A stretch of DNA of 64,000 bases from Mucilaginibacter defluvii (GTDB lineage Bacteria > Bacteroidota > Bacteroidia > Sphingobacteriales > Sphingobacteriaceae). Shown here piece by piece: positions 1 through 64,000 of this stretch; the stretch's first letter is position 1, and each line of letters begins with the position of its first letter. The DNA lies in NCBI RefSeq assembly GCF_039543225.1, contig NZ_BAABJI010000004.1, positions 744,001 to 808,000 of the forward strand, in the 5' to 3' direction. The notes under the pieces were generated by a model. The model was given only the letters and a program-made list of their open reading frames with translations. It did no database searches and had not been told where the DNA came from. The translations under genes were made by a program, and so were the position numbers.

Positions 1-64
1 CGCCGCAACTTTTGCATTTAAGCAGGCTGATAACTTCGGATGTTTGTGGTGATTCGGCAGGCAT
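1..64 (-). CDS. Start of a zinc-ribbon protein (partial, runs off the left edge)
   Basis: Reading leftward from the ATG at 64-62 gives an open frame of 21 codons to the window edge, beginning MPAESPQTSEVISLLKCKSC. The LKCKSCG at its end is the first CxxC knuckle of a typical N-terminal zinc ribbon. It begins 23 nt after the stop of the SPFH/GYF gene on the same strand, so the two are probably cotranscribed. In Bacillus the SPFH protein YdjI sits next to a zinc-ribbon protein (YdjG), a possible parallel. Only the first residues are visible, so function is inference. Confidence 0.55.
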   Translation of the reverse strand, partial: MPAESPQTSEVISLLKCKSCG

Positions 65-87
65 TTTATCGGAGTAACAAAGTGATA

Positions 88-1200
88 TTAAGCCAATGGT
101 GGCGGTGTGTTACCAAACAGATCAGCAAGTTCATCAACTGATTCAGCCGGTGCCCAGTCGGCCATGCCTTTTTTCCAAACTTTGGTATCAGCACTCAATT
201 GTTTTTGGCTGATGATGGTTTTTAATTGCTCCAGCGTAGCCGGCCCTTCAGATTTTCCATCAATAGCAATGTAATATTGGGTTTCAGCCTTAATTGGCGG
301 CGGCCCGTCGTTAACCGGCGGCGCGGCATCCACATGGTTATCTTTAAAAATATTCCCTACCTGCCCCATCATGGCAGCGCCTACACCCAGGCCCATACCC
401 GCAGCACCCAGGTTGCCGCCAATACTGTTCTCGGCAGATTTTTCGATAGCGTTAGCCGCCTGAAATTGCGCATAAGCGCCCAGATTACCGATAATACCCA
501 TCTGCGTACGTTTATCAAGCGCGCTTTCCACCTCAGGTGGCAGGGATATATTTTCAACCAATAAAGCGGTCAGGATCAATCCCATCTCGGCCAGGTCGGG
601 CGCTATGTTATTTTTGATGATCACGCCTACCTCATCATAGTTAGCGGCGAGATCAAGCACCGGTATTTTGGAGGCAGCTACCATATCCATACCGCGTGAT
701 ACGATAATGTTGCGCAACTGCTCGTTTATATTTTCTACATTAAATCCTGCGCCTGTACCCGTAATCTGCCTGAAGAATACAGCAGCATCAGCCACCCTGA
801 AAGCATATGAGCCGAAAGCACGCAGCCTTACCGGGCCAAACTCCGCATCGCGCAGCATAACCGGGTTTTTGGTGCCCCATTTCTGGTTGGTGAACATGCG
901 GGTGCTCACAAAATACACATCAACCTTAAACGGACTTTGAAAGCCATACTTCCAACCCTCAAGGGTAGTAAGGATAGGCATGTTTTGCGTGGTAAGCTCG
1001 TACATGCCGGGCTGAAAAACATCGGCTATTTTACCCTCGTTAACAAATATGGCCACCTGCGATTCGCGCACGGTAAGCTTGGCGCCCATCTTAATGGCGT
1101 TATCATTACGCTGGAATTTCCATATCAGGGTATCATGGGTATTGTCAACCCATTCAATAACGTCTATAAGTTCGCTTAACAATCTGCTGAAAAGTCCCAT
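88..1200 (-). CDS. SPFH-domain protein with C-terminal GYF_2 domain
   Basis: 370 residues. The body (about residues 35-240) reads as the SPFH/band-7-like domain of the YdjI (virion-core-like) type: no N-terminal membrane helix, and an internal RESQVAIFVNEGKIADVF stretch typical of that group. A glycine- and alanine-rich linker (about 258-285, GGNLGAAGMGLGVGAAMMG) leads to a GYF_2/DUF4339 module at about 307-360 (YYIAIDGKSEGPATLEQL ... VWKKGMADWAP). GYF domains bind proline-rich peptides, so it probably scaffolds partners at the membrane. In Bacillus, YdjI recruits PspA-type membrane-stress proteins; a similar role here is inference. It is followed by the zinc-ribbon gene 23 nt downstream. Confidence 0.85.
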   Translation of the reverse strand: MGLFSRLLSELIDVIEWVDNTHDTLIWKFQRNDNAIKMGAKLTVRESQVAIFVNEGKIADVFQPGMYELTTQNMPILTTLEGWKYGFQSPFKVDVYFVSTRMFTNQKWGTKNPVMLRDAEFGPVRLRAFGSYAFRVADAAVFFRQITGTGAGFNVENINEQLRNIIVSRGMDMVAASKIPVLDLAANYDEVGVIIKNNIAPDLAEMGLILTALLVENISLPPEVESALDKRTQMGIIGNLGAYAQFQAANAIEKSAENSIGGNLGAAGMGLGVGAAMMGQVGNIFKDNHVDAAPPVNDGPPPIKAETQYYIAIDGKSEGPATLEQLKTIISQKQLSADTKVWKKGMADWAPAESVDELADLFGNTPPPLA

Positions 1201-1259
1201 AGGTGGTTTTTTATTTAAATGTAGTGATAAGATTTAAAAACGCGTTAATTGTTACATCA

Positions 1260-2135
1260 TCAGGCGCTTTGAACTTTCATGCTTTCAATGGCACGGTTAG
1301 CGTTATCCTCTGCCTTGCGTATTTTGTATTCGAGCCATTTGTCCTTAAATATCCGGCGCATGGTATTATCAAACCGCCGAACCAAAAATATATTATTAAA
1401 GCCGCGCAGGCGCTCAAATGGGCGCTCATTAAGCATACGCAGGCTTACTGAGTAACCCTCGGTAACGTACTTAATGTAATGCCAGTAGCCCGATGGCATG
1501 TACAAGGTTTCGCCGGGCTGCAGCTCACACTCCCAACCATTAAGGTATTGCAGCGCGGGATATTTTTTAAGGTCAGGCTCGTTTAAATTAGCAATCCCAT
1601 GAAAGTTAAACGGGAGTTTATATAAAAGCGGCGACTGGTCTAACGAGAATAGCAATACCTTTTTTACACCCTTAAACTGCGTTAAAAATATGTGCGACAT
1701 ATCAATATCATAATGATAGCGCACGCTCGAGCCCTCGCCGCCAAAAAACATATACGGCAGCCACGATACTATTTTACCGCCAGTCGGGTCGTTATATACC
1801 AGATCCTTTTTCAGCTCGGGGTTATGTTGCAGCAGGTTGAACAGGAATAAGCGTAACTCGGCCGGGCCTGAAGCGATCATGTCCAGGTATTCTCCAAAAG
1901 TTGATTTCATAACGGGTGCGCTGGTGGCACGGTCATTAAACTCATCTTCGCGGCCGTAAAGGTTTACCTTGTAATCTCCGGCTATCGCCTTAAAGTATTC
2001 ATAGTTCCACTTTTGTAATGCCGGGCTGCCTTTAACAAAGCTTTTCAGGATAACCGGCGTTTTAGCCTGTAAATAAAGTTTTTCAAAATCAGCCCTTTCA
2101 ATATCATCCACACGGGCAATTGGTTTTAGCAACAT
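1260..2135 (-). CDS. Cupin-like (JmjC/cupin_8) Fe(II)/2-oxoglutarate oxygenase family protein
   Basis: 291 residues. A double-stranded beta-helix core is recognisable by H141-Y-D143 in RYHYDIDMSHIF and the distal histidine H219 in LYMPSGYWHYIKYV, the usual HxD...H iron-binding triad of cupin_8/JmjC-type hydroxylases. The phrase QPGETLYMPSGYWHY is the hallmark of the family, whose members hydroxylate protein or small-molecule substrates using Fe(II) and 2-oxoglutarate. No signal peptide, so cytoplasmic. It lies 59 nt from the SPFH gene on the same strand. The substrate cannot be told from sequence. Confidence 0.85.
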   Translation of the reverse strand: MLLKPIARVDDIERADFEKLYLQAKTPVILKSFVKGSPALQKWNYEYFKAIAGDYKVNLYGREDEFNDRATSAPVMKSTFGEYLDMIASGPAELRLFLFNLLQHNPELKKDLVYNDPTGGKIVSWLPYMFFGGEGSSVRYHYDIDMSHIFLTQFKGVKKVLLFSLDQSPLLYKLPFNFHGIANLNEPDLKKYPALQYLNGWECELQPGETLYMPSGYWHYIKYVTEGYSVSLRMLNERPFERLRGFNNIFLVRRFDNTMRRIFKDKWLEYKIRKAEDNANRAIESMKVQSA

Positions 2136-2269
2136 GGTACCAAATTTACAAATACAGGCTAATTGGCAAAGGTTAAATTAATAGCAAAATTATATCACGT
2201 AACAAAATAATTAGGCTCTGAACTTTTTTAACCGGCGGCTGTATTTTAAGCATTCCGGCGAAAATATAC

Positions 2270-3172
2270 ATGGCTAAAAGTTATAAATCAATATACAGTG
2301 CGCTTGCTGCTAACCTGCTGATAGCAGTAACCAAATTTATTGCGGGAGGTTTTAGCGGCAGCCCTTCCATGATATCCGAAGGGGTGCACTCGCTGGTTGA
2401 TACCATAAACCAGGTGCTCATTTTATACGGCATCCGCCAAAGCCATAAACCAGCCGATGCTTTACACCCTTTCGGGTACGGTAAGGAGATCTACTTTTGG
2501 TCGTTCATTGTATCGATACTTATATTCAGTCTGGGTGGAGGCATATCTGTTTACCAGGGCATTATACATATTATACATGCCGACCCACCCGGCGACCCGA
2601 CCTGGAACTATGTGGTATTGGTGCTATCCATGATATTTGAAGGTAGTTCGTTGTGGATAGCTATTAAGGAGTTTAATAAAGTGCGGGGTAACGACACCTG
2701 GTGGAATGCCATTATTAAAAGTAAAGATCCATCCAGCTTTTTGGTGCTGTTTGAGGATAGCGCGGCAGTGATCGGCCTTACCATCGTATTGATTTTTATG
2801 CTGATAGGCCACGCTACCGGGCTGGAGTATATGGACGGGGTAGCATCGGTTTTGGTTGGCTTGCTGCTGATCGGTGTTTCGGCCATACTCGCCCGCGAAA
2901 GCCGCAGCTTATTGATGGGTGAGGGCATCGCTCCTGAAACAAAGGACAAATTAAAGGGATTGGTGGAGGCTGACCCGGCAGTTACCAAAGTATGCAACAT
3001 CGTATCAACCTATCAATCGCCGGAAGAAGTAGTGCTGATGCTGATGGTGGTTTTTGAGCCAGATTTAGATACCGAAGGCATTACCGGTGCTATTGTTAGA
3101 TTACGCAATCGCATTAAAGAAAAATATAAACTGGTTCGCTTTGTAATTATTCAGCCCAATACGATAGATTGA
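2270..3172 (+). CDS. Cation diffusion facilitator family transporter (ZnT9/SLC30A9-like branch)
   Basis: 300 residues with about six hydrophobic segments. Metal-site residues are visible in helix 2 (H40 and D44 in GVHSLVDTINQ) and in a later helix (E162-D163 in LFEDSAAVIGL, D189 in YMDGVAS). The LFEDSAAVIG motif is characteristic of the SLC30A9-like branch rather than canonical YiiP, which has HxxxD there. The C-terminal part after residue about 210 is the cytoplasmic ferredoxin-like dimerisation domain. Such proteins export Zn(II) or related divalent metals by proton antiport. It stands alone, is divergent from the cupin gene, and ends 4 nt before the stop of the convergent permease. Confidence 0.9.
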   Translation: MAKSYKSIYSALAANLLIAVTKFIAGGFSGSPSMISEGVHSLVDTINQVLILYGIRQSHKPADALHPFGYGKEIYFWSFIVSILIFSLGGGISVYQGIIHIIHADPPGDPTWNYVVLVLSMIFEGSSLWIAIKEFNKVRGNDTWWNAIIKSKDPSSFLVLFEDSAAVIGLTIVLIFMLIGHATGLEYMDGVASVLVGLLLIGVSAILARESRSLLMGEGIAPETKDKLKGLVEADPAVTKVCNIVSTYQSPEEVVLMLMVVFEPDLDTEGITGAIVRLRNRIKEKYKLVRFVIIQPNTID

Positions 3173-3176
3173 TTTG

Positions 3177-4493
3177 TTAATTATCCGTTTTATTAGCCAG
3201 CTTGATCCACACATAAACTGGTATACCTGCCGCCATAAATAGGAAGCCGTAAAACACGGTCAATTCACCTGCGCCGATAATTCCCCACAAACAATAGGCG
3301 AATGCGAGAACGGCGAGCAGTACCGCACCCGCCCACCCGGTTTTTATATTTTGTTTAGCCCTGATGATGATGTACGATGCCATAGTTAGCAAATAAGGCA
3401 CAAATACGGTGAATATGGATAGCAGCATTAAAAACCTGAACTGATCTACCAGTCCCTTGGTATAATTCATCGCCATAAATACCGACACCATGATGCTGTT
3501 GATCAACATACCTACATACGGCACATTGCGTTTATTCTCGCGGGCGAATATGGCCGGGAATAACTTATCTTTAGCGATAGACCTGGGGATTTGTCCTTGT
3601 ATCAAAATCCAGCCATTGAGCGCGCCAAAAGCGGCTATGGCAATGCCCGCGCTCACCCAATACCTGGCCGCTTTACCAAACATGATCTCCGCGGCATCAG
3701 CATATGGTGTGGCCGATTGTGCCAGTTTTTGAATAGGGATTATACCCATAATACTAACACTACCTAATAAATATATAAGCGTTGCAATGCCTAAACCTAT
3801 AACCGTAGCTTTCGAAACGGTTTTATTGGCATCCTCTACATCTGCCGCCGGAATGGCCGCGCTCTCGATACCCACAAAGGCGAACATGGCTAAAGTAACC
3901 GTAGCGTTTATAGCCGTGGGGATAGATGTACCGCTGTTATTGAACGGCGAAAAGTTATCAAACCGGATAAAGAACAAGCCGCCGATAGCGATAACTAATA
4001 GCGGCAGTATTTTTAGCACCGTAGTAGCTAACTGTAATTTACCCGATACTAAAATGCCCTGCGTATTGATCCACGTAAGCAGCCAGATAGCGGCCAGGCC
4101 TGTGAATATGGATGCCGTGGCACTGCTGCCCAATGCCGGTATAAAAGCGGTTAAGGCACTGACCAGCGATATGGCGATGGCCGCATTGGCGCATGATACG
4201 GCTATCCAGTAACACCACGCCACCAGGAAACCAGCGAAATCGCCAAAGCCGCTGCGCGTATAAGCATACGGCCCGCCGGACACCTGCGGCAGCAACTTAC
4301 TGAGGTTGCTGAATACCCTTGCCAAAAAATAAGCGCCTATTGCCGCGAACACCCAACCCAGCAAGCTTATACTGCCAAATGATGCCATTGCCGATGGCAT
4401 CAGGAATACACCCGCGCCTATCATGTTGCCGATGACCAGCGAGGTGCTTGTCCATAAACCTAATTTGTTTTTGCTGGATGGGTATGAAGGCAT
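3177..4493 (-). CDS. APC superfamily amino-acid permease/antiporter
   Basis: 438 residues from the ATG at 4493; about twelve hydrophobic segments. The first helix carries GNMIGAGVFLMPSAMASFG, the unwound TM1 substrate-binding motif of the APC family, and the second half has FVGIESAAIPA, as in AdiC/YjeM-type transporters. It probably exchanges or imports amino acids at the inner membrane. An in-frame ATG at 4655 would add 54 residues, but that extension is proline/arginine-rich text translated from the repeat upstream and precedes a perfectly good N-terminus (MPSYPSSKNKLGLW), so it was rejected. Confidence 0.9.
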   Translation of the reverse strand: MPSYPSSKNKLGLWTSTSLVIGNMIGAGVFLMPSAMASFGSISLLGWVFAAIGAYFLARVFSNLSKLLPQVSGGPYAYTRSGFGDFAGFLVAWCYWIAVSCANAAIAISLVSALTAFIPALGSSATASIFTGLAAIWLLTWINTQGILVSGKLQLATTVLKILPLLVIAIGGLFFIRFDNFSPFNNSGTSIPTAINATVTLAMFAFVGIESAAIPAADVEDANKTVSKATVIGLGIATLIYLLGSVSIMGIIPIQKLAQSATPYADAAEIMFGKAARYWVSAGIAIAAFGALNGWILIQGQIPRSIAKDKLFPAIFARENKRNVPYVGMLINSIMVSVFMAMNYTKGLVDQFRFLMLLSIFTVFVPYLLTMASYIIIRAKQNIKTGWAGAVLLAVLAFAYCLWGIIGAGELTVFYGFLFMAAGIPVYVWIKLANKTDN

Positions 4494-4965
4494 AAATGGG
4501 TGCTGGTATTTTAAAGCAAAGTAAGGATTTTTTACCTCACCCCAACCTCTCGTAGGAGTACCCCTCCTAAATCCTCCCCAAAAGGGGAGGACTTTTAAAA
4601 TAGAAACTATTGCCATCTCGAACGATAGTGAGAGATCTATGCGCGTTCTGGGCAAAGCGACAGATTTCTCCTCGTACCTCGTTCGAAATTGATAAAAAGT
4701 ATAATAGCAAAAAGTACAAACCGTAAATAACCAATTCTACCGGCATCAGTAATGCCCCGGAGTATTACAAGCCTTGAGAAAGCACAATCTTTCACCGGGC
4801 AGGACGTAGCCGGCAGGTTTTCTTTGGTTACTTTCTTTTGTCTGCACAAAAGAAAGTAACATTCACTAACGCTTCAATTAGGTACATCCTTATCCTCATG
4901 AGCACTGATATAGTTGCGAACAAGCATTTATCTTTAATCATTGAAATCAATACCTTTACCTCATT
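4494..4965. repeat. Gene-free stretch composed of several inverted-repeat elements
   Basis: No convincing gene is seen in these 472 bases. Three palindromic pieces follow one another: CCTCCCC-AAAA-GGGGAGG at 4573-4590; an imperfect inverted repeat at about 4618-4686 whose arms begin CGAACGA and end GAGATCT / AGATTTCTC; and a perfect 14-bp hairpin at 4827-4840 / 4847-4860 (GTTACTTTCTTTTG, loop TCTGCA). The short open frames across it merely translate these repeats. Such modules look like dispersed intergenic repeats of Bacteroidota genomes; copies elsewhere cannot be checked here. The promoter of purU should lie at the right end; a TACCTTTA about 12 nt before its ATG is only an imperfect match. 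Confidence 0.7.
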
Positions 4966-5796
4966 ATGATCATCGTTATACAGTGCCGCGACCAGGTGGG
5001 GTTGGTGGCTTCTATATCGGCCCTGGTGGCCAGGCATCAATACAATATCATATCATTAGGCGAACATGTTGACGTTGCCGAAAACCTGTTTTTTATGCGC
5101 CTTGAGGTGGATGGTAATGCTGCAGATACGCAAACGCTGGAGCAGGAGCTATACGATATACTGCCAGCCGGGGCACTGGTAAAGATCAACCCTAAACCGG
5201 ATAAAAAGATTGTGGTGCTGGTTACTAAGGAGTACCATTGCCTGGCTGATATACTGGTGCGAAATTATTTCGGTACACTTGGCGCCACCGTGCAGTGTGT
5301 TATCGGCAATCATGCTGTTTTGGCCGATGTTTGCCGCAGGTTTGATATCCCTTTTCACCATGTAAGCTATGAAGGGCAAACCAAGCAGCAGGCTGAGGAG
5401 CAGATCACCACGCTGGTTCAGCAAAGCAACCCGGATTATGTGGTGCTGGCTAAATTCATGCGTATTCTGTCGCCCGAATTTAACAGCCTGTTCCCAATGC
5501 GGATCATCAATATACACCACTCTTTTTTACCGGCCTTTGTAGGTGCCAGTCCGTACAAACAGGCCTTTGAGCGGGGGGTGAAGTTAATTGGGGCAACAGC
5601 ACATTTTGTATCTAATGAATTGGATGAGGGACCGATCATCGCGCAGCAGATCATCCCGGTTAACCACGGATATACCGCCGCCGATATGGTAACCGCCGGC
5701 AAAGAGGTGGAAACATCGGTTTTAGCCAAAGCGTTAAAGTTGGTGTTTGACGACAGGGTGTTTGTTTATAACAATAAAACGGTGGTGATAGAGTAA
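4966..5796 (+). CDS. purU: Formyltetrahydrofolate deformylase
   Basis: 276 residues, close to the 280 of the E. coli enzyme. The N-terminal ACT domain (about 1-75, CRDQVGLVASISALVARHQ) senses amino acids; the C-terminal hydrolase/formyltransferase fold (about 85-276) contains NIHHSFLPAFVGASPY with the catalytic His, and FVSNELDEGPIIAQ with the catalytic Asp. It hydrolyses 10-formyl-THF to formate and THF, balancing one-carbon units and supplying formate. It immediately abuts the next gene (stop TAA followed at once by ATG), so they are likely cotranscribed. Confidence 0.95.
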   Translation: MIIVIQCRDQVGLVASISALVARHQYNIISLGEHVDVAENLFFMRLEVDGNAADTQTLEQELYDILPAGALVKINPKPDKKIVVLVTKEYHCLADILVRNYFGTLGATVQCVIGNHAVLADVCRRFDIPFHHVSYEGQTKQQAEEQITTLVQQSNPDYVVLAKFMRILSPEFNSLFPMRIINIHHSFLPAFVGASPYKQAFERGVKLIGATAHFVSNELDEGPIIAQQIIPVNHGYTAADMVTAGKEVETSVLAKALKLVFDDRVFVYNNKTVVIE

Positions 5797-6426
5797 ATGG
5801 CCATGAGAAGATTAGTTTTTCTGTCTGTTTTTTTAATCGCGCAGCAAAGTATGGCGCAGGTAAAATCTAATAATGTTACCGCCGCTCAGTTGCCTAAGGG
5901 AATGAAATTTGAAGGCAAGTTTGTTAAAGCTATTCGCTTTACAGATGCAGGAGGAGAACACTTGGTTTTAGCGACTGAAACAGGCGAAACTCAAAGTAAA
6001 GCTAACAGCGATGGCGATTACCGTGAAGCGGCATTGCATGTGTATGAATTTAAACAAAGCAATGGTGCATGGGTTAAAGGCTGGGTGGTGAACGACTTTG
6101 TTAAAGAGTGCCCGGTTGACATTACCGCCGCGTTTATTAAAAACGCGATACGGGTAACCGACCTGGATAACAACGGCGAAGCTGAGGTTTGGCTGATGTA
6201 TAAAACCGCATGCCATGGAGATGTGAGCCCATCAGACCTTAAGGTAATTATGTACGAGGCCGGAAAAAAATATGCCATGCGCGGGCAAAGCCTCGTGAAA
6301 ATGCCAGGTGGTGAAGCTGAGGGCGGCAATTATGTTTTTGACGGAGCGTTTAATACCGGTGCCAAAGTTTTTAAGCAATTTGCCCAAAAACTTTGGAACA
6401 ATTATAAACTTGAAGACTTTAAATAA
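5797..6426 (+). CDS. Secreted protein with FG-GAP-like acidic loop, unknown function
   Basis: 209 residues with a signal peptide (MAMRRLVFLSVFLIAQQSMA, cleavage after about residue 20). The mature part has VTDLDNNGEAEVWLMYK (about residues 124-140), an acidic D-x-D-N-G-x-A/E-x-W loop as in FG-GAP-type calcium-binding repeats, followed by CHGDVSPSDLKVIMYE. It resembles a Bacteroidota family annotated after the Riemerella M949_RS01915 surface-polysaccharide locus, but I am not certain of that assignment. It starts directly on the purU stop and ends exactly where the convergent trpC ends, with no room for a separate terminator. Confidence 0.75.
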   Translation: MAMRRLVFLSVFLIAQQSMAQVKSNNVTAAQLPKGMKFEGKFVKAIRFTDAGGEHLVLATETGETQSKANSDGDYREAALHVYEFKQSNGAWVKGWVVNDFVKECPVDITAAFIKNAIRVTDLDNNGEAEVWLMYKTACHGDVSPSDLKVIMYEAGKKYAMRGQSLVKMPGGEAEGGNYVFDGAFNTGAKVFKQFAQKLWNNYKLEDFK

Positions 6427-7209
6427 TTACAGCCCCTGTACAAACTCGCGCATAGCCGCTCCCGGGTCTTCTTGCCGCATAAAGTTTTCGCCTATTAAAA
6501 AGCCGCTGAAGCCGGCCTGCTTCAGTTCTTTAATAACTTCGGTATTGCTGATAGCGCTTTCTGAAATTTTTAGGAAATCATCGGGGATGTGCTTGGCTAA
6601 CTGAAATGATGTTTCGACAGATACGGTGAAGTCGGCCAGGTTGCGGTTGTTTACACCAATGGCATCGAGATTAGGATTGATGCTGCGTTCCAGCTCTTCC
6701 AGGTTATGCACCTCGAGCAATACGCTTAGGCCGATGCTTTTGGCCAAAGTAGCAAGCGTATCGATTTCAGCAGGTGTGAGTATGGCGGCTATTAACAAAA
6801 TTACATCGGCGCCTATAGCTTTTGCTTCAATTACCTGGTACTCGTCAATCATAAAATCTTTCCGCAGGATGGGGATGTTGTTGAGCGCACGGGCACGCTT
6901 TACGTCAATTTTGCGCCCCATGAAAAACAGCTTATCGGTTAATACCGATAGTGCCGAAGCACCTGCATCCGCGTAGGCGGTAGTAACCTGCTTAACGGTA
7001 ACCTTATCATTAATAATTCCCTTTGACGGTGATTTACGCTTAAATTCAGCAATAATCCCTGTACGGTCAGGCGCCAGCAAAAATTCGCGGAACGAGTAGG
7101 GTTGTCGCGAAAAAAACTCCGATTCCTCTAACTTCGTGTAAGATACACGGCTTTTAGCGCGCGCTACTTCCTTACGTTTATTGGCAACAATTTTATCAAG
7201 TATGGTCAT
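6427..7209 (-). CDS. trpC: Indole-3-glycerol-phosphate synthase
   Basis: 260 residues, standard for the monofunctional TIM-barrel enzyme. Landmarks are AEFKRKSPSKGIIN (substrate-phosphate and catalytic Lys loop), VLRKDFMIDEYQV (catalytic Lys), GADVILLIAAIL, LLEVHN, and IGVNNRNLADF near the C-terminus. It converts carboxyphenylaminodeoxyribulose phosphate to indole-3-glycerol phosphate in tryptophan synthesis. It is the last gene of the leftward trpE-trpG-trpC group; a REP-like repeat separates it from trpG. trpD, trpF, trpB and trpA are not in this window. Confidence 0.97.
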   Translation of the reverse strand: MTILDKIVANKRKEVARAKSRVSYTKLEESEFFSRQPYSFREFLLAPDRTGIIAEFKRKSPSKGIINDKVTVKQVTTAYADAGASALSVLTDKLFFMGRKIDVKRARALNNIPILRKDFMIDEYQVIEAKAIGADVILLIAAILTPAEIDTLATLAKSIGLSVLLEVHNLEELERSINPNLDAIGVNNRNLADFTVSVETSFQLAKHIPDDFLKISESAISNTEVIKELKQAGFSGFLIGENFMRQEDPGAAMREFVQGL

Positions 7210-7210
7210 A

Positions 7211-7306
7211 TGGCCCCTGCCCCCTAAAAGGGGGATTTTAGTATCAAATTATTAGTTGTTAATATCCGCCTCCGTAGCAGCACCCCCTTTAGGGGGCTGG
7301 GGGGCT
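7211..7306. repeat. REP-like inverted repeat pair at the trpG 3' end
   Basis: Two GC-rich palindromic units lie head to head about 40 nt apart. The left one (CCCCC-TAAAA-GGGGG at 7220-7234, preceded by GCCCCTG) is in the trpC-trpG gap; the right one (CCCCC-TTTA-GGGGG at 7283-7296, followed by CTGGGGGGC) lies inside the last codons of trpG and encodes its tail APQPPKGG. The same pair in the same arrangement occurs at the other end of trpG. Confidence 0.75.
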
Positions 7307-7923
7307 AACCAGTTCTTCAGCATTTCTTTGCCGTATTCCGTCAGTATAGATTCCGGATGAAATTGTACCCCGCGCACATTGTATTTTTTGTGGCGCAATG
7401 CCATAACCGAGTTGTCCTTTTCGTCAACAGCCGTAACGGTAAGGGTGTCGGGCAAGTCATCACTGTTAACCACCCATGAGTGGTAGCGGCCCACGTTAAA
7501 GCTTTGCGGCAAACCGATAAACAAAGGCTCCTGCGCATCAGTAACGGTTATTGGGGTGGCAATGCCGTGCATGGGCTGTTTGAGGTTGGAGAGCGAGCCG
7601 CCGAAAACCTCGGCTATGGCTTGCTGACCAAGGCATACACCAAAGATACTTTTGGTAGGCGCATAACGCTCAATAACCTGCAATAGCAAACCCGCTTCGG
7701 ACGGGATTCCCGGCCCCGGTGAAAGTATAATATGATCAAACGCGTCAACATCCTCCAGCTTAAACTGGTCGTTACGCCATACCTCGCACTGCAAACCTAT
7801 CTCGTTCACCAAATGCACCAGGTTATAGGTAAACGAATCGTAATTATCTATTATCAGGATGTTCGCGCCCCCCTGCCCCCTAAAGGGGGAGTTTGTGTGG
7901 GTTGCTGTATTTTCTGTACTCAT
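7252..7923 (-). CDS. trpG: Anthranilate synthase component II (glutamine amidotransferase)
   Basis: 223 residues. Class-I amidotransferase: catalytic Cys97 in FGVCLGQQ, and His189/Glu191 in VQFHPESILTEYG; the core starts at ILIIDNYDSFTYNLVH. It releases ammonia from glutamine for TrpE to form anthranilate from chorismate. Compared with a normal ~190-residue TrpG it has about 20 extra N-terminal residues (NSPFRGQGGA) and a tail (APQPPKGGAATEADINN), and both are translations of GC-rich REP-like repeats. There is no later ATG before the core, so the repeat-encoded start appears to be used. No p-aminobenzoate partner is nearby; trpE adjacency supports TrpG. Confidence 0.95.
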   Translation of the reverse strand: MSTENTATHTNSPFRGQGGANILIIDNYDSFTYNLVHLVNEIGLQCEVWRNDQFKLEDVDAFDHIILSPGPGIPSEAGLLLQVIERYAPTKSIFGVCLGQQAIAEVFGGSLSNLKQPMHGIATPITVTDAQEPLFIGLPQSFNVGRYHSWVVNSDDLPDTLTVTAVDEKDNSVMALRHKKYNVRGVQFHPESILTEYGKEMLKNWLAPQPPKGGAATEADINN

Positions 7924-7971
7924 TTTGTCTTTTTTAGTTTTTACTCCCCCTTTAGGGGGCCGGGGGGCTTT
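7867..7971. repeat. REP-like inverted repeat pair at the trpG 5' end / trpE-trpG junction
   Basis: The left unit (CCCCC-TAAA-GGGGG at 7876-7889, preceded by GCCCCCCTG) lies within the first codons of trpG; the right unit (CCCCC-TTTA-GGGGG at 7946-7959, followed by CCGGGGGGC) fills the trpE-trpG gap. Arrangement and spacing mirror the pair at 7211-7306. Paired inverted GC-rich units of this size are like the REP/BIME elements known from enterobacteria. Confidence 0.75.
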
Positions 7972-9381
7972 CTACAGCTCCTCCGCCAGTTCAATCGCCT
8001 TGCGTAAGGCGGCTATCTTGTTATTCACCTCGTTCAGTTCACTCTCCGGTACCGAGCCGGCTACAATACCCGCACCTGCCTGGTAATGCAGTGTGTTATT
8101 CTTGCTCAGGAAAGAACGGATCATGATGGCATGGTTAAAATCGCCGTTAAAGCCTAAATAACCTATAGCGCCGCTGTAAAAACTGCGTTTTATATTCTCG
8201 TTCTCGTCGATAATCTCCATCGCGCGGTATTTTGGCGCGCCACTCAACGTACCTGCGGGGAAGGTATCGGCCACAATTTTAAATGCGGATACGCCCTCAT
8301 GCAACTTGCCGCTCACGTGCGATACCAGGTGGATCAGGTGCGAATAGTATTGCACCTCTTTAAATGCCTTTACTTCCACATCCCCGCAATGGCGGCTCAG
8401 GTCGTTACGGGCCAGGTCAACCAGCATTACATGCTCGGCTGATTCCTTGGGGTCATTTTTAAGGCTTAATGCCAGTTCCGCATCCTTTATATCATCACCA
8501 CTACGCTTAAAAGTTCCGGCTATCGGGTAGATGCTGGCCACACGGTTTTTAATGGTGATCTGTGCCTCCGGAGATGAACCGAAAATGCGGAAGTCGCCAA
8601 AATCAAAATAAAACAAATAAGGTGATGGGTTGATGGAGCGCAGCGCACGGTAAACATTAAATTCGTCGCCGGTAAATTCCTTGGAGAACGCCCTTGACGG
8701 AACGATTTGGAAAACATCACCACGGTAAATATGCTGCTTCATCTTCTCCACAATGGCGATGAATTGCTCATTGCTCAGATTTGATTGCTCGTCGGCCTTG
8801 CTTTGAAAACTATATTCCGGGAAGTTTTTGTTCTTGATCAGGTATTCCACCTTTTCAATACCACCATTGGTAGCGCCGCCCTCTACCTGGTTGTGAAAAA
8901 TGTACAGCTCATTCTTAAAATGATCTATTGCAATGATATAGCGATAAATATTATACTGCATCTCCGGTATCTGGCGTATATCATTCTCTACCTGCTTTAG
9001 CTTAATGGTCTCGAAATGTTCCACTGCCTCGTGCGTAAAATAGCCGAACAGGCCGTTGGAGATGATCTTGCCTAAGTTGCCTTCCGTTTCAAAAACGGAT
9101 AAAAAATTATTGATCTGCTCAATCAGTTCAAACTGCCCGGGTTCAAACACCTGTTTAGTATCATCCGGATACCTTAGTTTAAGCTCGCCTTTATTAAGCG
9201 TAAGCCCGCCAATAGGTTCACAGCACACATAGCTCATGCTGTTTTCACGACTATGATAGTCGGAGCTTTCAAGCAGCAGTGAGTTAGGATAAACATCGCG
9301 CAGGCGCAAGTAAATGCTCACCGGTGTGGTTGTATCGGCAAGCAATTTTTTATGAGTGGTGATAATTTTAAAATTCTTCAT
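7972..9381 (-). CDS. trpE: Anthranilate synthase component I
   Basis: 469 residues, the usual size for this chorismate-binding enzyme. The C-terminal half shows the family signatures FRIFGSSPEAQI, YPIAGTFKRSG, ELALSLKNDPKESAEHVMLVD, TFPAGTLSGAPKYRAMEIIDE and GAGIVAGSVPESE. The N-terminal LLLESSD is the tryptophan feedback-site LLES motif, so allosteric inhibition by Trp is likely. With TrpG it makes anthranilate, the first committed step. It is the first structural gene after the attenuator at 9401-9434, and the trpE ATG is 19 nt beyond the poly-U run. Confidence 0.97.
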   Translation of the reverse strand: MKNFKIITTHKKLLADTTTPVSIYLRLRDVYPNSLLLESSDYHSRENSMSYVCCEPIGGLTLNKGELKLRYPDDTKQVFEPGQFELIEQINNFLSVFETEGNLGKIISNGLFGYFTHEAVEHFETIKLKQVENDIRQIPEMQYNIYRYIIAIDHFKNELYIFHNQVEGGATNGGIEKVEYLIKNKNFPEYSFQSKADEQSNLSNEQFIAIVEKMKQHIYRGDVFQIVPSRAFSKEFTGDEFNVYRALRSINPSPYLFYFDFGDFRIFGSSPEAQITIKNRVASIYPIAGTFKRSGDDIKDAELALSLKNDPKESAEHVMLVDLARNDLSRHCGDVEVKAFKEVQYYSHLIHLVSHVSGKLHEGVSAFKIVADTFPAGTLSGAPKYRAMEIIDENENIKRSFYSGAIGYLGFNGDFNHAIMIRSFLSKNNTLHYQAGAGIVAGSVPESELNEVNNKIAALRKAIELAEEL

Positions 9382-9400
9382 GCGTTAAATGCTTATAAAC

Positions 9401-9434
9401 AAAAAAACCCGTCGAATGAGTGAATTCGCCGGGT
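9401..9434 (-). terminator. trp attenuator: intrinsic terminator in the trpE leader
   Basis: In the leftward transcript an 11-bp stem (ACCCGGCGAAT / ATTCGACGGGT, one mismatch; arms 9424-9434 and 9407-9417) with a 6-nt loop is followed by seven Us. It sits between the leader peptide and trpE, not behind a gene. The bases CCGGC of the first arm are complementary to GCCGG in codons 18-19 of the leader peptide (9478-9482), a possible antiterminator pairing. Confidence 0.85.
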
Positions 9435-9473
9435 CCTATTAGGTTTACAATTGGTTAGTAGTTGATCAATACA

Positions 9474-9533
9474 CTATCCGGCTGCCAAAATTAAATGGTG
9501 CCACCAGTTGTTTAAAAGTGTGATTTTGATCAT
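9474..9533 (-). CDS. trpL: trp operon leader peptide with tandem Trp codons
   Basis: A 19-codon frame, MIKITLLNNWWHHLILAAG then TAG, with two consecutive UGG codons (9501-9506). It starts 9 nt after a consensus -7 element and ends about 40 nt before the terminator stem. This is the classical layout of ribosome-mediated attenuation: stalling at the Trp codons when charged tRNA-Trp is scarce would leave GCCGG at codons 18-19 free to pair with the terminator's first arm, allowing trpE read-through; a ribosome reaching the stop would cover it. Expression of the peptide is inferred, not shown. Confidence 0.8.
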   Translation of the reverse strand: MIKITLLNNWWHHLILAAG

Positions 9534-9542
9534 AATGTGTCG

Positions 9543-9572
9543 CAAATTTAGAAAGAAATTTGATTTGACCAA
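9543..9572 (-). promoter_or_regulatory. trp operon promoter (Bacteroidota -33/-7)
   Basis: Reading leftward, TTG (9572-9570) is followed after 19 nt by TAAATTTG (9550-9543), a perfect TAnnTTTG -7 element. The transcript would start only a few nucleotides before the leader-peptide ATG. Confidence 0.7.
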
Positions 9573-9587
9573 GTTTTTGTAAAATTT

Positions 9588-10034
9588 TTAAGAGGTCATG
9601 CCAAATAATCCTCTTTTGCTTTGAATTATAGCTACTACGATAATCAAAATCGCCAGTCCGAAAAATATCGCTATGGTTCTGTGTTTACCTTGTGGCAGGG
9701 TGATCTTTTTTGATTTGCTGTAGCCAATGGTGATCAATACTATCGCGAAAAGCATCATTACCACGTGCTCCATCGTCCAGTAGCGGGTTTCGGCGTTTTT
9801 CATGGTTTGGCTGCTAAACTGCACAAACGGACTTAAAAAGTATAATATCAATCCGATTAAAAACTGAATGTGTGCCGATATCAGTGAGAACAGGTTAAGC
9901 TTGCGGCTGCCTTCGGTATAAGCCTTGTTGCCAAACCAACCTATAAATGCGTTGATAACTGCTACTACTACCAGTAATAATACAATATACCTAAAGCCCG
10001 AGTGAAGATGTTTAATGATGCTGTAAAGTTCCAT
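9588..10034 (-). CDS. Small four-helix membrane protein (cytochrome b-like), unknown function
   Basis: 148 residues with four predicted membrane segments (about 16-35, 48-70, 88-106, 120-138). Histidines lie at or near the helices (HLHSGFRYI, SAHIQFLIGL, MEHVVMML), a pattern that could ligate haem and has led similar Bacteroidota proteins to be called cytochrome b-like. The function is otherwise unknown. It is upstream of the trp leader on the same strand but the trp promoter lies after its stop, so it is probably a separate unit. Confidence 0.75.
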   Translation of the reverse strand: MELYSIIKHLHSGFRYIVLLLVVVAVINAFIGWFGNKAYTEGSRKLNLFSLISAHIQFLIGLILYFLSPFVQFSSQTMKNAETRYWTMEHVVMMLFAIVLITIGYSKSKKITLPQGKHRTIAIFFGLAILIIVVAIIQSKRGLFGMTS

Positions 10035-10125
10035 AAGGGAATAATATTTTTTGTACGAAGATAAGCAACATTAACCAAAAGGGATGATAACAAACCAATT
10101 TACCCTGCAACGGTTATAATAACCT

Positions 10126-11181
10126 ATGGCCAAGCCGTTACTTGAATTTACCGACCGTGGAATTTACTGCGAACAGGGGCGATTTTACATTGACCCCTGG
10201 AAGCCTGTGGACGACGCGGTAATTACCCATGCCCATGCTGACCATGCCTACGTAGGGCATAAACGCTACCTGGCGCATCATCTGTCAAAAGAAGTGTTGT
10301 ATTACCGCCTGGGCGAGATCAGTCTGCAAACGGTGGAGTATGGCGAAACGGTTATAAAAAATGGCGTTGAAATATGCCTTTTCCCGGCTGGGCATGTTAT
10401 TGGCTCGGCGCAGATCAGGATAAGTTACAAAGGCGAGGTTTGGGTAGTATCCGGCGATTATAAAACACAGGATGACGGTATCTCCACGCCTTTTGAGCCG
10501 GTAGCTTGTCAGCATTTCATATCTGAATGCACTTTTGGTATGCCTGTTTACCAGTGGAAAGAGCAGGCGCAAATATTTAATGAAATAAATAACTGGTGGT
10601 ATAATAATCAGCAGCAGGGATTGTTAACGGTGATTTCCGGCTATTCACTGGGTAAGGCGCAACGCATATTGCAAAACCTTGATTTGAATATTGGCCCTGT
10701 TTTTACCCATGGCGTTATTGAAAATACCAACGAGGCCTTACGGCTTAATGGTGTGATGCTAAATCCTACTACCCGCATCACTGCCGATACTCCAAAGGAT
10801 GAGATCAGAAAAGGCATCATTTTAGCGCCTCCATCAGCTATTGGTACGCCGTGGATACGAAAGTTCGCGCCATTTAGCTTCGGGTATTGTTCGGGGTGGA
10901 TGGCCTTGCGTGGGGCCAAGCGTCGCCGTGCTGCTGATAGGGGTTTTGTATTATCAGACCATGCCGACTGGGATGGCCTGATGAGTGCCATCGATGCTAC
11001 CGGCTGCGAAAAGGTTTATTTAACGCATGGCTACACGGCATCATTTACCCGTTATTTAAATGAAATTGGTTTTGATGCCCGCGAAGTACATACGCTATAT
11101 GGAGATGACGAAGGGGAAGAGGAAACATCACCAAACCGCCGCGAAGGGGCGGCTTTAGAGGAACAGGGAGGTAGTCAATGA
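10126..11181 (+). CDS. Ligase-associated DNA exonuclease (metallo-beta-lactamase/beta-CASP)
   Basis: 351 residues. Metallo-beta-lactamase motif HAHADH with H35, H37, D39 and H40; further fold motifs are FPAGHVIGSAQI, VVSGDYKTQDDG and LSDHADWDGL. This is the SNM1/mRNA-3'-end-factor-like nuclease that travels with bacterial ATP-dependent DNA ligases, probably trimming DNA ends for repair. Its last codons overlap the ligase start (ATGA), so the two are translationally coupled. The final about 20 residues (EEETSPNRREGAALEEQGG) are low-complexity and encoded by a GC-rich palindromic stretch around 11130-11160, not by the conserved domain. Confidence 0.93.
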   Translation: MAKPLLEFTDRGIYCEQGRFYIDPWKPVDDAVITHAHADHAYVGHKRYLAHHLSKEVLYYRLGEISLQTVEYGETVIKNGVEICLFPAGHVIGSAQIRISYKGEVWVVSGDYKTQDDGISTPFEPVACQHFISECTFGMPVYQWKEQAQIFNEINNWWYNNQQQGLLTVISGYSLGKAQRILQNLDLNIGPVFTHGVIENTNEALRLNGVMLNPTTRITADTPKDEIRKGIILAPPSAIGTPWIRKFAPFSFGYCSGWMALRGAKRRRAADRGFVLSDHADWDGLMSAIDATGCEKVYLTHGYTASFTRYLNEIGFDAREVHTLYGDDEGEEETSPNRREGAALEEQGGSQ

Positions 11182-12821
11182 AAGCCTTTGCTCAACTCTT
11201 CCTTTCGCTTGACGAAACCAACAAGACTAATGAGAAGGTGCGCATCCTGAAAGAGTATTTTAATAGCGTGCCTGATGCGGATAAAATGCACATGCTGGCA
11301 CTGTTTACAGGCAGGCGGCCAAAGCGGCCCATCAATTCTACATTGGTGCGCACCTGGGCCGTAGAGGTATCAAACATACCGGCCTGGTTGTTTGAGGAAA
11401 GTTACCATGTGGTGGGCGATTTGGCTGAAACCATGTCGCTGTTAATGCCGGAGAATACTTCGGGCAGTAGTAAGAGTTTGGCAGACTGGGTGGCTGAGAT
11501 CAATGAGATAGGTACTCGAAACGAAGAAGAACGTAAGTTGTGGCTTACTGAAGCCTGGGCTATGCTGGATAAACAGGAACGCTTTGTATTTAATAAAATA
11601 CTTACCGGCAGTTTCAGGGTAGGGGTATCGCAAAATTTGGTGATTAAGGCGCTGGCCGAGGTAACAGGCATTGAAGCGCCAACACTAACCCACCGTATTA
11701 TGGGTAGCTGGATGCCTGAAACGTATAGCTATGAGCAACTGGTGCAGGAACAGAGTACGGCTGATGATATATCGCGCCCTTACCCGTTCTTTTTAGCTTA
11801 CCCCATACAGGAAACCTCCGAGAAACGAAAAGCAGCGGCCGATCTGAAAGATGCGCTTGGCGAACCGCACGAGTGGCAAGCTGAGTGGAAATGGGATGGC
11901 ATCCGTGCGCAAATGATCAAACGCGATGGCAAAATTTTTATTTGGAGCCGGGGCGAGGATCTGTCGACCGAAAAATTCCCCGAGCTGCACCCGTTTTTGA
12001 ACGATCTGCCTGATGGTACCGTGCTCGATGGGGAGATACTCAGTTTTAGCAACGGCCTGCCTATGCCTTTCAATGTGCTGCAAACCCGCATCGGGCGTAA
12101 AAATCTGAGTAAAAAAATATTACAGGAGAGCCCGGTGGCCGTAATTGCGTACGATTGCCTGGAATACGAGGGTGAAGATATCCGCACAAAAACACAGGCG
12201 GAGCGGCGGATTATCCTGGAAAAGCTACAGGCGGCTACGCAATACCCGGAAATTTTCAGCATATCCGAATTGATAAAATTTGATAGCTGGAAAGCACTGG
12301 AAAAAATTAGGGAGCAATCCCGCGCGATGATTGCCGAGGGTATTATGCTCAAACGTAAAAAGGCTACTTACCAGGTTGGCCGCCGCCGCGGCGACTGGTG
12401 GAAGTGGAAGATCGATCCGCTATCTATCGACGCGGTGATGATCTACGCCCAAAAAGGCCATGGTCGCCGTGCCGACTTATATACCGACTATACCTTTGCC
12501 GTGTGGGACGGCGACAAACTAGTGCCATTCGCCAAAGCCTACTCCGGCCTTACCGACCAGGAAATAAACAAGGTGGATTATTTTGTAAAGCGTAACACGC
12601 TCGAAAAATTCGGGCCGGTACGTACCGTAAAGCCCGAGCTGGTGTTTGAGATCGGTTTTGAGGGCATCAATAAATCAACCCGTCATAAATCGGGCATCGC
12701 GCTGCGCTTTCCACGGATATTGCGCTGGCGGCATGATAAAAAGAAAGAGGAGGCCGATACGCTCGAAACGTTAAAGGCACTCCTCGATCCTGTCTCTCCA
12801 TCCCCCGAAGAGGAAGCGTAA
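11178..12821 (+). CDS. ATP-dependent DNA ligase (LigB-like, repair cluster)
   Basis: 547 residues. N-terminal DNA-binding domain (about 1-200), then the nucleotidyltransferase core with nucleophile Lys238 in EWKWDGIRAQ, motif III FIWSRGEDLSTEKFPEL, DGTVLDGEI, EGIMLKRKKATYQVGRR, and motif V WWKWKIDPLSIDAVMIYAQ; then an OB-fold (about 420-530). It seals nicks using ATP and complements the NAD-dependent replicative LigA. It overlaps the exonuclease by 4 nt. The DEXH helicase and PdeM phosphoesterase that often follow in related genomes are not here; the next gene is convergent and unrelated. Confidence 0.95.
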   Translation: MKAFAQLFLSLDETNKTNEKVRILKEYFNSVPDADKMHMLALFTGRRPKRPINSTLVRTWAVEVSNIPAWLFEESYHVVGDLAETMSLLMPENTSGSSKSLADWVAEINEIGTRNEEERKLWLTEAWAMLDKQERFVFNKILTGSFRVGVSQNLVIKALAEVTGIEAPTLTHRIMGSWMPETYSYEQLVQEQSTADDISRPYPFFLAYPIQETSEKRKAAADLKDALGEPHEWQAEWKWDGIRAQMIKRDGKIFIWSRGEDLSTEKFPELHPFLNDLPDGTVLDGEILSFSNGLPMPFNVLQTRIGRKNLSKKILQESPVAVIAYDCLEYEGEDIRTKTQAERRIILEKLQAATQYPEIFSISELIKFDSWKALEKIREQSRAMIAEGIMLKRKKATYQVGRRRGDWWKWKIDPLSIDAVMIYAQKGHGRRADLYTDYTFAVWDGDKLVPFAKAYSGLTDQEINKVDYFVKRNTLEKFGPVRTVKPELVFEIGFEGINKSTRHKSGIALRFPRILRWRHDKKKEEADTLETLKALLDPVSPSPEEEA

Positions 12822-12826
12822 AATTT

Positions 12827-13621
12827 TTATTTAAACCGTGCAACTACATCAGGCGCGTTGCCCGGTAATTTCACCTTATAGCGAAAGCCGCCGTTAAAGG
12901 CATCTTCCTCTTTTAATAACTCATGGGTTTTTTTGGTGATCCAAAATGTTTGAGTGTATTTATTGCCGTTAAAGTCGCCCTCATTAACCAGTTTCCAGCA
13001 ATCAACCTTTTCATTATTAAAAAGTGTAAGCATTTCGCTGCCGGTTACTTTGTATGCGGTGTATGCCGGCTTTCCTATACCTGCATCGTAAAAATTAATA
13101 GCGAAGGTTTTGCCGTAGGCCAATGGCAGCATCTCAAAAGTCTCGATATCCAGATTCCAGTTCAGATTAGGCTGATCGAAAGCTAACGAAAAATCTTTGG
13201 CTAAGTTATTTGTTACTGTATCGGCACCGCTTATCTTGCTTTCGCTCCAGTTGTAGGCTTTGGTTTTATTACCTATGGTTTCGCGGTGGTATAGCGGACT
13301 AAAATCAGCGGCCTTGTTAACCGATACTATATGGCGGTATTGGTTGGTATCATTACCATACCAATGTTGTGTAGTTATAAATACTTCTTTACCGTTTACG
13401 GTCTGTTTTTTTATGTCTCTTAACCAAAGTGAAATATTCAGGCTTTTTTTACGCGTGGGCATTTGAAAATAAACCATATACTGTTTTAACCCGGTTTTCA
13501 GCTGGCTAGTCAGCAGCTTATTGTCGCCCGCTTTAACAGAATCAATTTTTTGTGCCGAAGCCTGGTTAGTGATAATAATGCCTGCTGCAAGCATTAGTGA
13601 AAGGTAAAGATTGCGTTTCAT
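12827..13621 (-). CDS. Secreted protein, DUF3108-like, unknown function
   Basis: 264 residues with a signal peptide (MKRNLYLSLMLAAGIIITNQASA). The mature part is beta-rich, with alternating hydrophobic strands and WWWxxx-like repeats of the type seen in DUF3108 periplasmic/outer-membrane-associated proteins (ITTQHWYGNDTNQYRHIVSVNK, VDCWKLVNEGDFNGNKYTQTFWITKKTHELLKEE). The last phrase, describing conversion of a parameter along a beta sheet, is the best match. The family assignment is tentative. It ends 5 nt from the ligase stop, convergent. Confidence 0.7.
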   Translation of the reverse strand: MKRNLYLSLMLAAGIIITNQASAQKIDSVKAGDNKLLTSQLKTGLKQYMVYFQMPTRKKSLNISLWLRDIKKQTVNGKEVFITTQHWYGNDTNQYRHIVSVNKAADFSPLYHRETIGNKTKAYNWSESKISGADTVTNNLAKDFSLAFDQPNLNWNLDIETFEMLPLAYGKTFAINFYDAGIGKPAYTAYKVTGSEMLTLFNNEKVDCWKLVNEGDFNGNKYTQTFWITKKTHELLKEEDAFNGGFRYKVKLPGNAPDVVARFK

Positions 13622-13845
13622 GAACTTTTTCCTTTTGACCTGATTCGCAATGTTTTGTTACATATTGATTCAAAATCGCACTCCTATGGGGAATGTTAAC
13701 GGGATTTTCCACACTTTTTGGGAATGAAACTCCCCGTTAAAAAGCTTTAATTTTCAGCTAAAACGATTTGCTTTAATAAATTGGCAGTTAAAAATAATGG
13801 AACTATCCTTGTAAATGTTCGTATAACGAATACTAATTAATCAAT

Positions 13846-15936
13846 ATGAAAAATTTATTTACAATCCTGTTAGTTTTAGGCGTGGCAGGTTTGTCTGCAT
13901 GCAAAAAGGACAATTCAAATGAGCCCACCCCAGAGGTACCGGTTGAAAAAATCGCGCCCGAAGGATTTAATTTCAGAACAAGCAAAGATGTTAACATTGA
14001 TGTAACGTTACGTACCAATAACAACCAGCCGTTACCGGGCGTAGTTGTCAGTATTTATGATCCATCAAATACTGACAGCAACGCGTCAATTTTCAAAGGT
14101 GTTACTGATGCTAACGGTAACCTAAAAGGTAAGGTCAATGTGCCGTCGTATTTAACTCAGTTAACTATCGATCCGGCTTATGTCGGTTTAATGCGTTATG
14201 CTTCAGCCTCAATTAAAGGCACATCAACCACCGTTGTTATAGGTGGCGACAAAGGTTTTTCGGGTGATATTGTGCCTGAAAGCGTGACTGCGGGCGTTAG
14301 AAGCAATGGCCTTGGTACAAATGGTTTGCTGAACACAGATTTTGTATATCCGGGATCATACACCTCGTCAAACGCATTTGTAAGTCCTGTTAACTTAGGA
14401 AAACCGGTGTACCTGGAAAGTACTTCGGACGTAATTGACCAAGGGCTGCTGTCATACGTAAACGCTTCGTTGCCTGAAGGTACCCCGTTAACCACATCGC
14501 ACCCCGAATATTTAACCTCATCAGCGGTTCAAACCATCAATGTAACAGCAAAATCTGATGTATGGGTAACTTTCGTGTCAGAGGGTGCAGGTTATCGTAA
14601 TACACTGGCTTACTACACTTATCAAACAAATAACCCGCCTACATCAGCCAGCGGCGGTACTTTGCTTGGCGGTATTGATAAGGTTACGTATATTTTCCCT
14701 AACGCATCGGCTTTAGGTTCAGGTGGTGGCTTGGTGAGCGGTAACAAAGTTAAACTGGGTACATTTGATGCAGGTACTTCTATCGGTTTCGTGTTGATCC
14801 AGGATGCCTGGACAGGAAGCGGCGTAAACGCGGGCAACACTAAATTTTACACAACCGACAGGTTCAATCCTGAAACTTCGACAGCTACCCGCAGGCACAG
14901 CGTGATGTTGTATGATGATGCTCACAAATTGTTTTTGTTGGGATTTGAAGATATAAACAGGCAAAATGGGTCAGATAATGACTTTAATGACCTTGTAATT
15001 TACGCTACGGCTAACCCGATAACCGCTATATCAAAAACAGGTGTTGCCGTTATTGATGATGGTGGCGATACCGATGGCGATGGCGTGATCGACGAACTTG
15101 ACGCTTATCCTAACGATGCTACTAAAGCATTTAATAGCTACTACCCATCAGCAAGCACTTATGCACAGGTTGCTTTTGAGGATAATTGGCCAACCAAAGG
15201 CGACTATGATTTGAACGACCTTGTGGTTAACTACCGCTACTCATTTGTAAGCAATGCTAAAAACCAGGTGGTGAGCATGAAGGGCGAGTTTGTTCCGGTT
15301 GCTGCAGGCGCTTCATTTAAAAATGGTTTCGGTGTGCAATTACCGGTTAGCGCTTCGGCGGTATCATCAGTAACCGGCCACAAAATTACCGGCACATACC
15401 TGCAAATGTCGTCAAACGGTACAGAGGCAGGCCAAAGCAAAGCGGTAATTATTCCGTTTGATAACCAGGATGCGGTTATTAAAAATGCTGATAATTCTTT
15501 TTTCATCAATACTATAACAGCTAAGGATAAAGTAGCGGGTACACCGGTAACCGTAAATGTCAGCTTTGCTTCACCGGTTGATCAGGCAAATCTTGCGGTA
15601 TCGGCATTCAACCCGTTCCTGATCAGTAACCAGCGCCGCGGTTACGAGATCCATTTACCGGGCTATGCTCCAACTGATAAGGTTGACGCTAAATTGTTCG
15701 GTACTAATGATGATGCTTCGGCTCCGGGTAGTGGTAAATATTATTTATCTAATGAGAACTGGCCATGGGCTATCAGCTATAACACAGCCATACTGTATCC
15801 CGTAGAAGAGGCTAATATTACCAAAGCATACCTGCATTTTGCCGAGTGGGCGGCATCAGGCGGTACAACCTTTGCCGACTGGTATAGCAATACTGCATCA
15901 GGCTACCGTAATACAAGCTTTATTTATACCAAGTAA
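13846..15936 (+). CDS. LruC-domain lipoprotein, copy 1 (DUF4114 + DUF4842)
   Basis: 696 residues. Lipoprotein signal with lipobox LSAC, lipidated Cys19, followed by KKD, close to the lysine/acidic surface-export signal of Bacteroidota lipoproteins. Residues about 45-130 form a carboxypeptidase-regulatory-like beta sandwich; about 195-385 hold the DUF4114-type region ending GFEDINRQNGSDNDFNDLV (from residue 366); about 408-423 hold a calcium-loop DTDGDGVIDELDAYP; the rest (from about 440, FEDNWPTKGDYDLNDLVVNY) is the LruC/DUF4842 domain. Probably a calcium-binding surface protein, possibly adhesive; no enzymatic motif seen. First of three tandem paralogues with its own terminator. Confidence 0.9.
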   Translation: MKNLFTILLVLGVAGLSACKKDNSNEPTPEVPVEKIAPEGFNFRTSKDVNIDVTLRTNNNQPLPGVVVSIYDPSNTDSNASIFKGVTDANGNLKGKVNVPSYLTQLTIDPAYVGLMRYASASIKGTSTTVVIGGDKGFSGDIVPESVTAGVRSNGLGTNGLLNTDFVYPGSYTSSNAFVSPVNLGKPVYLESTSDVIDQGLLSYVNASLPEGTPLTTSHPEYLTSSAVQTINVTAKSDVWVTFVSEGAGYRNTLAYYTYQTNNPPTSASGGTLLGGIDKVTYIFPNASALGSGGGLVSGNKVKLGTFDAGTSIGFVLIQDAWTGSGVNAGNTKFYTTDRFNPETSTATRRHSVMLYDDAHKLFLLGFEDINRQNGSDNDFNDLVIYATANPITAISKTGVAVIDDGGDTDGDGVIDELDAYPNDATKAFNSYYPSASTYAQVAFEDNWPTKGDYDLNDLVVNYRYSFVSNAKNQVVSMKGEFVPVAAGASFKNGFGVQLPVSASAVSSVTGHKITGTYLQMSSNGTEAGQSKAVIIPFDNQDAVIKNADNSFFINTITAKDKVAGTPVTVNVSFASPVDQANLAVSAFNPFLISNQRRGYEIHLPGYAPTDKVDAKLFGTNDDASAPGSGKYYLSNENWPWAISYNTAILYPVEEANITKAYLHFAEWAASGGTTFADWYSNTASGYRNTSFIYTK

Positions 15937-15977
15937 TTTTTCTATAACTGACCCATAAGTTTCACGAAAGTGATTCA

Positions 15978-16016
15978 AATCCCGGTCGCGTTAACACGCG
16001 CCGGGATTTTTTGTTT
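15978..16016 (+). terminator. Intrinsic terminator of LruC copy 1
   Basis: AATCCCGG-T-CGCGT, loop TAAC, then ACGCG-CCGGGATT and a T-run. The stem is 13 bp with one bulged T. Confidence 0.9.
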
Positions 16017-16192
16017 TACAGTTTCACAGAAATTCTACAATTTATATGCTAAAAATTCCCCACTGGGGAAATTTTTCCCGTTCTCTGAAACATAAAAAAG
16101 CTATAAATGCGAATATTTAGCTGTAAAAGCTGGTTTTTAAAAGTTGGAACTTTAATTGCCTAAGCACTTACATCAACACTAATTAATTTAAA

Positions 16193-18274
16193 ATGAAAAA
16201 GATTTACACCTTTTTATTGTTCGGTGCTTTAGCAGGCATGGCTTCTTGTAAAAAAGATACCGCAACTCAACCAACCCCGGTTAAGCCTACAGGCGACAAA
16301 ATAGCTCCGGAAGGCTTTAACTTCAACACTACTAAAGACGTAACAGTAAACATTAGTTTACGTACTAATAACAACGAGCCGCTATCAGGCGTAGTGGTTA
16401 GCGTTTTCAACCCGTCAAATACCGAGGCGGCTATATTTAAAGCCGTTACCGATCAAAATGGTAATATCAGTTCAAAAGTTACTGTTCCAACATCAGCTAC
16501 GCAATTAGTTATTGATCCTGCTTACGTAGGTTTAATCCGTAATGCAACTGCAAACATCAATGGCAACACAACATCAGTTGTAATTGGTGGTAAAGAAGGC
16601 TTCGGCGGCGACGTGGTAGCCACCGGATTTGTAAAAAGCAAGGTGAACAATTCATTGTCAACATTTGCAACAAACACTATCGCTTTTGCTTATCCATCAC
16701 CATATAACAGCTCTGCGGATGCCGTAGTTAATACGTCAAAATACCCTACGAGCCTTGGCCGCCCTAAATACCTGGAAGCTACAGGCGATGTAATTGATGC
16801 ATCGTTATTAAAATTTGTTAACGCATCATTGCCTGAAAATGTTCCGCTGTCAAGTTCACACCCGGAGTATCTTTCAAGCAACGCCACAACCGTAATAAAG
16901 GTTACAGCAGAATCTGATGTTTGGATTACTTTTGTATCAGAAGGTGCCGGCTTTTTAAATACGCTGGCTTACTATACCTATAAAACAGGTACAACCCCTA
17001 CATTAAGCAGTATTACCAACGCCACAATCGTATTCCCTAACTCATCGGCATACGGATCAGCAGGCGGCTTAAACGCGGGTGACAAAGTGAAGATCGGCCG
17101 TTTCCCTGCCGGTACCTCAATTGGTTTTGTGCTGCTGCAAAACGCATGGACAGGCTCAGGCGTGGCAACCACCACTACTAAATATTTCTCGAACGATGCC
17201 CTTAACCCGGAAAGCAGCGCAAGCTTGAAACGCCATTCAGTATTATTGTACGATGATGTGCACAAGTTATTCCTGATCGGTTTTGAGGATCTTCCGCGTG
17301 ACCGCGATTCAGATAACGACTTTAACGACCTGGTTTTCTACGCAAGTTCTAACCCGGTAACTGCAATATCAAATGAAGGCGTGGCTCCGATTGATAACGG
17401 CGGCGACTCTGACGGCGACGGTGTGCTTGACGAACTTGACGCTTACCCTAAAGATGCGACCAAAGCATATAATAGCTACTACCCATCAGCTTCAACTTAC
17501 TCACAAGTAGCTTTTGAAGATAACTGGCCGCAAAAAGGCGACTATGACATGAATGACCTGGTGGTTAATTACCGTTACAAATTTGTTTTGAATGCTAAAA
17601 ACGAAGTTGTGAACATGGAAGGCACCTTTAACGCGATGGCTGCGGGCGCTTCTTTTAAAAACGGTTTTGGTGTACAATTACCGGTAGCTGCCTCAACGGT
17701 ATCATCAGTAAGTGGCCAGCAGATAGTAAGCAATTACATCCAGTTCGCCTCAAACGGTGTTGAAGCCGGTCAGAACAAAGCGGTTATTATACCTTTTGAT
17801 AACCACGACGCGGTTATAAAAAATGCCGATAACTCATTCTTTATTAATACGCTGAACTCAAAAAATAAAGTTACCGGTACCACCGTAACTGTAAACATCA
17901 ACTTTGCTTCGCCGGTAGCTCAGGCTAATCTGTTACCTTCAGCGTTCAATCCGTTCCTGATCAGCAACCTGCGCCGCGGTTACGAAATTCACCTGCCGGG
18001 CTATGCGCCAACTGATAAGGCTGATGCTAAATTATTCGGCACCAGTGACGATGCTTCAAAAGCTTCAGCAGGCAAATACTACTTGTCAACTGAGAACTGG
18101 CCATGGGCTATCAGCTACAACACTGCTATAGCTTACCCAATTGAAGAAGCAAACATTACTAAAGCATACCTCCACTTTGCAGAGTGGGCTGCAAGCGGCG
18201 GCGCATCATTTACCGACTGGTATAGCAATGGTGCCACCGGTTATAAAAACACTGCTTTGATTTATATCAAGTAA
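16193..18274 (+). CDS. LruC-domain lipoprotein, copy 2 (DUF4114 + DUF4842)
   Basis: 693 residues, collinear with copy 1 throughout: lipobox MASC with Cys19 followed by KKD; N-terminal beta sandwich (PEGFNFNTTKDVTVNISL); DUF4114-like segment with GFEDLPRDRDSDNDFNDLV (from about 363); calcium loop DSDGDGVLDELDAYP (about 404-418); LruC domain to the end, with the shared GYEIHLPGYAPTDKADAKLFG. Much of the C-terminal half is nearly identical to copy 1, pointing to recent duplication, while the segment around residues 140-200 has diverged. Its 5' region shares ACTAATTAAT with copy 1. Same inferred role: surface-exposed, calcium-stabilised lipoprotein. Confidence 0.9.
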   Translation: MKKIYTFLLFGALAGMASCKKDTATQPTPVKPTGDKIAPEGFNFNTTKDVTVNISLRTNNNEPLSGVVVSVFNPSNTEAAIFKAVTDQNGNISSKVTVPTSATQLVIDPAYVGLIRNATANINGNTTSVVIGGKEGFGGDVVATGFVKSKVNNSLSTFATNTIAFAYPSPYNSSADAVVNTSKYPTSLGRPKYLEATGDVIDASLLKFVNASLPENVPLSSSHPEYLSSNATTVIKVTAESDVWITFVSEGAGFLNTLAYYTYKTGTTPTLSSITNATIVFPNSSAYGSAGGLNAGDKVKIGRFPAGTSIGFVLLQNAWTGSGVATTTTKYFSNDALNPESSASLKRHSVLLYDDVHKLFLIGFEDLPRDRDSDNDFNDLVFYASSNPVTAISNEGVAPIDNGGDSDGDGVLDELDAYPKDATKAYNSYYPSASTYSQVAFEDNWPQKGDYDMNDLVVNYRYKFVLNAKNEVVNMEGTFNAMAAGASFKNGFGVQLPVAASTVSSVSGQQIVSNYIQFASNGVEAGQNKAVIIPFDNHDAVIKNADNSFFINTLNSKNKVTGTTVTVNINFASPVAQANLLPSAFNPFLISNLRRGYEIHLPGYAPTDKADAKLFGTSDDASKASAGKYYLSTENWPWAISYNTAIAYPIEEANITKAYLHFAEWAASGGASFTDWYSNGATGYKNTALIYIK

Positions 18275-18300
18275 TATACAGCGATTAGTGATTTGTGAGA

Positions 18301-18334
18301 AATGCACTGCCTTCACCGGCGGTGCATTTTTCGT
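18301..18334 (+). terminator. Intrinsic terminator of LruC copy 2
   Basis: AATGCACTGCC pairs with GGCGGTGCATT (one T-G wobble), followed by TTTTT. Confidence 0.85.
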
Positions 18335-18518
18335 TTAACCCGTTATATTCAAAAAATCGTGCCCGATTTACTTTGTAGAAATAAATATCAATTTTGTAGA
18401 AAATATTACACGTTTTGAGTAAATAAAGTTTCGGCAATATGGCGTCCGTAAGTATAAAAGCCGTTTTGGTGAAGTGTTTGCCACTTTTCCCGTACAGACA
18501 TCTATACTTATAACGACT

Positions 18519-20609
18519 ATGAAAAAACTATTTACTCTGCTACTTGCAGGGGGTGTGGCAGGTATGGTATCCTGCAAAAAGGACTCATTTAAAGAGGGAG
18601 AAAATGCCTCAGCTACACCGGGCTCAAAAGCCGCTGCCGGTTTCAATTACCAAACATCAAAAAACGTTAATGTAAACATCAGCCTGCTTACAAATACCGA
18701 CGAGGCAGTTGCTGGTGCCAAGGTAAAACTCTACGAAACCATAGGCGATTCAACCGTGGCAATTTACACGGGTATTACTGACAATGCTGGTAAATTACAA
18801 GCCAAGGTGAACGTAGCCTCGGCTACTACCCAACTTATTGTTGACCCGGAATATGTCGGTTTGCAGCATAACGTAGTGGCTAAGCTAAGCGGCACCAATG
18901 CCAATGTAATAATTGGCGGTAAAGCCGGTTTTGGCGGCGACGTGGTAGCCGAAAAAATTAACTACAGCAACCGTAAGGTTTTTGCTTTGGGCGCAAGAGC
19001 AACCAACACACAATTTGTTTATCCGGCTCCATACACGTCAGCAAACGATGGTATTTATAACGACAACAATTACCCGCTGTACTTGGGAGTACTTAAAAAT
19101 CTTGATCCTGAGCGCGAAGTGGTAAGCGCTAAAATGCTTAAGTATGTAAACAACTCACTGCCCGAGTATCAAAACGTAGCTAAGCATCACCCGGAGTATT
19201 TGCAAAGCAGTGCCCCGTCAGTAATCAGGGTGATCAAAAAAACCGATGTTACCATAACCTTTGTGGCCGAGGGTGCATCGTATCAAAATACATTGGCGTA
19301 TTACACTTACCCCACATCAAATCCGCCAAAAACGGCTAATGATCTGGCTAAAGCTACATTCATCTTCCCAAATGCATCAGCAGCGGGTACAGGCGGCGCT
19401 TTGATGCCTGGCCACAAAATAAAGCTGGGTACTTTTGAAGCCGGTACCTCAATTGGTTTTATTGTTCTGCGTAACTCATGGACAGGCAGCAACATCCAAA
19501 CTGATGTGGAGAAATTTTACTCGCACGATGCCTTTAACAGCGAAAGCAATGCAAACTTAAAAAGGCACAACGTTGTACTGCGCGATGAAGAAAACGATAA
19601 TTTCATCATTGGATTTGAAGATATTAACCGTACCGAAACGGATTGCGATAACGACTTTAACGATATTGTATTTTACGCCCGTTCAAGCGTAGCCGATGGT
19701 ATTGACGATAGCAATGTGCCGCCGGTTGATCAGAATAACGACTCGGATGGCGACGGCGTGCCGGATGATAAAGATGAATATCCGAACGATCCGGACCGTG
19801 CGTATAACGATTATTATCCTACCGATACCAAATTCGCACAGTTCGGCTTTGAGGATAACTGGCCGGTAAAAGGTGATTATGATATGAATGACCTGGTGAT
19901 TAACTACCGTTATAAATTTGTGCTGAACGCGCAAAATAAAGTGGTTGACCTGGTAACTACTTTCATCCCGCTTGCTGCAGGTTCATCATTTAAAAATGGT
20001 TTTGGTATGCAACTACCGGTTAGCGCATCAAAAGTAAAATCGGTATCAGGCCAAATTATCACCAGCAACTATGTAACCTTTGCAAGTAACGGGGTTGAGG
20101 CCGGTCAGGCTAACGCGGTAATTATTCCGTTTGACCATCAGGATGCGGTATTGAAATATCCGGATATGTCGTACTTTGTAAACACCGAGCCTGATAAAGC
20201 TAAGGTTAACGGCAAAAACATCAACGTAGCACTAAACTTTACCAGCCCGCTTGATCGCAGCGAGTTAAGTGTTAGCGAATTCAATCCGTTCCTGATCGCT
20301 AATTTAAAACGTGGCATTGAGGTGCACTTGCCGGGTTACAAACCAACTGATAAGGCTGATAAAACATTATTAGGTACAAATGACGATAATTCTAAACCGG
20401 GAGAGAACCGTTATTACTTGTCGGCTGATAATTTACCTTGGGCCATCAGCTACAAATATTCAACCCGTTACCCGATAGAGCGTACGGACATACGCGAGGC
20501 ATATAACCACTTTGCCGAGTGGGCAGCATCAGGCGGTACCTTATACCCTGACTGGTATGCACACTGGAAACCGGGTTATGCCAACCGCTCATTACTGTAT
20601 TTAAAATAG
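18519..20609 (+). CDS. LruC-domain lipoprotein, copy 3 (DUF4114 + DUF4842)
   Basis: 696 residues from the ATG at 18519, which places lipobox MVSC and Cys19 exactly as in copies 1 and 2; an in-frame ATG at 18474 would bury the signal peptide and was rejected. Domains are as in its neighbours: beta sandwich, DUF4114-like with FEDINRTETDCDNDFNDIV, calcium loop DSDGDGVPDDKDEYP, and LruC domain (FGFEDNWPVKGDYDMNDLV). It is the most divergent of the three, more lysine- and tyrosine-rich, and its upstream region lacks the motif shared by the other two. Likely an older duplication with the same surface role. Confidence 0.9.
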   Translation: MKKLFTLLLAGGVAGMVSCKKDSFKEGENASATPGSKAAAGFNYQTSKNVNVNISLLTNTDEAVAGAKVKLYETIGDSTVAIYTGITDNAGKLQAKVNVASATTQLIVDPEYVGLQHNVVAKLSGTNANVIIGGKAGFGGDVVAEKINYSNRKVFALGARATNTQFVYPAPYTSANDGIYNDNNYPLYLGVLKNLDPEREVVSAKMLKYVNNSLPEYQNVAKHHPEYLQSSAPSVIRVIKKTDVTITFVAEGASYQNTLAYYTYPTSNPPKTANDLAKATFIFPNASAAGTGGALMPGHKIKLGTFEAGTSIGFIVLRNSWTGSNIQTDVEKFYSHDAFNSESNANLKRHNVVLRDEENDNFIIGFEDINRTETDCDNDFNDIVFYARSSVADGIDDSNVPPVDQNNDSDGDGVPDDKDEYPNDPDRAYNDYYPTDTKFAQFGFEDNWPVKGDYDMNDLVINYRYKFVLNAQNKVVDLVTTFIPLAAGSSFKNGFGMQLPVSASKVKSVSGQIITSNYVTFASNGVEAGQANAVIIPFDHQDAVLKYPDMSYFVNTEPDKAKVNGKNINVALNFTSPLDRSELSVSEFNPFLIANLKRGIEVHLPGYKPTDKADKTLLGTNDDNSKPGENRYYLSADNLPWAISYKYSTRYPIERTDIREAYNHFAEWAASGGTLYPDWYAHWKPGYANRSLLYLK

Positions 20610-20633
20610 TCGATTAAACATTTCATATCCACC

Positions 20634-20667
20634 AGCGTTGCCACGTAAAAGAGGCAACGCTTTTTTT
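20634..20667 (+). terminator. Intrinsic terminator of LruC copy 3
   Basis: AGCGTTGCC / GGCAACGCT, a perfect 9-bp stem with a 10-nt loop, followed by a run of seven Ts. Confidence 0.92.
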
Positions 20668-20716
20668 ATGCCCTACAGAAGCGCTATATTTAAACCGAAT
20701 CTGTCTAAAATCCGAT

Positions 20717-21289
20717 ATGTTTGCCGGCCTTTTAAAACACATCAGTAAATATGTAAGCCTTACTGCCGAGGAGGAGCTTATTGTTGCGGAGTATTTCAAG
20801 CCCGAAACCGTAAATAAAAAGCAATACCTGCTATCCGAAGGTGAAAACTGTTCAACGCAATATTTTGTAACCAAGGGTTGCCTGCGCATGTTTTTTATTA
20901 AGGAGAATGGCAGCGAGCACATTGTTCAGTTCGGTATAGACAACTGGTGGCTGGCCGACTATATGAGCATGGACACCCGGCAGCCATCCGGGTTTTATAT
21001 ACAGGCGGTTGAAAAATCAGAATTGCTGAGCTTAAGCGTAGCCAACCAGGAGAAGCTATTAGAACTCGTGCCCAAGCTGGAGCGCTATTTTATGCGTGTA
21101 ATGCAAAAAGGATTCGGTGCTTTCCAGATGCGGATACGCTATTTGTTTGATATGACAAGCGAGGAGCAATACAACTTGTTTGTTGATCGGTTTCCGGGCT
21201 TTGTACAGCGCGTGCCGCAATACATGCTAGCATCGTACCTGGGTGTAACGCCTGAGTTTTTAAGTAAAGTACGCGGAAAGAGGCGTTAA
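20717..21289 (+). CDS. Crp/Fnr-family transcriptional regulator
   Basis: 190 residues. N-terminal cyclic-nucleotide-binding-like beta barrel (about 20-120; YLLSEGENCSTQYFVTKGCLRMFF) and a C-terminal helix-turn-helix whose recognition helix is in YMLASYLGVTPEFLSKVRGKRR. The residues that bind cAMP in Crp are not evident, and no cysteine cluster as in Fnr is seen, so the effector is unknown. This short, Bacteroidota-typical type often controls stress or envelope genes. It directly follows the three LruC genes; whether it regulates them is speculation. Confidence 0.9.
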   Translation: MFAGLLKHISKYVSLTAEEELIVAEYFKPETVNKKQYLLSEGENCSTQYFVTKGCLRMFFIKENGSEHIVQFGIDNWWLADYMSMDTRQPSGFYIQAVEKSELLSLSVANQEKLLELVPKLERYFMRVMQKGFGAFQMRIRYLFDMTSEEQYNLFVDRFPGFVQRVPQYMLASYLGVTPEFLSKVRGKRR

Positions 21290-21300
21290 AGGCCTGCTAT

Positions 21301-21330
21301 TTTGCTTGTTGACTAAAATCATTATCTTTG
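21301..21330 (+). promoter_or_regulatory. hflX promoter (Bacteroidota -33/-7)
   Basis: TTTG (21301-21304), 18-nt spacer, TATCTTTG (21323-21330): a near-perfect Bacteroidota promoter. It places the transcript start about 220 nt ahead of the hflX ATG, so hflX has a long 5' leader. Confidence 0.7.
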
Positions 21331-21337
21331 CAGCATC

Positions 21338-21364
21338 ATGAAAATTACTACCGTATTTGCTTAA
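21338..21364 (+). CDS. Leader uORF 1 upstream of hflX (candidate)
   Basis: Eight-codon frame MKITTVFA followed by TAA. Its ATG is 7 nt after the -7 element, so it would be almost leaderless. The stop overlaps the start of a second uORF as TAATG. The similarity of this layout to the trp leader peptide in the same window is what makes it worth listing; coding is not proven. Confidence 0.4.
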   Translation: MKITTVFA

Positions 21365-21399
21365 TGCTTTGGTTCCAAGGTAACGCTATTCCCAAATAG
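21364..21399 (+). CDS. Leader uORF 2 upstream of hflX (candidate)
   Basis: Eleven-codon frame MLWFQGNAIPK followed by TAG, starting at the TAATG overlap with uORF 1, the classic arrangement for translational coupling. It is followed by CCGGACCGG and, at about 21420-21437, a T-rich stretch. Strong terminator-like pairing was not found by eye; a weak AATGCC/GGCATT hairpin lies near 21507-21530. Confidence 0.35.
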   Translation: MLWFQGNAIPK

Positions 21400-21555
21400 C
21401 CGGACCGGAGTATGTTAATTAATCTTTCTTTTTAATACTTGATCAATTTTGCCGGGTTCATCCGCAACAGGCATGTTATATGTTATTTTGGCATGTGCAT
21501 GGGTTAAATAATGCCTTTTAGTAACTTGGCATTTTGATTGTAATCATTTTACTGA

Positions 21556-22740
21556 ATGAAACAAAAATTTTATGATACTGCTGTGAAGCAGGAAAAAGCG
21601 GTTTTAGTGGGCGTAATTACTGCCGACGAAACCGAGGAAATGGAAAAGGAGTACCTGGAAGAGCTGGAATTTTTGGTAGAGACCGCCGGTGGAAAAACCG
21701 TTAAGCATTTTACCCAAAAGCTAAGCCGTCCGGAACGTGCTACCTATGTGGGTACCGGTAAGCTCGAAGAAATAAAGGAATATGTATTTGCCGAAGAAAT
21801 TGATATCGTGGTGTTTGATGATGAGCTGTCGCCATCTCAGTTGCGTAATATTGAGAATGAACTCAAAGTAAAGATACTGGATCGTAATAACCTCATTCTG
21901 GATATTTTTGCCGGGCGGGCACAAACCGCGCAGGCCAAAACACAGGTTGAGCTGGCTCAACTACAATACCTTTTACCGCGCCTTACCCGTTTGTGGACCC
22001 ACTTAGAGCGCCAGAAGGGTGGTATCGGTATGCGTGGGCCGGGTGAATCGCAGATTGAGACTGACCGCCGTTTGATCCTCAACAAAATATCTTTGTTAAA
22101 AGGCAAACTAAAAGATATTGATCGCCAGAATGAGACACAGCGTAAAAACCGGCATCAATTGGTGCGCGCGGCCTTGGTGGGGTATACCAACGTAGGTAAA
22201 TCAACCATCATGAACATGCTTTCCAAGTCGGAAGTATTTGCTGAGAACAAACTGTTTGCTACGCTTGATACTACTGTACGTAAGGTGGTGATTGAGAATG
22301 CGCCGTTTTTACTGTCAGACACCGTCGGGTTTATCCGCAAATTGCCTCACCATTTGGTGGAATGCTTTAAATCGACACTGGATGAGGTGCGCGAGGCGGA
22401 TATACTGGTACATGTGGTTGATATTTCGCATCCTAACTTTGAGGATCAGATACGTACGGTTAACGAAACGTTGAAGGAGTTAGGCGCGGTAGATAAGGAA
22501 AACATCACGGTGTTTAATAAAATTGATGCTTACCAGCCAACAGAGATATTTGAAGGCGAGGAGCTGAAGCCGCTAACGCTTGAAGATTTTAAGCACAGCT
22601 GGATGGCTCGCCACAACAGCCCGGCCATTTTTATATCAGCCGCTAAACGCGAAAATATAGACGAATTCAGGCAGTTATTGTATGATAAGGTAAAAGCCAT
22701 ACATACAGCCCGATATCCTTACGATCATTTGTTATATTAG
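21556..22740 (+). CDS. hflX: GTPase HflX (ribosome-splitting factor)
   Basis: 394 residues. N-terminal HflX domain with ATYVGTGKLEEI and VVFDDELSPSQLRNIE; the middle has the glycine-rich GGIGMRGPGESQIETDRR signature (about 155-172); the G domain has Walker A GYTNVGKST (209-217), G3 DTVGF (255-259) and NKID (321-324). It binds 50S subunits and splits stalled or vacant 70S ribosomes during heat shock and some antibiotic stresses. Preceded by a long leader containing two tiny uORFs, and followed by a strong terminator. Confidence 0.97.
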   Translation: MKQKFYDTAVKQEKAVLVGVITADETEEMEKEYLEELEFLVETAGGKTVKHFTQKLSRPERATYVGTGKLEEIKEYVFAEEIDIVVFDDELSPSQLRNIENELKVKILDRNNLILDIFAGRAQTAQAKTQVELAQLQYLLPRLTRLWTHLERQKGGIGMRGPGESQIETDRRLILNKISLLKGKLKDIDRQNETQRKNRHQLVRAALVGYTNVGKSTIMNMLSKSEVFAENKLFATLDTTVRKVVIENAPFLLSDTVGFIRKLPHHLVECFKSTLDEVREADILVHVVDISHPNFEDQIRTVNETLKELGAVDKENITVFNKIDAYQPTEIFEGEELKPLTLEDFKHSWMARHNSPAIFISAAKRENIDEFRQLLYDKVKAIHTARYPYDHLLY

Positions 22741-22746
22741 TAAACA

Positions 22747-22772
22747 TAAGCCCCTCAGCAGAGGGGCTTTTG
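22747..22772 (+). terminator. Intrinsic terminator of hflX
   Basis: AAGCCCCTC, loop AGCA, GAGGGGCTT followed by TTGCTTT. Perfect 9-bp stem. Confidence 0.9.
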
Positions 22773-22794
22773 CTTTAAATCTTATATTGAAAAT

Positions 22795-23304
22795 ATGAAA
22801 CTTCTGCCTGAAGAAACATTAATTATCGGGGATTGGATATTTAGGGATCGGAAAATGATTGGGGATGACAATTGTGAAAGAATAGAGTGGTTAGCTAAAA
22901 ATTATCTAAAAGCAGTTGGTGCTGAAGATGGAAATTGGACGACCATTTACCAAGATCCTAATGATAAGCGTTATTGGCGGCATACTTATCCAAAGTTTGA
23001 AATGCAAGGTGGAGGGCCACCTTTACTTGAAAATATTGGCAGTGTTTTTTTAACAGCCGAGCATAAAAGCGTTGAAATAAACATACAAAAGTATATCATT
23101 TTGGAAACGGGTAATGATGGCGGTCATCGCTATATTGAAGGCAAAGTGTTTTATAAGGGCAATACAAGGAGGATAACTGTGTTTTTTGAAAGTAAGCTTG
23201 ATGAAGCAAAGCTCACTATTAATACTCCGATTAAGATACAGGGAGAATTTCAGGATGATGGTGAAGCATACGGGCTTATTTTAAGGCATGCCTTACTCAT
23301 GTAA
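22795..23304 (+). CDS. Imm27-like immunity protein with C-terminal extension
   Basis: 169 residues, no signal peptide. Residues about 8-80 match the Imm27 immunity family: IGDWIF, then NCERIEWLAKNYL, DPNDKRYWRHTYPK and GGGPPLLENIG, the family's W...DP.D.RYW..TYP...GGGPP pattern. Imm27 proteins are about 85 residues; here a further beta-rich segment (about 90-169, with EINIQKYIILETGND and IKIQGEFQDDGEAYGLILRHA) follows, possibly an OB-like fold. No toxin is nearby, so this is an orphan immunity gene. It is visibly more AT-rich than its neighbours, suggesting transfer. Confidence 0.8.
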   Translation: MKLLPEETLIIGDWIFRDRKMIGDDNCERIEWLAKNYLKAVGAEDGNWTTIYQDPNDKRYWRHTYPKFEMQGGGPPLLENIGSVFLTAEHKSVEINIQKYIILETGNDGGHRYIEGKVFYKGNTRRITVFFESKLDEAKLTINTPIKIQGEFQDDGEAYGLILRHALLM

Positions 23305-23311
23305 TGCAACA

Positions 23312-23866
23312 TTACATCGATGCTGTTAGCGGCGGTAAATTACTCACCTTCTTTTGCAGGTACCTGTTCCAAACCAGTTGTTGCTCCCTGTTTTGCATGT
23401 GGTTAGTTTCGCGTTCATAGTCGGCATTCATTTGCTGGTACTTGGCGTCTATCCGGTTAAAAATATCAGCAATTACCAAACTGTAATCGCGGCCAAATTG
23501 GGTGCGGTTAAAAGTTCTGAGCACTTCCTGCTGTTGCAGGTAAGCAATATCATAATGGCCTTGTTCGTGCCTTAATATTTCAGCCAGCATTTCGGGATTT
23601 TTAATGCGGCTGCGGTCAAGCCATGATTTATCCTTGTTCATCACCATGCTCACCTCAAAGTCAATTCTGAATACACCGCGTATGCGTTTTACGCTGTAAT
23701 TATAGCTGATGCTACAATTGGTATAAGCAACAGCGGCAAAATTACTGCGCCGTGGCGACCCTTGAAAATCGGTTAGGGTAAGTGTTTTATAGCCCTGCTG
23801 TGCAAAGCTGCTGCCGGCCGTGCACAGCATAACCAACAGCAAAGTCTTCCAGAATTTTAATGCCAT
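23312..23866 (-). CDS. DUF922 secreted Zn-protease-like protein
   Basis: 184 residues with a signal peptide ending near GSSFA. An HExxH motif, H100-E-Q-G-H104 in ILRHEQGHYDIAYL, fits the DUF922 family of predicted secreted zinc-dependent proteases. The rest is beta-rich N-terminally and helical after the motif. The substrate is unknown. It is the downstream partner of the SPFH gene, 14 nt away, in the same direction. Confidence 0.85.
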   Translation of the reverse strand: MALKFWKTLLLVMLCTAGSSFAQQGYKTLTLTDFQGSPRRSNFAAVAYTNCSISYNYSVKRIRGVFRIDFEVSMVMNKDKSWLDRSRIKNPEMLAEILRHEQGHYDIAYLQQQEVLRTFNRTQFGRDYSLVIADIFNRIDAKYQQMNADYERETNHMQNREQQLVWNRYLQKKVSNLPPLTASM

Positions 23867-23880
23867 ACAGCCAAAAAGTT

Positions 23881-24819
23881 TTACTTTTTGACCTTGTCAT
23901 CCTTTAAAAGGTTTAAGCCCATCGTTTCTTTCATAGTGCGTTGCATACCATCTACCGAGCCATCAAGAAATATTACGTTACCGGATGAGTTCTCTGCAAA
24001 GTGTTTGATGGATTCAGTCCACATGGTAAATAATATCACCGATGTATCCATATCTGCTTCCTGCATTTCTTTTGCCGCAACGGTCATACCCTTGGCAACT
24101 TCTTCGCGGAACAAAGCTATACCCTGGCCGCGTAATTGAGCTGCCTGGCGTTCAGCCTCTGCAGATATCTTGATGGCATTACCTTCGGCCTCGGCAGCCT
24201 TTGTTTTAGTAATGAGCAGGGCCTGGCCTTCGTTTTCGGCAGCGGCCTTCAGGTTGTTTGATGCCACCACCTGGCTCATTGATTTCATGATGATATCATC
24301 GAATGTAATATCGTTCAACTGCAGATCCTGCAGATGATAGCCCCAGCTTTCGAGTATGTTGTCCAGTTGTTCTTTTACGTGCTCCACAATGTCGCGGCGC
24401 AAAATCAGCACATCGGCCTGGCGCTTGGTGGCCACAAACGCACGGATGGACCCCTCAACGGTGCGTACCAATGCCTGCATCAGGTTGCGCTCGTCAACAA
24501 ATTTAAAAGCGACGTTCTTGATGGTTTCCTCCTGCTGATCGAGCACCGAGTATAAAAGCATCGCTTTGAAATAAACGTTAGCCTGATCGTAAGTTACGGC
24601 CTGGAACTCCAGCTCAACCGATCGGTTTTGAATGGAAATGCGAGAGTAGATCAGCTCGATAAGCGGTATCTTGAAATTAAGCCCCGGTGTAAGTATGCGG
24701 CGGTATTTGCCAAAAATGGTAACCACGGCTATAGTGCCCTGTTTTACGGTCACAAATGAACTGAACAGTATAATTAACAGTAATACGGTTACAATGGTAA
24801 TAGGGATAGAAACGTCCAT
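23881..24819 (-). CDS. SPFH/prohibitin-family membrane protein
   Basis: 312 residues. An N-terminal membrane anchor (about 5-25) precedes the SPFH/band-7 domain (about 25-190, VTVKQGTIAVVTIFGKYRRILTPGLNFKIPLIELIYSR) and an alanine/glutamate-rich coiled coil (about 190-250, KAAEAEGNAIKISAEAERQAAQLRGQ). Stomatin/prohibitin-like proteins form oligomeric rings on membranes and influence protease activity and lipid domains. This is a second SPFH gene distinct from the GYF-carrying one at the window start, and unlike it has a membrane anchor. Confidence 0.92.
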   Translation of the reverse strand: MDVSIPITIVTVLLLIILFSSFVTVKQGTIAVVTIFGKYRRILTPGLNFKIPLIELIYSRISIQNRSVELEFQAVTYDQANVYFKAMLLYSVLDQQEETIKNVAFKFVDERNLMQALVRTVEGSIRAFVATKRQADVLILRRDIVEHVKEQLDNILESWGYHLQDLQLNDITFDDIIMKSMSQVVASNNLKAAAENEGQALLITKTKAAEAEGNAIKISAEAERQAAQLRGQGIALFREEVAKGMTVAAKEMQEADMDTSVILFTMWTESIKHFAENSSGNVIFLDGSVDGMQRTMKETMGLNLLKDDKVKK

Positions 24820-24901
24820 AATTGATGATTAAAGGTTTAATAAAGATAGAATTAATTATTGGTGTGCAATTTGTTTTGCAAAAGCAAAACACTAAATAAC
24901 T

Positions 24902-25090
24902 ATGAACTTAAAACGCACCTTCGGAACAATACTTACCATTTTAGGTATAGTTGGTTTAATTTATACAGGCGTTGGTATTATACAAAAGAGCGCCGAAATG
25001 ACTACCTTGGTTGTAGTCGGCATTATCGCCATTATGTTCTTTTTTACAGGCATTGGTTTGGTACGCAACACGGCCGACAAAGCGGTTTAA
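24902..25090 (+). CDS. Two-helix small membrane protein
   Basis: 62 residues with two hydrophobic segments (about 8-27 and 34-55), separated by QKSAEMT. Starts at ATG with no obvious promoter match. Its stop overlaps that of the convergent CapA-like gene by 4 nt. The compact two-helix layout and ending NTADKAV are typical of small bacterial membrane proteins of unknown function. Confidence 0.65.
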   Translation: MNLKRTFGTILTILGIVGLIYTGVGIIQKSAEMTTLVVVGIIAIMFFFTGIGLVRNTADKAV

Positions 25091-26202
25091 TAACTCGCGG
25101 ACATTACACCATCATTGCTGATTGCGAGCGGTGATTCCGGGAAATCAGAGGCATTTAATATTTTGATCTTTTTGATCACGCGATTGCCGGTATCAATTTG
25201 AATGCCCGCCGGATAAGTTTGCCGGGTTGCTACAATGCGCCCGGCGGCGAATTCCCCGTTTTTTTTAATAGTGAGCTTTAATAGAGGTGCAAGGCCGCAA
25301 ATGCCACTGGTGTTAACGCCCTTGTAAGTGCAAAAATTCCCTAAGCTATAAGCTATAAACCTCTTTTTATAAAGTTCCATGCCACGGGTAAGGTGCGGGC
25401 CATGGCCTAACACCACGTCTGCCCCGGCATCAATAGCGTTGTGCGCAAAGGCGTAAACGTTGCCACGGTTTTCGCCTTTATAGCTTTCATCCGCGCGCGT
25501 TACATGCTCAAATCCGGTGCCCTCGCCTCCGCCATGAAACGATACGATAACAATATCAGTTTGCTGCTTTAATTTGCGGATGATGGTGGCAGCATTTTGC
25601 AGGTCAAGCAACGATACGGTTTGGCTGTTAGGCGAAAATGCGCAGAAGCCTACGGTAAAACCTTTCACTTTTATGATTGCGGTTGGTTTGCTGCGTAGAC
25701 CTGCGTAAGCAATTTGTAATGAGTCGAGGATGCGCATGGTAGCTTTACGCCCGGCCAAACCAAAGTCGTTGGAATGGTTATTCCCCAAGCTGATCAGGTC
25801 AAATCCGGCATCCTTTATAATACCACCATACCACTCAGGCATTCTGAAGAGATAGGCTTTGCTGCGCTGGCGTAATTTAAATTCGGCCGCAGCGCCGGTA
25901 TCCAATAAAACGCCTTCCAGGTTGCCGAAAGTAACATCGGCATTGCGCAAGTGGCTAAGCACCGGTTTAAAGCTCCGCTTTCCGCTGTCGGGCGGCAGGG
26001 TTGAACGGCTGGGATAGGATGTACCCAGCATCATATCGCCAACAGCAACAATACTTAGGGTATCATCCGTTGGGGTGGACTTTTTTGTAGTATTAACGGC
26101 AGTTGCATTGTTTTGCTTTACGGCTGGTTGTTTGTTCCCTTGCTTGCAAGCATAGGTTAGCAGGATGATAAAAAATAAAAGATAAAGGTTGAGGCGGCGC
26201 AT
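25087..26202 (-). CDS. CapA-family (poly-gamma-glutamate synthesis/metallophosphatase-like) lipoprotein
   Basis: 371 residues from ATG at 26202; a slightly longer frame would begin with TTG, which was not preferred. Lipoprotein signal MRRLNLYLLFFIILLTYAC with Cys19. The CapA domain is marked by VAVGDMMLGTSYPS, VTFGNLEG, DLISLGNNHSNDFG, IVSFHGGGEG, AIDAGADVVLGHGPHLTRGMELY and FIAYSLGNFC. These resemble metallophosphoesterases; in Bacillus CapA takes part in poly-gamma-glutamate export. No capsule genes adjoin, so the role is open. A terminator of the upstream gene ends just before this start. Confidence 0.92.
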   Translation of the reverse strand: MRRLNLYLLFFIILLTYACKQGNKQPAVKQNNATAVNTTKKSTPTDDTLSIVAVGDMMLGTSYPSRSTLPPDSGKRSFKPVLSHLRNADVTFGNLEGVLLDTGAAAEFKLRQRSKAYLFRMPEWYGGIIKDAGFDLISLGNNHSNDFGLAGRKATMRILDSLQIAYAGLRSKPTAIIKVKGFTVGFCAFSPNSQTVSLLDLQNAATIIRKLKQQTDIVIVSFHGGGEGTGFEHVTRADESYKGENRGNVYAFAHNAIDAGADVVLGHGPHLTRGMELYKKRFIAYSLGNFCTYKGVNTSGICGLAPLLKLTIKKNGEFAAGRIVATRQTYPAGIQIDTGNRVIKKIKILNASDFPESPLAISNDGVMSASY

Positions 26203-26208
26203 AGTCAA

Positions 26209-26240
26209 AAAAAAATCCTTCCGTAATTACGAAAGGATTT
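26209..26240 (-). terminator. Intrinsic terminator of the NlpC/P60 gene
   Basis: In the leftward transcript AAATCCTTTCG / CGGAAGGATTT with loop TAATTA (one internal mismatch) then a run of about nine Us. It lies only a few bases before the CapA-like start codon. Confidence 0.88.
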
Positions 26241-26262
26241 GGCATTTAGTATAAATAAGTTT

Positions 26263-26838
26263 TTAATTAGTTTCTTCTTCTAACGGAATTTCCAATTCGT
26301 CCTGGTATTGAGCCGTTAAACGACCGCCTTTGTAAAAGTAACGGCTGTAGTAACGGTCTTCAAGGTTCGAGATAGCCACACCTCTTGAGGACGCATGTGC
26401 AAAACGGCCACCACCCAAATAAACACCTACGTGTGAAATACGGCGGCTGCGTATTTTAAAGAAAACCAGATCGCCTTCCTTTAACTCGTTACGACGAACA
26501 GGGCTAACCATGCTGAAAATATCGCGTGAGTTACGTTTGATGGTCAGGTTAAATACCTTGCTGTATATTTCTTTAGTAAAGCCTGAACAATCAATTCCTT
26601 TGCGGCTGCTACCACCAAAACGGTAAGGAGTGCCTATCCAATCGTGTACTGCTTCAAAAAGTTTAAGATTTGAGGTTGCATTAAGCGCAACACCCATAAT
26701 TTGCGAAAGATATGTTTTGGCTAAGCTTTCCTGGTCGTCACCGGTGTTTTCTGTGTTGTCAGCTGCGTTGGTTTTTGTTTGGGCCTGAACGCTAACTGCA
26801 CTGATGAACAAAGCGATAGCAATAGTAATTTTCTTCAT
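26263..26838 (-). CDS. NlpC/P60-family cell-wall hydrolase
   Basis: 191 residues, signal peptide MKKITIAIALFISAVSVQAQ. The papain-like NlpC/P60 domain has catalytic Cys84 in GIDCSGF, His136 in ISHVGVYLG and a further His148 in FAHASS. These endopeptidases cut peptidoglycan stem peptides, typically between gamma-D-Glu and meso-DAP. A positively charged, arginine-rich core (RRNELKEGDLVFFKIRSRR) may bind the wall. Monocistronic, with its own terminator; the roughly 290-nt upstream region is AT-rich. Confidence 0.93.
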   Translation of the reverse strand: MKKITIAIALFISAVSVQAQTKTNAADNTENTGDDQESLAKTYLSQIMGVALNATSNLKLFEAVHDWIGTPYRFGGSSRKGIDCSGFTKEIYSKVFNLTIKRNSRDIFSMVSPVRRNELKEGDLVFFKIRSRRISHVGVYLGGGRFAHASSRGVAISNLEDRYYSRYFYKGGRLTAQYQDELEIPLEEETN

Positions 26839-27125
26839 TTAATCTCTTTAGTTTGTTGATAGGGGTACAACAAAATGTTTATTAAATTATACAACAATGT
26901 CTATTGTTAACTACAAATCTATCTATTCAGTTTATATTTACAAATAAATGATACATTTTTTTGTAAAAAAACAATAGCCCGGATTGTTTGAATTATAAAA
27001 TGAGGTGTAGAAACAGAGGTTTTTACAAGACGTATAAAGCTAATAAACAAATATTTACGCGTTATACGCATATTTGTAAACAAAGTTTCAGTCAACGAAA
27101 AAAAATTTCAAATAGATTAAGGTGT

Positions 27126-27815
27126 TTAAACCTCGTTAATCTCGCGGGATAACTTTTCTTCGTTAAGATTTCGCATGATCTTTGTAAAGCCGCGATGCTG
27201 TGCCTCTTCATCATACAGCGGGAACACCAAACCGGTACCCCAGAATTTTGATCCGTCCTTACGTATATGATAACGCTCGTCTATAGCACGGCCATTTTCA
27301 ACCGCTGTGTTTAATTCCCGGGCCGGCACGCCTCGAGCCACATCTTCGGTAGTAAAAAATATGCTGGCGCTTAAGCCCAGCACTTCGTTCTCCGCATGAC
27401 CTAATAATTTTTGCGCTCCGCTATTCCAACTGTTCACATTGCCACGGGTATCGGTTGTAAATACAGCGTAATCTTCCAGGCTATCAAGCACCTGCCTGAA
27501 AAAGCTTTCACTCATCCTGAAGTAACTATCGTTATAAGGTGCTTCGGGAGCGATTCTGGTATCCATCAGGCTTTCTTCGTATTCCACCCATACCGTTGCG
27601 CCGGTATTACCGCAGCACATTTGCACCGGTTCCTGTGTAATTCGGTAGTAGGTTTGATACCCATAAGGCAGTTGTTGTATAACCGGCTGTATTTTTACCG
27701 GCTTTAAAACAATCTGTTCATTTTTATCATCTTCAACAACTTCACCGGCCAGCATATAACTAAATCCTTTTTCTATCAAATCGCCAAGCAGTTGTGGTGT
27801 GAGGGCTATCTTCAT
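27126..27815 (-). CDS. Stand-alone PAS-domain protein without output domain
   Basis: 229 residues from the ATG at 27815; a 15-residue longer version would need a TTG start and an unlikely arginine/threonine-rich leader. N-terminal half (1-90) is unrecognised; residues about 95-215 form a PAS fold (SLEDYAVFTTDTRGNVNSWNSG, then AQKLLGHAENEVLG) with PAC (DGSKFWGTGLVFPLYDEEAQHRGFTKIMRNL). The protein ends where a histidine kinase would begin its dimerisation helix (NEEKLSREINEV), so no output domain is present. It may sense redox or a ligand and act through a separate partner. Confidence 0.85.
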   Translation of the reverse strand: MKIALTPQLLGDLIEKGFSYMLAGEVVEDDKNEQIVLKPVKIQPVIQQLPYGYQTYYRITQEPVQMCCGNTGATVWVEYEESLMDTRIAPEAPYNDSYFRMSESFFRQVLDSLEDYAVFTTDTRGNVNSWNSGAQKLLGHAENEVLGLSASIFFTTEDVARGVPARELNTAVENGRAIDERYHIRKDGSKFWGTGLVFPLYDEEAQHRGFTKIMRNLNEEKLSREINEV

Positions 27816-27899
27816 GGTGGTGTGTGTTGCAATTCTGGTAACTGTAACACGTATAACCAATCAAAGTAAATAATGTTTAGAGAAGTGTAATTTAGTTAA

Positions 27900-28583
27900 C
27901 TAAAAATTAATGCCTAATAATTTTAAAACCTCCTCAAATTCAGCTCTCACAGCCGCGGTTATTTGTACCGGTTGTCCGGTTACCGGATGGCTGAATGCCA
28001 GGCTCGAAGCATGCAGAAACATCGTTTCAATACCCCAACGTTCTTTAAACAGTTTGTTCTGCTTATTACAACCGTGCGTACGATCGCCGATGATCGGGTA
28101 AAAAATATGTGCCATGTGCTTGCGTATCTGGTGCATGCGCCCAGTACGTGGTTTAACCTCAATCAGCGTGTAACGGGATGTAGGGTGCTTGCCCAGTGGT
28201 ACCTCAACCTCGGTGCGTTGCAGGGCTTTATACGCGGTAAACGCATCCTGCAGGGTGCCGTTTTCTTTTCGCAGCGGGTAATCAATCTCCCCTTCGTCGG
28301 GCGCGTATCCGCGCACCAGTGCAAGGTAAGTTTTACTGATCTGGTTCTGGGCAAATAGTTTTTGCATGGCTATTTCTGTGTCCTTATCAAAAGCGAATAG
28401 CAGCAGGCCGCCGGTTTTACGGTCGATACGATGCACGGGATAAACTTTTTTGCCGAGCTGATCGCGGAGCAGTTGCAACGCGAATTCGCTGGTATCATTG
28501 GCTATTGATGAGCGATGTACCAGCAAACCATGCGGCTTGTTAATCGCTACGAGGTAATCATCCTGATAAACTATTTCGAGCAT
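27900..28583 (-). CDS. RluA-family pseudouridine synthase (TruC-like)
   Basis: 227 residues from the ATG at 28583 (a TTG three codons upstream was rejected). Catalytic Asp is in VHRIDRKTGGLLLF, with later motifs RTGRMHQIRKHMAHIFYPIIGDRTHG and LHASSLAFSHP. There is no S4 domain, as in TruC, the tRNA uridine-65 synthase, which this most resembles by size and the FYPIIGD wording. It isomerises uridine to pseudouridine in RNA. The exact target is not provable from sequence. Confidence 0.93.
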   Translation of the reverse strand: MLEIVYQDDYLVAINKPHGLLVHRSSIANDTSEFALQLLRDQLGKKVYPVHRIDRKTGGLLLFAFDKDTEIAMQKLFAQNQISKTYLALVRGYAPDEGEIDYPLRKENGTLQDAFTAYKALQRTEVEVPLGKHPTSRYTLIEVKPRTGRMHQIRKHMAHIFYPIIGDRTHGCNKQNKLFKERWGIETMFLHASSLAFSHPVTGQPVQITAAVRAEFEEVLKLLGINF

Positions 28584-28615
28584 TACCTGCAAAGGTATAA
28601 CATCTGCGCTAAACC

Positions 28616-29818
28616 TTAATTAGCATCATGGCCGGGCACGTAGCTATACACTACCTGGTAAGCTTGGTTTTTTAATTTGGATGATAACTGGCCTATCTTC
28701 AGGTCTTCGGGCTGCAACGTAGGTTCGCATACTGAATATGCGCGGCCTTCATAAATTACAGGCTTGCCTACCGGCTTATCAAACTGTACGGCTATGGTAA
28801 TATGCGTAGGGTACAACATGGCGATCATCGGCAGATCATATATTTCCTTAACCAGGTAAAAGAACAGCGCGGCGCGGTCGTCGCAATCGCTGTACTCAGA
28901 GAACAGGGTTTCTTCCGGAGCCATGCGCTTTTCCTTGCCAAAATTCTGCTCATCATCTTCATACAAAAACGCGTAGCGGGTAAAACGCATCAGGTAGTCA
29001 ATACCTTTTTTTTGCGACATGCCATTTACATTTTTGCGCAAGGCCGGTATCAGCGAGCCATAAGTTTCGTTACTAAGCGGAATATTAAAATAATAGCTAA
29101 AATCAACACCCGGGTAATTGGCAAATATGCCTTTCACCTCATTGTTAAGCTTGACATTAAAGTGGTACATTGTATTGCCATACTTAAACTGAAGCTGTTT
29201 TTGAACATAGCTTTCGGGCTTAAAATCGGGCAGACGGGTTATCAGGTAGGAAAAAGCATGCGTAGCGCCCGGAACATTTACCGGAACAGGCATCGGCGGA
29301 TCCCGGTGCAGGTCGGCATGTGCATAATCATGGTAATTGAGGCACATATATTTTTTTCCATCCACCATAAAAAATGGAATGTCGGCTATGTCCTCGTTGT
29401 TGTAAACATAAAAGATAACCCGGTTTTCGGGCGTAATGGCCAACCGTGCGTCAAAACCGGAGTTGCTGAGCAAGTACCATTTATAAAGGGTGTAACGGCT
29501 ATAGTTAGCGTTTTTAGGACTTAGCTGCTGAGCGGTTTTACGCACCAGTTGATAATATAACCAATCATTAAGTTTATACTTATTGCGATATGCCTGCATT
29601 GCGGCAAGCAAGGGCTTATAATTAAGGGTGTTGATGCCGTTGTAAAAAGTCCGGATGTTTTGCGGGGTGATGTACTGCGGTATGGTAGCGTTAAGGGATG
29701 TGTCGGCCTCGGCACAAAAGGTATTACCATAAAAGTCAAAGCAAAAGGATGCCTGTTTGCCCTGCCCGTAAGCAGCAACTGAAAAAAATAAAGCCGACAA
29801 TAAAACAAGCAATCTCAT
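28616..29818 (-). CDS. Secreted transglutaminase-like cysteine-protease-fold protein
   Basis: 400 residues with a signal peptide (MRLLVLLSALFFSVAAYGQG). The C-terminal quarter holds a transglutaminase-like core: Cys in YSDCDDRAALFFYLVKEI (about 310-327), a downstream His in MLYPTHITIAVQF and an acidic CEPT, the usual Cys-His-Asp order. DCDDRA is the family signature. The N-terminal 280 residues are unrecognised. Enzyme activity (proteolysis or crosslinking) in the periplasm is inferred. Confidence 0.8.
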   Translation of the reverse strand: MRLLVLLSALFFSVAAYGQGKQASFCFDFYGNTFCAEADTSLNATIPQYITPQNIRTFYNGINTLNYKPLLAAMQAYRNKYKLNDWLYYQLVRKTAQQLSPKNANYSRYTLYKWYLLSNSGFDARLAITPENRVIFYVYNNEDIADIPFFMVDGKKYMCLNYHDYAHADLHRDPPMPVPVNVPGATHAFSYLITRLPDFKPESYVQKQLQFKYGNTMYHFNVKLNNEVKGIFANYPGVDFSYYFNIPLSNETYGSLIPALRKNVNGMSQKKGIDYLMRFTRYAFLYEDDEQNFGKEKRMAPEETLFSEYSDCDDRAALFFYLVKEIYDLPMIAMLYPTHITIAVQFDKPVGKPVIYEGRAYSVCEPTLQPEDLKIGQLSSKLKNQAYQVVYSYVPGHDAN

Positions 29819-29952
29819 CGCAACACCTCCTTTCGCCTGATTTGAGATTTATAACTGGTAGATTAAATGTATAAATTTCTAATCGGAAAATCAATAGCTA
29901 TTTATCAGTACAATTAACAGGGGTTTTTGATTTTTGTATCTTTAGCCCCGTT

Positions 29953-30954
29953 ATGAAACCCCTATTACTTAAACTATCACATACTGTGGTGGCATTACTT
30001 ATTATTGCCGCTGTTACCCAAAGCTGTAAACACCAGGCGCCGGGCTTTTTTAAGAATGAAAAAATTACCGCCGATGACCGCCAGCACTTTCACGAACTGA
30101 ATGCCGATTTGATAAAGGCCATGCGGGTCGATGACAAACAAACACTGGAAAATATGCTCTCTAAAGAGCTGCTCGATGATCCGGCTACTAAACGGGATAT
30201 TGAACTGGTGGCTAATCGGTTAAAGGTTGATACAAGCTACTCGGTATTGAACGAATATTATGTGGTGAATAAGTATAACGACCGCGATACTATCCTTGCC
30301 GATAATAATGGAATAAATGCATATGATTTGATCTATCCGGCTTTTGCCGAAGAAATGTACATGGCTTTTTTAATACCGGCCAAGGGTGCGAACAAGGAGA
30401 TGATCACCATTATGTATGCTAATTACGATTATGGCTGGCGATTGTGCAAAATAGACGTAGGGCCTTATACCATCAACAATAAAACCGCACCCCAGCTTTA
30501 TAGCTACGCTAAAAACAGTTATGCTAAAGGACAGGTGGTTGAGGCGCTTAACACGCTGGCGCTCACCATGATTTGCCTGCACCCCAGCCAGGTGTGGCAA
30601 TATACTTTTGAGCAGCCTATGGCGGAAATATATGCTACCGTGGGCGCTGATGCCAACAAGCAATATCCTTTCCCTTATACTATTAAAGGGGTTGCTACCA
30701 AGCCGCAAATTTTTGGCGTGTTCAACAAAACAACGCCCGAGGGCAGCTTTCCGCAAATTTGCTATCAATCAAAAATCGACTTAAAAGATACAACAGCTTT
30801 AAAGGCCGAAAACCTGGCGATCCGTAAGGCACTGCCATCAATTATGCCGGGTGTGGATCAAAACAAGGCTTACGTTTACTACTCGGCCTACAACGAGCGG
30901 CCAAGTGTAAAAAAACAGGTGAAGTTTTTTGAGATGGCGCACAAGCTTAAATAA
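29953..30954 (+). CDS. Lipoprotein of unknown function
   Basis: 333 residues. Signal peptide with lipobox TQSC (Cys25), so outer-membrane-anchored. The mature part is mixed helix and strand with no recognised catalytic motif. A TATCTTTA (29937-29944, one base off the -7 consensus) lies 8 nt before the ATG. It ends 6 nt before the DUF1684 gene, so the pair is probably cotranscribed and could function together. Confidence 0.75.
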   Translation: MKPLLLKLSHTVVALLIIAAVTQSCKHQAPGFFKNEKITADDRQHFHELNADLIKAMRVDDKQTLENMLSKELLDDPATKRDIELVANRLKVDTSYSVLNEYYVVNKYNDRDTILADNNGINAYDLIYPAFAEEMYMAFLIPAKGANKEMITIMYANYDYGWRLCKIDVGPYTINNKTAPQLYSYAKNSYAKGQVVEALNTLALTMICLHPSQVWQYTFEQPMAEIYATVGADANKQYPFPYTIKGVATKPQIFGVFNKTTPEGSFPQICYQSKIDLKDTTALKAENLAIRKALPSIMPGVDQNKAYVYYSAYNERPSVKKQVKFFEMAHKLK

Positions 30955-30960
30955 TTACCA

Positions 30961-31572
30961 ATGAAGAAACTATTTTTATCCATAAGCCTGTTAGCGGTAA
31001 TAACCGCCGCGAATGCGCAAAGTTTCAAAGCGCAGATTGCAGCCCACCGGAAAAAATATAAGGACGATTTTTTGGCCGAGCAGCGATCGCCGTTAAAAGC
31101 GGAAGATTTACACAACCTGCGCTTTTTTGAAGCAGACAGCACCTATAGCATTGTTGCCAAGGTTGAGCTTTTGCACAATCAGCCGGTAATTAAGCTGACC
31201 ACTTTTAACGGTGACAGCCAGGAGTATGTGCCTTTTGCCAGGCTGACTTTTACGCTGAAAGGCAAGCCATTGCAATTGACTTTGTTTAAAAGCCCTTCGC
31301 TCACAGCCATACCGCAGTACAAGGATCATCTTTTTCTGCCTTTTACCGATCAAACCAATGGCGCAGAATCTTACCCCGGCGGGCGTTATATTGATATTAA
31401 TGCCAACGATATAAAAGATGATGGTTTAGCTATTGACTTTAATAAAGCTTACAATCCATACTGTGCTTACAGCGATGGCTATCGCTGCCCGGTGCCTCCT
31501 ATTGAAAATAAACTGGCCGTACGAGTTGGGGCCGGCGAAAAGGCGTTTGCCGGCGAAAAGAAACACCGATAA
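30961..31572 (+). CDS. DUF1684-family secreted protein
   Basis: 203 residues with a signal peptide (MKKLFLSISLLAVITAANA). Family hallmarks are visible in order: LPFTDQTNGAESYPGGRYIDI (about 125-145), DFNKAYNPYCAYSDGYRCPVPPIENKLAVRVGAGEKAF (about 158-195). The conserved Cys pair and GGRY/AYNP.C motifs define DUF1684; the biochemical role is not established. Its stop abuts that of the convergent dinB gene. Confidence 0.9.
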   Translation: MKKLFLSISLLAVITAANAQSFKAQIAAHRKKYKDDFLAEQRSPLKAEDLHNLRFFEADSTYSIVAKVELLHNQPVIKLTTFNGDSQEYVPFARLTFTLKGKPLQLTLFKSPSLTAIPQYKDHLFLPFTDQTNGAESYPGGRYIDINANDIKDDGLAIDFNKAYNPYCAYSDGYRCPVPPIENKLAVRVGAGEKAFAGEKKHR

Positions 31573-32676
31573 TCAGAACAAGCGCAATTGATCGGTATGC
31601 TGATCAGTTTTGCGCTGCGGCTCCCCAAAATTGGAAAGGGAAATACCCAGCAGGCGCACCTTCATATCATCAGTAGCTGCTATGGCCAGCAATTGCTTAG
31701 CGATTTGCGCGATCTCGGCGGCGCTGCTAACCGGCGTACTAACGGATTGGTTGCGCGTGATCTGCCTGAAATCGTGATATTTTACCTTGAGCGTTACCGT
31801 GCGGCCTTTCAATCCATATCGTTCCAGGCGGGTGGCTACGGTTTCGGCAATGCGGTCAAGCTCGGGGTTCATTTCATCCAGTTGGGTGAGGTCATAAGCA
31901 AAGGTATCTTCCGCGCCAACTGATTTTGTTTCTCGATGCGGTTGTACCGCCCGGTTATCGATACCGCGTACTATCTGGTAATAAAATCGCCCGGCCTTAC
32001 CAAAGGCTTTGGTCATTTCATCTTCGGTAAGCCGTTTCAGGTCGGCGCCGGTATGAAGGCCCATGTTCTTCATTTTGGCGGCGGTAACCTTGCCCACGCC
32101 AAAAAACTTCTCTACCGGCAGCTTTTCCATAAAAGCCGCTATTTGCGAGGGGCCGATAAAGGTGAGCCCGTCAGGTTTGTTCATGTCCGAAGCTATTTTG
32201 GCCACGAACTTATTGATGGACACCCCTGCCGAAGCTGTCAATTGCAGTTCGGTTTTAATGGCATCCTTTATCTGTTTGGCTATCTCAATGGCCGAGCCTA
32301 CTTCCAGCTTATCGGTGGTTACATCCAGGTAGGCTTCATCCAGCGAGAGCGGCTCGATCAGATCAGTATACCTGCGGAATATCTCCCTTATCTTTTGTGA
32401 CACCTCTTTATAGGCCGCAAACCTTGGCCTCACAAAAACGGCATGCGGGCAAAGTTGCAATGCCTGTTTTGAGGGCATGGCCGACCGCACCCCAAACTTA
32501 CGCGCCTCATAACTGGCTGTGGCTACTACACCGCCCCGCCCTTCGGGCAGGCCGCCAACTACCAATGCCTTGCCACGGTACTCCGGGTTATCCCGCTGCT
32601 CAACCGACGCGTAAAAGGCATCCATATCAATATGGATTATCTTTCGGCGTATGTTTTGAGCGTCATCAGCCATCAT
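31573..32676 (-). CDS. dinB: DNA polymerase IV (Y-family)
   Basis: 367 residues. Palm-domain catalytic acids in IIHIDMDAFYASVEQ (about 14-27) and SLDEAYLDVT (about 112-121); finger residues GRGGVVATASYEARKFGVRSAMP; HhH thumb in KFFGVGKVTAAKMKNMGL; little-finger domain to the end. Lesion-bypass polymerase. Two start codons are adjacent (MM); the first is used here. Downstream of pepT on the same strand with a 6-nt gap. Confidence 0.95.
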   Translation of the reverse strand: MMADDAQNIRRKIIHIDMDAFYASVEQRDNPEYRGKALVVGGLPEGRGGVVATASYEARKFGVRSAMPSKQALQLCPHAVFVRPRFAAYKEVSQKIREIFRRYTDLIEPLSLDEAYLDVTTDKLEVGSAIEIAKQIKDAIKTELQLTASAGVSINKFVAKIASDMNKPDGLTFIGPSQIAAFMEKLPVEKFFGVGKVTAAKMKNMGLHTGADLKRLTEDEMTKAFGKAGRFYYQIVRGIDNRAVQPHRETKSVGAEDTFAYDLTQLDEMNPELDRIAETVATRLERYGLKGRTVTLKVKYHDFRQITRNQSVSTPVSSAAEIAQIAKQLLAIAATDDMKVRLLGISLSNFGEPQRKTDQHTDQLRLF

Positions 32677-32682
32677 AAATTA

Positions 32683-33930
32683 TTAGGCTTTTTCTTCCCA
32701 AATGGCGCAGAGGTGCAAAATGGTATCAACCGCCTTTTGCATATCCTGTACCGATACCCACTCCTGTTTGCTATGAAAAGCATGCTCGCCCGCGAAAATA
32801 TTAGGGCAAGGCAAACCCATGAACGATAGGCGCGAACCATCCGTACCGCCACGTATACTGCAAAGTTTGGCATCCATACCCGCACGGCGGATGGCCTCCA
32901 TCCCGTATTTTGTTATTTCGGGATGCTGATCCAGTACCACCTTCATGTTTCGGTATTGTTCGGCTATTTTGAGTGAGTAGGAGGATGCCGGGTGTTTTTC
33001 CAAAACCCGATCGGCAATGCGCTTTAATGTTTCGGCATGGGCATGCAGCTTTTCCTCATCAAAATCGCGCAGTATAAATTCAATGGTGGCGGTTTCCACA
33101 TGTCCTTGTATGCCTACGGGATGAATAAAACCTTCCATTCCTTCGGTTCCTTCCGGCGAAAGCTCAATAGGCAGGGCGGCAATAATTTCACCGGCTATTT
33201 TAATGGCGCTTTCCATTTTACCTTTGGCAAAACCGGGGTGTGCGCTCACACCGTTGATGGTCAGCTTAGCGCCGTCGGCAGAAAAAGTTTCATTCTCCAG
33301 GTTGCCCGCGCTTTCACCATCCATAGTATAGGCGGCATAAGCGCCTACCTTTTCAATGTTCACTTTATCTACACCGCGACCAATTTCTTCGTCGGGTGTA
33401 AACAGTATTTTAATGGTACCGTGCTTAATCTGCGGATTATGCATCAATTGGAAGCAGGCATCCATTATCTCGGCTACACCAGCCTTGTTATCAGCACCCA
33501 GTAGCGTATTGCCGCTGGCGGTTATAATATCGTTACCCAATTGGTTTTTCAGGTCAGGATGATCGGCCATACGGATCACCTGCGTATCATCATCAGGCAA
33601 TATAATGTCCGCACCGGTATAATTCTGATGTACTATCGGTTTTACATCCGTTCCGCTGCAATCAGGCGCTGTATCCATGTGCGAACAGAAGCAGATCACC
33701 GGCACATCCTTATCCGTATTAGCCGGGATGGTGGCGTATACGTACCCATGCTCATCTATATGCGCATCGGTTAGGCCAATTTCAAGCAGCTCGGCAACCA
33801 GTAACCGGCCCAGATCTTTTTGTTTTTCCGTTGATGGGCAGGTAGGCGATTCAGGGTCCGATTGGGTATCAATAGTAACGTAACGCAAAAAGCGCTCGGT
33901 TACAGTATATGTTAGGGCTGACAGATTCAT
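32683..33930 (-). CDS. pepT: Peptidase T (tripeptidase)
   Basis: 415 residues, matching the ~410 of known PepT. M20-family zinc ligands and catalysis: CSHMDTAPD, LGADNKAGVAEI, FTPDEEIGRG, MDGES, and near the C-terminus NIFAGEHAFHSKQEWV. It releases the N-terminal residue of tripeptides in the cytoplasm, completing peptide utilisation. It sits directly upstream of dinB, with which it may form a short operon by proximity only. Confidence 0.97.
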   Translation of the reverse strand: MNLSALTYTVTERFLRYVTIDTQSDPESPTCPSTEKQKDLGRLLVAELLEIGLTDAHIDEHGYVYATIPANTDKDVPVICFCSHMDTAPDCSGTDVKPIVHQNYTGADIILPDDDTQVIRMADHPDLKNQLGNDIITASGNTLLGADNKAGVAEIMDACFQLMHNPQIKHGTIKILFTPDEEIGRGVDKVNIEKVGAYAAYTMDGESAGNLENETFSADGAKLTINGVSAHPGFAKGKMESAIKIAGEIIAALPIELSPEGTEGMEGFIHPVGIQGHVETATIEFILRDFDEEKLHAHAETLKRIADRVLEKHPASSYSLKIAEQYRNMKVVLDQHPEITKYGMEAIRRAGMDAKLCSIRGGTDGSRLSFMGLPCPNIFAGEHAFHSKQEWVSVQDMQKAVDTILHLCAIWEEKA

Positions 33931-33970
33931 AGTTTACAATAATAATTATCAGTTTAACAAATGAAACCTA

Positions 33971-34006
33971 AAAAGGTATTTTTGACAATCAGCATAAATA
34001 CCTTTT
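33971..34006 (+). promoter_or_regulatory. Inverted repeat overlapping the -7 element of the MmcQ/YjbR gene
   Basis: AAAAGGTATTT at 33971-33981 and AAATACCTTTT at 33996-34006 form a perfect 11-bp inverted repeat. Its left arm contains most of TATTTTTG (33977-33984), a full match to TAnnTTTG. No clear -33 TTG was found. The repeat could be an operator or a hairpin in the 5' UTR. Confidence 0.5.
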
Positions 34007-34009
34007 ACC

Positions 34010-34363
34010 ATGAATATTGAAGAACTGCGCGACTATTGCCTTGCCAAACCCGCTGCCGACGAAAGTTTCCCCTTTGGCGATGATACACTGGTATTTAAGG
34101 TTGGTGGCAAAATATTCCTGCTTGCCGGGCTTGACGGTAACCGCTTTAACGCCAAGTGCGACCCTGAGCTAGCTGTTGAACTGCGCGAACAGCACCCCGA
34201 AGTGCAGCCCGGTTTTCACATGAACAAAAAACACTGGAACACCGTGCAGATGGATGGCAGCCTCACCATAAAACAACTGCACCAGATGATTGACCACTCG
34301 TATGAGCTGATACTAAAAAGCCTGCCGAAAAAACAGCAGGCCGAAATAGTTTCTGAAAAATAA
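34010..34363 (+). CDS. MmcQ/YjbR-family protein
   Basis: 117 residues, the full length of this small family. Landmarks: MNIEELRDYCLAKPAADESFPFG at the start, FKVGGKIFLLAGLDG, KCDPELAVELREQHPEVQPGFHMNKKHWNTV and IDHSYELILKSLPKK. The fold resembles the double-stranded-DNA-binding CyaY-like group; DNA binding has been proposed for the family, but the role is unclear. A palindrome covers the putative promoter. Confidence 0.92.
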   Translation: MNIEELRDYCLAKPAADESFPFGDDTLVFKVGGKIFLLAGLDGNRFNAKCDPELAVELREQHPEVQPGFHMNKKHWNTVQMDGSLTIKQLHQMIDHSYELILKSLPKKQQAEIVSEK

Positions 34364-34377
34364 AGTCGATATCAATA

Positions 34378-35676
34378 TTAATCGTCCATTTTTGGGATGC
34401 GGGTTGGCGTATCCTTACCGGCAACAATACTGCGCGAGCTCAGGGCTATGGCACGTATGGTTGAGGTAATGTTGCTTACATCCAGCGAACTGAATTCGTC
34501 CTTCACCGTGTGATATAATTTGTCAATATCAATCTGATCGGTTGAGATGGTGTGCGCCGGTACGCCGTGCCTTGCCAGGGTAGCGTTATCGCTGCGGTAA
34601 AACAGTTGCTGCTCCGGGTATGGATCAGGATGGAACTTAAAAGCGGTACCCTTCAGGTTCTTCTGCAGGATGGTGCCAAAATCCGACCGCTCGTAACCGG
34701 TTATAAATGCCGAGTTGGTACCGAATTTTGATGCCTTGCCAATCATCTCGATGTTGAACATGGCCACTGTTTTGTCCGGGTCAACCTTGTTTGAAAAATA
34801 TTGCGAGCCATAACCGCCAATCTCCTCAGCGGTAAAGGCTACAAAGATTAGGGTGCGGGCGTTGTTGTTCAGCTTTTTATAATAATTAGCTAACGCGATA
34901 ACCGCCGTTGTGCCCGATGCGTCATCATCAGCACCATTAGCAATGCTGTCCTTATCAGTTGGTTTGATGATGCCCAGGTGATCGTAATGGCCGGAGAAAA
35001 CCACGTATTCGTCAGGTTTGGTTTTACCCTTGATCATACCAGCTACATTGAATAACGGCGCTTCCTCATTTTTTACCTGGTAATTTATTTCGTAGTTAGA
35101 TGGATTATCAAACTTACCCAATACAAAAACTAACGACTGGGCGCTGTCAACCTTCATGCTTACATTGCCGCCTATAGTGCGGTTGCGTAAACGGCCAAAT
35201 ATGTCGGCAAATGATGGGTCGACTAAAATCAGCATGTTTTTGCCTGATGACAGGTACTTGCGGTACTCGGTACGAAAATCCTGACCGGCGGCTAACGTGG
35301 CTACTTCGGCGCCACTGGCGGCGGTCCATTTAAACGATGCGCCTGCCATAGCGAAGGCGTTTTCGGTAAGTACCGGTTTGCCATTGATGCTTGCCTGTAT
35401 GCTTACCGGGGTAGAGCGTATTACGCTGAACGACTGGCGGAAATCCTTTTCGCCGGTAAGCGGGGTAAGGCCTGCTTTTTTAAACTCGCCCTCAATAAAT
35501 TTGGCCGCCTTGTCAATACCCGGCGTAAAGCTGCCGCGGCCCTGCATATCGTCTGCCGAGAGCGTTTTGATAATCTTGCCCACATCTTCCTGAACGATCA
35601 GTTTGTTCACATCCTGTGCGTAGGCTCCCGCCGTTGCACTGAGCAGCAATCCCGCCGCTAAAAATCTTTTTATCAT
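34378..35676 (-). CDS. Secreted M28-family zinc aminopeptidase
   Basis: 432 residues; signal peptide MIKRFLAAGLLLSATAGAYA. M28 motifs: VVFSGHYDHLGI, NGADDDASGTTAVI, FVAFTAEEIGGYGSQYF, NIEMIGKA and later HTISTDQID supply the two-zinc ligands. A protease-associated-like insert occupies about 115-230. It hydrolyses peptides outside the cytoplasm. It follows the M61 gene by 4 nt, making a likely two-gene secreted peptidase operon. Confidence 0.94.
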   Translation of the reverse strand: MIKRFLAAGLLLSATAGAYAQDVNKLIVQEDVGKIIKTLSADDMQGRGSFTPGIDKAAKFIEGEFKKAGLTPLTGEKDFRQSFSVIRSTPVSIQASINGKPVLTENAFAMAGASFKWTAASGAEVATLAAGQDFRTEYRKYLSSGKNMLILVDPSFADIFGRLRNRTIGGNVSMKVDSAQSLVFVLGKFDNPSNYEINYQVKNEEAPLFNVAGMIKGKTKPDEYVVFSGHYDHLGIIKPTDKDSIANGADDDASGTTAVIALANYYKKLNNNARTLIFVAFTAEEIGGYGSQYFSNKVDPDKTVAMFNIEMIGKASKFGTNSAFITGYERSDFGTILQKNLKGTAFKFHPDPYPEQQLFYRSDNATLARHGVPAHTISTDQIDIDKLYHTVKDEFSSLDVSNITSTIRAIALSSRSIVAGKDTPTRIPKMDD

Positions 35677-35680
35677 GGTG

Positions 35681-37582
35681 TTATTTTACTTTTGATTGTA
35701 GCCAGTTATTTCTGAATGTTTCCTGCTCCTTGCTCAATGTTTTCCCCGCTTTTTCAAAGCTGATCACATCGTAATATGGGCTTGCCTCAAGCATTACGTT
35801 TGCGTTGTGCTCGCCGTTGCGGTTACGGTATTTTACGGCCAGCTTATCGCCCGGTTTTTTTGAACCGACGATGCCTTCAATATCCTTAGTAGTTTTTACT
35901 GTTTGCCCGTCAATAGTGAGTATCACATCACCGGCATCAAGCCCCGCCTTGTACCATGGCGTGTTTTGTACGGTTGGTATGGCAATCAGCACACCTTCCC
36001 CGGAATACGAGGCATGTGCCTGCCCTGATTTTACCCGTCCGCCTCCGGTTGATAGCGCTCCAGCCCATGCTTTTTCGGCACTTGCTTTACGTACTAAAAA
36101 GCCGGCGTTGGCTAATAAAGCCTCATAATCGTTTTTCTCAATGCCATAAATGTATTGCCTGAAAAAGTCGGACGCGAAGGCCGGTTCCTTAGTAAACTGC
36201 GCCAGCGCTAATTGTAGCATAGGTACGGTATATGGCTTTTCTGTTTTGCCAAACTTTTTCCAAACAAAGCGCATGTAGTCATCCAGCGTTAGGTTAAACT
36301 CGGCACGCAAGCGCAGGTCAAGCGCCAGGGCGGTAGCGCCGCCATATACATAATATGAGGTAAAGATGTTCGAGTTATTATTCATGTCGATTGACACACC
36401 CGCATCGGCAAACACCGCATAGCGGCTCATTTGTACAGGTGGATATTTTTTAGCGCCGGGTGTATTCAACACCGAGTTTACCAGTCCATCCAACACTTGT
36501 GCGTAATCATCAACAGTGTAAAAACCTGCTCTTTTCAGCAGCATTTCGCCGTAGTATTGGGTAAATCCCTCAGCAAACCATAATTCGCTGCTTTGGTTGG
36601 CGTGCGTAAAATCAAACGGTTCTAATGATTTCGGGCGGATGCGCTCCACATTCCAGCTGTGAAAATACTCATGTGAGAAAGTGCCTAGTACCAGTACCTC
36701 GTTGCCCTCTATCTTATCAATCGGGTCGGTAATAATGGTAGAGTTGCGGTGCTCCATGCCATCTCCGTTAACGGTGGAGTGTACGTTGTTGATAAAGGTG
36801 TATTCGCCATAATCGTAATCGGGCAGTTCGCCAAATACGGCTTGCTCCTCAAGCACAACCTTTTGCACCATTTGCGCAAAGGAGTTGACAAATTGCTGGC
36901 TATCGTCAGAATATACATTCAGGTTGATTTTTTGCCTTTTACCGGTTGGGTTGGTAACCTCCCAGCTTGCCTGTTTATAGCCGGATAGTTCAGTGGGGCT
37001 ATCCATCATGTACTGTAAATTCGGCGCAGTGTAAGTGGCGTTGCCCTCGTATTTTAGTTGTGATGATACTTTCCACTGGTGCTTATCCAGGTCAATGAAC
37101 TGGATTTTTACCGGTCGTCGGTCAAAACCAACGGCCCACATAAACGAGGCGGGCATATTCAGGTGTGCCTGTCCCGCATCAATACCGGCATAGGTGCCAT
37201 CAACCCAGTTGCCAAACAGCGTATAGCTAATGTTTACTACAGATTGATGTGAGGGAATCTCATAAACATCGCCCTCAATTTGTTTGATGGGTAGTTCGGA
37301 ACCTTTATTGGTATAAGCTTTTACGTTATATATGTTTTTGCCGAACTCGTGCGTGGCATACCTGCCCGGCGACGAGCGGCTCATGCGCACACGCAACGGG
37401 CCTTGCGGTACGGCGGTAAGCGTCATTACAATTTCGGCCTCGTGGTGTACCGCGTTTGGGAACGATACCGTGTAATAAACAGGGCTGCTGCTGTAAACCG
37501 GGCGCGAGCGGTGGCGCTTACGCTGACCAAACGTTGCAGATACGGCCAGGCATACAACCGCGGTAAGTAACAATTTTTTCAT
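35681..37582 (-). CDS. Secreted M61-family peptidase with PDZ domain
   Basis: 633 residues, signal peptide ending near SATFG. N-terminal beta domain of M61 (about 35-220); zinc site HEYFH (304-308, in FSHEYFHSWNVERIRP) with Glu338 in LWFAEGFTQYYGE; C-terminal PDZ (about 545-605, DAGDVILTIDGQTVKTTKDI). M61 enzymes are glycyl aminopeptidases. Four bases separate it from the M28 gene downstream. Confidence 0.95.
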   Translation of the reverse strand: MKKLLLTAVVCLAVSATFGQRKRHRSRPVYSSSPVYYTVSFPNAVHHEAEIVMTLTAVPQGPLRVRMSRSSPGRYATHEFGKNIYNVKAYTNKGSELPIKQIEGDVYEIPSHQSVVNISYTLFGNWVDGTYAGIDAGQAHLNMPASFMWAVGFDRRPVKIQFIDLDKHQWKVSSQLKYEGNATYTAPNLQYMMDSPTELSGYKQASWEVTNPTGKRQKINLNVYSDDSQQFVNSFAQMVQKVVLEEQAVFGELPDYDYGEYTFINNVHSTVNGDGMEHRNSTIITDPIDKIEGNEVLVLGTFSHEYFHSWNVERIRPKSLEPFDFTHANQSSELWFAEGFTQYYGEMLLKRAGFYTVDDYAQVLDGLVNSVLNTPGAKKYPPVQMSRYAVFADAGVSIDMNNNSNIFTSYYVYGGATALALDLRLRAEFNLTLDDYMRFVWKKFGKTEKPYTVPMLQLALAQFTKEPAFASDFFRQYIYGIEKNDYEALLANAGFLVRKASAEKAWAGALSTGGGRVKSGQAHASYSGEGVLIAIPTVQNTPWYKAGLDAGDVILTIDGQTVKTTKDIEGIVGSKKPGDKLAVKYRNRNGEHNANVMLEASPYYDVISFEKAGKTLSKEQETFRNNWLQSKVK

Positions 37583-37678
37583 GAAGTGCAGTTAAATAAA
37601 GGCCGAAAAATACGAGTTTCTGGCTTAAAAGCACGTAAATTATTGACTACCTATATGGTAGGCAGCCCTAGCTGCCTG

Positions 37679-38797
37679 TTAATCATAACTATGGCGGCTA
37701 AGGTCGTATTCAGATTGGCCGGTGATAATGCGCTTTCGCTTATCAATATCCGCTTCAAGGTGATGATCGTATACATTGTCGGTAACGGCCATGTCGCGTT
37801 CCTTATCCCGTTCGGCCAAGTGAATATTGGCTTCAGCGAGTTTACTAACAGCCACATCATAAGGCCCTTTGGGCGACATCAGCTTAACAAATACGGGCAA
37901 GCACTCAAAAAGAATGAACAGGTAGCCGATAAAGGATATAGCCAGGTAAGTGTCCAGGTCGCGCTCGCCTTTGTCGTTATATGATAGTTGCCCCAGTGCC
38001 CAGTTACGGTCGGAGAAACCGGCCACGTTCGCCAGGCTGTCCAGTTGCTTATCCGAAAATAGTTTGGTGCTGTTTAACCCTTCGTAGTTCTTCCGCGCGC
38101 TCAGGTACAGCTCCATGTTGGCCATATCGCCGGTAACGGTTTTCAGCCTGTCCTGCTTCTCTTTAAGCACGGCTTCCTTTTGTTTGGCGTAGGTGCCATA
38201 GCCGGTTATGCCCGATGTTTGGTTGGTTTTATCGCCAAAAACCTCCTGGTTAAGTTGAAAGCGGGAGCGGTTGATATCTTTCTCTAATGAGTCTTTCTCT
38301 TTTTTCAGCTCTGAATTTTTGGCAAGTTCCATCGCGTATTTGCCTTGATAGGTTTTTTGCAGCGTATCAATTTTGCGTTGCTGCCCTTTCAGGTAGGACG
38401 TTTTGAGCTTGCCGCGGATCTCCTTATCAAATATCTTCAATTCTAACGGGCGGGATATAACTATGCCTATCATTATAGCCAGTAAAATACGTGGCGACGC
38501 CTGCAATATCTGCTGGTTGGTAGTGCCCTCTTTGTTAATACTTGATACAATGTATCGGTCCATATTAAAAATGGCGGTACCCCACAGCAGACCAAACAAT
38601 ATGGCAAAGCCAACGGCAAAGGCGCTGCCGCTAAACACAAAGTACATGGCATAACCACCGGACAGGGCGGCGAACAGCGCGGTGAAAAATATGGTTGCCC
38701 CAATACCCACATATTTATTATGCTCAATAGGGTATTTTTTAAGCGTATCAATATGCGCTCCTGAACAGAACCAAAAGAAGCGGGTAATTTTTTTCAT
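37679..38797 (-). CDS. DUF4407 integral membrane protein
   Basis: 372 residues from the ATG at 38797. Opens with RFFWFCSGAHIDTLKKYP, a DUF4407 signature. Membrane segments lie at about 27-50, 55-77 and 98-118, then a long charged coiled-coil region (about 130-240, rich in Lys/Glu), then one helix near 290-310. The family's role is unknown; the layout suggests a membrane sensor or scaffold. It stands alone, about 100 nt from the M61 start. Confidence 0.88.
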   Translation of the reverse strand: MKKITRFFWFCSGAHIDTLKKYPIEHNKYVGIGATIFFTALFAALSGGYAMYFVFSGSAFAVGFAILFGLLWGTAIFNMDRYIVSSINKEGTTNQQILQASPRILLAIMIGIVISRPLELKIFDKEIRGKLKTSYLKGQQRKIDTLQKTYQGKYAMELAKNSELKKEKDSLEKDINRSRFQLNQEVFGDKTNQTSGITGYGTYAKQKEAVLKEKQDRLKTVTGDMANMELYLSARKNYEGLNSTKLFSDKQLDSLANVAGFSDRNWALGQLSYNDKGERDLDTYLAISFIGYLFILFECLPVFVKLMSPKGPYDVAVSKLAEANIHLAERDKERDMAVTDNVYDHHLEADIDKRKRIITGQSEYDLSRHSYD

Positions 38798-39002
38798 CAA
38801 TATGTTGTCTACGTAAACTTTATATAAAACGCCCGGGGTTTGCTATTGTTACAGTTAAGGGTAAAACATTTATGCAACTGCGGTAATTATTAACCATGGG
38901 CATAAACCATCAGATGCGTTTAAGCATCAATGGTTTAGCGAAGTTATTAGTTATAATGACAGTATAATGTAAAGAATTGCAGGCGCATCCGCGTACCGGA
39001 GA

Positions 39003-39031
39003 TTGCCGTTTACAGAAAAATCATACATTTG
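39003..39031 (+). promoter_or_regulatory. Promoter of the rhodanese gene
   Basis: TTG (39003-39005), 18-nt spacer, TACATTTG (39024-39031), an exact TAnnTTTG element, 19 nt before the ATG. Confidence 0.6.
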
Positions 39032-39050
39032 AAAACATATTTTAAATACC

Positions 39051-39365
39051 ATGAACGAGATAACCGTACAGGAGCTGAAAGAGAAAATTGACCGTGGCGA
39101 GGATTTTCAATTGATTGACGTAAGGGAGGATTTTGAGTATCAAACTTCTAACATCGGCGGTCAACATATTCCGCTGGGCGGCATTTTAATTGAGACTGAT
39201 AAATTATATACAGATAAACCGGTTGTGGTGATGTGCCGCAGCGGTAAACGCAGCGCGGCGGCCATTATGCAGTTGGAGCAGCAGGGCTTTACCAATTTAT
39301 ACAATCTTAAAGGCGGTATACTGGCATGGCAGGCCGAAATTGATCCAAGCATACAGGTATACTAA
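39051..39365 (+). CDS. Single-domain rhodanese
   Basis: 104 residues. Active-site loop VVVMCRSGKRSAAA with the catalytic Cys in CRSGKRS, and an initial NEITVQELKEKIDRGEDFQLIDVRED. Such small rhodaneses transfer sulfane sulfur in the cytoplasm. Followed 2 nt later by a small membrane-protein gene, so probably cotranscribed. Confidence 0.93.
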   Translation: MNEITVQELKEKIDRGEDFQLIDVREDFEYQTSNIGGQHIPLGGILIETDKLYTDKPVVVMCRSGKRSAAAIMQLEQQGFTNLYNLKGGILAWQAEIDPSIQVY

Positions 39366-39367
39366 TT

Positions 39368-39556
39368 ATGGGTAAAAAGGTAGCACTTAACGTGCTGTAC
39401 AACGTAGGCATTATAGTATGCCTGTTTATTGCTTACGAGGGTTTTTTACAAAGGCACTGGAGCTGGCTGTTAGGGGCTGTATTTGTAGCCGTGATGCTGA
39501 TTATTTTAAAGATTCGCCTGATAAAAGAGGTGCGCCAGTTTACTAAAAAGCGTTAG
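39368..39556 (+). CDS. Small two-helix membrane protein (DUF6358-like)
   Basis: 62 residues with two hydrophobic segments (about 7-24, 31-49) and a basic tail (KIRLIKEVRQFTKKR). I think it matches the Bacteroidota family DUF6358, though not with certainty. It starts 2 nt after the rhodanese stop and overlaps the end of the convergent epimerase by 4 nt. Confidence 0.7.
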   Translation: MGKKVALNVLYNVGIIVCLFIAYEGFLQRHWSWLLGAVFVAVMLIILKIRLIKEVRQFTKKR

Positions 39557-40566
39557 TATTCATTAAGCCCCAGGCCGGGTTGGTTGCTTAATTGCCAACG
39601 GCCATTTGCAAAGCCGGGTATTATATAGGGGTTATTGGTGGTCAGCAACGGTCCGTCCAGATCTGCCCAATCGCATTGGGGGGCAAGTGCGGCGGCGGCT
39701 AAAGTGGCGCAGCTTGTTTCGCTCATACTGCCTATTAAAACTTTAAGCCCGAGCGATCGGGCTTTTTTTATGATCTGCAAGCCCTCATATATCCCGGCCG
39801 ATTTCATCAGTTTAATATTAATGCCATGATAAACGCCCGCAGCCAGACCCACATCGGGCAGGCGCTGCACGGCCTCATCGCCAATAACGGGTATCGGGCT
39901 ATTTTCAGTGAGCCAGGCGTTGCCGTCTACGTCCAGCTTGCTCATAGGTTGCTCAATCAGTTGCACGCCCTGCTCATGCAGCCAAAGTACTATATCTAAA
40001 GCTTCTTGCTTGTCTGTCCAGCCCTGGTTGGCATCGGCATATAAAGGCAGGTTGCTTACCGAGCGGATGGTTTCTATCAGCTCCTTATCGTTCTCCCGCC
40101 CAAGTTTTACTTTCAACACTTTAACATCAGGCGCGGCAAGCACTTTTTGGCGAACCATATCGGGCGTATCAATGCCGATGGTGTAACTGGTAGGCGGCAT
40201 TAACGCCGCATCACTGCCAAGCAACTGCCAGCAAGGCGTTTGGCGCAGCTTGCCATCCAAATCGTGCAGGGCAATATCAATGGCCGCTTTAATAGCCGGG
40301 TTGCCGGGCGCTATTTCATCCAGGTAATTGATTATCGCCCCAAAATCAAACGGATAACTAAAACGGCTTACATCAACCTTATTTAAAAACGCGGCGGCTG
40401 TTTCATGGCTCTCGCCCATGTACGGCACCATGGATGCTTCGCCGTAGCCAACATGACCTTCGTGTGCAATTTCAACCAGCATTACAGGCGTAGCCGTGCG
40501 TGTAAATTTAGCAATGGTAAAGGGGTGCTTTAATTGCAGGTGGTATGGGCGGTAAGTCAGTTGCAT
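39553..40566 (-). CDS. Dipeptide epimerase (enolase superfamily)
   Basis: 337 residues. Catalytic Lys pair KVKLG (about 151-155), metal ligands D in ADANQGW, E in LIEQPM, D in VIGDEAV, and Lys in NIKLMKSAG: the muconate-lactonizing subgroup arrangement of L-Ala-D/L-Glu epimerases. It probably interconverts stereoisomers of murein-derived or dietary dipeptides. It is divergent from the next gene on the right and stands alone. Confidence 0.93.
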   Translation of the reverse strand: MQLTYRPYHLQLKHPFTIAKFTRTATPVMLVEIAHEGHVGYGEASMVPYMGESHETAAAFLNKVDVSRFSYPFDFGAIINYLDEIAPGNPAIKAAIDIALHDLDGKLRQTPCWQLLGSDAALMPPTSYTIGIDTPDMVRQKVLAAPDVKVLKVKLGRENDKELIETIRSVSNLPLYADANQGWTDKQEALDIVLWLHEQGVQLIEQPMSKLDVDGNAWLTENSPIPVIGDEAVQRLPDVGLAAGVYHGINIKLMKSAGIYEGLQIIKKARSLGLKVLIGSMSETSCATLAAAALAPQCDWADLDGPLLTTNNPYIIPGFANGRWQLSNQPGLGLNEY

Positions 40567-40621
40567 GTTATAAAATCAAAGCTAAAGTTTTGCAATCAAA
40601 AACGTGCTTATCTTTGCCGCC

Positions 40622-41611
40622 ATGCCGCAACAACTTTATAACCCGTTCAGCAATTTTAACTTTAGCAATCGCAATTGTTTTTTAACCGGCGAGGCGTTAA
40701 GCACTTCCGAAGAAAAGATACAGGTTTTCCCGCAATGGCTGATGAGCGCTTTCCAGCTTGAAGACAAGCCCTTTAAACTGCTTGATGAAAGCATGGCCAC
40801 CTATAAGGATTTAAAGTTGCCTTGCTCGGCTGCCGTGAATGAGCAATACCTGGAACCGCTTGAGCGTGAAATTGCCGCAGCCTTTGAGCAAGGTTACGAA
40901 GGGGTTAGCCGCTTGGATGATGTAAAGCTTTTTCAATGGGCGGGTAAGCTGTTGTATGGTATTGTATTTAACGAGATACAGGGAGGCATCAGGCAGCAAC
41001 ATGCGCAGGGCGAGGAGTTCAACATGTCGCACGCCATTATACACCGGTTTACACAATTGCACTTAATGCTGCAAAGCATCAATTTACCGCTGGAGTTCGA
41101 CGAGTTTAAGCCATTTAGCCTGGTGCTGTTCCGCGTGAATAATGCCGATGATGTTTTTGGCTATCGCGATGAGATCAATACGCTTACCTTTTCGTTGCGC
41201 ATAAAGGATTTTGGCATTATTATTTGCCTGCAGGACAACGGCACCAACGCCAATTACCATAAAGAGGTGCTGGATAAGATAGCCGGCCAGCCGCTGCATC
41301 CTATACAGTTTGAAGAATTGAACGCGCGCTTTTTTTACTCGGCCTACTTATTTAACCGTTTACCCGAGTACAATATTTTGCCAGTTAATGATACCATTTA
41401 TCTGGAAGCCATGCCCCTGCGCGGTATGAGCAGCAAGCCATTATTTGACCATTGGGTAACCAAAACCTACGGACAAGTGCTGGAAAACTTTTGGAAAAAC
41501 TGGGGCTTTCTGTTATTCGAAATCATCAAAAATCCTGAGGAGCCCATGAGCTTTTTGTTTGATGCCGAAGGTAACTTTAAACCGGCAGATACTATACAGC
41601 TACCGGCTTAA
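40622..41611 (+). CDS. Conserved cytoplasmic protein of unknown function
   Basis: 329 residues from ATG 40622; an in-frame GTG at 40604 lies before the -7 element and was rejected. A TATCTTTG (40609-40616) is only 5 nt from the ATG, giving a near-leaderless message. The protein has no signal peptide and no motif I recognise; it is rich in aromatic residues (LYNPFSNFNFSNRNCFLTGEAL at the start) with a helical middle. Last 4 nt overlap the rhomboid gene stop. Confidence 0.75.
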   Translation: MPQQLYNPFSNFNFSNRNCFLTGEALSTSEEKIQVFPQWLMSAFQLEDKPFKLLDESMATYKDLKLPCSAAVNEQYLEPLEREIAAAFEQGYEGVSRLDDVKLFQWAGKLLYGIVFNEIQGGIRQQHAQGEEFNMSHAIIHRFTQLHLMLQSINLPLEFDEFKPFSLVLFRVNNADDVFGYRDEINTLTFSLRIKDFGIIICLQDNGTNANYHKEVLDKIAGQPLHPIQFEELNARFFYSAYLFNRLPEYNILPVNDTIYLEAMPLRGMSSKPLFDHWVTKTYGQVLENFWKNWGFLLFEIIKNPEEPMSFLFDAEGNFKPADTIQLPA

Positions 41612-42222
41612 ACAACAATGCCAAATGCATTCAGGAAAATTTTAATAACCTGCGGAAAAACCATTATAGTAAGCAGTATGCCGCTTAACGCGCCGTAAAA
41701 GTGAGCGTCGTGGTTAATGCCATCCTGCGCATAACGTGATGAGTAAGTGCAGTATATGAGGTAAAGGAAGCCGAAAATGTATGCAGGTATGTATATCGGG
41801 ATCAGTAATAAGCCCATCCCGGCTTTGGGATAAAATAAGATATAGCTGAACACAACCGCGCTGATGGCTCCGGATGCGCCTAAACTGTAATACCACTGAT
41901 TATGTCGGTGCTTGGCTACTGTCGGCAAATCGCTCAATATCATGCTCACCAGGTATATCAGCCCGAATTGCCAGTGGCCTACCGTAGCCTCTAAGGTAAA
42001 GGCAAAAAAATAAAACGACAGCATGTTGAAAAACAAGTGCCCCCAATCCTTGTGGATCAACCCGCTGGTAATCAGGGTGTACATGTATTGCCCTCTCGAA
42101 ACGCTGTAGGGGTGTAGCGTGAACTTGCGGTATATGGTTTCGTTTGAGAAGGCGTAAAGCGAAGTTACTATCGTGATTAAAAATATCATGCTGGCTACCG
42201 GGGCCATTTCTATATATTCCAT
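41608..42222 (-). CDS. Rhomboid-family intramembrane serine protease
   Basis: 204 residues with about six membrane helices. The catalytic dyad is Ser117 in GASGAISA and His174 in NHDAHFYGALSG; the oxyanion-supporting HxxxN pattern is His62-Asn66 in GHLFFNML. It cleaves transmembrane substrates within the inner membrane. Convergent with the unknown gene to its left. Confidence 0.94.
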   Translation of the reverse strand: MEYIEMAPVASMIFLITIVTSLYAFSNETIYRKFTLHPYSVSRGQYMYTLITSGLIHKDWGHLFFNMLSFYFFAFTLEATVGHWQFGLIYLVSMILSDLPTVAKHRHNQWYYSLGASGAISAVVFSYILFYPKAGMGLLLIPIYIPAYIFGFLYLIYCTYSSRYAQDGINHDAHFYGALSGILLTIMVFPQVIKIFLNAFGIVV

Positions 42223-42286
42223 GGTTTAAAACAAATATTAATAGTGGCAGTTAAGCTGCACAAGAACGAAGATATGTTTTTAATAC

Positions 42287-42294
42287 TACTTTTG
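42287..42294 (+). promoter_or_regulatory. Candidate -7 element of the carotenoid desaturase gene
   Basis: TACTTTTG, a full TAnnTTTG match, ends 5 nt before the ATG. No clear -33 element seen. Confidence 0.4.
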
Positions 42295-42299
42295 CCCAC

Positions 42300-43781
42300 A
42301 TGCCCCAGCCAAAAGCCATAATTGTAGGTGCCGGTATCGCCGGTATAGCCACCGCTATTCGTTTGGCTGTAAAGGGCTTCAAGGTATCAGTATATGAGGC
42401 GAACGCTTACCCTGGTGGTAAGCTCTCGGAATTTGAGCAGCAGGGTTACCGCTTTGACGCAGGGCCAAGCCTGTTTACCATGCCGCAATATGTTGATGAG
42501 CTTTTTGTATTGGCCGGTAAAGACCCGCGCCGGTATTTTAATTGTCAGCAGCTCGATACCGTTTGTAATTATTTTTATGAGGATGGTACCCGCTTATCGG
42601 CCTATGCTGATAGCGAAAAACTGGTAGAAGAACTATCGGCAAAAACCAATGAAGATCGAGAGAACATTAGGAAGTATGCTGCTAACAGCCGGCTGATTTA
42701 TGATATTACCAATCATGTTTTTTTAGAGCGATCATTACACCGGTTAAGCACTTATTTACGCTGGCCTACCATAAAATCTATTTTTCGCCTGCCGGGTATT
42801 GATGCCATGCGGAGTATGCACAAGGCCAATACTTCCTTTTTTAAAGATAAACGGCTGGTTCAGTTTTACGACAGGTACGCCACTTACAACGGTTCAAACC
42901 CCTATAGGGCACCCGCCACGCTGAATGTTATCCCGTATTTTGAACAGCACTTCGGCGCTTACTTTCCGGATGGGGGCATGTACAGCATCACATCATCCCT
43001 GGTTAAACTGGCGGAGGAATTGGCGGTAAGTTTTTATTATAACAGCCCGGTTGAGCAAATTGTGGTTGAGGGCAGCAAAGCAACCGGTGTAAAGGTGAAG
43101 GGAGATTTGGTTGAAGCAGAAATGGTCATATCCAACATGGATGTATGGTTCACCTACAAAAAACTGCTCGGTCATTTACCCGGCATCCACCCCAAAAAAA
43201 TATTGCAGCAGGAGCGGAGCAGCTCGGCACTGATATTTTACTGGGGCATCAGCAAGCAATTTACCCAGCTCGATCTTCACAATATATTTTTTAGCGCCGA
43301 TTACGAGGCGGAGTTCAACAGTATCTGGAAGGATCAAACCATCGGGCACGACCCGACAGTCTATCTCAATATCAGCTCAAAACTAAAAGCTGATGATGCG
43401 CCCAAAGGACATGAAAACTGGTTTGTGATGATCAACGTACCCGCCAACAAAGGCCAGGACTGGGACGCGCTGATTGACCTTGCGCGTACGAATATCATCA
43501 ATAAGCTAAGCCGTTTGTTAGGTGAGGATATAACCCCGCTTATCCAGAGTGAAAGTATACTTGACCCACGCAGTATAGAAAGCCGTACTTCATCGTACCA
43601 AGGCTCTTTATATGGTACCAGCTCCAATAACCAATTTGCGGCCTTTCTAAGACATGCCAACCGTTCGTCCAAAATTAAAAACCTGTACTTCTGCGGCGGC
43701 AGCGTACACCCGGGTGGCGGTATACCCTTGTGCCTGCTGTCGGCAAAAATTGTGGGCAATCTTACCCCAGCTATCTCTTAA
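42300..43781 (+). CDS. crtD: Carotenoid desaturase (CrtI/CrtD type)
   Basis: 493 residues. N-terminal FAD-binding Rossmann motif GAGIAGIATAIRLAVKGFKV, then YPGGKLSEFEQQGYRFDAGPSLFTMP; C-terminal FCGGSVHPGGGIPLCLLSAK is the CrtI-family FAD-binding end. By general wording (FYDRYATYNGSNPYRAPATLNV) it best fits the Bacteroidota 1-hydroxycarotenoid 3,4-desaturase CrtD, but phytoene desaturase cannot be excluded. It is isolated from other carotenoid genes; a ketolase (crtW) lies about 18 kb away in this window. Confidence 0.85.
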   Translation: MPQPKAIIVGAGIAGIATAIRLAVKGFKVSVYEANAYPGGKLSEFEQQGYRFDAGPSLFTMPQYVDELFVLAGKDPRRYFNCQQLDTVCNYFYEDGTRLSAYADSEKLVEELSAKTNEDRENIRKYAANSRLIYDITNHVFLERSLHRLSTYLRWPTIKSIFRLPGIDAMRSMHKANTSFFKDKRLVQFYDRYATYNGSNPYRAPATLNVIPYFEQHFGAYFPDGGMYSITSSLVKLAEELAVSFYYNSPVEQIVVEGSKATGVKVKGDLVEAEMVISNMDVWFTYKKLLGHLPGIHPKKILQQERSSSALIFYWGISKQFTQLDLHNIFFSADYEAEFNSIWKDQTIGHDPTVYLNISSKLKADDAPKGHENWFVMINVPANKGQDWDALIDLARTNIINKLSRLLGEDITPLIQSESILDPRSIESRTSSYQGSLYGTSSNNQFAAFLRHANRSSKIKNLYFCGGSVHPGGGIPLCLLSAKIVGNLTPAIS

Positions 43782-43912
43782 TTAAAAGAATTTTCTTCTA
43801 TCCTGTATTTCTTAATCAAGATTAAGATTTTGCCGCCCATTGCGATGCACCTTTGTGTTGTAAACGCCGGCAAAAAAACATTTAATCACATTTTAAAAAA
43901 TTAAGAAATATC

Positions 43913-44353
43913 ATGGAAACCAGGATCAAAATACACGAAATATTACCCGACGCTTTTAAAGCGATGTATGGCCTTGAAGCTTACGTACAAAAAAGCGGTT
44001 TAGAAAAAAAGCTTCATGAACTGATAAAAATCCGTGCCTCACAAATAAACGGCTGTGCCTACTGTTTGGATATGCATACCAAGGATGCCCGCAAGGCCGG
44101 TGAGAGCGAACAGCGCATTTATGTGCTCCCCGGATGGCGCGAGACTGACTTTTTTACGGACGAAGAGCAAGCAGTGCTGGCTTTAACCGAGGAGATAACC
44201 AACATACAGGGGCATGTTAAGGATGCTACTTACCGGCAAGCAGTAAATGTGTTAGGAGAAGAGAAAACCGGACAGGTGATTGTGGCTGCTGTAACCATTA
44301 ACGCCTGGAACCGGATAGCCATCACTACCCACCTTATGCCTGAAAGGGCCTAA
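43913..44353 (+). CDS. AhpD-like carboxymuconolactone decarboxylase-family protein
   Basis: 146 residues. The CxxC-x3-H motif of alkylhydroperoxidase AhpD is plain: CAYCLDMHTKDA (about 47-58). These helical proteins reduce peroxides or handle thiols as hexamers or trimers. GQVIVAAVTINAWNRIA is the usual C-terminal helix. Alone, ended by a strong terminator. Confidence 0.93.
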   Translation: METRIKIHEILPDAFKAMYGLEAYVQKSGLEKKLHELIKIRASQINGCAYCLDMHTKDARKAGESEQRIYVLPGWRETDFFTDEEQAVLALTEEITNIQGHVKDATYRQAVNVLGEEKTGQVIVAAVTINAWNRIAITTHLMPERA

Positions 44354-44373
44354 TTATGATTGTAGTTGTTAAA

Positions 44374-44404
44374 AACAAAAGGCCTCGAACCGAGGCCTTT
44401 TGTT
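44374..44404. terminator. Bidirectional intrinsic terminator
   Basis: AACAAAAGGCCTCG, loop AAC, CGAGGCCTTTTGTT: a perfect 14-bp palindrome between the convergent AhpD-like and M1 genes, with T-runs both ways. Confidence 0.9.
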
Positions 44405-44411
44405 TATTAGG

Positions 44412-46379
44412 TTATTTTTTCCAGACGTTATTATCGGGGTTAAAATCAGGCATTGATTTTTCAGGATCATAAGTAACCTGAACCACTTCTTCAGTTGATG
44501 GGTGTTTGTAAACAAATGATACGTTACGCTCCCAAATTTCAACCGGCAGCCTTACCATTTCGGTTTTACCGCTTTTGTATTTTATTTCCAATGGAACCGG
44601 CATTGCCATTTTTTCCATATTGGTGATCGTGATATATACACCTTTAGATGGATCAACGTCGACATTTTTTACGCTGTTAACCGCAACGTCAAGTCGCCAA
44701 TTGTTAATAAACCAGCCGCGCCAAAACCATTGCAGGCTCTCGCCGCCAACGTTTTCCATCGTGCGGAAGAAATCATCAGGCGTAGGATGTTTAAATGCCC
44801 AACGCTCAACGTAGGTACGGAAAGCCAGGTCGAAACGCTCTTTACCTAAAACCTGCTCGCGCAGCATGGTAAGGCCAAAGCCCGGTTTAAAGTAAAGTAG
44901 CATACCAATGTTCTTTTCCTTCATATTGGCAGGTGCGCTCAATACGGTTTCCAGGTCGGGCTTGGTAGCGAATTCGCCAACGCGCTGCATATCCATCGGG
45001 CGTTTGTTGGCGTACTCGCCATTGTTGAAGTCCTCAGTGGTGAGGGTGTTGATAAAGGTGTTGAAGCCTTCGTCCATCCAGCCGTAAACGCGTTCGTTTG
45101 AGCCTACGATCATCGGGAACCAGGTATGGCCAAATTCGTGATCGTTAACACCCCAAAGGCTGCCTTTTTTAGCTTTGTATCCGCAGAAAACGATACCGGG
45201 ATATTCCATACCGCCTACAATACCGGCAACAGTAGTTGCGGCAGGGTAAGGGTACTCATACCATTTTTTTGAGTTGTATTCAACTGATTTTTTAACGTAT
45301 TCAGTTGAGCGGCCCCAGGCGTCATTACCGTCGCTCTCTTCAGGGTAAGCTGATATAGCGATAGATTTTTTACCGCTTGGCAAATTCATTTTAGCTGCAT
45401 CGATAATGAAAGATGCAGATGAAGCCCATGAGGCATCGCGGGCGTTTTTAATACGGAATTTCCAGGTCAGCTCGGTTTTGCCTGCAGGGCGCGATGCGGG
45501 GTTTGTAACCTCTTTAGCCGAACGGATAATTACCGTTTGATCGCTTTGTGCAGCTTGTGCCCAGCGTTTTTGTTGCTCCGCAGTATAAACCTCTGCAGGG
45601 TTTAGCAACTCGCCTGATGCTACCACAATGTGGTTTGCCGGAGCGGTAATGCTCAGGTCAAAATCACCATATTCCAGGTAAAACTCAGCCGGGCCTGTAT
45701 AAGGCAGTACATTCCAGCCCATTACATCATCAAACACGCAAACGCGCGGATACCATTGTGCAACGGTAAATACTTTACCGTTTTTGGTGTTCAGGATGCC
45801 GGTACGGTCTGAACCATAGTCAGGGCTGATGTATGAAAATTCAATACGTAGTTTTATTTGTCCGCCTTCGGCAGCTACATCTTTAGGCAAAAATACCTGC
45901 ATGCGGGTATCGTTAATGATGTATTTCAGCTCGGTTTCACTGCCAACCAGTTTAACTGATTTTATTTTGTGGCCGGCATCAAACACCTGTCCGCGGCCGC
46001 CGTTGCGGCTACCGGTAGGCGGTACAATTGCTGATCCGCGCGAATCCTGCTTAAAAAGGTTCTGATCCAAGTGCATCCATATAAAGCCCAGTTTTTGCGG
46101 ACTATTATTGGTATAAGTAAGTACCTCGGTACCCGTAATTTCGTTGGTTTTGTCGTTCAGCTTTGCGGTTAGCTGGTAGTCGGCGCGGTTTTGCCAGTAT
46201 TTAGGGCCAGGCTCGCCGGTGGCGGCACGGTATTCGTTGCCGTTTTTGGTGTAAAAGTTAGGGCCAAAAGCATCATGATAATCATATTTTGATCCGGATG
46301 CGTCCTGAGCCTGCGCCAAACCGGAGTTGGCGACAGCCATAACAGCCAGCAAAGCGCCGGCTACGTACTTAAAGGTCAT
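44412..46379 (-). CDS. Secreted M1-family zinc aminopeptidase
   Basis: 655 residues with a signal peptide (ends near LAQAQ). Zinc motif H414-EFGH418 in [12 protein letters not shown] with Glu437 in MDEGFN, and the substrate-binding GGMEYPG (389-395) in place of the canonical GxMEN. The N-terminal half is the M1 beta-sandwich (about 60-300). It trims N-terminal residues of peptides outside the cytoplasm. Monocistronic. Confidence 0.94.
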
Positions 46380-46480
46380 GTTAATCAGTTTTATAATATT
46401 TATAGCAAGTATACCATAAATACCTGTAATTGAAGCATCGGGTAAAGCTATTGTTACCGTTATTAAATCATGATTAACAG

Positions 46481-46505
46481 AAAAAGGCAGCCTGCGGGCT
46501 GCCTT
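46481..46505 (-). terminator. Intrinsic terminator of the ArsC/Spx-like gene
   Basis: AAGGCAGCC / GGCTGCCTT, loop TGCG, with a U-run in the leftward transcript. Confidence 0.9.
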
Positions 46506-46508
46506 GAA

Positions 46509-46856
46509 TTATTTATTAAAATGTTCTTTGTAAACGTCTTCGTTGAAACCGAAGTACAGGTAATCACCATCCTCAATAACGGGGCGCTTTATCATGCTGG
46601 TTTTCTCCTGTAAAAGCTTCAGCGCGTCGGCATTGGTTTTTACGCTTTCTTTAATTTGTGGGCTGAGCTGTTTCCAGGTAAGGCCCTGTTTGTTTAAAAA
46701 CTTTTCATAACCGGCTTTTTGGTCCCACTCGTTAAGTTTTTCATTGCTGATGCCAAGTTTCTTAAAATCATGAAACTCGTAATCAACCTTATTTTCTTTC
46801 AGCCAGTCGAGCGCTTTTTTTACCGTGTTGCAGTTAGTTATTCCGTAAACTTTCAT
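46509..46856 (-). CDS. ArsC/Spx-family thioredoxin-fold protein (YffB-like)
   Basis: 115 residues from the ATG at 46856; a longer frame to 46907 adds a leader that does not fit the family. MKVYGITNCNTVKKALDWLKEN opens the fold: a single Cys in NCNTVKK rather than Spx CxxC, and later IKRPVIEDGDYLYFGF gives the cis-Pro motif. Members are called YffB or arsenate-reductase-like; arsenate activity is not implied. Small cytoplasmic redox protein. Confidence 0.92.
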   Translation of the reverse strand: MKVYGITNCNTVKKALDWLKENKVDYEFHDFKKLGISNEKLNEWDQKAGYEKFLNKQGLTWKQLSPQIKESVKTNADALKLLQEKTSMIKRPVIEDGDYLYFGFNEDVYKEHFNK

Positions 46857-46866
46857 GGCAGTAAAA

Positions 46867-49311
46867 TTAGCCATTTCCGCCGCCACTTTTACCACCGCTC
46901 TTGTCATCGTTATTGATGCCGCGCTGATTCTTTTTGATCTCGCCGCTTAGCTTGCCAAATTTATAGCTTACGCGTATGGCAAAGTGGCGGTATATCTGGT
47001 TGTAAGTGGAGTTTTGTATAAAATCGGGCGTAATGGTGGTTGAGGTATTTTTCCAAAAACGGCCGTAAGGGTTATTTGCCACCAAAGATATACTGGCATT
47101 CTTATCCCAAAATTCTTTGCTCACTACATATGAGTTATACATGAAGAACCTTGATTTGCCCTGCAATGTTACCGAGCCGCTGAAATAACCGGCATTAAGG
47201 CCAATGCGGTAACCTTTATCAAACTTATAGCCAATGTTGGCAAAGGCGTTGCCGATATAGCCCGCGTTGTTGTAAAGCTGCCCGTTATAAGTGCCTTCCA
47301 GCCAAATGCGTGATACCTGTCCATTCAGGCTTAGCGATAGCTTTTTAGTGATATCGTAATTGGTGTTAACATTCAGCCCCAGCGTTCTGTTGCTGCCAAT
47401 GTTCTCAAAATTGGTTGTAGTGATCTTTTGGTTTTGATTATTGATCACCGTATCTCTGAAACTGGTAACACTTTGTATGGAGTTGTTTGAGAACGCGTAA
47501 CTTAAACCAATGTTGATCGATCCTTTTGAAAAATTGCTGTAAGTCAGTTCAAAGGTGTTATTCAATTCCGGCTTCAGGTTGGGGTTACCCGAGCTGATAA
47601 ATAGCGGGTTTGAGCGATCAACAAACGGGTTAAGCTGATAAATACCGGGCCTGCGTATCCGTTGGGTAAAGCCCAGGTTAAAGCTGCTGCTTTTAAGCTT
47701 GCGCTGAACTGATATTGAGGGGATCAGGTTGTTGTAGTTAGTGTTTAATTCCGGTTGTCCGGCAGCGAATGTGGCATTTATGGTGGTGTATTCCAATCGT
47801 AAACCCGCTTTGGCCGACCATTTTTCGCCCTTCAACTGGTATGAATTGTAGGCGCTGTAAACGTTTTGCTGGTAGTCAAATATGTTTGATTGCGAATTGT
47901 TACGGTCATAAACGCCCGGGCTGATCAATGTGTCGGTAGCAAAGTCGCTGTAGTTGTTGCGGAGTATGCCTTTGGCGCCTGCTTCAATATTGATCTTTTT
48001 TAACGGGTGTACATAATCCAGTTGAACCGTGTGTTCTTTTATCCCCTGATCGTTACGTTGCAAAAAGTCGGCCTGGCGATAATTAAGCGTTTCGCTAAAC
48101 GTATTTTCAGTAGTTTGATCGTTAGGTGAGTAGCTGTATTTGTAGGATAAGGTAAGTAATTGTTCCTTGCTCTTTTTAAAGCCTAACTGATAGTTCAAAG
48201 CTGCATCAACTCCGGTGTAGTGGCTTAAGCTATTGCTTAATTGCCGGTAACGTTGCGTAACCACATCAGTGCCATCAAATAGCTGCGAGAACTGGTTGTT
48301 TGATTGGTTATTCTTTTCCTTATACATTTCAAATGATCCGGTAAGCAGGTTAAGCGTATCAATCTCAAAGCTTAATTCGCCGTTGGCATACATGTAATTG
48401 CCATCAAACCGGTTAACACCATTTTGCAGCAGCAGGGAGTTGTCGGCAATACGGCGCTGGCTATTGTCGGATGTGTTTTCATTCTCCGGCTGGCGACCTG
48501 CACCCACGTATCCGGCAAAACCAAATCTGCCTTTTTTTACGGTGCCGTTCAGGTTAATACCTTGTCCCCACACCGTATTATGACGCGCGTTGATACCAAT
48601 ATTGTAACCTTCGTCGGCATTGGTTTTAGTGATGATGTTGATGATACCCGCCAATCCTTCTGCATCATACTTGGCCGGCGGCGTAGTAATTACCTCTATT
48701 TTGAGGATGTTGGTGGCAGGCATGGCTTTTAAAACATCAGATGGGTTTTTGGCCATCAGCGCCGACTCCTTACCGTTAACCAGTATTTTATAAGCGCCGC
48801 TGCCCTTCAGCTTTATCGCGTCAGAAGCATCTACACTCAGTAGGGGCACTTTGCGCATCATATCCAGCGCAGTGTAAGCTTTGCTTTCCGGGTCAGCTTG
48901 TACATCATAGCTCAGGCGGTCAACCTCTTGTTTCATCACCGGTTTAACGGCACTGATCTGCACTTCGCCCAGTTGTTTTGACGATGCCGAGAATATGATG
49001 TGGCCCAAATCTATGACCGTTTTATTTTCGAGCGTTATTACTTTATTGGAGTAACCAACAAAGGCAAGCACCAACTGATATTGCTTACCGGCCGGCGCGC
49101 TCAGGGTAAAGCTGCCATCACCTTTTGAGAGGGCGCTTTTTACGGGCGATTTGGTAGCTGCATCCTGCAAGGCAACGGTAACAAAGTCGAGCGGTTTATT
49201 GGTAGCGGAGTCGATAACGATTCCTTTTACGGAAATATTACCCGCCGGTGCCTGTGCAAAAAGGCATACGGATAGTATACAGCATAAAACTGTGAGTAAA
49301 GTGGCTTTCAT
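46867..49311 (-). CDS. Outer-membrane beta-barrel protein with CarboxypepD_reg and plug domains
   Basis: 814 residues. Signal peptide (MKATLLTVLCCILSVCLFAQ), a CarboxypepD_reg-like domain (about 25-115, GIVIDSATNKPLDFVTVALQD), a TonB-receptor-type plug (about 118-230) and a long outer-membrane barrel with many FGFAGYVGAG/YMYANGELSFEIDT-type strands. It ends in a glycine-rich tail (GGKSGGGNG). This is the outer-membrane-beta-barrel family common in Bacteroidota. Substrate unknown; no SusD-like partner is adjacent. Confidence 0.92.
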   Translation of the reverse strand: MKATLLTVLCCILSVCLFAQAPAGNISVKGIVIDSATNKPLDFVTVALQDAATKSPVKSALSKGDGSFTLSAPAGKQYQLVLAFVGYSNKVITLENKTVIDLGHIIFSASSKQLGEVQISAVKPVMKQEVDRLSYDVQADPESKAYTALDMMRKVPLLSVDASDAIKLKGSGAYKILVNGKESALMAKNPSDVLKAMPATNILKIEVITTPPAKYDAEGLAGIINIITKTNADEGYNIGINARHNTVWGQGINLNGTVKKGRFGFAGYVGAGRQPENENTSDNSQRRIADNSLLLQNGVNRFDGNYMYANGELSFEIDTLNLLTGSFEMYKEKNNQSNNQFSQLFDGTDVVTQRYRQLSNSLSHYTGVDAALNYQLGFKKSKEQLLTLSYKYSYSPNDQTTENTFSETLNYRQADFLQRNDQGIKEHTVQLDYVHPLKKINIEAGAKGILRNNYSDFATDTLISPGVYDRNNSQSNIFDYQQNVYSAYNSYQLKGEKWSAKAGLRLEYTTINATFAAGQPELNTNYNNLIPSISVQRKLKSSSFNLGFTQRIRRPGIYQLNPFVDRSNPLFISSGNPNLKPELNNTFELTYSNFSKGSINIGLSYAFSNNSIQSVTSFRDTVINNQNQKITTTNFENIGSNRTLGLNVNTNYDITKKLSLSLNGQVSRIWLEGTYNGQLYNNAGYIGNAFANIGYKFDKGYRIGLNAGYFSGSVTLQGKSRFFMYNSYVVSKEFWDKNASISLVANNPYGRFWKNTSTTITPDFIQNSTYNQIYRHFAIRVSYKFGKLSGEIKKNQRGINNDDKSGGKSGGGNG

Positions 49312-49429
49312 TTTAGGTTTCTGTGTGTGGTGTGCAGGTGTATGTTCGGGCGCAAGTTACCCAGGCCAAATTACATCAAGCGGCTGTTTAACAATATTTA
49401 ACTGGCTATTATAAAAAATTTAACATTTG

Positions 49430-49990
49430 CTACTTATTGTACCGGGTCATGGTGAGCTCGGTACCAATGGTGGCAAAACTTTTAATCATGTCAATCGAGC
49501 GATCAACAAGGGTAGGTAATTCAGGTATTTCGTCCGCATCAAAACTGCTCAGCACATAATCAACCTGTTGCCCTTTGGGGAAGTTATCACTTATCCCGAA
49601 GCGCAAGCGCGCGTAATTATTATGGCCAAGCGTGGCTTCAATATGGCGTAAACCGTTATGCCCCGCCGCGCTGCCTTTGGGCTTTAAACGTAAAGTACCA
49701 AGGGGTAAGGCAAGGTCATCAACAATAACCAATACGTTCTCTAAAGGTATCTTCAATTCGTTTATCCAGTAGCTAAGCGCTTTCCCGCTCAAATTCATAT
49801 AGGTAGTGGGTTTTATTAAATGCAGCTTGCGGCCTTTAAAGGATGTTTCGGCATGGTAAGCATGGCGTCCCATGCTAAACCTTACTCCATCCTGGCGGGC
49901 CAGCTCATCAAGCACCATAAAACCTATGTTATGTCGTGTGTCGGCATACTCAGGGCCTATGTTACCCAACCCAACTATCAAATACTTCAT
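49430..49990 (-). CDS. pth: Peptidyl-tRNA hydrolase
   Basis: 186 residues. Catalytic His in TRHNIGFM, Asn in TYMNLSGKAL and VDDLALPLGTLRLKPKGSAAGHNGLRHI make the standard Pth active site. It releases tRNA from stalled peptidyl-tRNA. In many Bacteroidota pth follows rplY; here a receptor gene on the other strand lies between them. A promoter match lies about 75 nt upstream. Confidence 0.97.
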   Translation of the reverse strand: MKYLIVGLGNIGPEYADTRHNIGFMVLDELARQDGVRFSMGRHAYHAETSFKGRKLHLIKPTTYMNLSGKALSYWINELKIPLENVLVIVDDLALPLGTLRLKPKGSAAGHNGLRHIEATLGHNNYARLRFGISDNFPKGQQVDYVLSSFDADEIPELPTLVDRSIDMIKSFATIGTELTMTRYNK

Positions 49991-50062
49991 TTACGAGAAA
50001 GAGACGGTTAATTTTTATAAACGTTACAGTAAGCTGCCTTTTTTATTGAAACAACTTCGTGA

Positions 50063-50096
50063 CAAAGATAGGGTTTTGCTTACCATCACCCGCAAA
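50063..50096 (-). promoter_or_regulatory. Candidate pth promoter
   Basis: On the minus strand TTTG (50096-50093), 22-nt spacer, TATCTTTG (50070-50063), a full TAnnTTTG match. The resulting 5' UTR would be about 70 nt. Confidence 0.55.
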
Positions 50097-50219
50097 CCAG
50101 GGCAGGTAATATTTATGATGCAAAATGTTAAAATGTGTTAATGACAATTAAATATTTGAAATAAAAGCATTTACTTGCCGTTGAAATCGCAACTTTAAAC
50201 GCACGCTTGTCACAATTTA

Positions 50220-52940
50220 ATGAAACCAACCTTTTTATCACTTTTTTGCTGTTTGCTGTTTTTTACGGCATCAGCACAAAACAAAGCTACCTTAAAAGGT
50301 ACTGTAATTGATTCGGCCAGTAACCAGCCGCTCGAACATGCCACCGTTACCGTTATTGATGTTAAAGATTCGTCAATGGTTGCCTATACCCTTAGCCGGG
50401 CCAATGGCGGGTTTGAGCTGTCGGGACTGCCGCTTAATCATGATATTAAGCTGCTTGTAACCTTCGTTACCTATAAATCGTACCGTAAAAATTTTAATTT
50501 TAAAATGGCCGATGTTACTGACGTCGGTAACATCATTATGGCAGGTAGTATGATGGCTGAGGTGGTAATTAAGGGCGAGCGGGTACCTATCGTAATGAAA
50601 AAGGACACCATTGAATTTAATGCCGAAGCCTTTAAAACCCGCCCGAACGCCATGCTTGAGGAGCTGCTGAAAAAGATACCAGGTATGCAGGTTAATCGCG
50701 ACGGATCATTCACCGTAAATGGTAAAACCGTTAGCAAGCTGCTGATAGACGGTAAAGAGTTTTTTGGCAATGATCCAAAGATTGCTACCAAGAACCTCGA
50801 TGCGGCTATTGTAGATAAGATACAGGTGTATGATGACCGGGAGAATGACCCTGACCACCTGGTAAGCGCGGTAAACGTAAATAAAATAGTAAACATTAAG
50901 CTTAAGCGGGCCATTAAGCGCAGCATATTCGGCAAAGTATATGGCGGCGGTGGTAACCGAGACAGGTATGAAACCGGTGGATTGTTCAACATGTTCAGGG
51001 ATACCCTGCAGCTTAGCGTAATCGCCATGAGTAACAACCTTAATAAAACCGGTTTTAGCAGTCAGGACTTATACAGTAACGGCGGTTTTAACAGAAGCGG
51101 CAGCGATGCTTTGTGGAATGGCTCGGTACAGCTTGGCGGGCGTGGCTGGGGCGGTATCGAAAAAGTGACCTCAAGCGGCTTTAACCTGAATACGGATTAC
51201 GGCAAAAAGCTAAAGCTTAACTTAATGTATTTTTATAATGAAACCCGTAATATCAATGAAAGTAGTAATTCTATAAAGCAGTTTTTAAGAGATACTACAC
51301 TCTTTAGCCGTAATGCCGACAAGTCGGGCAGCAGGAGTTTTGCACATAGCATAAGTGGTTTGGTTGATTGGAAGCCTGATAGTTTAAACAGCCTCACGTA
51401 CAGGCCCAATGTGTCATTTAATAATAACAATAGCGATAGCAGATCATCCGGTAACAGCTTTAATAGTTTTGATGCGCGGGTTAGCGAGAGTGAGGGTAAC
51501 AGTACTAATAGTAACAATTCATCAACCTTTGGGCATAGCCTTGTGTATAACAAGCGAGGTAAAACGCGCCGCGAAGAATCATTCACGCTGACGCATAACC
51601 TGAGCTTTAACCCCAGCAATGCCGATGGCTTTAGTAAAAACCGAACGGTAAGTTATTCTACAGCGTTACCATCATACCGGTTAGATAGATATAGTACGAG
51701 TGATAATAAAAACAGCTCGGGCAGCCTGTCCTTGAGTTACCGTTATCCCTTTTCGAAAAAGCTGGTGGTTGATATAGTAACTTCGGCTGATTACAACAAC
51801 TTTGACCAAAATCAATTTGTGTACGATCGTGATACCATCACAAATCGTTATAGTGTTTTGTTGCCCGATCAAAGTGCAGACCTTAACCGGCGTAACTGGA
51901 CTAAAAATGTTAAACCCGGCATCACCTGGCGTCCATTTAAAAAGGTTTCGATAATAGCGGGGCTAACCAGCCAGTGGCAAAACGTTACCGATGTTTTTGA
52001 TGTGGGGACGGTAAAAAGATCATACAACTTTTTACTGCCTACCTTGAGGTTGGAATTATTTGATGGTATCTCTATATCAGTGGATAGGAGTTATAATCTT
52101 CCGTCTATTTCTGACCTGAGACCGGTTACTATAGTTTATAGCCCGCAAGCATCATTTATTGGTAATCCTGATCTGAAGCCTTCGCCAAGTACGCGTTTTA
52201 ATCTTAATTACTACAACTACAATTTTGAGAAGGGTATAAATATGTATGCATATTTTAACTACGCCATCACACAAAATACAGTAATACAAAAAACCACCAT
52301 TACCGCTGAGGGCATACAAACCAGTATGCCAGTGAACGCCGGCCAAAGCGTTGATTTGTACGGCTCATATTCCTTTGGTAAGGAGTTTAAAAAAAGTAAA
52401 ATATGGCGATTTGGCTTGCGTAGCAGCTTGGGGCCGTACTACCGCGAACGGATAAATTTGATAAACGGCGATGCCGGTAAAGAGCGTAACTGGACGGCAA
52501 CACTTACGCAGGGCGGAGAAGTATCATGGAATGAAAAGATAGAGTTAAACACCAACTTCACCTATTTCCGTAACTGGACGCGATATGATTACAGCAGCGG
52601 CCAGAACCAAAACCTGATGGGCTTTACCATGCAAAACAATATTAACGTACGCTGGCCTAAAAGGGTAGTTTGGGAGGGTAAGCAGGAGTTTGTTTATAAC
52701 TCACAAATTGCTGATGGTTTTCGCAAAAGCAATAATATCCTGAGTGCGTCAGTCGCGGTGCAGATGTTTAAAAAGGAGCAGGGTGAGATCAAACTGGCGG
52801 TTTATGATATCCTCGATCAAAACATTAATATTTACCGGTATACCAGCACCAACGCGCTTATTGACGGGCAAAATAATACGCTTAAGCGCTATTTTCTACT
52901 TACATATACTTATAAATTCAACGTGCTGCAAACTAAGTAG
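50220..52940 (+). CDS. Outer-membrane beta-barrel receptor-like protein
   Basis: 906 residues. Signal peptide (MKPTFLSLFCCLLFFTASAQ), CarboxypepD_reg (about 25-110, GTVIDSASNQPLEHATVTV), plug-like region (about 125-240: KIPGMQVNRDGSFTVNGK, VSKLLIDGKEFFGNDP) and a long barrel. Differs in sequence from the 814-residue protein upstream; DDRENDPDHLVSAVN is a characteristic motif of one barrel subfamily. Located between pth and rplY, on the opposite strand. No SusD partner, so the ligand is unknown. Confidence 0.92.
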   Translation: MKPTFLSLFCCLLFFTASAQNKATLKGTVIDSASNQPLEHATVTVIDVKDSSMVAYTLSRANGGFELSGLPLNHDIKLLVTFVTYKSYRKNFNFKMADVTDVGNIIMAGSMMAEVVIKGERVPIVMKKDTIEFNAEAFKTRPNAMLEELLKKIPGMQVNRDGSFTVNGKTVSKLLIDGKEFFGNDPKIATKNLDAAIVDKIQVYDDRENDPDHLVSAVNVNKIVNIKLKRAIKRSIFGKVYGGGGNRDRYETGGLFNMFRDTLQLSVIAMSNNLNKTGFSSQDLYSNGGFNRSGSDALWNGSVQLGGRGWGGIEKVTSSGFNLNTDYGKKLKLNLMYFYNETRNINESSNSIKQFLRDTTLFSRNADKSGSRSFAHSISGLVDWKPDSLNSLTYRPNVSFNNNNSDSRSSGNSFNSFDARVSESEGNSTNSNNSSTFGHSLVYNKRGKTRREESFTLTHNLSFNPSNADGFSKNRTVSYSTALPSYRLDRYSTSDNKNSSGSLSLSYRYPFSKKLVVDIVTSADYNNFDQNQFVYDRDTITNRYSVLLPDQSADLNRRNWTKNVKPGITWRPFKKVSIIAGLTSQWQNVTDVFDVGTVKRSYNFLLPTLRLELFDGISISVDRSYNLPSISDLRPVTIVYSPQASFIGNPDLKPSPSTRFNLNYYNYNFEKGINMYAYFNYAITQNTVIQKTTITAEGIQTSMPVNAGQSVDLYGSYSFGKEFKKSKIWRFGLRSSLGPYYRERINLINGDAGKERNWTATLTQGGEVSWNEKIELNTNFTYFRNWTRYDYSSGQNQNLMGFTMQNNINVRWPKRVVWEGKQEFVYNSQIADGFRKSNNILSASVAVQMFKKEQGEIKLAVYDILDQNINIYRYTSTNALIDGQNNTLKRYFLLTYTYKFNVLQTK

Positions 52941-52957
52941 CAAAAAAGCAGGGTGCA

Positions 52958-52992
52958 AAAAAAGCGGTAAGGACTATCCTTACCGCTTTTTT
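52958..52992. terminator. Bidirectional intrinsic terminator
   Basis: AAAAAAGCGGTAAGGA, loop CTA, TCCTTACCGCTTTTTT; perfect 16-bp stem between convergent receptor and rplY genes. Confidence 0.93.
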
Positions 52993-53018
52993 ATTCATAC
53001 AGATATTGCTACCTGAGA

Positions 53019-53600
53019 TTATTTGCCTTTTGCAGCTTCCTGCTCAGCCTGACGTAACGCACGTGAAGTAGTTACTGATACGATAGTATCTTCCTGGGCA
53101 TTGGTGATTTGCAGGTTATCTAATTTAATATCGCGAACGCGAACTGATTTACCAACTTCAAGCTCCTCGATGCTAACTTCGATATTGTCAAGGTGATCTT
53201 TTGGTAAGCCTTTGATGCGCAGTTTACGTAATTTTTGTACCAGTTTACCACCCACTTTTACACCCGGAGAAGTACCGGTTAATTTTACAGGGATTTCGAT
53301 AGCAATCGGCTTGTTCTCATCAAGCTGTAAAAAGTCAACGTGTAAAAGTTGTTCAGTTAACGGGTGAAACTGAATGTCTTTAATGATAGCCTGTGTTTTA
53401 GTACCGGCAATGTCAAGATCGATGAAGTGAACAACCGGCGTGTAAACAACGGCTTTCAAATCAGCTGCGGATACTGAGAAGTGAGTTTGAGTTTCACCTC
53501 CGTACAGAACTGCAGGCACCTGGCTTTGGTAGCGCAGCTCTTTAGCATCTCTTTTCCCTACGTTCTCTCTCAGAGAACCGCTAATAGCAAATGATTTCAT
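53019..53600 (-). CDS. rplY: Ribosomal protein L25/Ctc
   Basis: 193 residues: the N-terminal L25 RNA-binding domain (about 1-90, MKSFAISGSLRENVGKRDAKEL, VPAVLYGG) plus a C-terminal TL5/Ctc beta domain (about 95-180). It binds 5S rRNA in the 50S subunit. It follows prs with a hairpin-bearing gap. Confidence 0.96.
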   Translation of the reverse strand: MKSFAISGSLRENVGKRDAKELRYQSQVPAVLYGGETQTHFSVSAADLKAVVYTPVVHFIDLDIAGTKTQAIIKDIQFHPLTEQLLHVDFLQLDENKPIAIEIPVKLTGTSPGVKVGGKLVQKLRKLRIKGLPKDHLDNIEVSIEELEVGKSVRVRDIKLDNLQITNAQEDTIVSVTTSRALRQAEQEAAKGK

Positions 53601-53653
53601 TTTTTATTGTTATTTATTTAATTCATGGCGTACTGCCGCCACAAGTTCTTTAT

Positions 53654-53692
53654 TAGTTATGGTTGATTACTAGTATCTATCAACCATAACTA
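53654..53692 (-). other. 14-bp hairpin between prs and rplY
   Basis: TAGTTATGGTTGAT / ATCAACCATAACTA, a perfect inverted repeat with an 11-nt loop. No U-run follows in the leftward direction, so it does not read as an intrinsic terminator; it may be an RNA processing or stability element in the prs-rplY message. Confidence 0.6.
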
Positions 53693-53702
53693 TATTCTTT
53701 TC

Positions 53703-54647
53703 TTAATCTACTTTAAACAGCTGGCTTATTGAGCCATGCTCGTTAACATTAGCAATTGCCTTGGCAAACAGCTCAGCGGTTGATAAAACCCTGATCTTAT
53801 CGCTCTGGTGTTTTAACGGTATGGTATCAGTAACAATCAGCTCGGTTAAAGCCGAGTTTTCGATAGTTTCATACGCTTTGCCTGATAATACCGGATGCGT
53901 ACAAACGGCTCTTACGCTACGTGCGCCACGCTCCATAATCAGTCCGGCCGCTTTTGACAGGGTGCCGGCCGTATCGCAAATATCATCAATCAACACAATG
54001 TCCTGGTCAACCACATCGCCAATCACCGTCATTGATTCAATCTCGTTCGCGCGTTTTCGGCGTTTATCGCAAATCACCACCTCCGCGTTAAAAAACTTGG
54101 CAAAGCTGCGTGCGCGGTATGAGCCGCCCATGTCCGGCGATGCAATGGTCAGGTTTTCAAGGCCGAGGCTTTTGATGTAAGGCACAAATATTACCGAGGC
54201 ATCCAGGTGATCAACCGGGACATCAAAAAAGCCCTGTATCTGCGCTGCGTGCAAATCCATGGTCATGATACGGTTAATACCTGCTGCAACCAGCAGGTTG
54301 GCAACCAGCTTGGCACCAATGGCCACACGTGGTTTATCCTTACGGTCTTGCCGGGCTAATCCAAAATAAGGTATAACCGCCGTTACATAGTGTGCTGAAG
54401 CGCGGCGTGCTGCATCAATCAGCATTAGCAGTTCCATCAGGTTGTCCGTAGGTTGGTTGGTTGATTGTATTAAAAACACATCGCAACCGCGTACCGACTC
54501 ATTGAAGTGGGGCTGAAATTCGCCATCGCTAAAGCGTGAAAGGACAACTTCACCAAGTTCACGGCCATAACTTGCCGATATATCAATGGCCAGCTGCCTC
54601 GAACCTATTCCGGAGAATAATTTAACAGGGTTGAACTGTAACGGCAT
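53703..54647 (-). CDS. prs: Ribose-phosphate pyrophosphokinase
   Basis: 314 residues. Family signatures: SRQLAIDISASYGRELGE, FSDGEFQPHFNESVRGCDVF, MDLHAAQIQGFFDVPVDH (Mg/ATP loop) and the PRPP loop VLIDDICDTAGTL. It makes PRPP from ribose 5-phosphate and ATP for purine, pyrimidine, histidine and tryptophan synthesis. It sits 144 nt after tRNA-Gln and before rplY, the usual Bacteroidota order. Confidence 0.97.
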   Translation of the reverse strand: MPLQFNPVKLFSGIGSRQLAIDISASYGRELGEVVLSRFSDGEFQPHFNESVRGCDVFLIQSTNQPTDNLMELLMLIDAARRASAHYVTAVIPYFGLARQDRKDKPRVAIGAKLVANLLVAAGINRIMTMDLHAAQIQGFFDVPVDHLDASVIFVPYIKSLGLENLTIASPDMGGSYRARSFAKFFNAEVVICDKRRKRANEIESMTVIGDVVDQDIVLIDDICDTAGTLSKAAGLIMERGARSVRAVCTHPVLSGKAYETIENSALTELIVTDTIPLKHQSDKIRVLSTAELFAKAIANVNEHGSISQLFKVD

Positions 54648-54791
54648 TTTATTTGGATTTCAAACACCTGGCAGATCGTGATTACTGATCGTGCCGGCAT
54701 CTGTATAAAACCTTAAAAACACAATTCGGATTTCAAATTCTCCATCGGTTTAAGCCGAAACTGAAAATTCAAAATCCGAACCTTTTTGTTG

Positions 54792-54862
54792 TTGCCCGAC
54801 CTGGATTCGAACCAAGACAAACGGTACCAAAAACCGTCGTACTACCATTATACTATCAGGCA
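54792..54862 (-). tRNA. tRNA-Gln (anticodon UUG)
   Basis: A 71-nt cloverleaf reads leftward from the acceptor TGCCTGA to its partner TCGGGCA and discriminator A; CCA is not encoded. The anticodon stem ACGGT/ACCGT encloses loop TTTTGGT, whose middle bases TTG give anticodon UUG. T-loop GGTTCGAATCC is standard. It precedes prs. Confidence 0.95.
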
Positions 54863-54897
54863 ATCTCCGTTAGATAATTGCTTTTCTGAACGGAATG

Positions 54898-54905
54898 CAA
54901 ATGTA
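54898..54905 (-). promoter_or_regulatory. Candidate -7 element upstream of tRNA-Gln
   Basis: TACATTTG on the minus strand, an exact TAnnTTTG match, about 35 nt before the tRNA 5' end. No clear -33 TTG was found. It may drive tRNA-Gln together with prs and rplY. Confidence 0.45.
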
Positions 54906-55077
54906 AGACGTTTTTTGAAATGCTAAAAATTTTTTTGAAAAAAAATCATAAGCCATTTTGCTGCATGCCGTTACCGCGTTAAAATATGTTAACAGCTAAG
55001 TTTTTAATAGTAACATTACGGATAGTTTGTTATTTTCGGCAGCTTGTAAAGCTGTATAGTACTTATATCATTTAACG

Positions 55078-58000
55078 ATGAATTACAACAAGATAAACAA
55101 TCTTTTTGGTTGGCTGGCTTTTTTAATAGCCACTGTTACCTACGTTTTAACGCTCGAGCCATCAACCAGTTTTTGGGATTGCGGTGAGTTTATTGCCTGT
55201 ATCTACCGGTTGCAGGTGGCCCACCAGCCCGGCGCGCCTCTGTTTACCATGATTGGCAAGGTTTTTTCCCTGCTTTCCATGGGCGATAATACCAAGGTAG
55301 CCTATTTTACCAATATGGCATCGGCCCTGTCAAGCAGTGCTACCATACTATTCCTGTTTTGGACGATAACCGCGCTTGCTAAAAAACTGCTGGTAAAACC
55401 GGGTGTTCAAATTACTACTGCTAACATCATCCTTATTATAGGCGCTGGTCTGGTTGGTTCACTGGCCTATACTTTTTCAGATACCTTCTGGTTCTCGGCC
55501 GTTGAGTCCGAGGTTTATGCCGAATCATCGTTGTGTACAGCTATAGTTTTCTGGGCCATCCTGAAATGGGAAGCCCATGCCGATGAGCCGCAGGCTAACC
55601 GCTGGATAGTTTTTATTGCCTACATCATGGGCTTATCTATCGGTATCCACTTACTTAACTTGCTGGTTATACCGGCCATCGCGCTGGTTATATATTTCCG
55701 CAAGGCCGAGAAGGCTACCTCAAAAGGTGCGCTGCTATGGTTCTTTGGTGGTATTGTTGCTGTGGCATTTGTGCTGTGGGGTGTTATACAGTTCACCGTT
55801 AAAGGGGCGGCGTTCTCTGACCTGTTGTTTGTAAATACGCTTGGCTTAGGCTTTGGCTCAGGTGCCATAACATTTTTTGTGTTGCTGATAGCCTTGCTGG
55901 TAACGGGTATATATTATACCATTAACCCGGTTAAACCAGCCATAATAGCCGCGGCCGTATGTTTTGTATTGCTTGCGGGCATCAGCAGCGGTATTGTAGG
56001 TGTTGTTGTGTCGGTTGCGGTATTGGCGTTTTTAGAGTATGTGGTTAAAATTCGCGAAAAGCGCTTCGCGTTGAACAGCTTTCTGGTTTGCCTGGCTTTT
56101 ATACTATTCGGTTACAGCTCTTTTGTTATGATTGTGATACGTGCTAAAGCGGGTACCAATCTGAATAATAGTGACCCGCAGGATGCCTTCGCCTTAAACG
56201 GTTACCTTAACCGTGACCAGTATGGCGATACCCCGCTGCTTTACGGCCAGTTTTTTGATTCAAAATTGACCGACCAGAAAGAGGGCGCTAAAATTTACCG
56301 TCGCGGTAAAGAGAAATATGAGGTTGCCGGCACAAAAATCAAGAACATTTACGACCGTAATACCTTCTTCCCGCGCATGTTCAGCGATAAGCCGAACCAT
56401 GCGCAATTCTACCGCCAGTGGACAGGCCTCGGTGCAGAGGAGAATCCGAATATGGTGACCAACTTTAAATTTTTCTGGACGTGGCAGGTTACGCAAATGT
56501 ATACCCGCTACTTTTTATGGAACTTTGTTGGCCGTACTAACGAGCAGGACGGACAGGTTGACGCAAGCGGTATTGATGGTAACTGGGTAACCGGTTACCG
56601 GGCTAACCAGCCGTTGCCGTATTCCGTAACCAAAAGCAAATCATACAACCGTTTATATGCGCTTCCGTTGATTATTGGTTTAATGGGCGCGGTATACCAC
56701 TTCCGCCGTAACCAAAAGGATGCGGGTATTGTTGGTGTATTGTTCTTTTTTACAGGTTTAGCTATCGTACTTTACCTTAACCAGGATCCGTTGCAGCCGC
56801 GTGAACGTGATTACGCTTATGCAGGCTCATTCTATGCCTTTGCGATTTGGATAGGTTTAGGTGTGCTGTTTATTGCCGAAATACTGAGCAGGCTGAATGC
56901 CAAAACGGCGGCTGTTATATCAACAGTAGTTTGCTTGCTGGCAGCCCCGGCGCTGATGGCCAGCCAGGAGTGGGACGACCATGATCGCTCTACCAAGCTT
57001 ACACCGCATGATATGGCTTACAACTACCTTAACTCATGCGCGCCGAATGCCATACTGTTTGTTTATGGCGATAATGATACTTATCCGCTTTGGTATATTC
57101 AGGAGGTTGAAGGTGTAAGGCCAGATGTACGTATTGTTAATCTGAGCTTGCTGGGTACCGACTGGTACATCCGCCAGATGAAGGAAAAAATGAATGAGTC
57201 GGCGCCGCTGCCGATCAGCATGCCTAACGAGAAATTTGAAGCAGGCGTACGTGATGTAATCTATTACAGCGATGGTAACGTACCGGGCGCTACAGATATT
57301 AAGGAGTTGTTCGACTTTATTACGTCTGACGATCCGCGTGCTATGGCAGAATTGCAAAGCGGCGAAAAAACTAATTACCTGCCAACTAAAAAATTCAAAC
57401 TTTCGGTTGACGCTAACGAGGCGGTAAAATCAGGCGCTATCCCGGCCGACAAAGTGTCTCAGGCCGAAACCGCTATTGAGTGGACTTACCCGGGCAATTA
57501 TATCACCAAGGATAACCTGGCCCTGATGGACATACTGGCTCATAATGACTGGAAACGCCCGATTTACTTCGCCGTAACGGTAGGTAGTGATAACATGATC
57601 GGCCTTGACCGTTATTTGTATAACGAAGGTTTTGCCTACCATTTAATGCCGATAAAGCCGGATACTACCGTTGCGCCATTAGAAGCTACCAACAGCCAGA
57701 AGATGTATGATAACATGGTGAACAAGTTTAAATACGGCAATTTCAAAACCGCTAAATACCTGGATCATGAATCGCTTACGATGTTCTATCCGCTTATTTC
57801 GCGTATGTACATGAATCTGGCCGATAACCTGATTAAAGAAGGTAAGAACGATCAGGTGAAAAAGCTCTTAGCTAAGTATGATGCTGAAATGCCGACAGAA
57901 ATACCGGTACAGGAAGTTGCCGTGCGTAAGTATTACCTGCTTGAAAGCGCTTACCGCGTAGGCGAGTTTAAGATAGGGAATAAGCTGGCCGAACAGATAG

Positions 58001-58209
58001 ATGATTACCTGGTTAACATGTTGGATTACAAATATGCCACCGTACAAAATGGCGATGCATCGGTTTCAGATAGAGACATGCAGTTTACCATGTCATTACT
58101 CAACGGCCTGGTTGGCTTAACCAAGGATTTCCATCAAACCACATTAAACAAAAAATATGCTGATCAGCTAAAAAGCTTCAGCAGCAAATTCGGCGTACCT
58201 CAGCAATAA
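55078..58209 (+). CDS. DUF2723 membrane protein (TMEM260-like glycosyltransferase candidate)
   Basis: 1043 residues. The start FGWLAFLIATVTYVLTLEPSTSFWDCGEF is the DUF2723 signature; about ten or more membrane helices occupy residues 1-640, with the conserved FWDCGE loop resembling the acidic first extracytoplasmic loop of GT-C mannosyltransferases. The C-terminal 400 residues are soluble, with RPDVRIVNLSLLGTDWYIRQM. The eukaryotic relative TMEM260 is a protein O-mannosyltransferase, so this may glycosylate exported proteins. Monocistronic, strong terminator. Confidence 0.92.
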   Translation: MNYNKINNLFGWLAFLIATVTYVLTLEPSTSFWDCGEFIACIYRLQVAHQPGAPLFTMIGKVFSLLSMGDNTKVAYFTNMASALSSSATILFLFWTITALAKKLLVKPGVQITTANIILIIGAGLVGSLAYTFSDTFWFSAVESEVYAESSLCTAIVFWAILKWEAHADEPQANRWIVFIAYIMGLSIGIHLLNLLVIPAIALVIYFRKAEKATSKGALLWFFGGIVAVAFVLWGVIQFTVKGAAFSDLLFVNTLGLGFGSGAITFFVLLIALLVTGIYYTINPVKPAIIAAAVCFVLLAGISSGIVGVVVSVAVLAFLEYVVKIREKRFALNSFLVCLAFILFGYSSFVMIVIRAKAGTNLNNSDPQDAFALNGYLNRDQYGDTPLLYGQFFDSKLTDQKEGAKIYRRGKEKYEVAGTKIKNIYDRNTFFPRMFSDKPNHAQFYRQWTGLGAEENPNMVTNFKFFWTWQVTQMYTRYFLWNFVGRTNEQDGQVDASGIDGNWVTGYRANQPLPYSVTKSKSYNRLYALPLIIGLMGAVYHFRRNQKDAGIVGVLFFFTGLAIVLYLNQDPLQPRERDYAYAGSFYAFAIWIGLGVLFIAEILSRLNAKTAAVISTVVCLLAAPALMASQEWDDHDRSTKLTPHDMAYNYLNSCAPNAILFVYGDNDTYPLWYIQEVEGVRPDVRIVNLSLLGTDWYIRQMKEKMNESAPLPISMPNEKFEAGVRDVIYYSDGNVPGATDIKELFDFITSDDPRAMAELQSGEKTNYLPTKKFKLSVDANEAVKSGAIPADKVSQAETAIEWTYPGNYITKDNLALMDILAHNDWKRPIYFAVTVGSDNMIGLDRYLYNEGFAYHLMPIKPDTTVAPLEATNSQKMYDNMVNKFKYGNFKTAKYLDHESLTMFYPLISRMYMNLADNLIKEGKNDQVKKLLAKYDAEMPTEIPVQEVAVRKYYLLESAYRVGEFKIGNKLAEQIDDYLVNMLDYKYATVQNGDASVSDRDMQFTMSLLNGLVGLTKDFHQTTLNKKYADQLKSFSSKFGVPQQ

Positions 58210-58216
58210 TTGCGGG

Positions 58217-58265
58217 GTACATAAACAAGAAAAGCGGCTATATGCCGCTTTTCTTGTTTATGTAC
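58217..58265. terminator. Long palindromic terminator after the DUF2723 gene
   Basis: Two perfectly complementary 22-base arms (58217-58238 and 58244-58265; core AAGAAAAGCGGC / GCCGCTTTTCTT) with a 5-nt loop TATAT. T-rich ends on both sides allow termination in both directions. Confidence 0.85.
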
Positions 58266-58299
58266 TTGTATTAAGATAAGTAAGTTATTTCAAAGAGTT

Positions 58300-58635
58300 T
58301 TAATAAATATTACAATTGCAATCATCAAGCTTTAATGATATCGATTGATTGATAGGTTGAGTTATTGAGGGAAATAAACTCAAATATTTGACGCAAATCT
58401 TAGTGCCTATTTTGCTACTATCATATTCAATCCCGCTATCACCCTCATATATCTTTTGATTTTTTCTGAATTTATACAACATCGTCTCTCTTTTATATTT
58501 TATGGATCGGGTTGTATTGGCGAGCGTCGCGGTTGAGCAAACTCCAAAATTATGTATCAGGATGTCATAAATCTGAAATCTTAATAACAAAATCAAGAAG
58601 ATAATCACCGGTGACAATTGAAGAAACCTCTTCAT
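58300..58635 (-). CDS. Small AT-rich membrane-anchored or secreted protein
   Basis: 111 residues with an N-terminal hydrophobic segment (about 8-23, SPVIIFLILLLRFQIY). The remainder has YKRETMLYKFRKNQKIYEGDS and IGTKICVKYLSLFPSIT, a short beta pattern reminiscent of DUF3592-like small proteins, but not securely identified. Distinctly more AT-rich than its neighbours. It faces the DUF2723 gene and is upstream of accA on the opposite side; no partner is obvious. Confidence 0.55.
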   Translation of the reverse strand: MKRFLQLSPVIIFLILLLRFQIYDILIHNFGVCSTATLANTTRSIKYKRETMLYKFRKNQKIYEGDSGIEYDSSKIGTKICVKYLSLFPSITQPINQSISLKLDDCNCNIY

Positions 58636-58670
58636 CGATGATCAAAGCTTAACATCAAAGAGCTGTGTTA

Positions 58671-59666
58671 TTATTCAGTTTGTTTAGTTGCAGACTCTGT
58701 AACTTCGGGCTCGTCCTCAATTACAACACCCATTGAACCGAATTTATCAATACGTTCTGCAACCAATTGATTAACGTCTTTTTGTTTAAGCTCTTTCAAC
58801 TCCTTAAGCAATTGCTTTTTCAGGATGGTAGCCATAGCTACCGGATCCTGATGAGCGCCGCCAAGAGGCTCTTTCACCACGCCATCAATCAGCTTGTTCT
58901 TTAACATCTCGGTAGAGGTAAGTTTCAATACTTCTGCCGCGCGTTCCTTATTTTCCCAAGTTTTCCAAAGGATGGTCGAGCAGTTTTCAGGCGAGATCAC
59001 CGAATACCACGAGTTATCCAGCATCAGCACACGGTCACCAATACCAATACCCAATGCACCGCCCGATGCGCCCTCGCCAATAATTACACATATAACCGGT
59101 ACTTTAAGTACCGACATTTCCAGCAGGTTGCGGGCAATAGCTTCACCCTGTCCGCGTTCCTCGGCTTCCAAACCAGGGTATGCGCCCGGGGTATCAATCA
59201 GGGTAATAACGGGCTTATTGAATTTCTCGGCCAGCTTCATCAGTCGCAAAGCCTTGCGGTAACCCTCCGGATTAGCCATACCAAAATTGCGGAACTGGCG
59301 CTCTTTGGTATTACGCCCTTTCTGGTGGCCAATGATCATTACGGTTTGGCCGCCAATGGTAGCAAAACCGCCCACAATGGCCTTATCGTCGCCTACGGTA
59401 CGGTCGCCGTGCAGCTCAATAAAGTCATCACACATCAGCTCGATATACTGTAAAGTATACGGCCGTTCCGGGTGACGGGATATCTGCACCTTTTGCCAGC
59501 CGGTAAGATTACCATATATATCTTTTTGCGCTTGTTCAAGCTTGGTTTGCAGCTCAGCAATAGTGGCAGACATATCCAGCTTGTTTTTATCTTCTATTTG
59601 TACAACCTTGTCAATCTGCTGCTGCAGTTCGGCTAACGGTTTCTCAAAATCAAATGAAATTTTCAT
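58671..59666 (-). CDS. accA: Acetyl-CoA carboxylase, carboxyltransferase alpha subunit
   Basis: 331 residues, typical of AccA. Opening [17 protein letters not shown], then [57 protein letters not shown] and [21 protein letters not shown]; the crotonase-like fold. Together with AccD it transfers carboxybiotin to acetyl-CoA to make malonyl-CoA. A TAAATTTG -7 match (59695-59688) lies 21 nt before the start, with a short 14-nt spacer to TTTG. Confidence 0.97.
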
Positions 59667-59716
59667 ACAACTCTATCAATCAGGTGCCAAATTTAAATAA
59701 AACCAACGGCAAATCG

Positions 59717-60217
59717 CTACTTGTTATCCTGTAAACGCTCAAACTTACTTATTTGCTTTGCGGTAAGCAGCTTTTGTGTTTTAAGGCATGCCTGTAAAAT
59801 GGCATTTCTGAGTTCGCCCTGGTATATACCGTAGCGGTTGGTATAGAAAATAAGGTTGCCGTCGTTAATCTTCTTCAAACGGAAAAGGCTATCAATTGCC
59901 CGCTCATTACGGATGATGAATACGCCCATCTCTTTCTTTTTGCGGATCAGTTCGGTATTGATGGCGGTTATTTTACTTAGCTGCGCGTCGTCAAGCTTTA
60001 ACTTATCTTTCGCGGCAAGTACTTTATCTGGTGCCGGGTAGTGGTTCAGTTCCGCGGCCCAACTCATGTTATACAAGTCGTCGCCCCTTTGCAGGGCATC
60101 ATATTGTTTAAGGCTGAGTGTTTTTACTGCGGATGGCTTAATGGTGCTATCTGTTTGCGCAAACGCAACAGCCCCCAATATGAATATAAACAAAGATGTT
60201 AGTACTGCTTTAAGCAT
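59717..60217 (-). CDS. Secreted helical protein (Spy/CpxP-like)
   Basis: 166 residues with a signal peptide (MLKAVLTSLFIFILGAVAFAQ). The mature part is helical: DKLKLDDAQLSKITAINTELIRKKKEMG then IRNERAIDSLF, and LKTQKLLTAKQISKFERLQ near the end, an LTxxQ-like motif. It is typical of Spy/CpxP periplasmic chaperones. Assignment is tentative. Confidence 0.7.
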   Translation of the reverse strand: MLKAVLTSLFIFILGAVAFAQTDSTIKPSAVKTLSLKQYDALQRGDDLYNMSWAAELNHYPAPDKVLAAKDKLKLDDAQLSKITAINTELIRKKKEMGVFIIRNERAIDSLFRLKKINDGNLIFYTNRYGIYQGELRNAILQACLKTQKLLTAKQISKFERLQDNK

Positions 60218-60262
60218 TAGCGATTGTTTAGTTCAAAACGGCCTGACTTTGCCGGTGGTATG

Positions 60263-60961
60263 TTATTTGTTGATTCTTTGCGATTGGGGCGGCAAAGGCG
60301 CTTTCCACAACTGCCACCATGGCGTTGCCGGCGACTCGTGATGCTCATAATGATAACCAAAAAAATAACAGCTTATAAATGCCCAAACATGGTTGCGGCG
60401 CTGGCTGCGGGCATAATGATGATTATCGTGCTCACCTTTATGCGGTAGGTAGGTGCCGAAATAAAATAATTGCAAGGTACTCAGTAACGACGGAACCACC
60501 CAGAATAGGATCAGGTTTGGCTCGGGTATCCAAAGCTTCAAAATATTAAACAGGGCCGCCATAATAACGATTTGCCATATAGACAGGTAATTGCGGATAA
60601 AGCGCGCATACCAGGCTAAAAAACTGCCGTGGTGATAATCCGGATCCTCATCAGTATGTACATGCCGGTGGTGCATGTGGTGTTTTTTATACAGATGCGG
60701 GTACCAGAACGAGGCGTACAGAAATGTGCTGAGGAAGCCAATGGCGTTATTAACGCTTTTATTGGATGATACCGTGCCGTGCATGGCGTCGTGCGCAGTG
60801 ATGAACAGGCCGGTATACAGGTGCATTTGCAAAAGGATGAACAGGTAAAGCAGCGGATTAGTAAAATCCACCGTCCATTGCATCAGCAGGAAGATAGACA
60901 CCGCCCAGGAGCCAATAACAATAAGCGCGATAATGATACCTGTGTTCGATCTGTTTTGCAT
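60263..60961 (-). CDS. crtW: Beta-carotene ketolase-type fatty-acid-desaturase-fold enzyme
   Basis: 232 residues with about four membrane helices. Histidine boxes HDAMH (in TGLFITAHDAMHGT), HHMHHRHVH and EHH (in YHYEHHESPATPWWQLW) fit a di-iron membrane oxygenase, and FYFGTYLPHKGEHD is a CrtW hallmark. CrtW ketolates carotenoids to canthaxanthin/astaxanthin-like pigments. No other carotenoid gene adjoins. Confidence 0.85.
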   Translation of the reverse strand: MQNRSNTGIIIALIVIGSWAVSIFLLMQWTVDFTNPLLYLFILLQMHLYTGLFITAHDAMHGTVSSNKSVNNAIGFLSTFLYASFWYPHLYKKHHMHHRHVHTDEDPDYHHGSFLAWYARFIRNYLSIWQIVIMAALFNILKLWIPEPNLILFWVVPSLLSTLQLFYFGTYLPHKGEHDNHHYARSQRRNHVWAFISCYFFGYHYEHHESPATPWWQLWKAPLPPQSQRINK

Positions 60962-61009
60962 GTTATGCTAATTACAAAGCAAATATGTGTCCAAGATAAC
61001 TAATTGGAG

Positions 61010-61786
61010 CTAGTTAGCGGCCGGGTCCTGCCCGAACGCCTTACTCAACAGGTCATACAGTTCCGGGTGACGGGCCTGTAGCTTGTCAGGCTTCTCGAAA
61101 AAGTATTCGGACACTACCGCAAAAAACTCCGCCTCGTTAGTGGCAGCATACGGGTTGATGTCCGATTTGCCTTCCTCTATCTTCCGGATCTCCTGGTGCA
61201 TCATGCGTACCCAGGGCTTGATGTATTCGTTTGGCAGTAGTTGTTCCGGAATGCCGTCTGTAGCGCCATCCACCTTATCCAGCAGGTGCACAAACTCATG
61301 GATGCCGGTATTTTCAGCCCCCGAATTTTTAGAGAAGCCTTTTTGCAGCGCCTTGCGCGAGAGGATCATTTGCCCGTTCATGTAACCGCTGCCCACCATA
61401 CCCATAATATTGCGGCCGCTGTCGCCCTCAAACTGGTATTGCTCATCAAATGTGTCTGGGTACAACAGCACGTTGGTTACGTTTCGATAGCTCCAGCCCT
61501 TAAAAGCAAATATGGGTATTACCGCGCTTGAGGCTACCATCAATCGGTCAACATCATTAACTTCCAGTTCAACGCCCTCAATATGCACCGCATCCAAAAA
61601 CTGCTCTATCTTATCCTCAAAATAAAGCTTATCAGTTTCGTTCAAGGTATTGTAAAAGTCGATGTGCTGTGCCAGCAATTTCTTTTGCGCATCGTTAAGG
61701 ATAACCTGTGTAAGTGCCCGTTTATGCTTACGCTGAAATAGCGTGTAAGAGATAATGATGGCAGCGATGATGGCGATGTAGAGCAT
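61010..61786 (-). CDS. M90/MtfA-family zinc peptidase
   Basis: 258 residues with an N-terminal membrane anchor. Zinc motif H163-EFVH167 in GIHEFVHLLDKVDG. MtfA (M90) is a cytoplasmic peptidase that regulates glucose uptake in E. coli through Mlc; here the substrate is unknown. The anchor makes this a membrane-bound variant. Confidence 0.92.
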   Translation of the reverse strand: MLYIAIIAAIIISYTLFQRKHKRALTQVILNDAQKKLLAQHIDFYNTLNETDKLYFEDKIEQFLDAVHIEGVELEVNDVDRLMVASSAVIPIFAFKGWSYRNVTNVLLYPDTFDEQYQFEGDSGRNIMGMVGSGYMNGQMILSRKALQKGFSKNSGAENTGIHEFVHLLDKVDGATDGIPEQLLPNEYIKPWVRMMHQEIRKIEEGKSDINPYAATNEAEFFAVVSEYFFEKPDKLQARHPELYDLLSKAFGQDPAAN

Positions 61787-61812
61787 GGTGTTTGATTAAA
61801 ATAAAACCTAAC

Positions 61813-61844
61813 AAAAAAGCGATGAGCCTAAACCCATCGCTTTT
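61813..61844 (-). terminator. Intrinsic terminator of the PDH E2 gene
   Basis: AAAAGCGATG / CATCGCTTTT, 10-nt loop, followed by a U-run in the leftward direction. It is followed (61846-61880) by short direct repeats of TTCCGAAATC. Confidence 0.88.
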
Positions 61845-61885
61845 CAAATTCCGAAATCGAAAATCCGACTTCCGAAATCAAATAA

Positions 61886-63532
61886 TTATATCAGTAACCT
61901 TACAGGTTCTTCTAATAGTGCTTTCAGGGTTTGCAGGAAGGCCGCTGCCGATGCACCGTCAACTGTGCGGTGGTCAGAGCTTAAGGTAACCTTCATTACG
62001 TTGCCCGGTACAACCGCGCCGTTTTTAACAACCGGCACTGCCTGTATACCGCTAACCGCTAATATACATGAGTTCGGCGTGTTAATAATGGCAGTAAACT
62101 CATCAACGCCAAACATACCCAGGTTTGAGATGGTAAATGTTGAGCCTTCCATTTCATTAGGCTGAAGTTTTTTATCCTTAGCTTTTTTAGCGAACTCTTT
62201 TACTTCAACTGAAAGGTGGCTTAATGATTTGCCATCAGCAAATTTAACAACCGGTACCAGCAGGCCTTCATCAACCGCTACAGCTACGCCAATGTGTACG
62301 TGCTCGTTAAAGCGGATCTTATCGCCCAGCCAGGCTGAGTTAATAACCGGGTGCTGTTTCAATGCAACAGCACAGGCTTTAAGCACCAGGTCGTTAAATG
62401 ATATTTTAACCGGCGCAATATCGTTCATTTTAGCACGGGCAGCAATCGCGGCATCCATATCGATAGACATGGTTACAAAGAAATGCGGCGCGGTGAACAA
62501 GCTCTCAGACAAACGGCGACCGATAGCCTTACGCATTTGCGTAACCGGTTTCTCGGTAAATTTCTCTTCGCCGGTGTAAGTTGGCAATGAAATGGCTTTT
62601 TCAGCTTTAGCCGGAGCTGCGGCTTCTTTAGTTGCAGCTTCCTGAACTTCTTTAGTTGATGGGGTAAAGCCTTCAACGTCTTTTTTCACGATGCGGCCAC
62701 CATCAGCGCTGCCTTTTACCTCGTTCAGGTTGATACCTTTATCCTTAGCAATTTTACGTGCTAACGGAGAGGCTTTAACGCGGCTGTCGTCGTCATTAGT
62801 AGCAGAAGCAGTTGCGGTAGCAGTTTCTTCTTTAGCTTCAGGTTTTGCTTCTTCTTTGCTTTCAGTAGCAGGGGCAGCGTCAGCGCCTCCATCCAACAAT
62901 GGCTGAATGTCAGTGCCTTCTTTACCTACAATAGCAATGATGTCGTTAACCTTGGCGGCTTCGCCTTCTTTAACACCAATGTAAAGCAGGGTGCCTTCTT
63001 CGTAACCAACAACCTCCATAGTGGCTTTGTCGGTTTCAACATCGGCCAGCGAGTCGTCAGCTTTTACTTTGTCGCCCACTTTAAAGTTCCATTTATTGAT
63101 TACGCCCTCGGTCATGGTATCGCTCAATAAAGGCATACGTATTACCGCGGCTGGTATACTTGAAAGATCAACCTTTGGTTTGCTTTCGCCCGCAGGTTTG
63201 CTCTCTTCTTTCTTTTCTTCGGCTGGTTTTTCCTCTTTCTTTTCGGCCGGGGCGCTGCCGCCTTCAGCTTCAAGAGCAGCTTTGTAGTCTTCGCCCTCTT
63301 TACCTAACACGGCAATAACGGAGTCAACCGGTACGGCGGCACCTTCTTCAACACCAATGTAAAGCAGAGTGCCATCCTGAAATGATTCAAAATCCATCGT
63401 GGCTTTATCAGTTTCAACTTCAGCCAATACATCGCCTGATTTTACCTGATCGCCAACTTTTTTATGCCATTTAGCCAATACCCCTTCAGTCATGGTATCG
63501 CTCATTTTTGGCATTTTAACTACTTCAGCCAT
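61886..63532 (-). CDS. pdhC: Pyruvate dehydrogenase E2 (dihydrolipoamide acetyltransferase)
   Basis: 548 residues. Two lipoyl domains with lipoyl Lys43 and Lys169 (both in ETDKATM), alanine/glutamate-rich linkers, E3-binding domain at about 251-289 (KASPLARKIAKDKGINLNEV), and the acyltransferase core with DHRTVDG (520-526). It carries acetyl groups from E1 to CoA. It starts 22 nt after the E1 alpha stop, so E1 alpha and E2 are in one operon. Confidence 0.97.
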   Translation of the reverse strand: MAEVVKMPKMSDTMTEGVLAKWHKKVGDQVKSGDVLAEVETDKATMDFESFQDGTLLYIGVEEGAAVPVDSVIAVLGKEGEDYKAALEAEGGSAPAEKKEEKPAEEKKEESKPAGESKPKVDLSSIPAAVIRMPLLSDTMTEGVINKWNFKVGDKVKADDSLADVETDKATMEVVGYEEGTLLYIGVKEGEAAKVNDIIAIVGKEGTDIQPLLDGGADAAPATESKEEAKPEAKEETATATASATNDDDSRVKASPLARKIAKDKGINLNEVKGSADGGRIVKKDVEGFTPSTKEVQEAATKEAAAPAKAEKAISLPTYTGEEKFTEKPVTQMRKAIGRRLSESLFTAPHFFVTMSIDMDAAIAARAKMNDIAPVKISFNDLVLKACAVALKQHPVINSAWLGDKIRFNEHVHIGVAVAVDEGLLVPVVKFADGKSLSHLSVEVKEFAKKAKDKKLQPNEMEGSTFTISNLGMFGVDEFTAIINTPNSCILAVSGIQAVPVVKNGAVVPGNVMKVTLSSDHRTVDGASAAAFLQTLKALLEEPVRLLI

Positions 63533-63554
63533 ATTATATTTGTGTGTATAATGG

Positions 63555-64000
63555 TTAGTCTAAAATGTAAGGATAATCTTGTTGCACATAAACATCAGTG
63601 TAAAGCTCTGATGCTTCGGGCCATGGCGACTCTTCGGCAAATTTCACCGCGTCATCAACAGTAGCTTTTATCTTGGCGTCAATTTCCTCAAACCATTTCT
63701 CATCGGCATAACCTTCTTTTACGATGGTTTGTTTCACTACCTCAATAGGATCTTTCGCTTTGTAGCTTTCAAGCTCCTCTTTAGTACGATACTTCTGCGG
63801 ATCTGACATGGAGTGACCTTTGTAGCGGTAAGTACGCATCTCTAAAAAGGTTGGGCCTTCACCGGCGCGGGCACGTTGTACGGCCTCGTCCATAGCGTTG
63901 TGTACAGCTACCGGGTCCATACCATCAACAGGTGATGAAGGGATGCCATAAGGTATACCTAATTTATAAATATCCGGTTCAATAGTAGTACGCGCTACTG
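63555..64000 (-). CDS. pdhA: Pyruvate dehydrogenase E1 alpha subunit (partial, right edge)
   Basis: The open frame continues beyond the window on the right; about 148 residues of the C-terminal part are visible (IPSSPVDGMDPVAVHNAMDEAV, FLEMRTYRYKGHSMSDPQKYRT). The phosphorylation-loop-like HSMSDPQKYR is typical of E1 alpha. It decarboxylates pyruvate using ThDP, passing the acyl group to E2. The start and the thiamine motif are off the window. Confidence 0.95.
   Translation of the reverse strand, partial: VARTTIEPDIYKLGIPYGIPSSPVDGMDPVAVHNAMDEAVQRARAGEGPTFLEMRTYRYKGHSMSDPQKYRTKEELESYKAKDPIEVVKQTIVKEGYADEKWFEEIDAKIKATVDDAVKFAEESPWPEASELYTDVYVQQDYPYILD

Follow-up and report, generated by a model that had tools for sequence, protein, structure and literature searches.

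A probable ribosome-mediated transcription attenuator with tandem tryptophan codons upstream of trpE in Mucilaginibacter defluvii, and its conservation in Sphingobacteriaceae

Here we report that the leader preceding the trpE-trpG-trpC genes of Mucilaginibacter defluvii very probably acts by ribosome-mediated trp transcription attenuation, which accounts for its sequence far better than the alternatives. The leader lies in a stretch of 64,000 nucleotides (hereafter, the window) of a 4.66 Mb genome available in 4 contigs. The minus strand from 9572 to 9401 carries a Bacteroidota promoter, a 19-codon leader ORF and an intrinsic terminator, followed by trpE, trpG and trpC. An earlier note on this DNA had listed a TTG with a 19-nt spacer, the leader, UGG UGG, a terminator and trpE, and every one of these parts was located on the minus strand where the note had placed it. 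The anatomy of the leader, as well as its conservation and covariation in relatives, was observed directly. The features are as follows:

9543-9572, minus strand: promoter, with -33 TTG (9572-9570), 19-nt spacer and -7 box TAAATTTG (9550-9543), recognised from sequence
9474-9533, minus strand: leader ORF (trpL), 19 codons and TAG (9476-9474), MIKITLLNNWWHHLILAAG; Trp leader ORF at 121/121 loci
9501-9506, minus strand: tandem UGG UGG, codons 10-11, putative stall site, by conservation; with 9507 also segment 1 (CUGGU)
9478-9482, minus strand: segment 2, GCCGG, putative 5' strand of the antiterminator, in leader codons 18-19; can pair with segment 3
9440-9458, minus strand: conserved element CTAACCAATTGTAAACCTA, between leader stop and terminator, by column identity
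9407-9434, minus strand: terminator hairpin, segments 3 and 4, with CCGGC of segment 3 at 9432-9428, by covariation
9401-9407, minus strand: U tract of the terminator, from sequence
7972-9381, minus strand: trpE (anthranilate synthase component I), ATG at 9381, the putatively regulated gene; PF00425, 278.5 bits
7252-7923, minus strand: trpG, downstream in the operon; ORF, gene name from sequence recognition
6427-7209, minus strand: trpC, downstream in the operon; ORF and gene order, gene name from sequence recognition

TrpE homologues (E <= 1e-60) were present in 234 of 251 genomes of the family. We compared 121 loci, comprising the window, 80 named relatives (the best 80 of 180) and 40 loci from 14 other genera, the latter hand-chosen for spread with genera g5, g8, g9, g15, g17 and g19, which also have TrpE, left out. 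Among the best 80 of the 180 confirmed stretches, all the TrpE relatives belonged to Mucilaginibacter or to Bacteroidetes MAGs; Mucilaginibacter sp. UR6-1 came closest, with 97%. The order trpE, trpG, trpC was found at 81/81 loci (window and 80 named relatives), and at none of these was trpD found beside the three genes, in stretches usually extending 3 kb either side of trpE.

A Trp leader ORF precedes the trp biosynthesis operon at 121/121 loci, with clustered Trp codons at 118 of them. It was accompanied by a terminator before trpE in 80/80 named relatives and at 40/40 loci from the 14 other genera, and all 80 named relatives have a WW leader ORF at this place. The Trp runs comprised WW in 88 leaders, WWW in 24 and W-x-W in 6 (118 in total, L133 being read by hand), and the remaining 3 leaders, all from genus g3, have a single Trp codon at the stall position. 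The run itself varies between WW, WWW, WLW, WHW and WCW with the reading frame kept, and in the 37 genus rows of the alignment (A1) the UGG UGG columns showed an identity of 1.00. The earlier note would have given up its reading if neither WW nor the stem were conserved in relatives; both are conserved, and the terminator covaries.

An intrinsic terminator stands between the leader and the first gene, its hairpin separated from the leader stop by 39 nt in the window. A GC-rich stem of 11 bp had been proposed here; the hairpin and its U run are indeed present, but not the length, as a G.A mismatch divides the stem into two helices of 5 bp each, ACCCG/CGGGT and CGAAT/ATTCG. Terminators were found by script at 115 of the 121 loci, and the other six (four missed, one wrong hairpin, one over-extended) were read individually and placed by motif pattern. 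For analysis of pairing, near duplicates were discarded and the remaining 75 leaders aligned, 37 of them out of the 81 genus sequences and 38 out of the 40 from other genera. Terminator positions were paired in 97.8% of cells of these 75 leaders, with changes on both sides in 5 of 8 pairs. Covariation of the stem was the check that the earlier note had proposed, and the aligned pairs held 38 double-change cells as against 12.3 in shuffles. The 153-nt leader of the window had a folding z of -2.2, an equal or better fold being obtained in 2 of 200 shuffles.

The alternative pairing of segments 2 and 3, expected of an antiterminator, is supported as well, less evenly. GCCGG at 9482-9478 is complementary to CCGGC at 9432-9428, in agreement with the pairing claimed before. 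Column identity of segment 2 was 0.97 in the genus rows and 0.78 in other genera, and exact GCCGG was present in 75 of 81 genus leaders, in frame 0 in 48, frame 2 in 20 and frame 1 in 7. The genus motif GGCAGCCGG is thereby translated as LAAG, WQPD or GSR, as set by upstream indels. Segment 2 is maintained as RNA while the peptide that it encodes changes, which fits a role as antiterminator strand and does not fit a peptide whose end is functional. In the 75 aligned leaders the antiterminator was paired in 72.7% of cells, compared to at most 48.5% in slid registers. One of its column pairs is C-G in 48 sequences and U-A in 12 (genera g4, g12, g14, g16 and g18), U never standing opposite G there. 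A C.A mismatch occurs in the antiterminator core of 11/75 aligned sequences (genera g2, g7, g14, g20, g21 and g25), and L145 and L147 of g21 have hardly any aligned antiterminator pairing. Exchange of 5' arms between genera did not lower the pairing (mean run 4.58 with own and 4.85 with exchanged arms). Independently of the alignment, the leader-to-arm helix score over all 121 sequences was 14.95; dinucleotide-shuffled sequences gave 11.71 ± 0.21. A pattern search detected a segment-2 motif of the CGG type in 106 of 121 leaders. Its distance downstream of the last Trp codon ranged from 0 to 24 nt with a median of 18 nt, which is also the distance of GCCGG in the window. The pairing of segments 1 and 2, which would sequester segment 2 in RNA free of ribosomes, is part of the minimum free energy fold of the window and is paired in 88% of cells, its covariation not exceeding that of shuffles.

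We modelled folding of a transcript ending before the 3' arm of the terminator, keeping the footprint of the ribosome single-stranded. In the window, the modelled probability of the terminator 5' arm being paired upstream was 0.64 for a ribosome stalled at the Trp codons, fell to 0.10 for one at the stop codon and was 0.23 when the RNA carried no ribosome. This is the expected order; the earlier note had reasoned that a stalled ribosome would free GCCGG and one at the stop codon would cover it. The corresponding modelled means over the 121 sequences were 0.71 (0.47 ± 0.02 for shuffled sequences), 0.43 and 0.39. The stalled state exceeded the stop state in 107/121 and the ribosome-free state in 116/121 of the modelled sequences. 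Predicted arm pairing nevertheless reached 0.3 or more in the stop-codon state of 81/121 sequences and in the ribosome-free state of 68/121, the window not being among them. The high pairing in the stop state may partly reflect re-exposure of segment 2 behind the ribosome (35 of the 106 leaders with the motif); these leaders would depend on 1:2 pairing formed beforehand, a step that lies outside the scope of the model. A cruder version of the model (0.72/0.08/0.39) omitted the RNA behind the ribosome, which flattered the stop state, and was superseded. Thus, by the model, a ribosome on the Trp codons of the window would leave free an antiterminator that excludes the terminator; in the family the support for this arrangement has gaps.

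Of the 121 homologous regions, 114 have TTTG or TTG 17-20 nt ahead of the -7 box, 98 of them at 18 nt. In the window, nine bases separate the -7 box from the ATG at 9533-9531. The start codon follows the box by 4-10 nt in 121/121 family leaders (120 parsed automatically and L133, at 8 nt, by hand), a range found within the limits of a parser that used relaxed box patterns and accepted only starts up to 25 nt from a promoter-like box. The tetramers GGAG, AGGA, GAGG and AAGG were absent from the 18 nt before the start in 120/120 parsed leaders. The sigma-A box of Flavobacterium psychrophilum is TAnnTTTG at -12 to -5, according to PMC9723704. This position together with the 4-10 nt spacing predicts a 5' UTR of 0-6 nt in the family leaders. 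For the window the predicted 5' UTR is about 5 nt, so that its leader would be nearly leaderless, as the earlier note had proposed for an ORF devoid of a Shine-Dalgarno sequence. Other members of the phylum do not all share the near-leaderless spacing: of 26 phylum loci matching the Rfam model Bacteroid-trp (RF01692), the box-to-AUG distance was 16-22 nt in 17 and 4-7 nt in seven, two (L156 and L172) being mis-parsed. In 10 trpD leaders of the family it was 7-17 nt.

From these data we infer the start site, ribosome stalling, termination and the response to tryptophan, and with them the operation of the attenuator in the cell. RNA polymerase would start about 5 nt before the leader AUG (about 9538), and a ribosome would load almost at the 5' end of the RNA without a Shine-Dalgarno sequence. 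When charged tRNA-Trp is scarce, the ribosome would stall at UGG UGG and break the 1:2 pairing between the Trp-codon region and GCCGG; the GCCGG thus freed could pair with the 5' arm of the terminator, and polymerase would continue into trpEGC. With plentiful Trp the ribosome would reach the stop codon beside GCCGG and either cover GCCGG or let it fold back on the Trp codons, whereupon the terminator would form and transcription end near 9401. Conservation of the Trp codons and stem, covariation of the terminator and, less evenly, the 2:3 pairing all support this ribosome-mediated mechanism, which had also been the reading of the earlier note. The helix score, the retention of segment 2 in all three frames, the folding model and the second Trp leader of the same genome (below) also speak for it. 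Counting against it are the unevenness of the antiterminator, the 1:2 helix with no covariation beyond shuffles, the arm pairing that persists in the stop-codon and ribosome-free states of many modelled sequences, the single Trp codon of three g3 leaders and the mismatch in the stem of the window.

The trpD gene is located elsewhere in the same genome and has its own Trp leader and terminator upstream (G000:C2, L153, 2458-2600, minus strand, the same place as L200). Here CATATTTG is followed after seven bases by the leader MKSTILNNNWWWLNE, a hairpin with a U run, and then trpD, trpF and trpB, the gene names being assigned by sequence recognition. Two Trp leaders thus serve a split trp pathway in one genome, one before trpEGC and the other before trpD with trpF and trpB.

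The RF01692 model matched the trpD leader of this genome weakly (34.9 bits, E = 0.056, cut-off 49). It reported nothing at the trpE leader of the window, whether at gathering score, at E <= 10 on 401 bases or in genome-level searches, and at E <= 1 gave no match in 40 family trpE upstream regions. An exception was the trpE leader of genome G038 (L208, WWW), with 31.8 bits and E = 0.14 against the same cut-off of 49. With no match at the locus, hence below the 49-bit membership threshold, RF01692 was rejected as the identity of the window locus. In the family, the model at E <= 1 found matches in 61 of 121 genomes, 6 of which exceeded the cut-off. The best readable family matches (L180, L182-L189) lay before trpD in 9/9 cases, L181 being too short for the script and outside this count, and 43/43 family matches comparable by coordinates were not within 800 nt of a listed trpE. 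Across the phylum, the model matched 26 of 247 genomes, 24 above cut-off; all 26 loci, when read, were Trp leader ORFs (WWW in 25, WW in 1), located before trpE in 25 and trpB in 1, with genes named by sequence recognition. Trp_leader (RF00513), the classical attenuator of the E. coli trp operon, scored 13.6 bits at the window, below its membership cut-off of 41, and at best 25.8 bits among the 40 family trpE regions. A sub-threshold match to Flavo-1 RNA (38.4 bits, cut-off 42) was noted at L129, 369-464, plus strand, near a trpE locus of genus g14.

We also built a covariance model (R1) from the trpE leaders, which at E <= 0.01 found matches in 117 of the 395 genomes searched across the phylum, a tally that includes false matches, because 4 of the 19 loci read outside the family (L211-L229) were not Trp leaders. 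The other 15 were Trp leaders before trpE or trpB; L223, L226, L227 and L228 were rejected on reading. Nine lower-scoring R1 matches in the genome of the window were read, of which L192-L199 resemble ordinary terminators, the ninth, L200, being the trpD leader; ten further matches, at E 1.2-8.1, fell outside these nine. The trpE leaders L214, L217, L219 and L222 (family f23) are very uniform, of the MKKSAHKN..WWW...AVAFL type, and their -10 box, again about 8 nt ahead of the AUG, is of another kind, resembling TATCTTC/TATATTC. In L157 and L213 (family f11) the Trp leader ORF precedes trpB and not trpE.

Leaders of other amino-acid operons were seen in the same genome. Upstream of thrA (L234, 799-938, G000:C4) a Thr/Ile-rich leader MYNSNTIIITIITTGIDIGGK at 799-864 is followed by a strong terminator, and by eye the GGAGGAAAG stretch at the end of this leader can pair with a terminator arm; its AUG is about 28 nt behind a promoter-like box and hence not near-leaderless. 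A His-rich leader ORF MNGYKLHHLHLHHRRHGDIR is present upstream of hisG (L230 reverse complement, about 1227-1289, G000:C2), with no obvious U-tract terminator by eye, and its mechanism may differ. The stretches examined upstream of ilvD and hom contained no comparable leader.

The leader RNA left by termination, or the peptide that it encodes, might act in trans besides attenuating in cis, for example on the unlinked trpD operon, in the manner of rnTrpL and peTrpL of Sinorhizobium meliloti; we consider this improbable. Two g3 regions matched RF02552 RcsR1, which we take to be rnTrpL, below threshold (28.1 and 24.3 bits, cut-off 60). A similar layout, with the start codon at or near the 5' end, is described for S. 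meliloti in PMC7298713, and this resemblance also favours an action in trans. On the other hand, the C-terminal part of the peptide is not conserved, owing to the frame changes, and trpD has a Trp leader of its own in the same genome.

The ribosome model leaves one conserved feature unexplained, namely the element at 9458-9440. Its column identity in the genus rows was 0.93, nearly that of the antiterminator strand (0.97), as compared to 0.63 just upstream and 0.53 in the terminator loop, and a related sequence with an identity of 0.69 is present in other genera. No pairing partner was found for it by consensus pairing prediction on the alignment or by eye, and it is surplus to the classical attenuation model. 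This element could be taken to favour a sensor of Trp or tRNA other than the ribosome (a riboswitch, a T-box or a TRAP-like protein) as controlling trpE, with the ORF being incidental. We regard such a sensor as very improbable, since few columns are as well conserved as the Trp codons, whose run varies with the frame kept, and since Rfam searches of the window at gathering score, and of 401 bases to E = 10 (6 matches), returned no riboswitch or T-box. A further reading, that the hairpin merely terminates the upstream gene for a 148-aa membrane protein (10034-9588) and that the WW ORF is accidental, could appeal to the orientation of that gene, which shares the strand and stops 15 nt short of the promoter. 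It has hardly any likelihood, as a promoter (114/121) and a Trp leader (121/121) with conserved Trp codons are maintained in the interval from the gene to the hairpin, and the unlinked trpD has a second Trp leader upstream.

Ribosome-mediated attenuation therefore remains our reading of the leader. That the trpE leaders of Sphingobacteriaceae form a distinct class of attenuator, with an AUG 0-6 nt from the 5' end and the 19-nt A/C-rich element as a working part, is a tentative and rather doubtful extension of it. Such a class would be built for a phylum without Shine-Dalgarno initiation, in which the ribosome loads on the first nucleotides and keeps pace with the polymerase, and the element before the terminator would be a pause or protein site lacking in known trp attenuators.

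The earlier note implied surprise at such an attenuator in a Bacteroidota genome, which was not warranted, as Trp leaders of this phylum are already in Rfam and in print. Bacteroid-trp (RF01692) is listed among cis-regulatory motifs of Bacteroidetes by Weinberg et al. 2010 (PMC2864571), and PMC6414381 draws a comparison between the E. coli trp leader and this element, which it describes as conserved upstream of the trp operon in F. psychrophilum. In PMC9723704, 'strong clues' are reported for leader peptide attenuation before amino-acid operons of F. psychrophilum; the words tryptophan and trpE have 0 occurrences in its main text. Leaderless trpL is reported from S. meliloti (PMC7298713) and Streptomyces lividans (PMC8079986). 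On account of these reports, the mechanism, the phylum and the leaderless layout each have a precedent, and since the general principle is old the advance is incremental. Among the titles and abstracts listed by searches of the open-licence literature, none dealt with a Sphingobacteriaceae trpE leader or with paired trpE/trpD attenuators. The new details are that RF01692 misses the trpE leader yet weakly finds the trpD leader, the predicted near-leaderless starts, and the 19-nt element. Within one family, what we read as a leader-peptide trp attenuator is conserved upstream of trpE in the 15 genera sampled, where the Rfam model of the phylum scores below threshold or is blind. As the leaders are predicted to be almost leaderless and their hosts do not rely on Shine-Dalgarno sequences, they may serve as a compact system for testing how quickly ribosomes join a nascent transcript in Bacteroidota.

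The window leader shares with RF01692 its phylum, a Trp leader ORF before trp genes and, very probably, the cis-regulatory role listed for that motif, but differs in spacing, the AUG being 4-10 nt behind the box in the window family and 16-22 nt behind TTTG at 17 of 26 RF01692 loci. With RF00513, the classical attenuator as outlined in PMC7298713, it has in common the clustered Trp codons, a probable antiterminator/terminator switch before trpE and the U tract. Unlike RF00513, it has no Shine-Dalgarno sequence, its segment 2 is inside the leader ORF and its AUG is predicted to be nearly at the 5' end. The amino-acid leader attenuators of F. psychrophilum belong to the same phylum and likewise give clues to leader peptide attenuation, Trp not being named in that report. 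In S. meliloti and S. lividans, according to the reports cited above, a Trp leader ORF at the 5' end of the transcript is likewise followed by a terminator and trpE, in other phyla and with other sequences. According to PMC7298713, only trpE(G) of the three trp operons of S. meliloti is attenuated, whereas the genome of the window carries a second Trp leader, before trpD.
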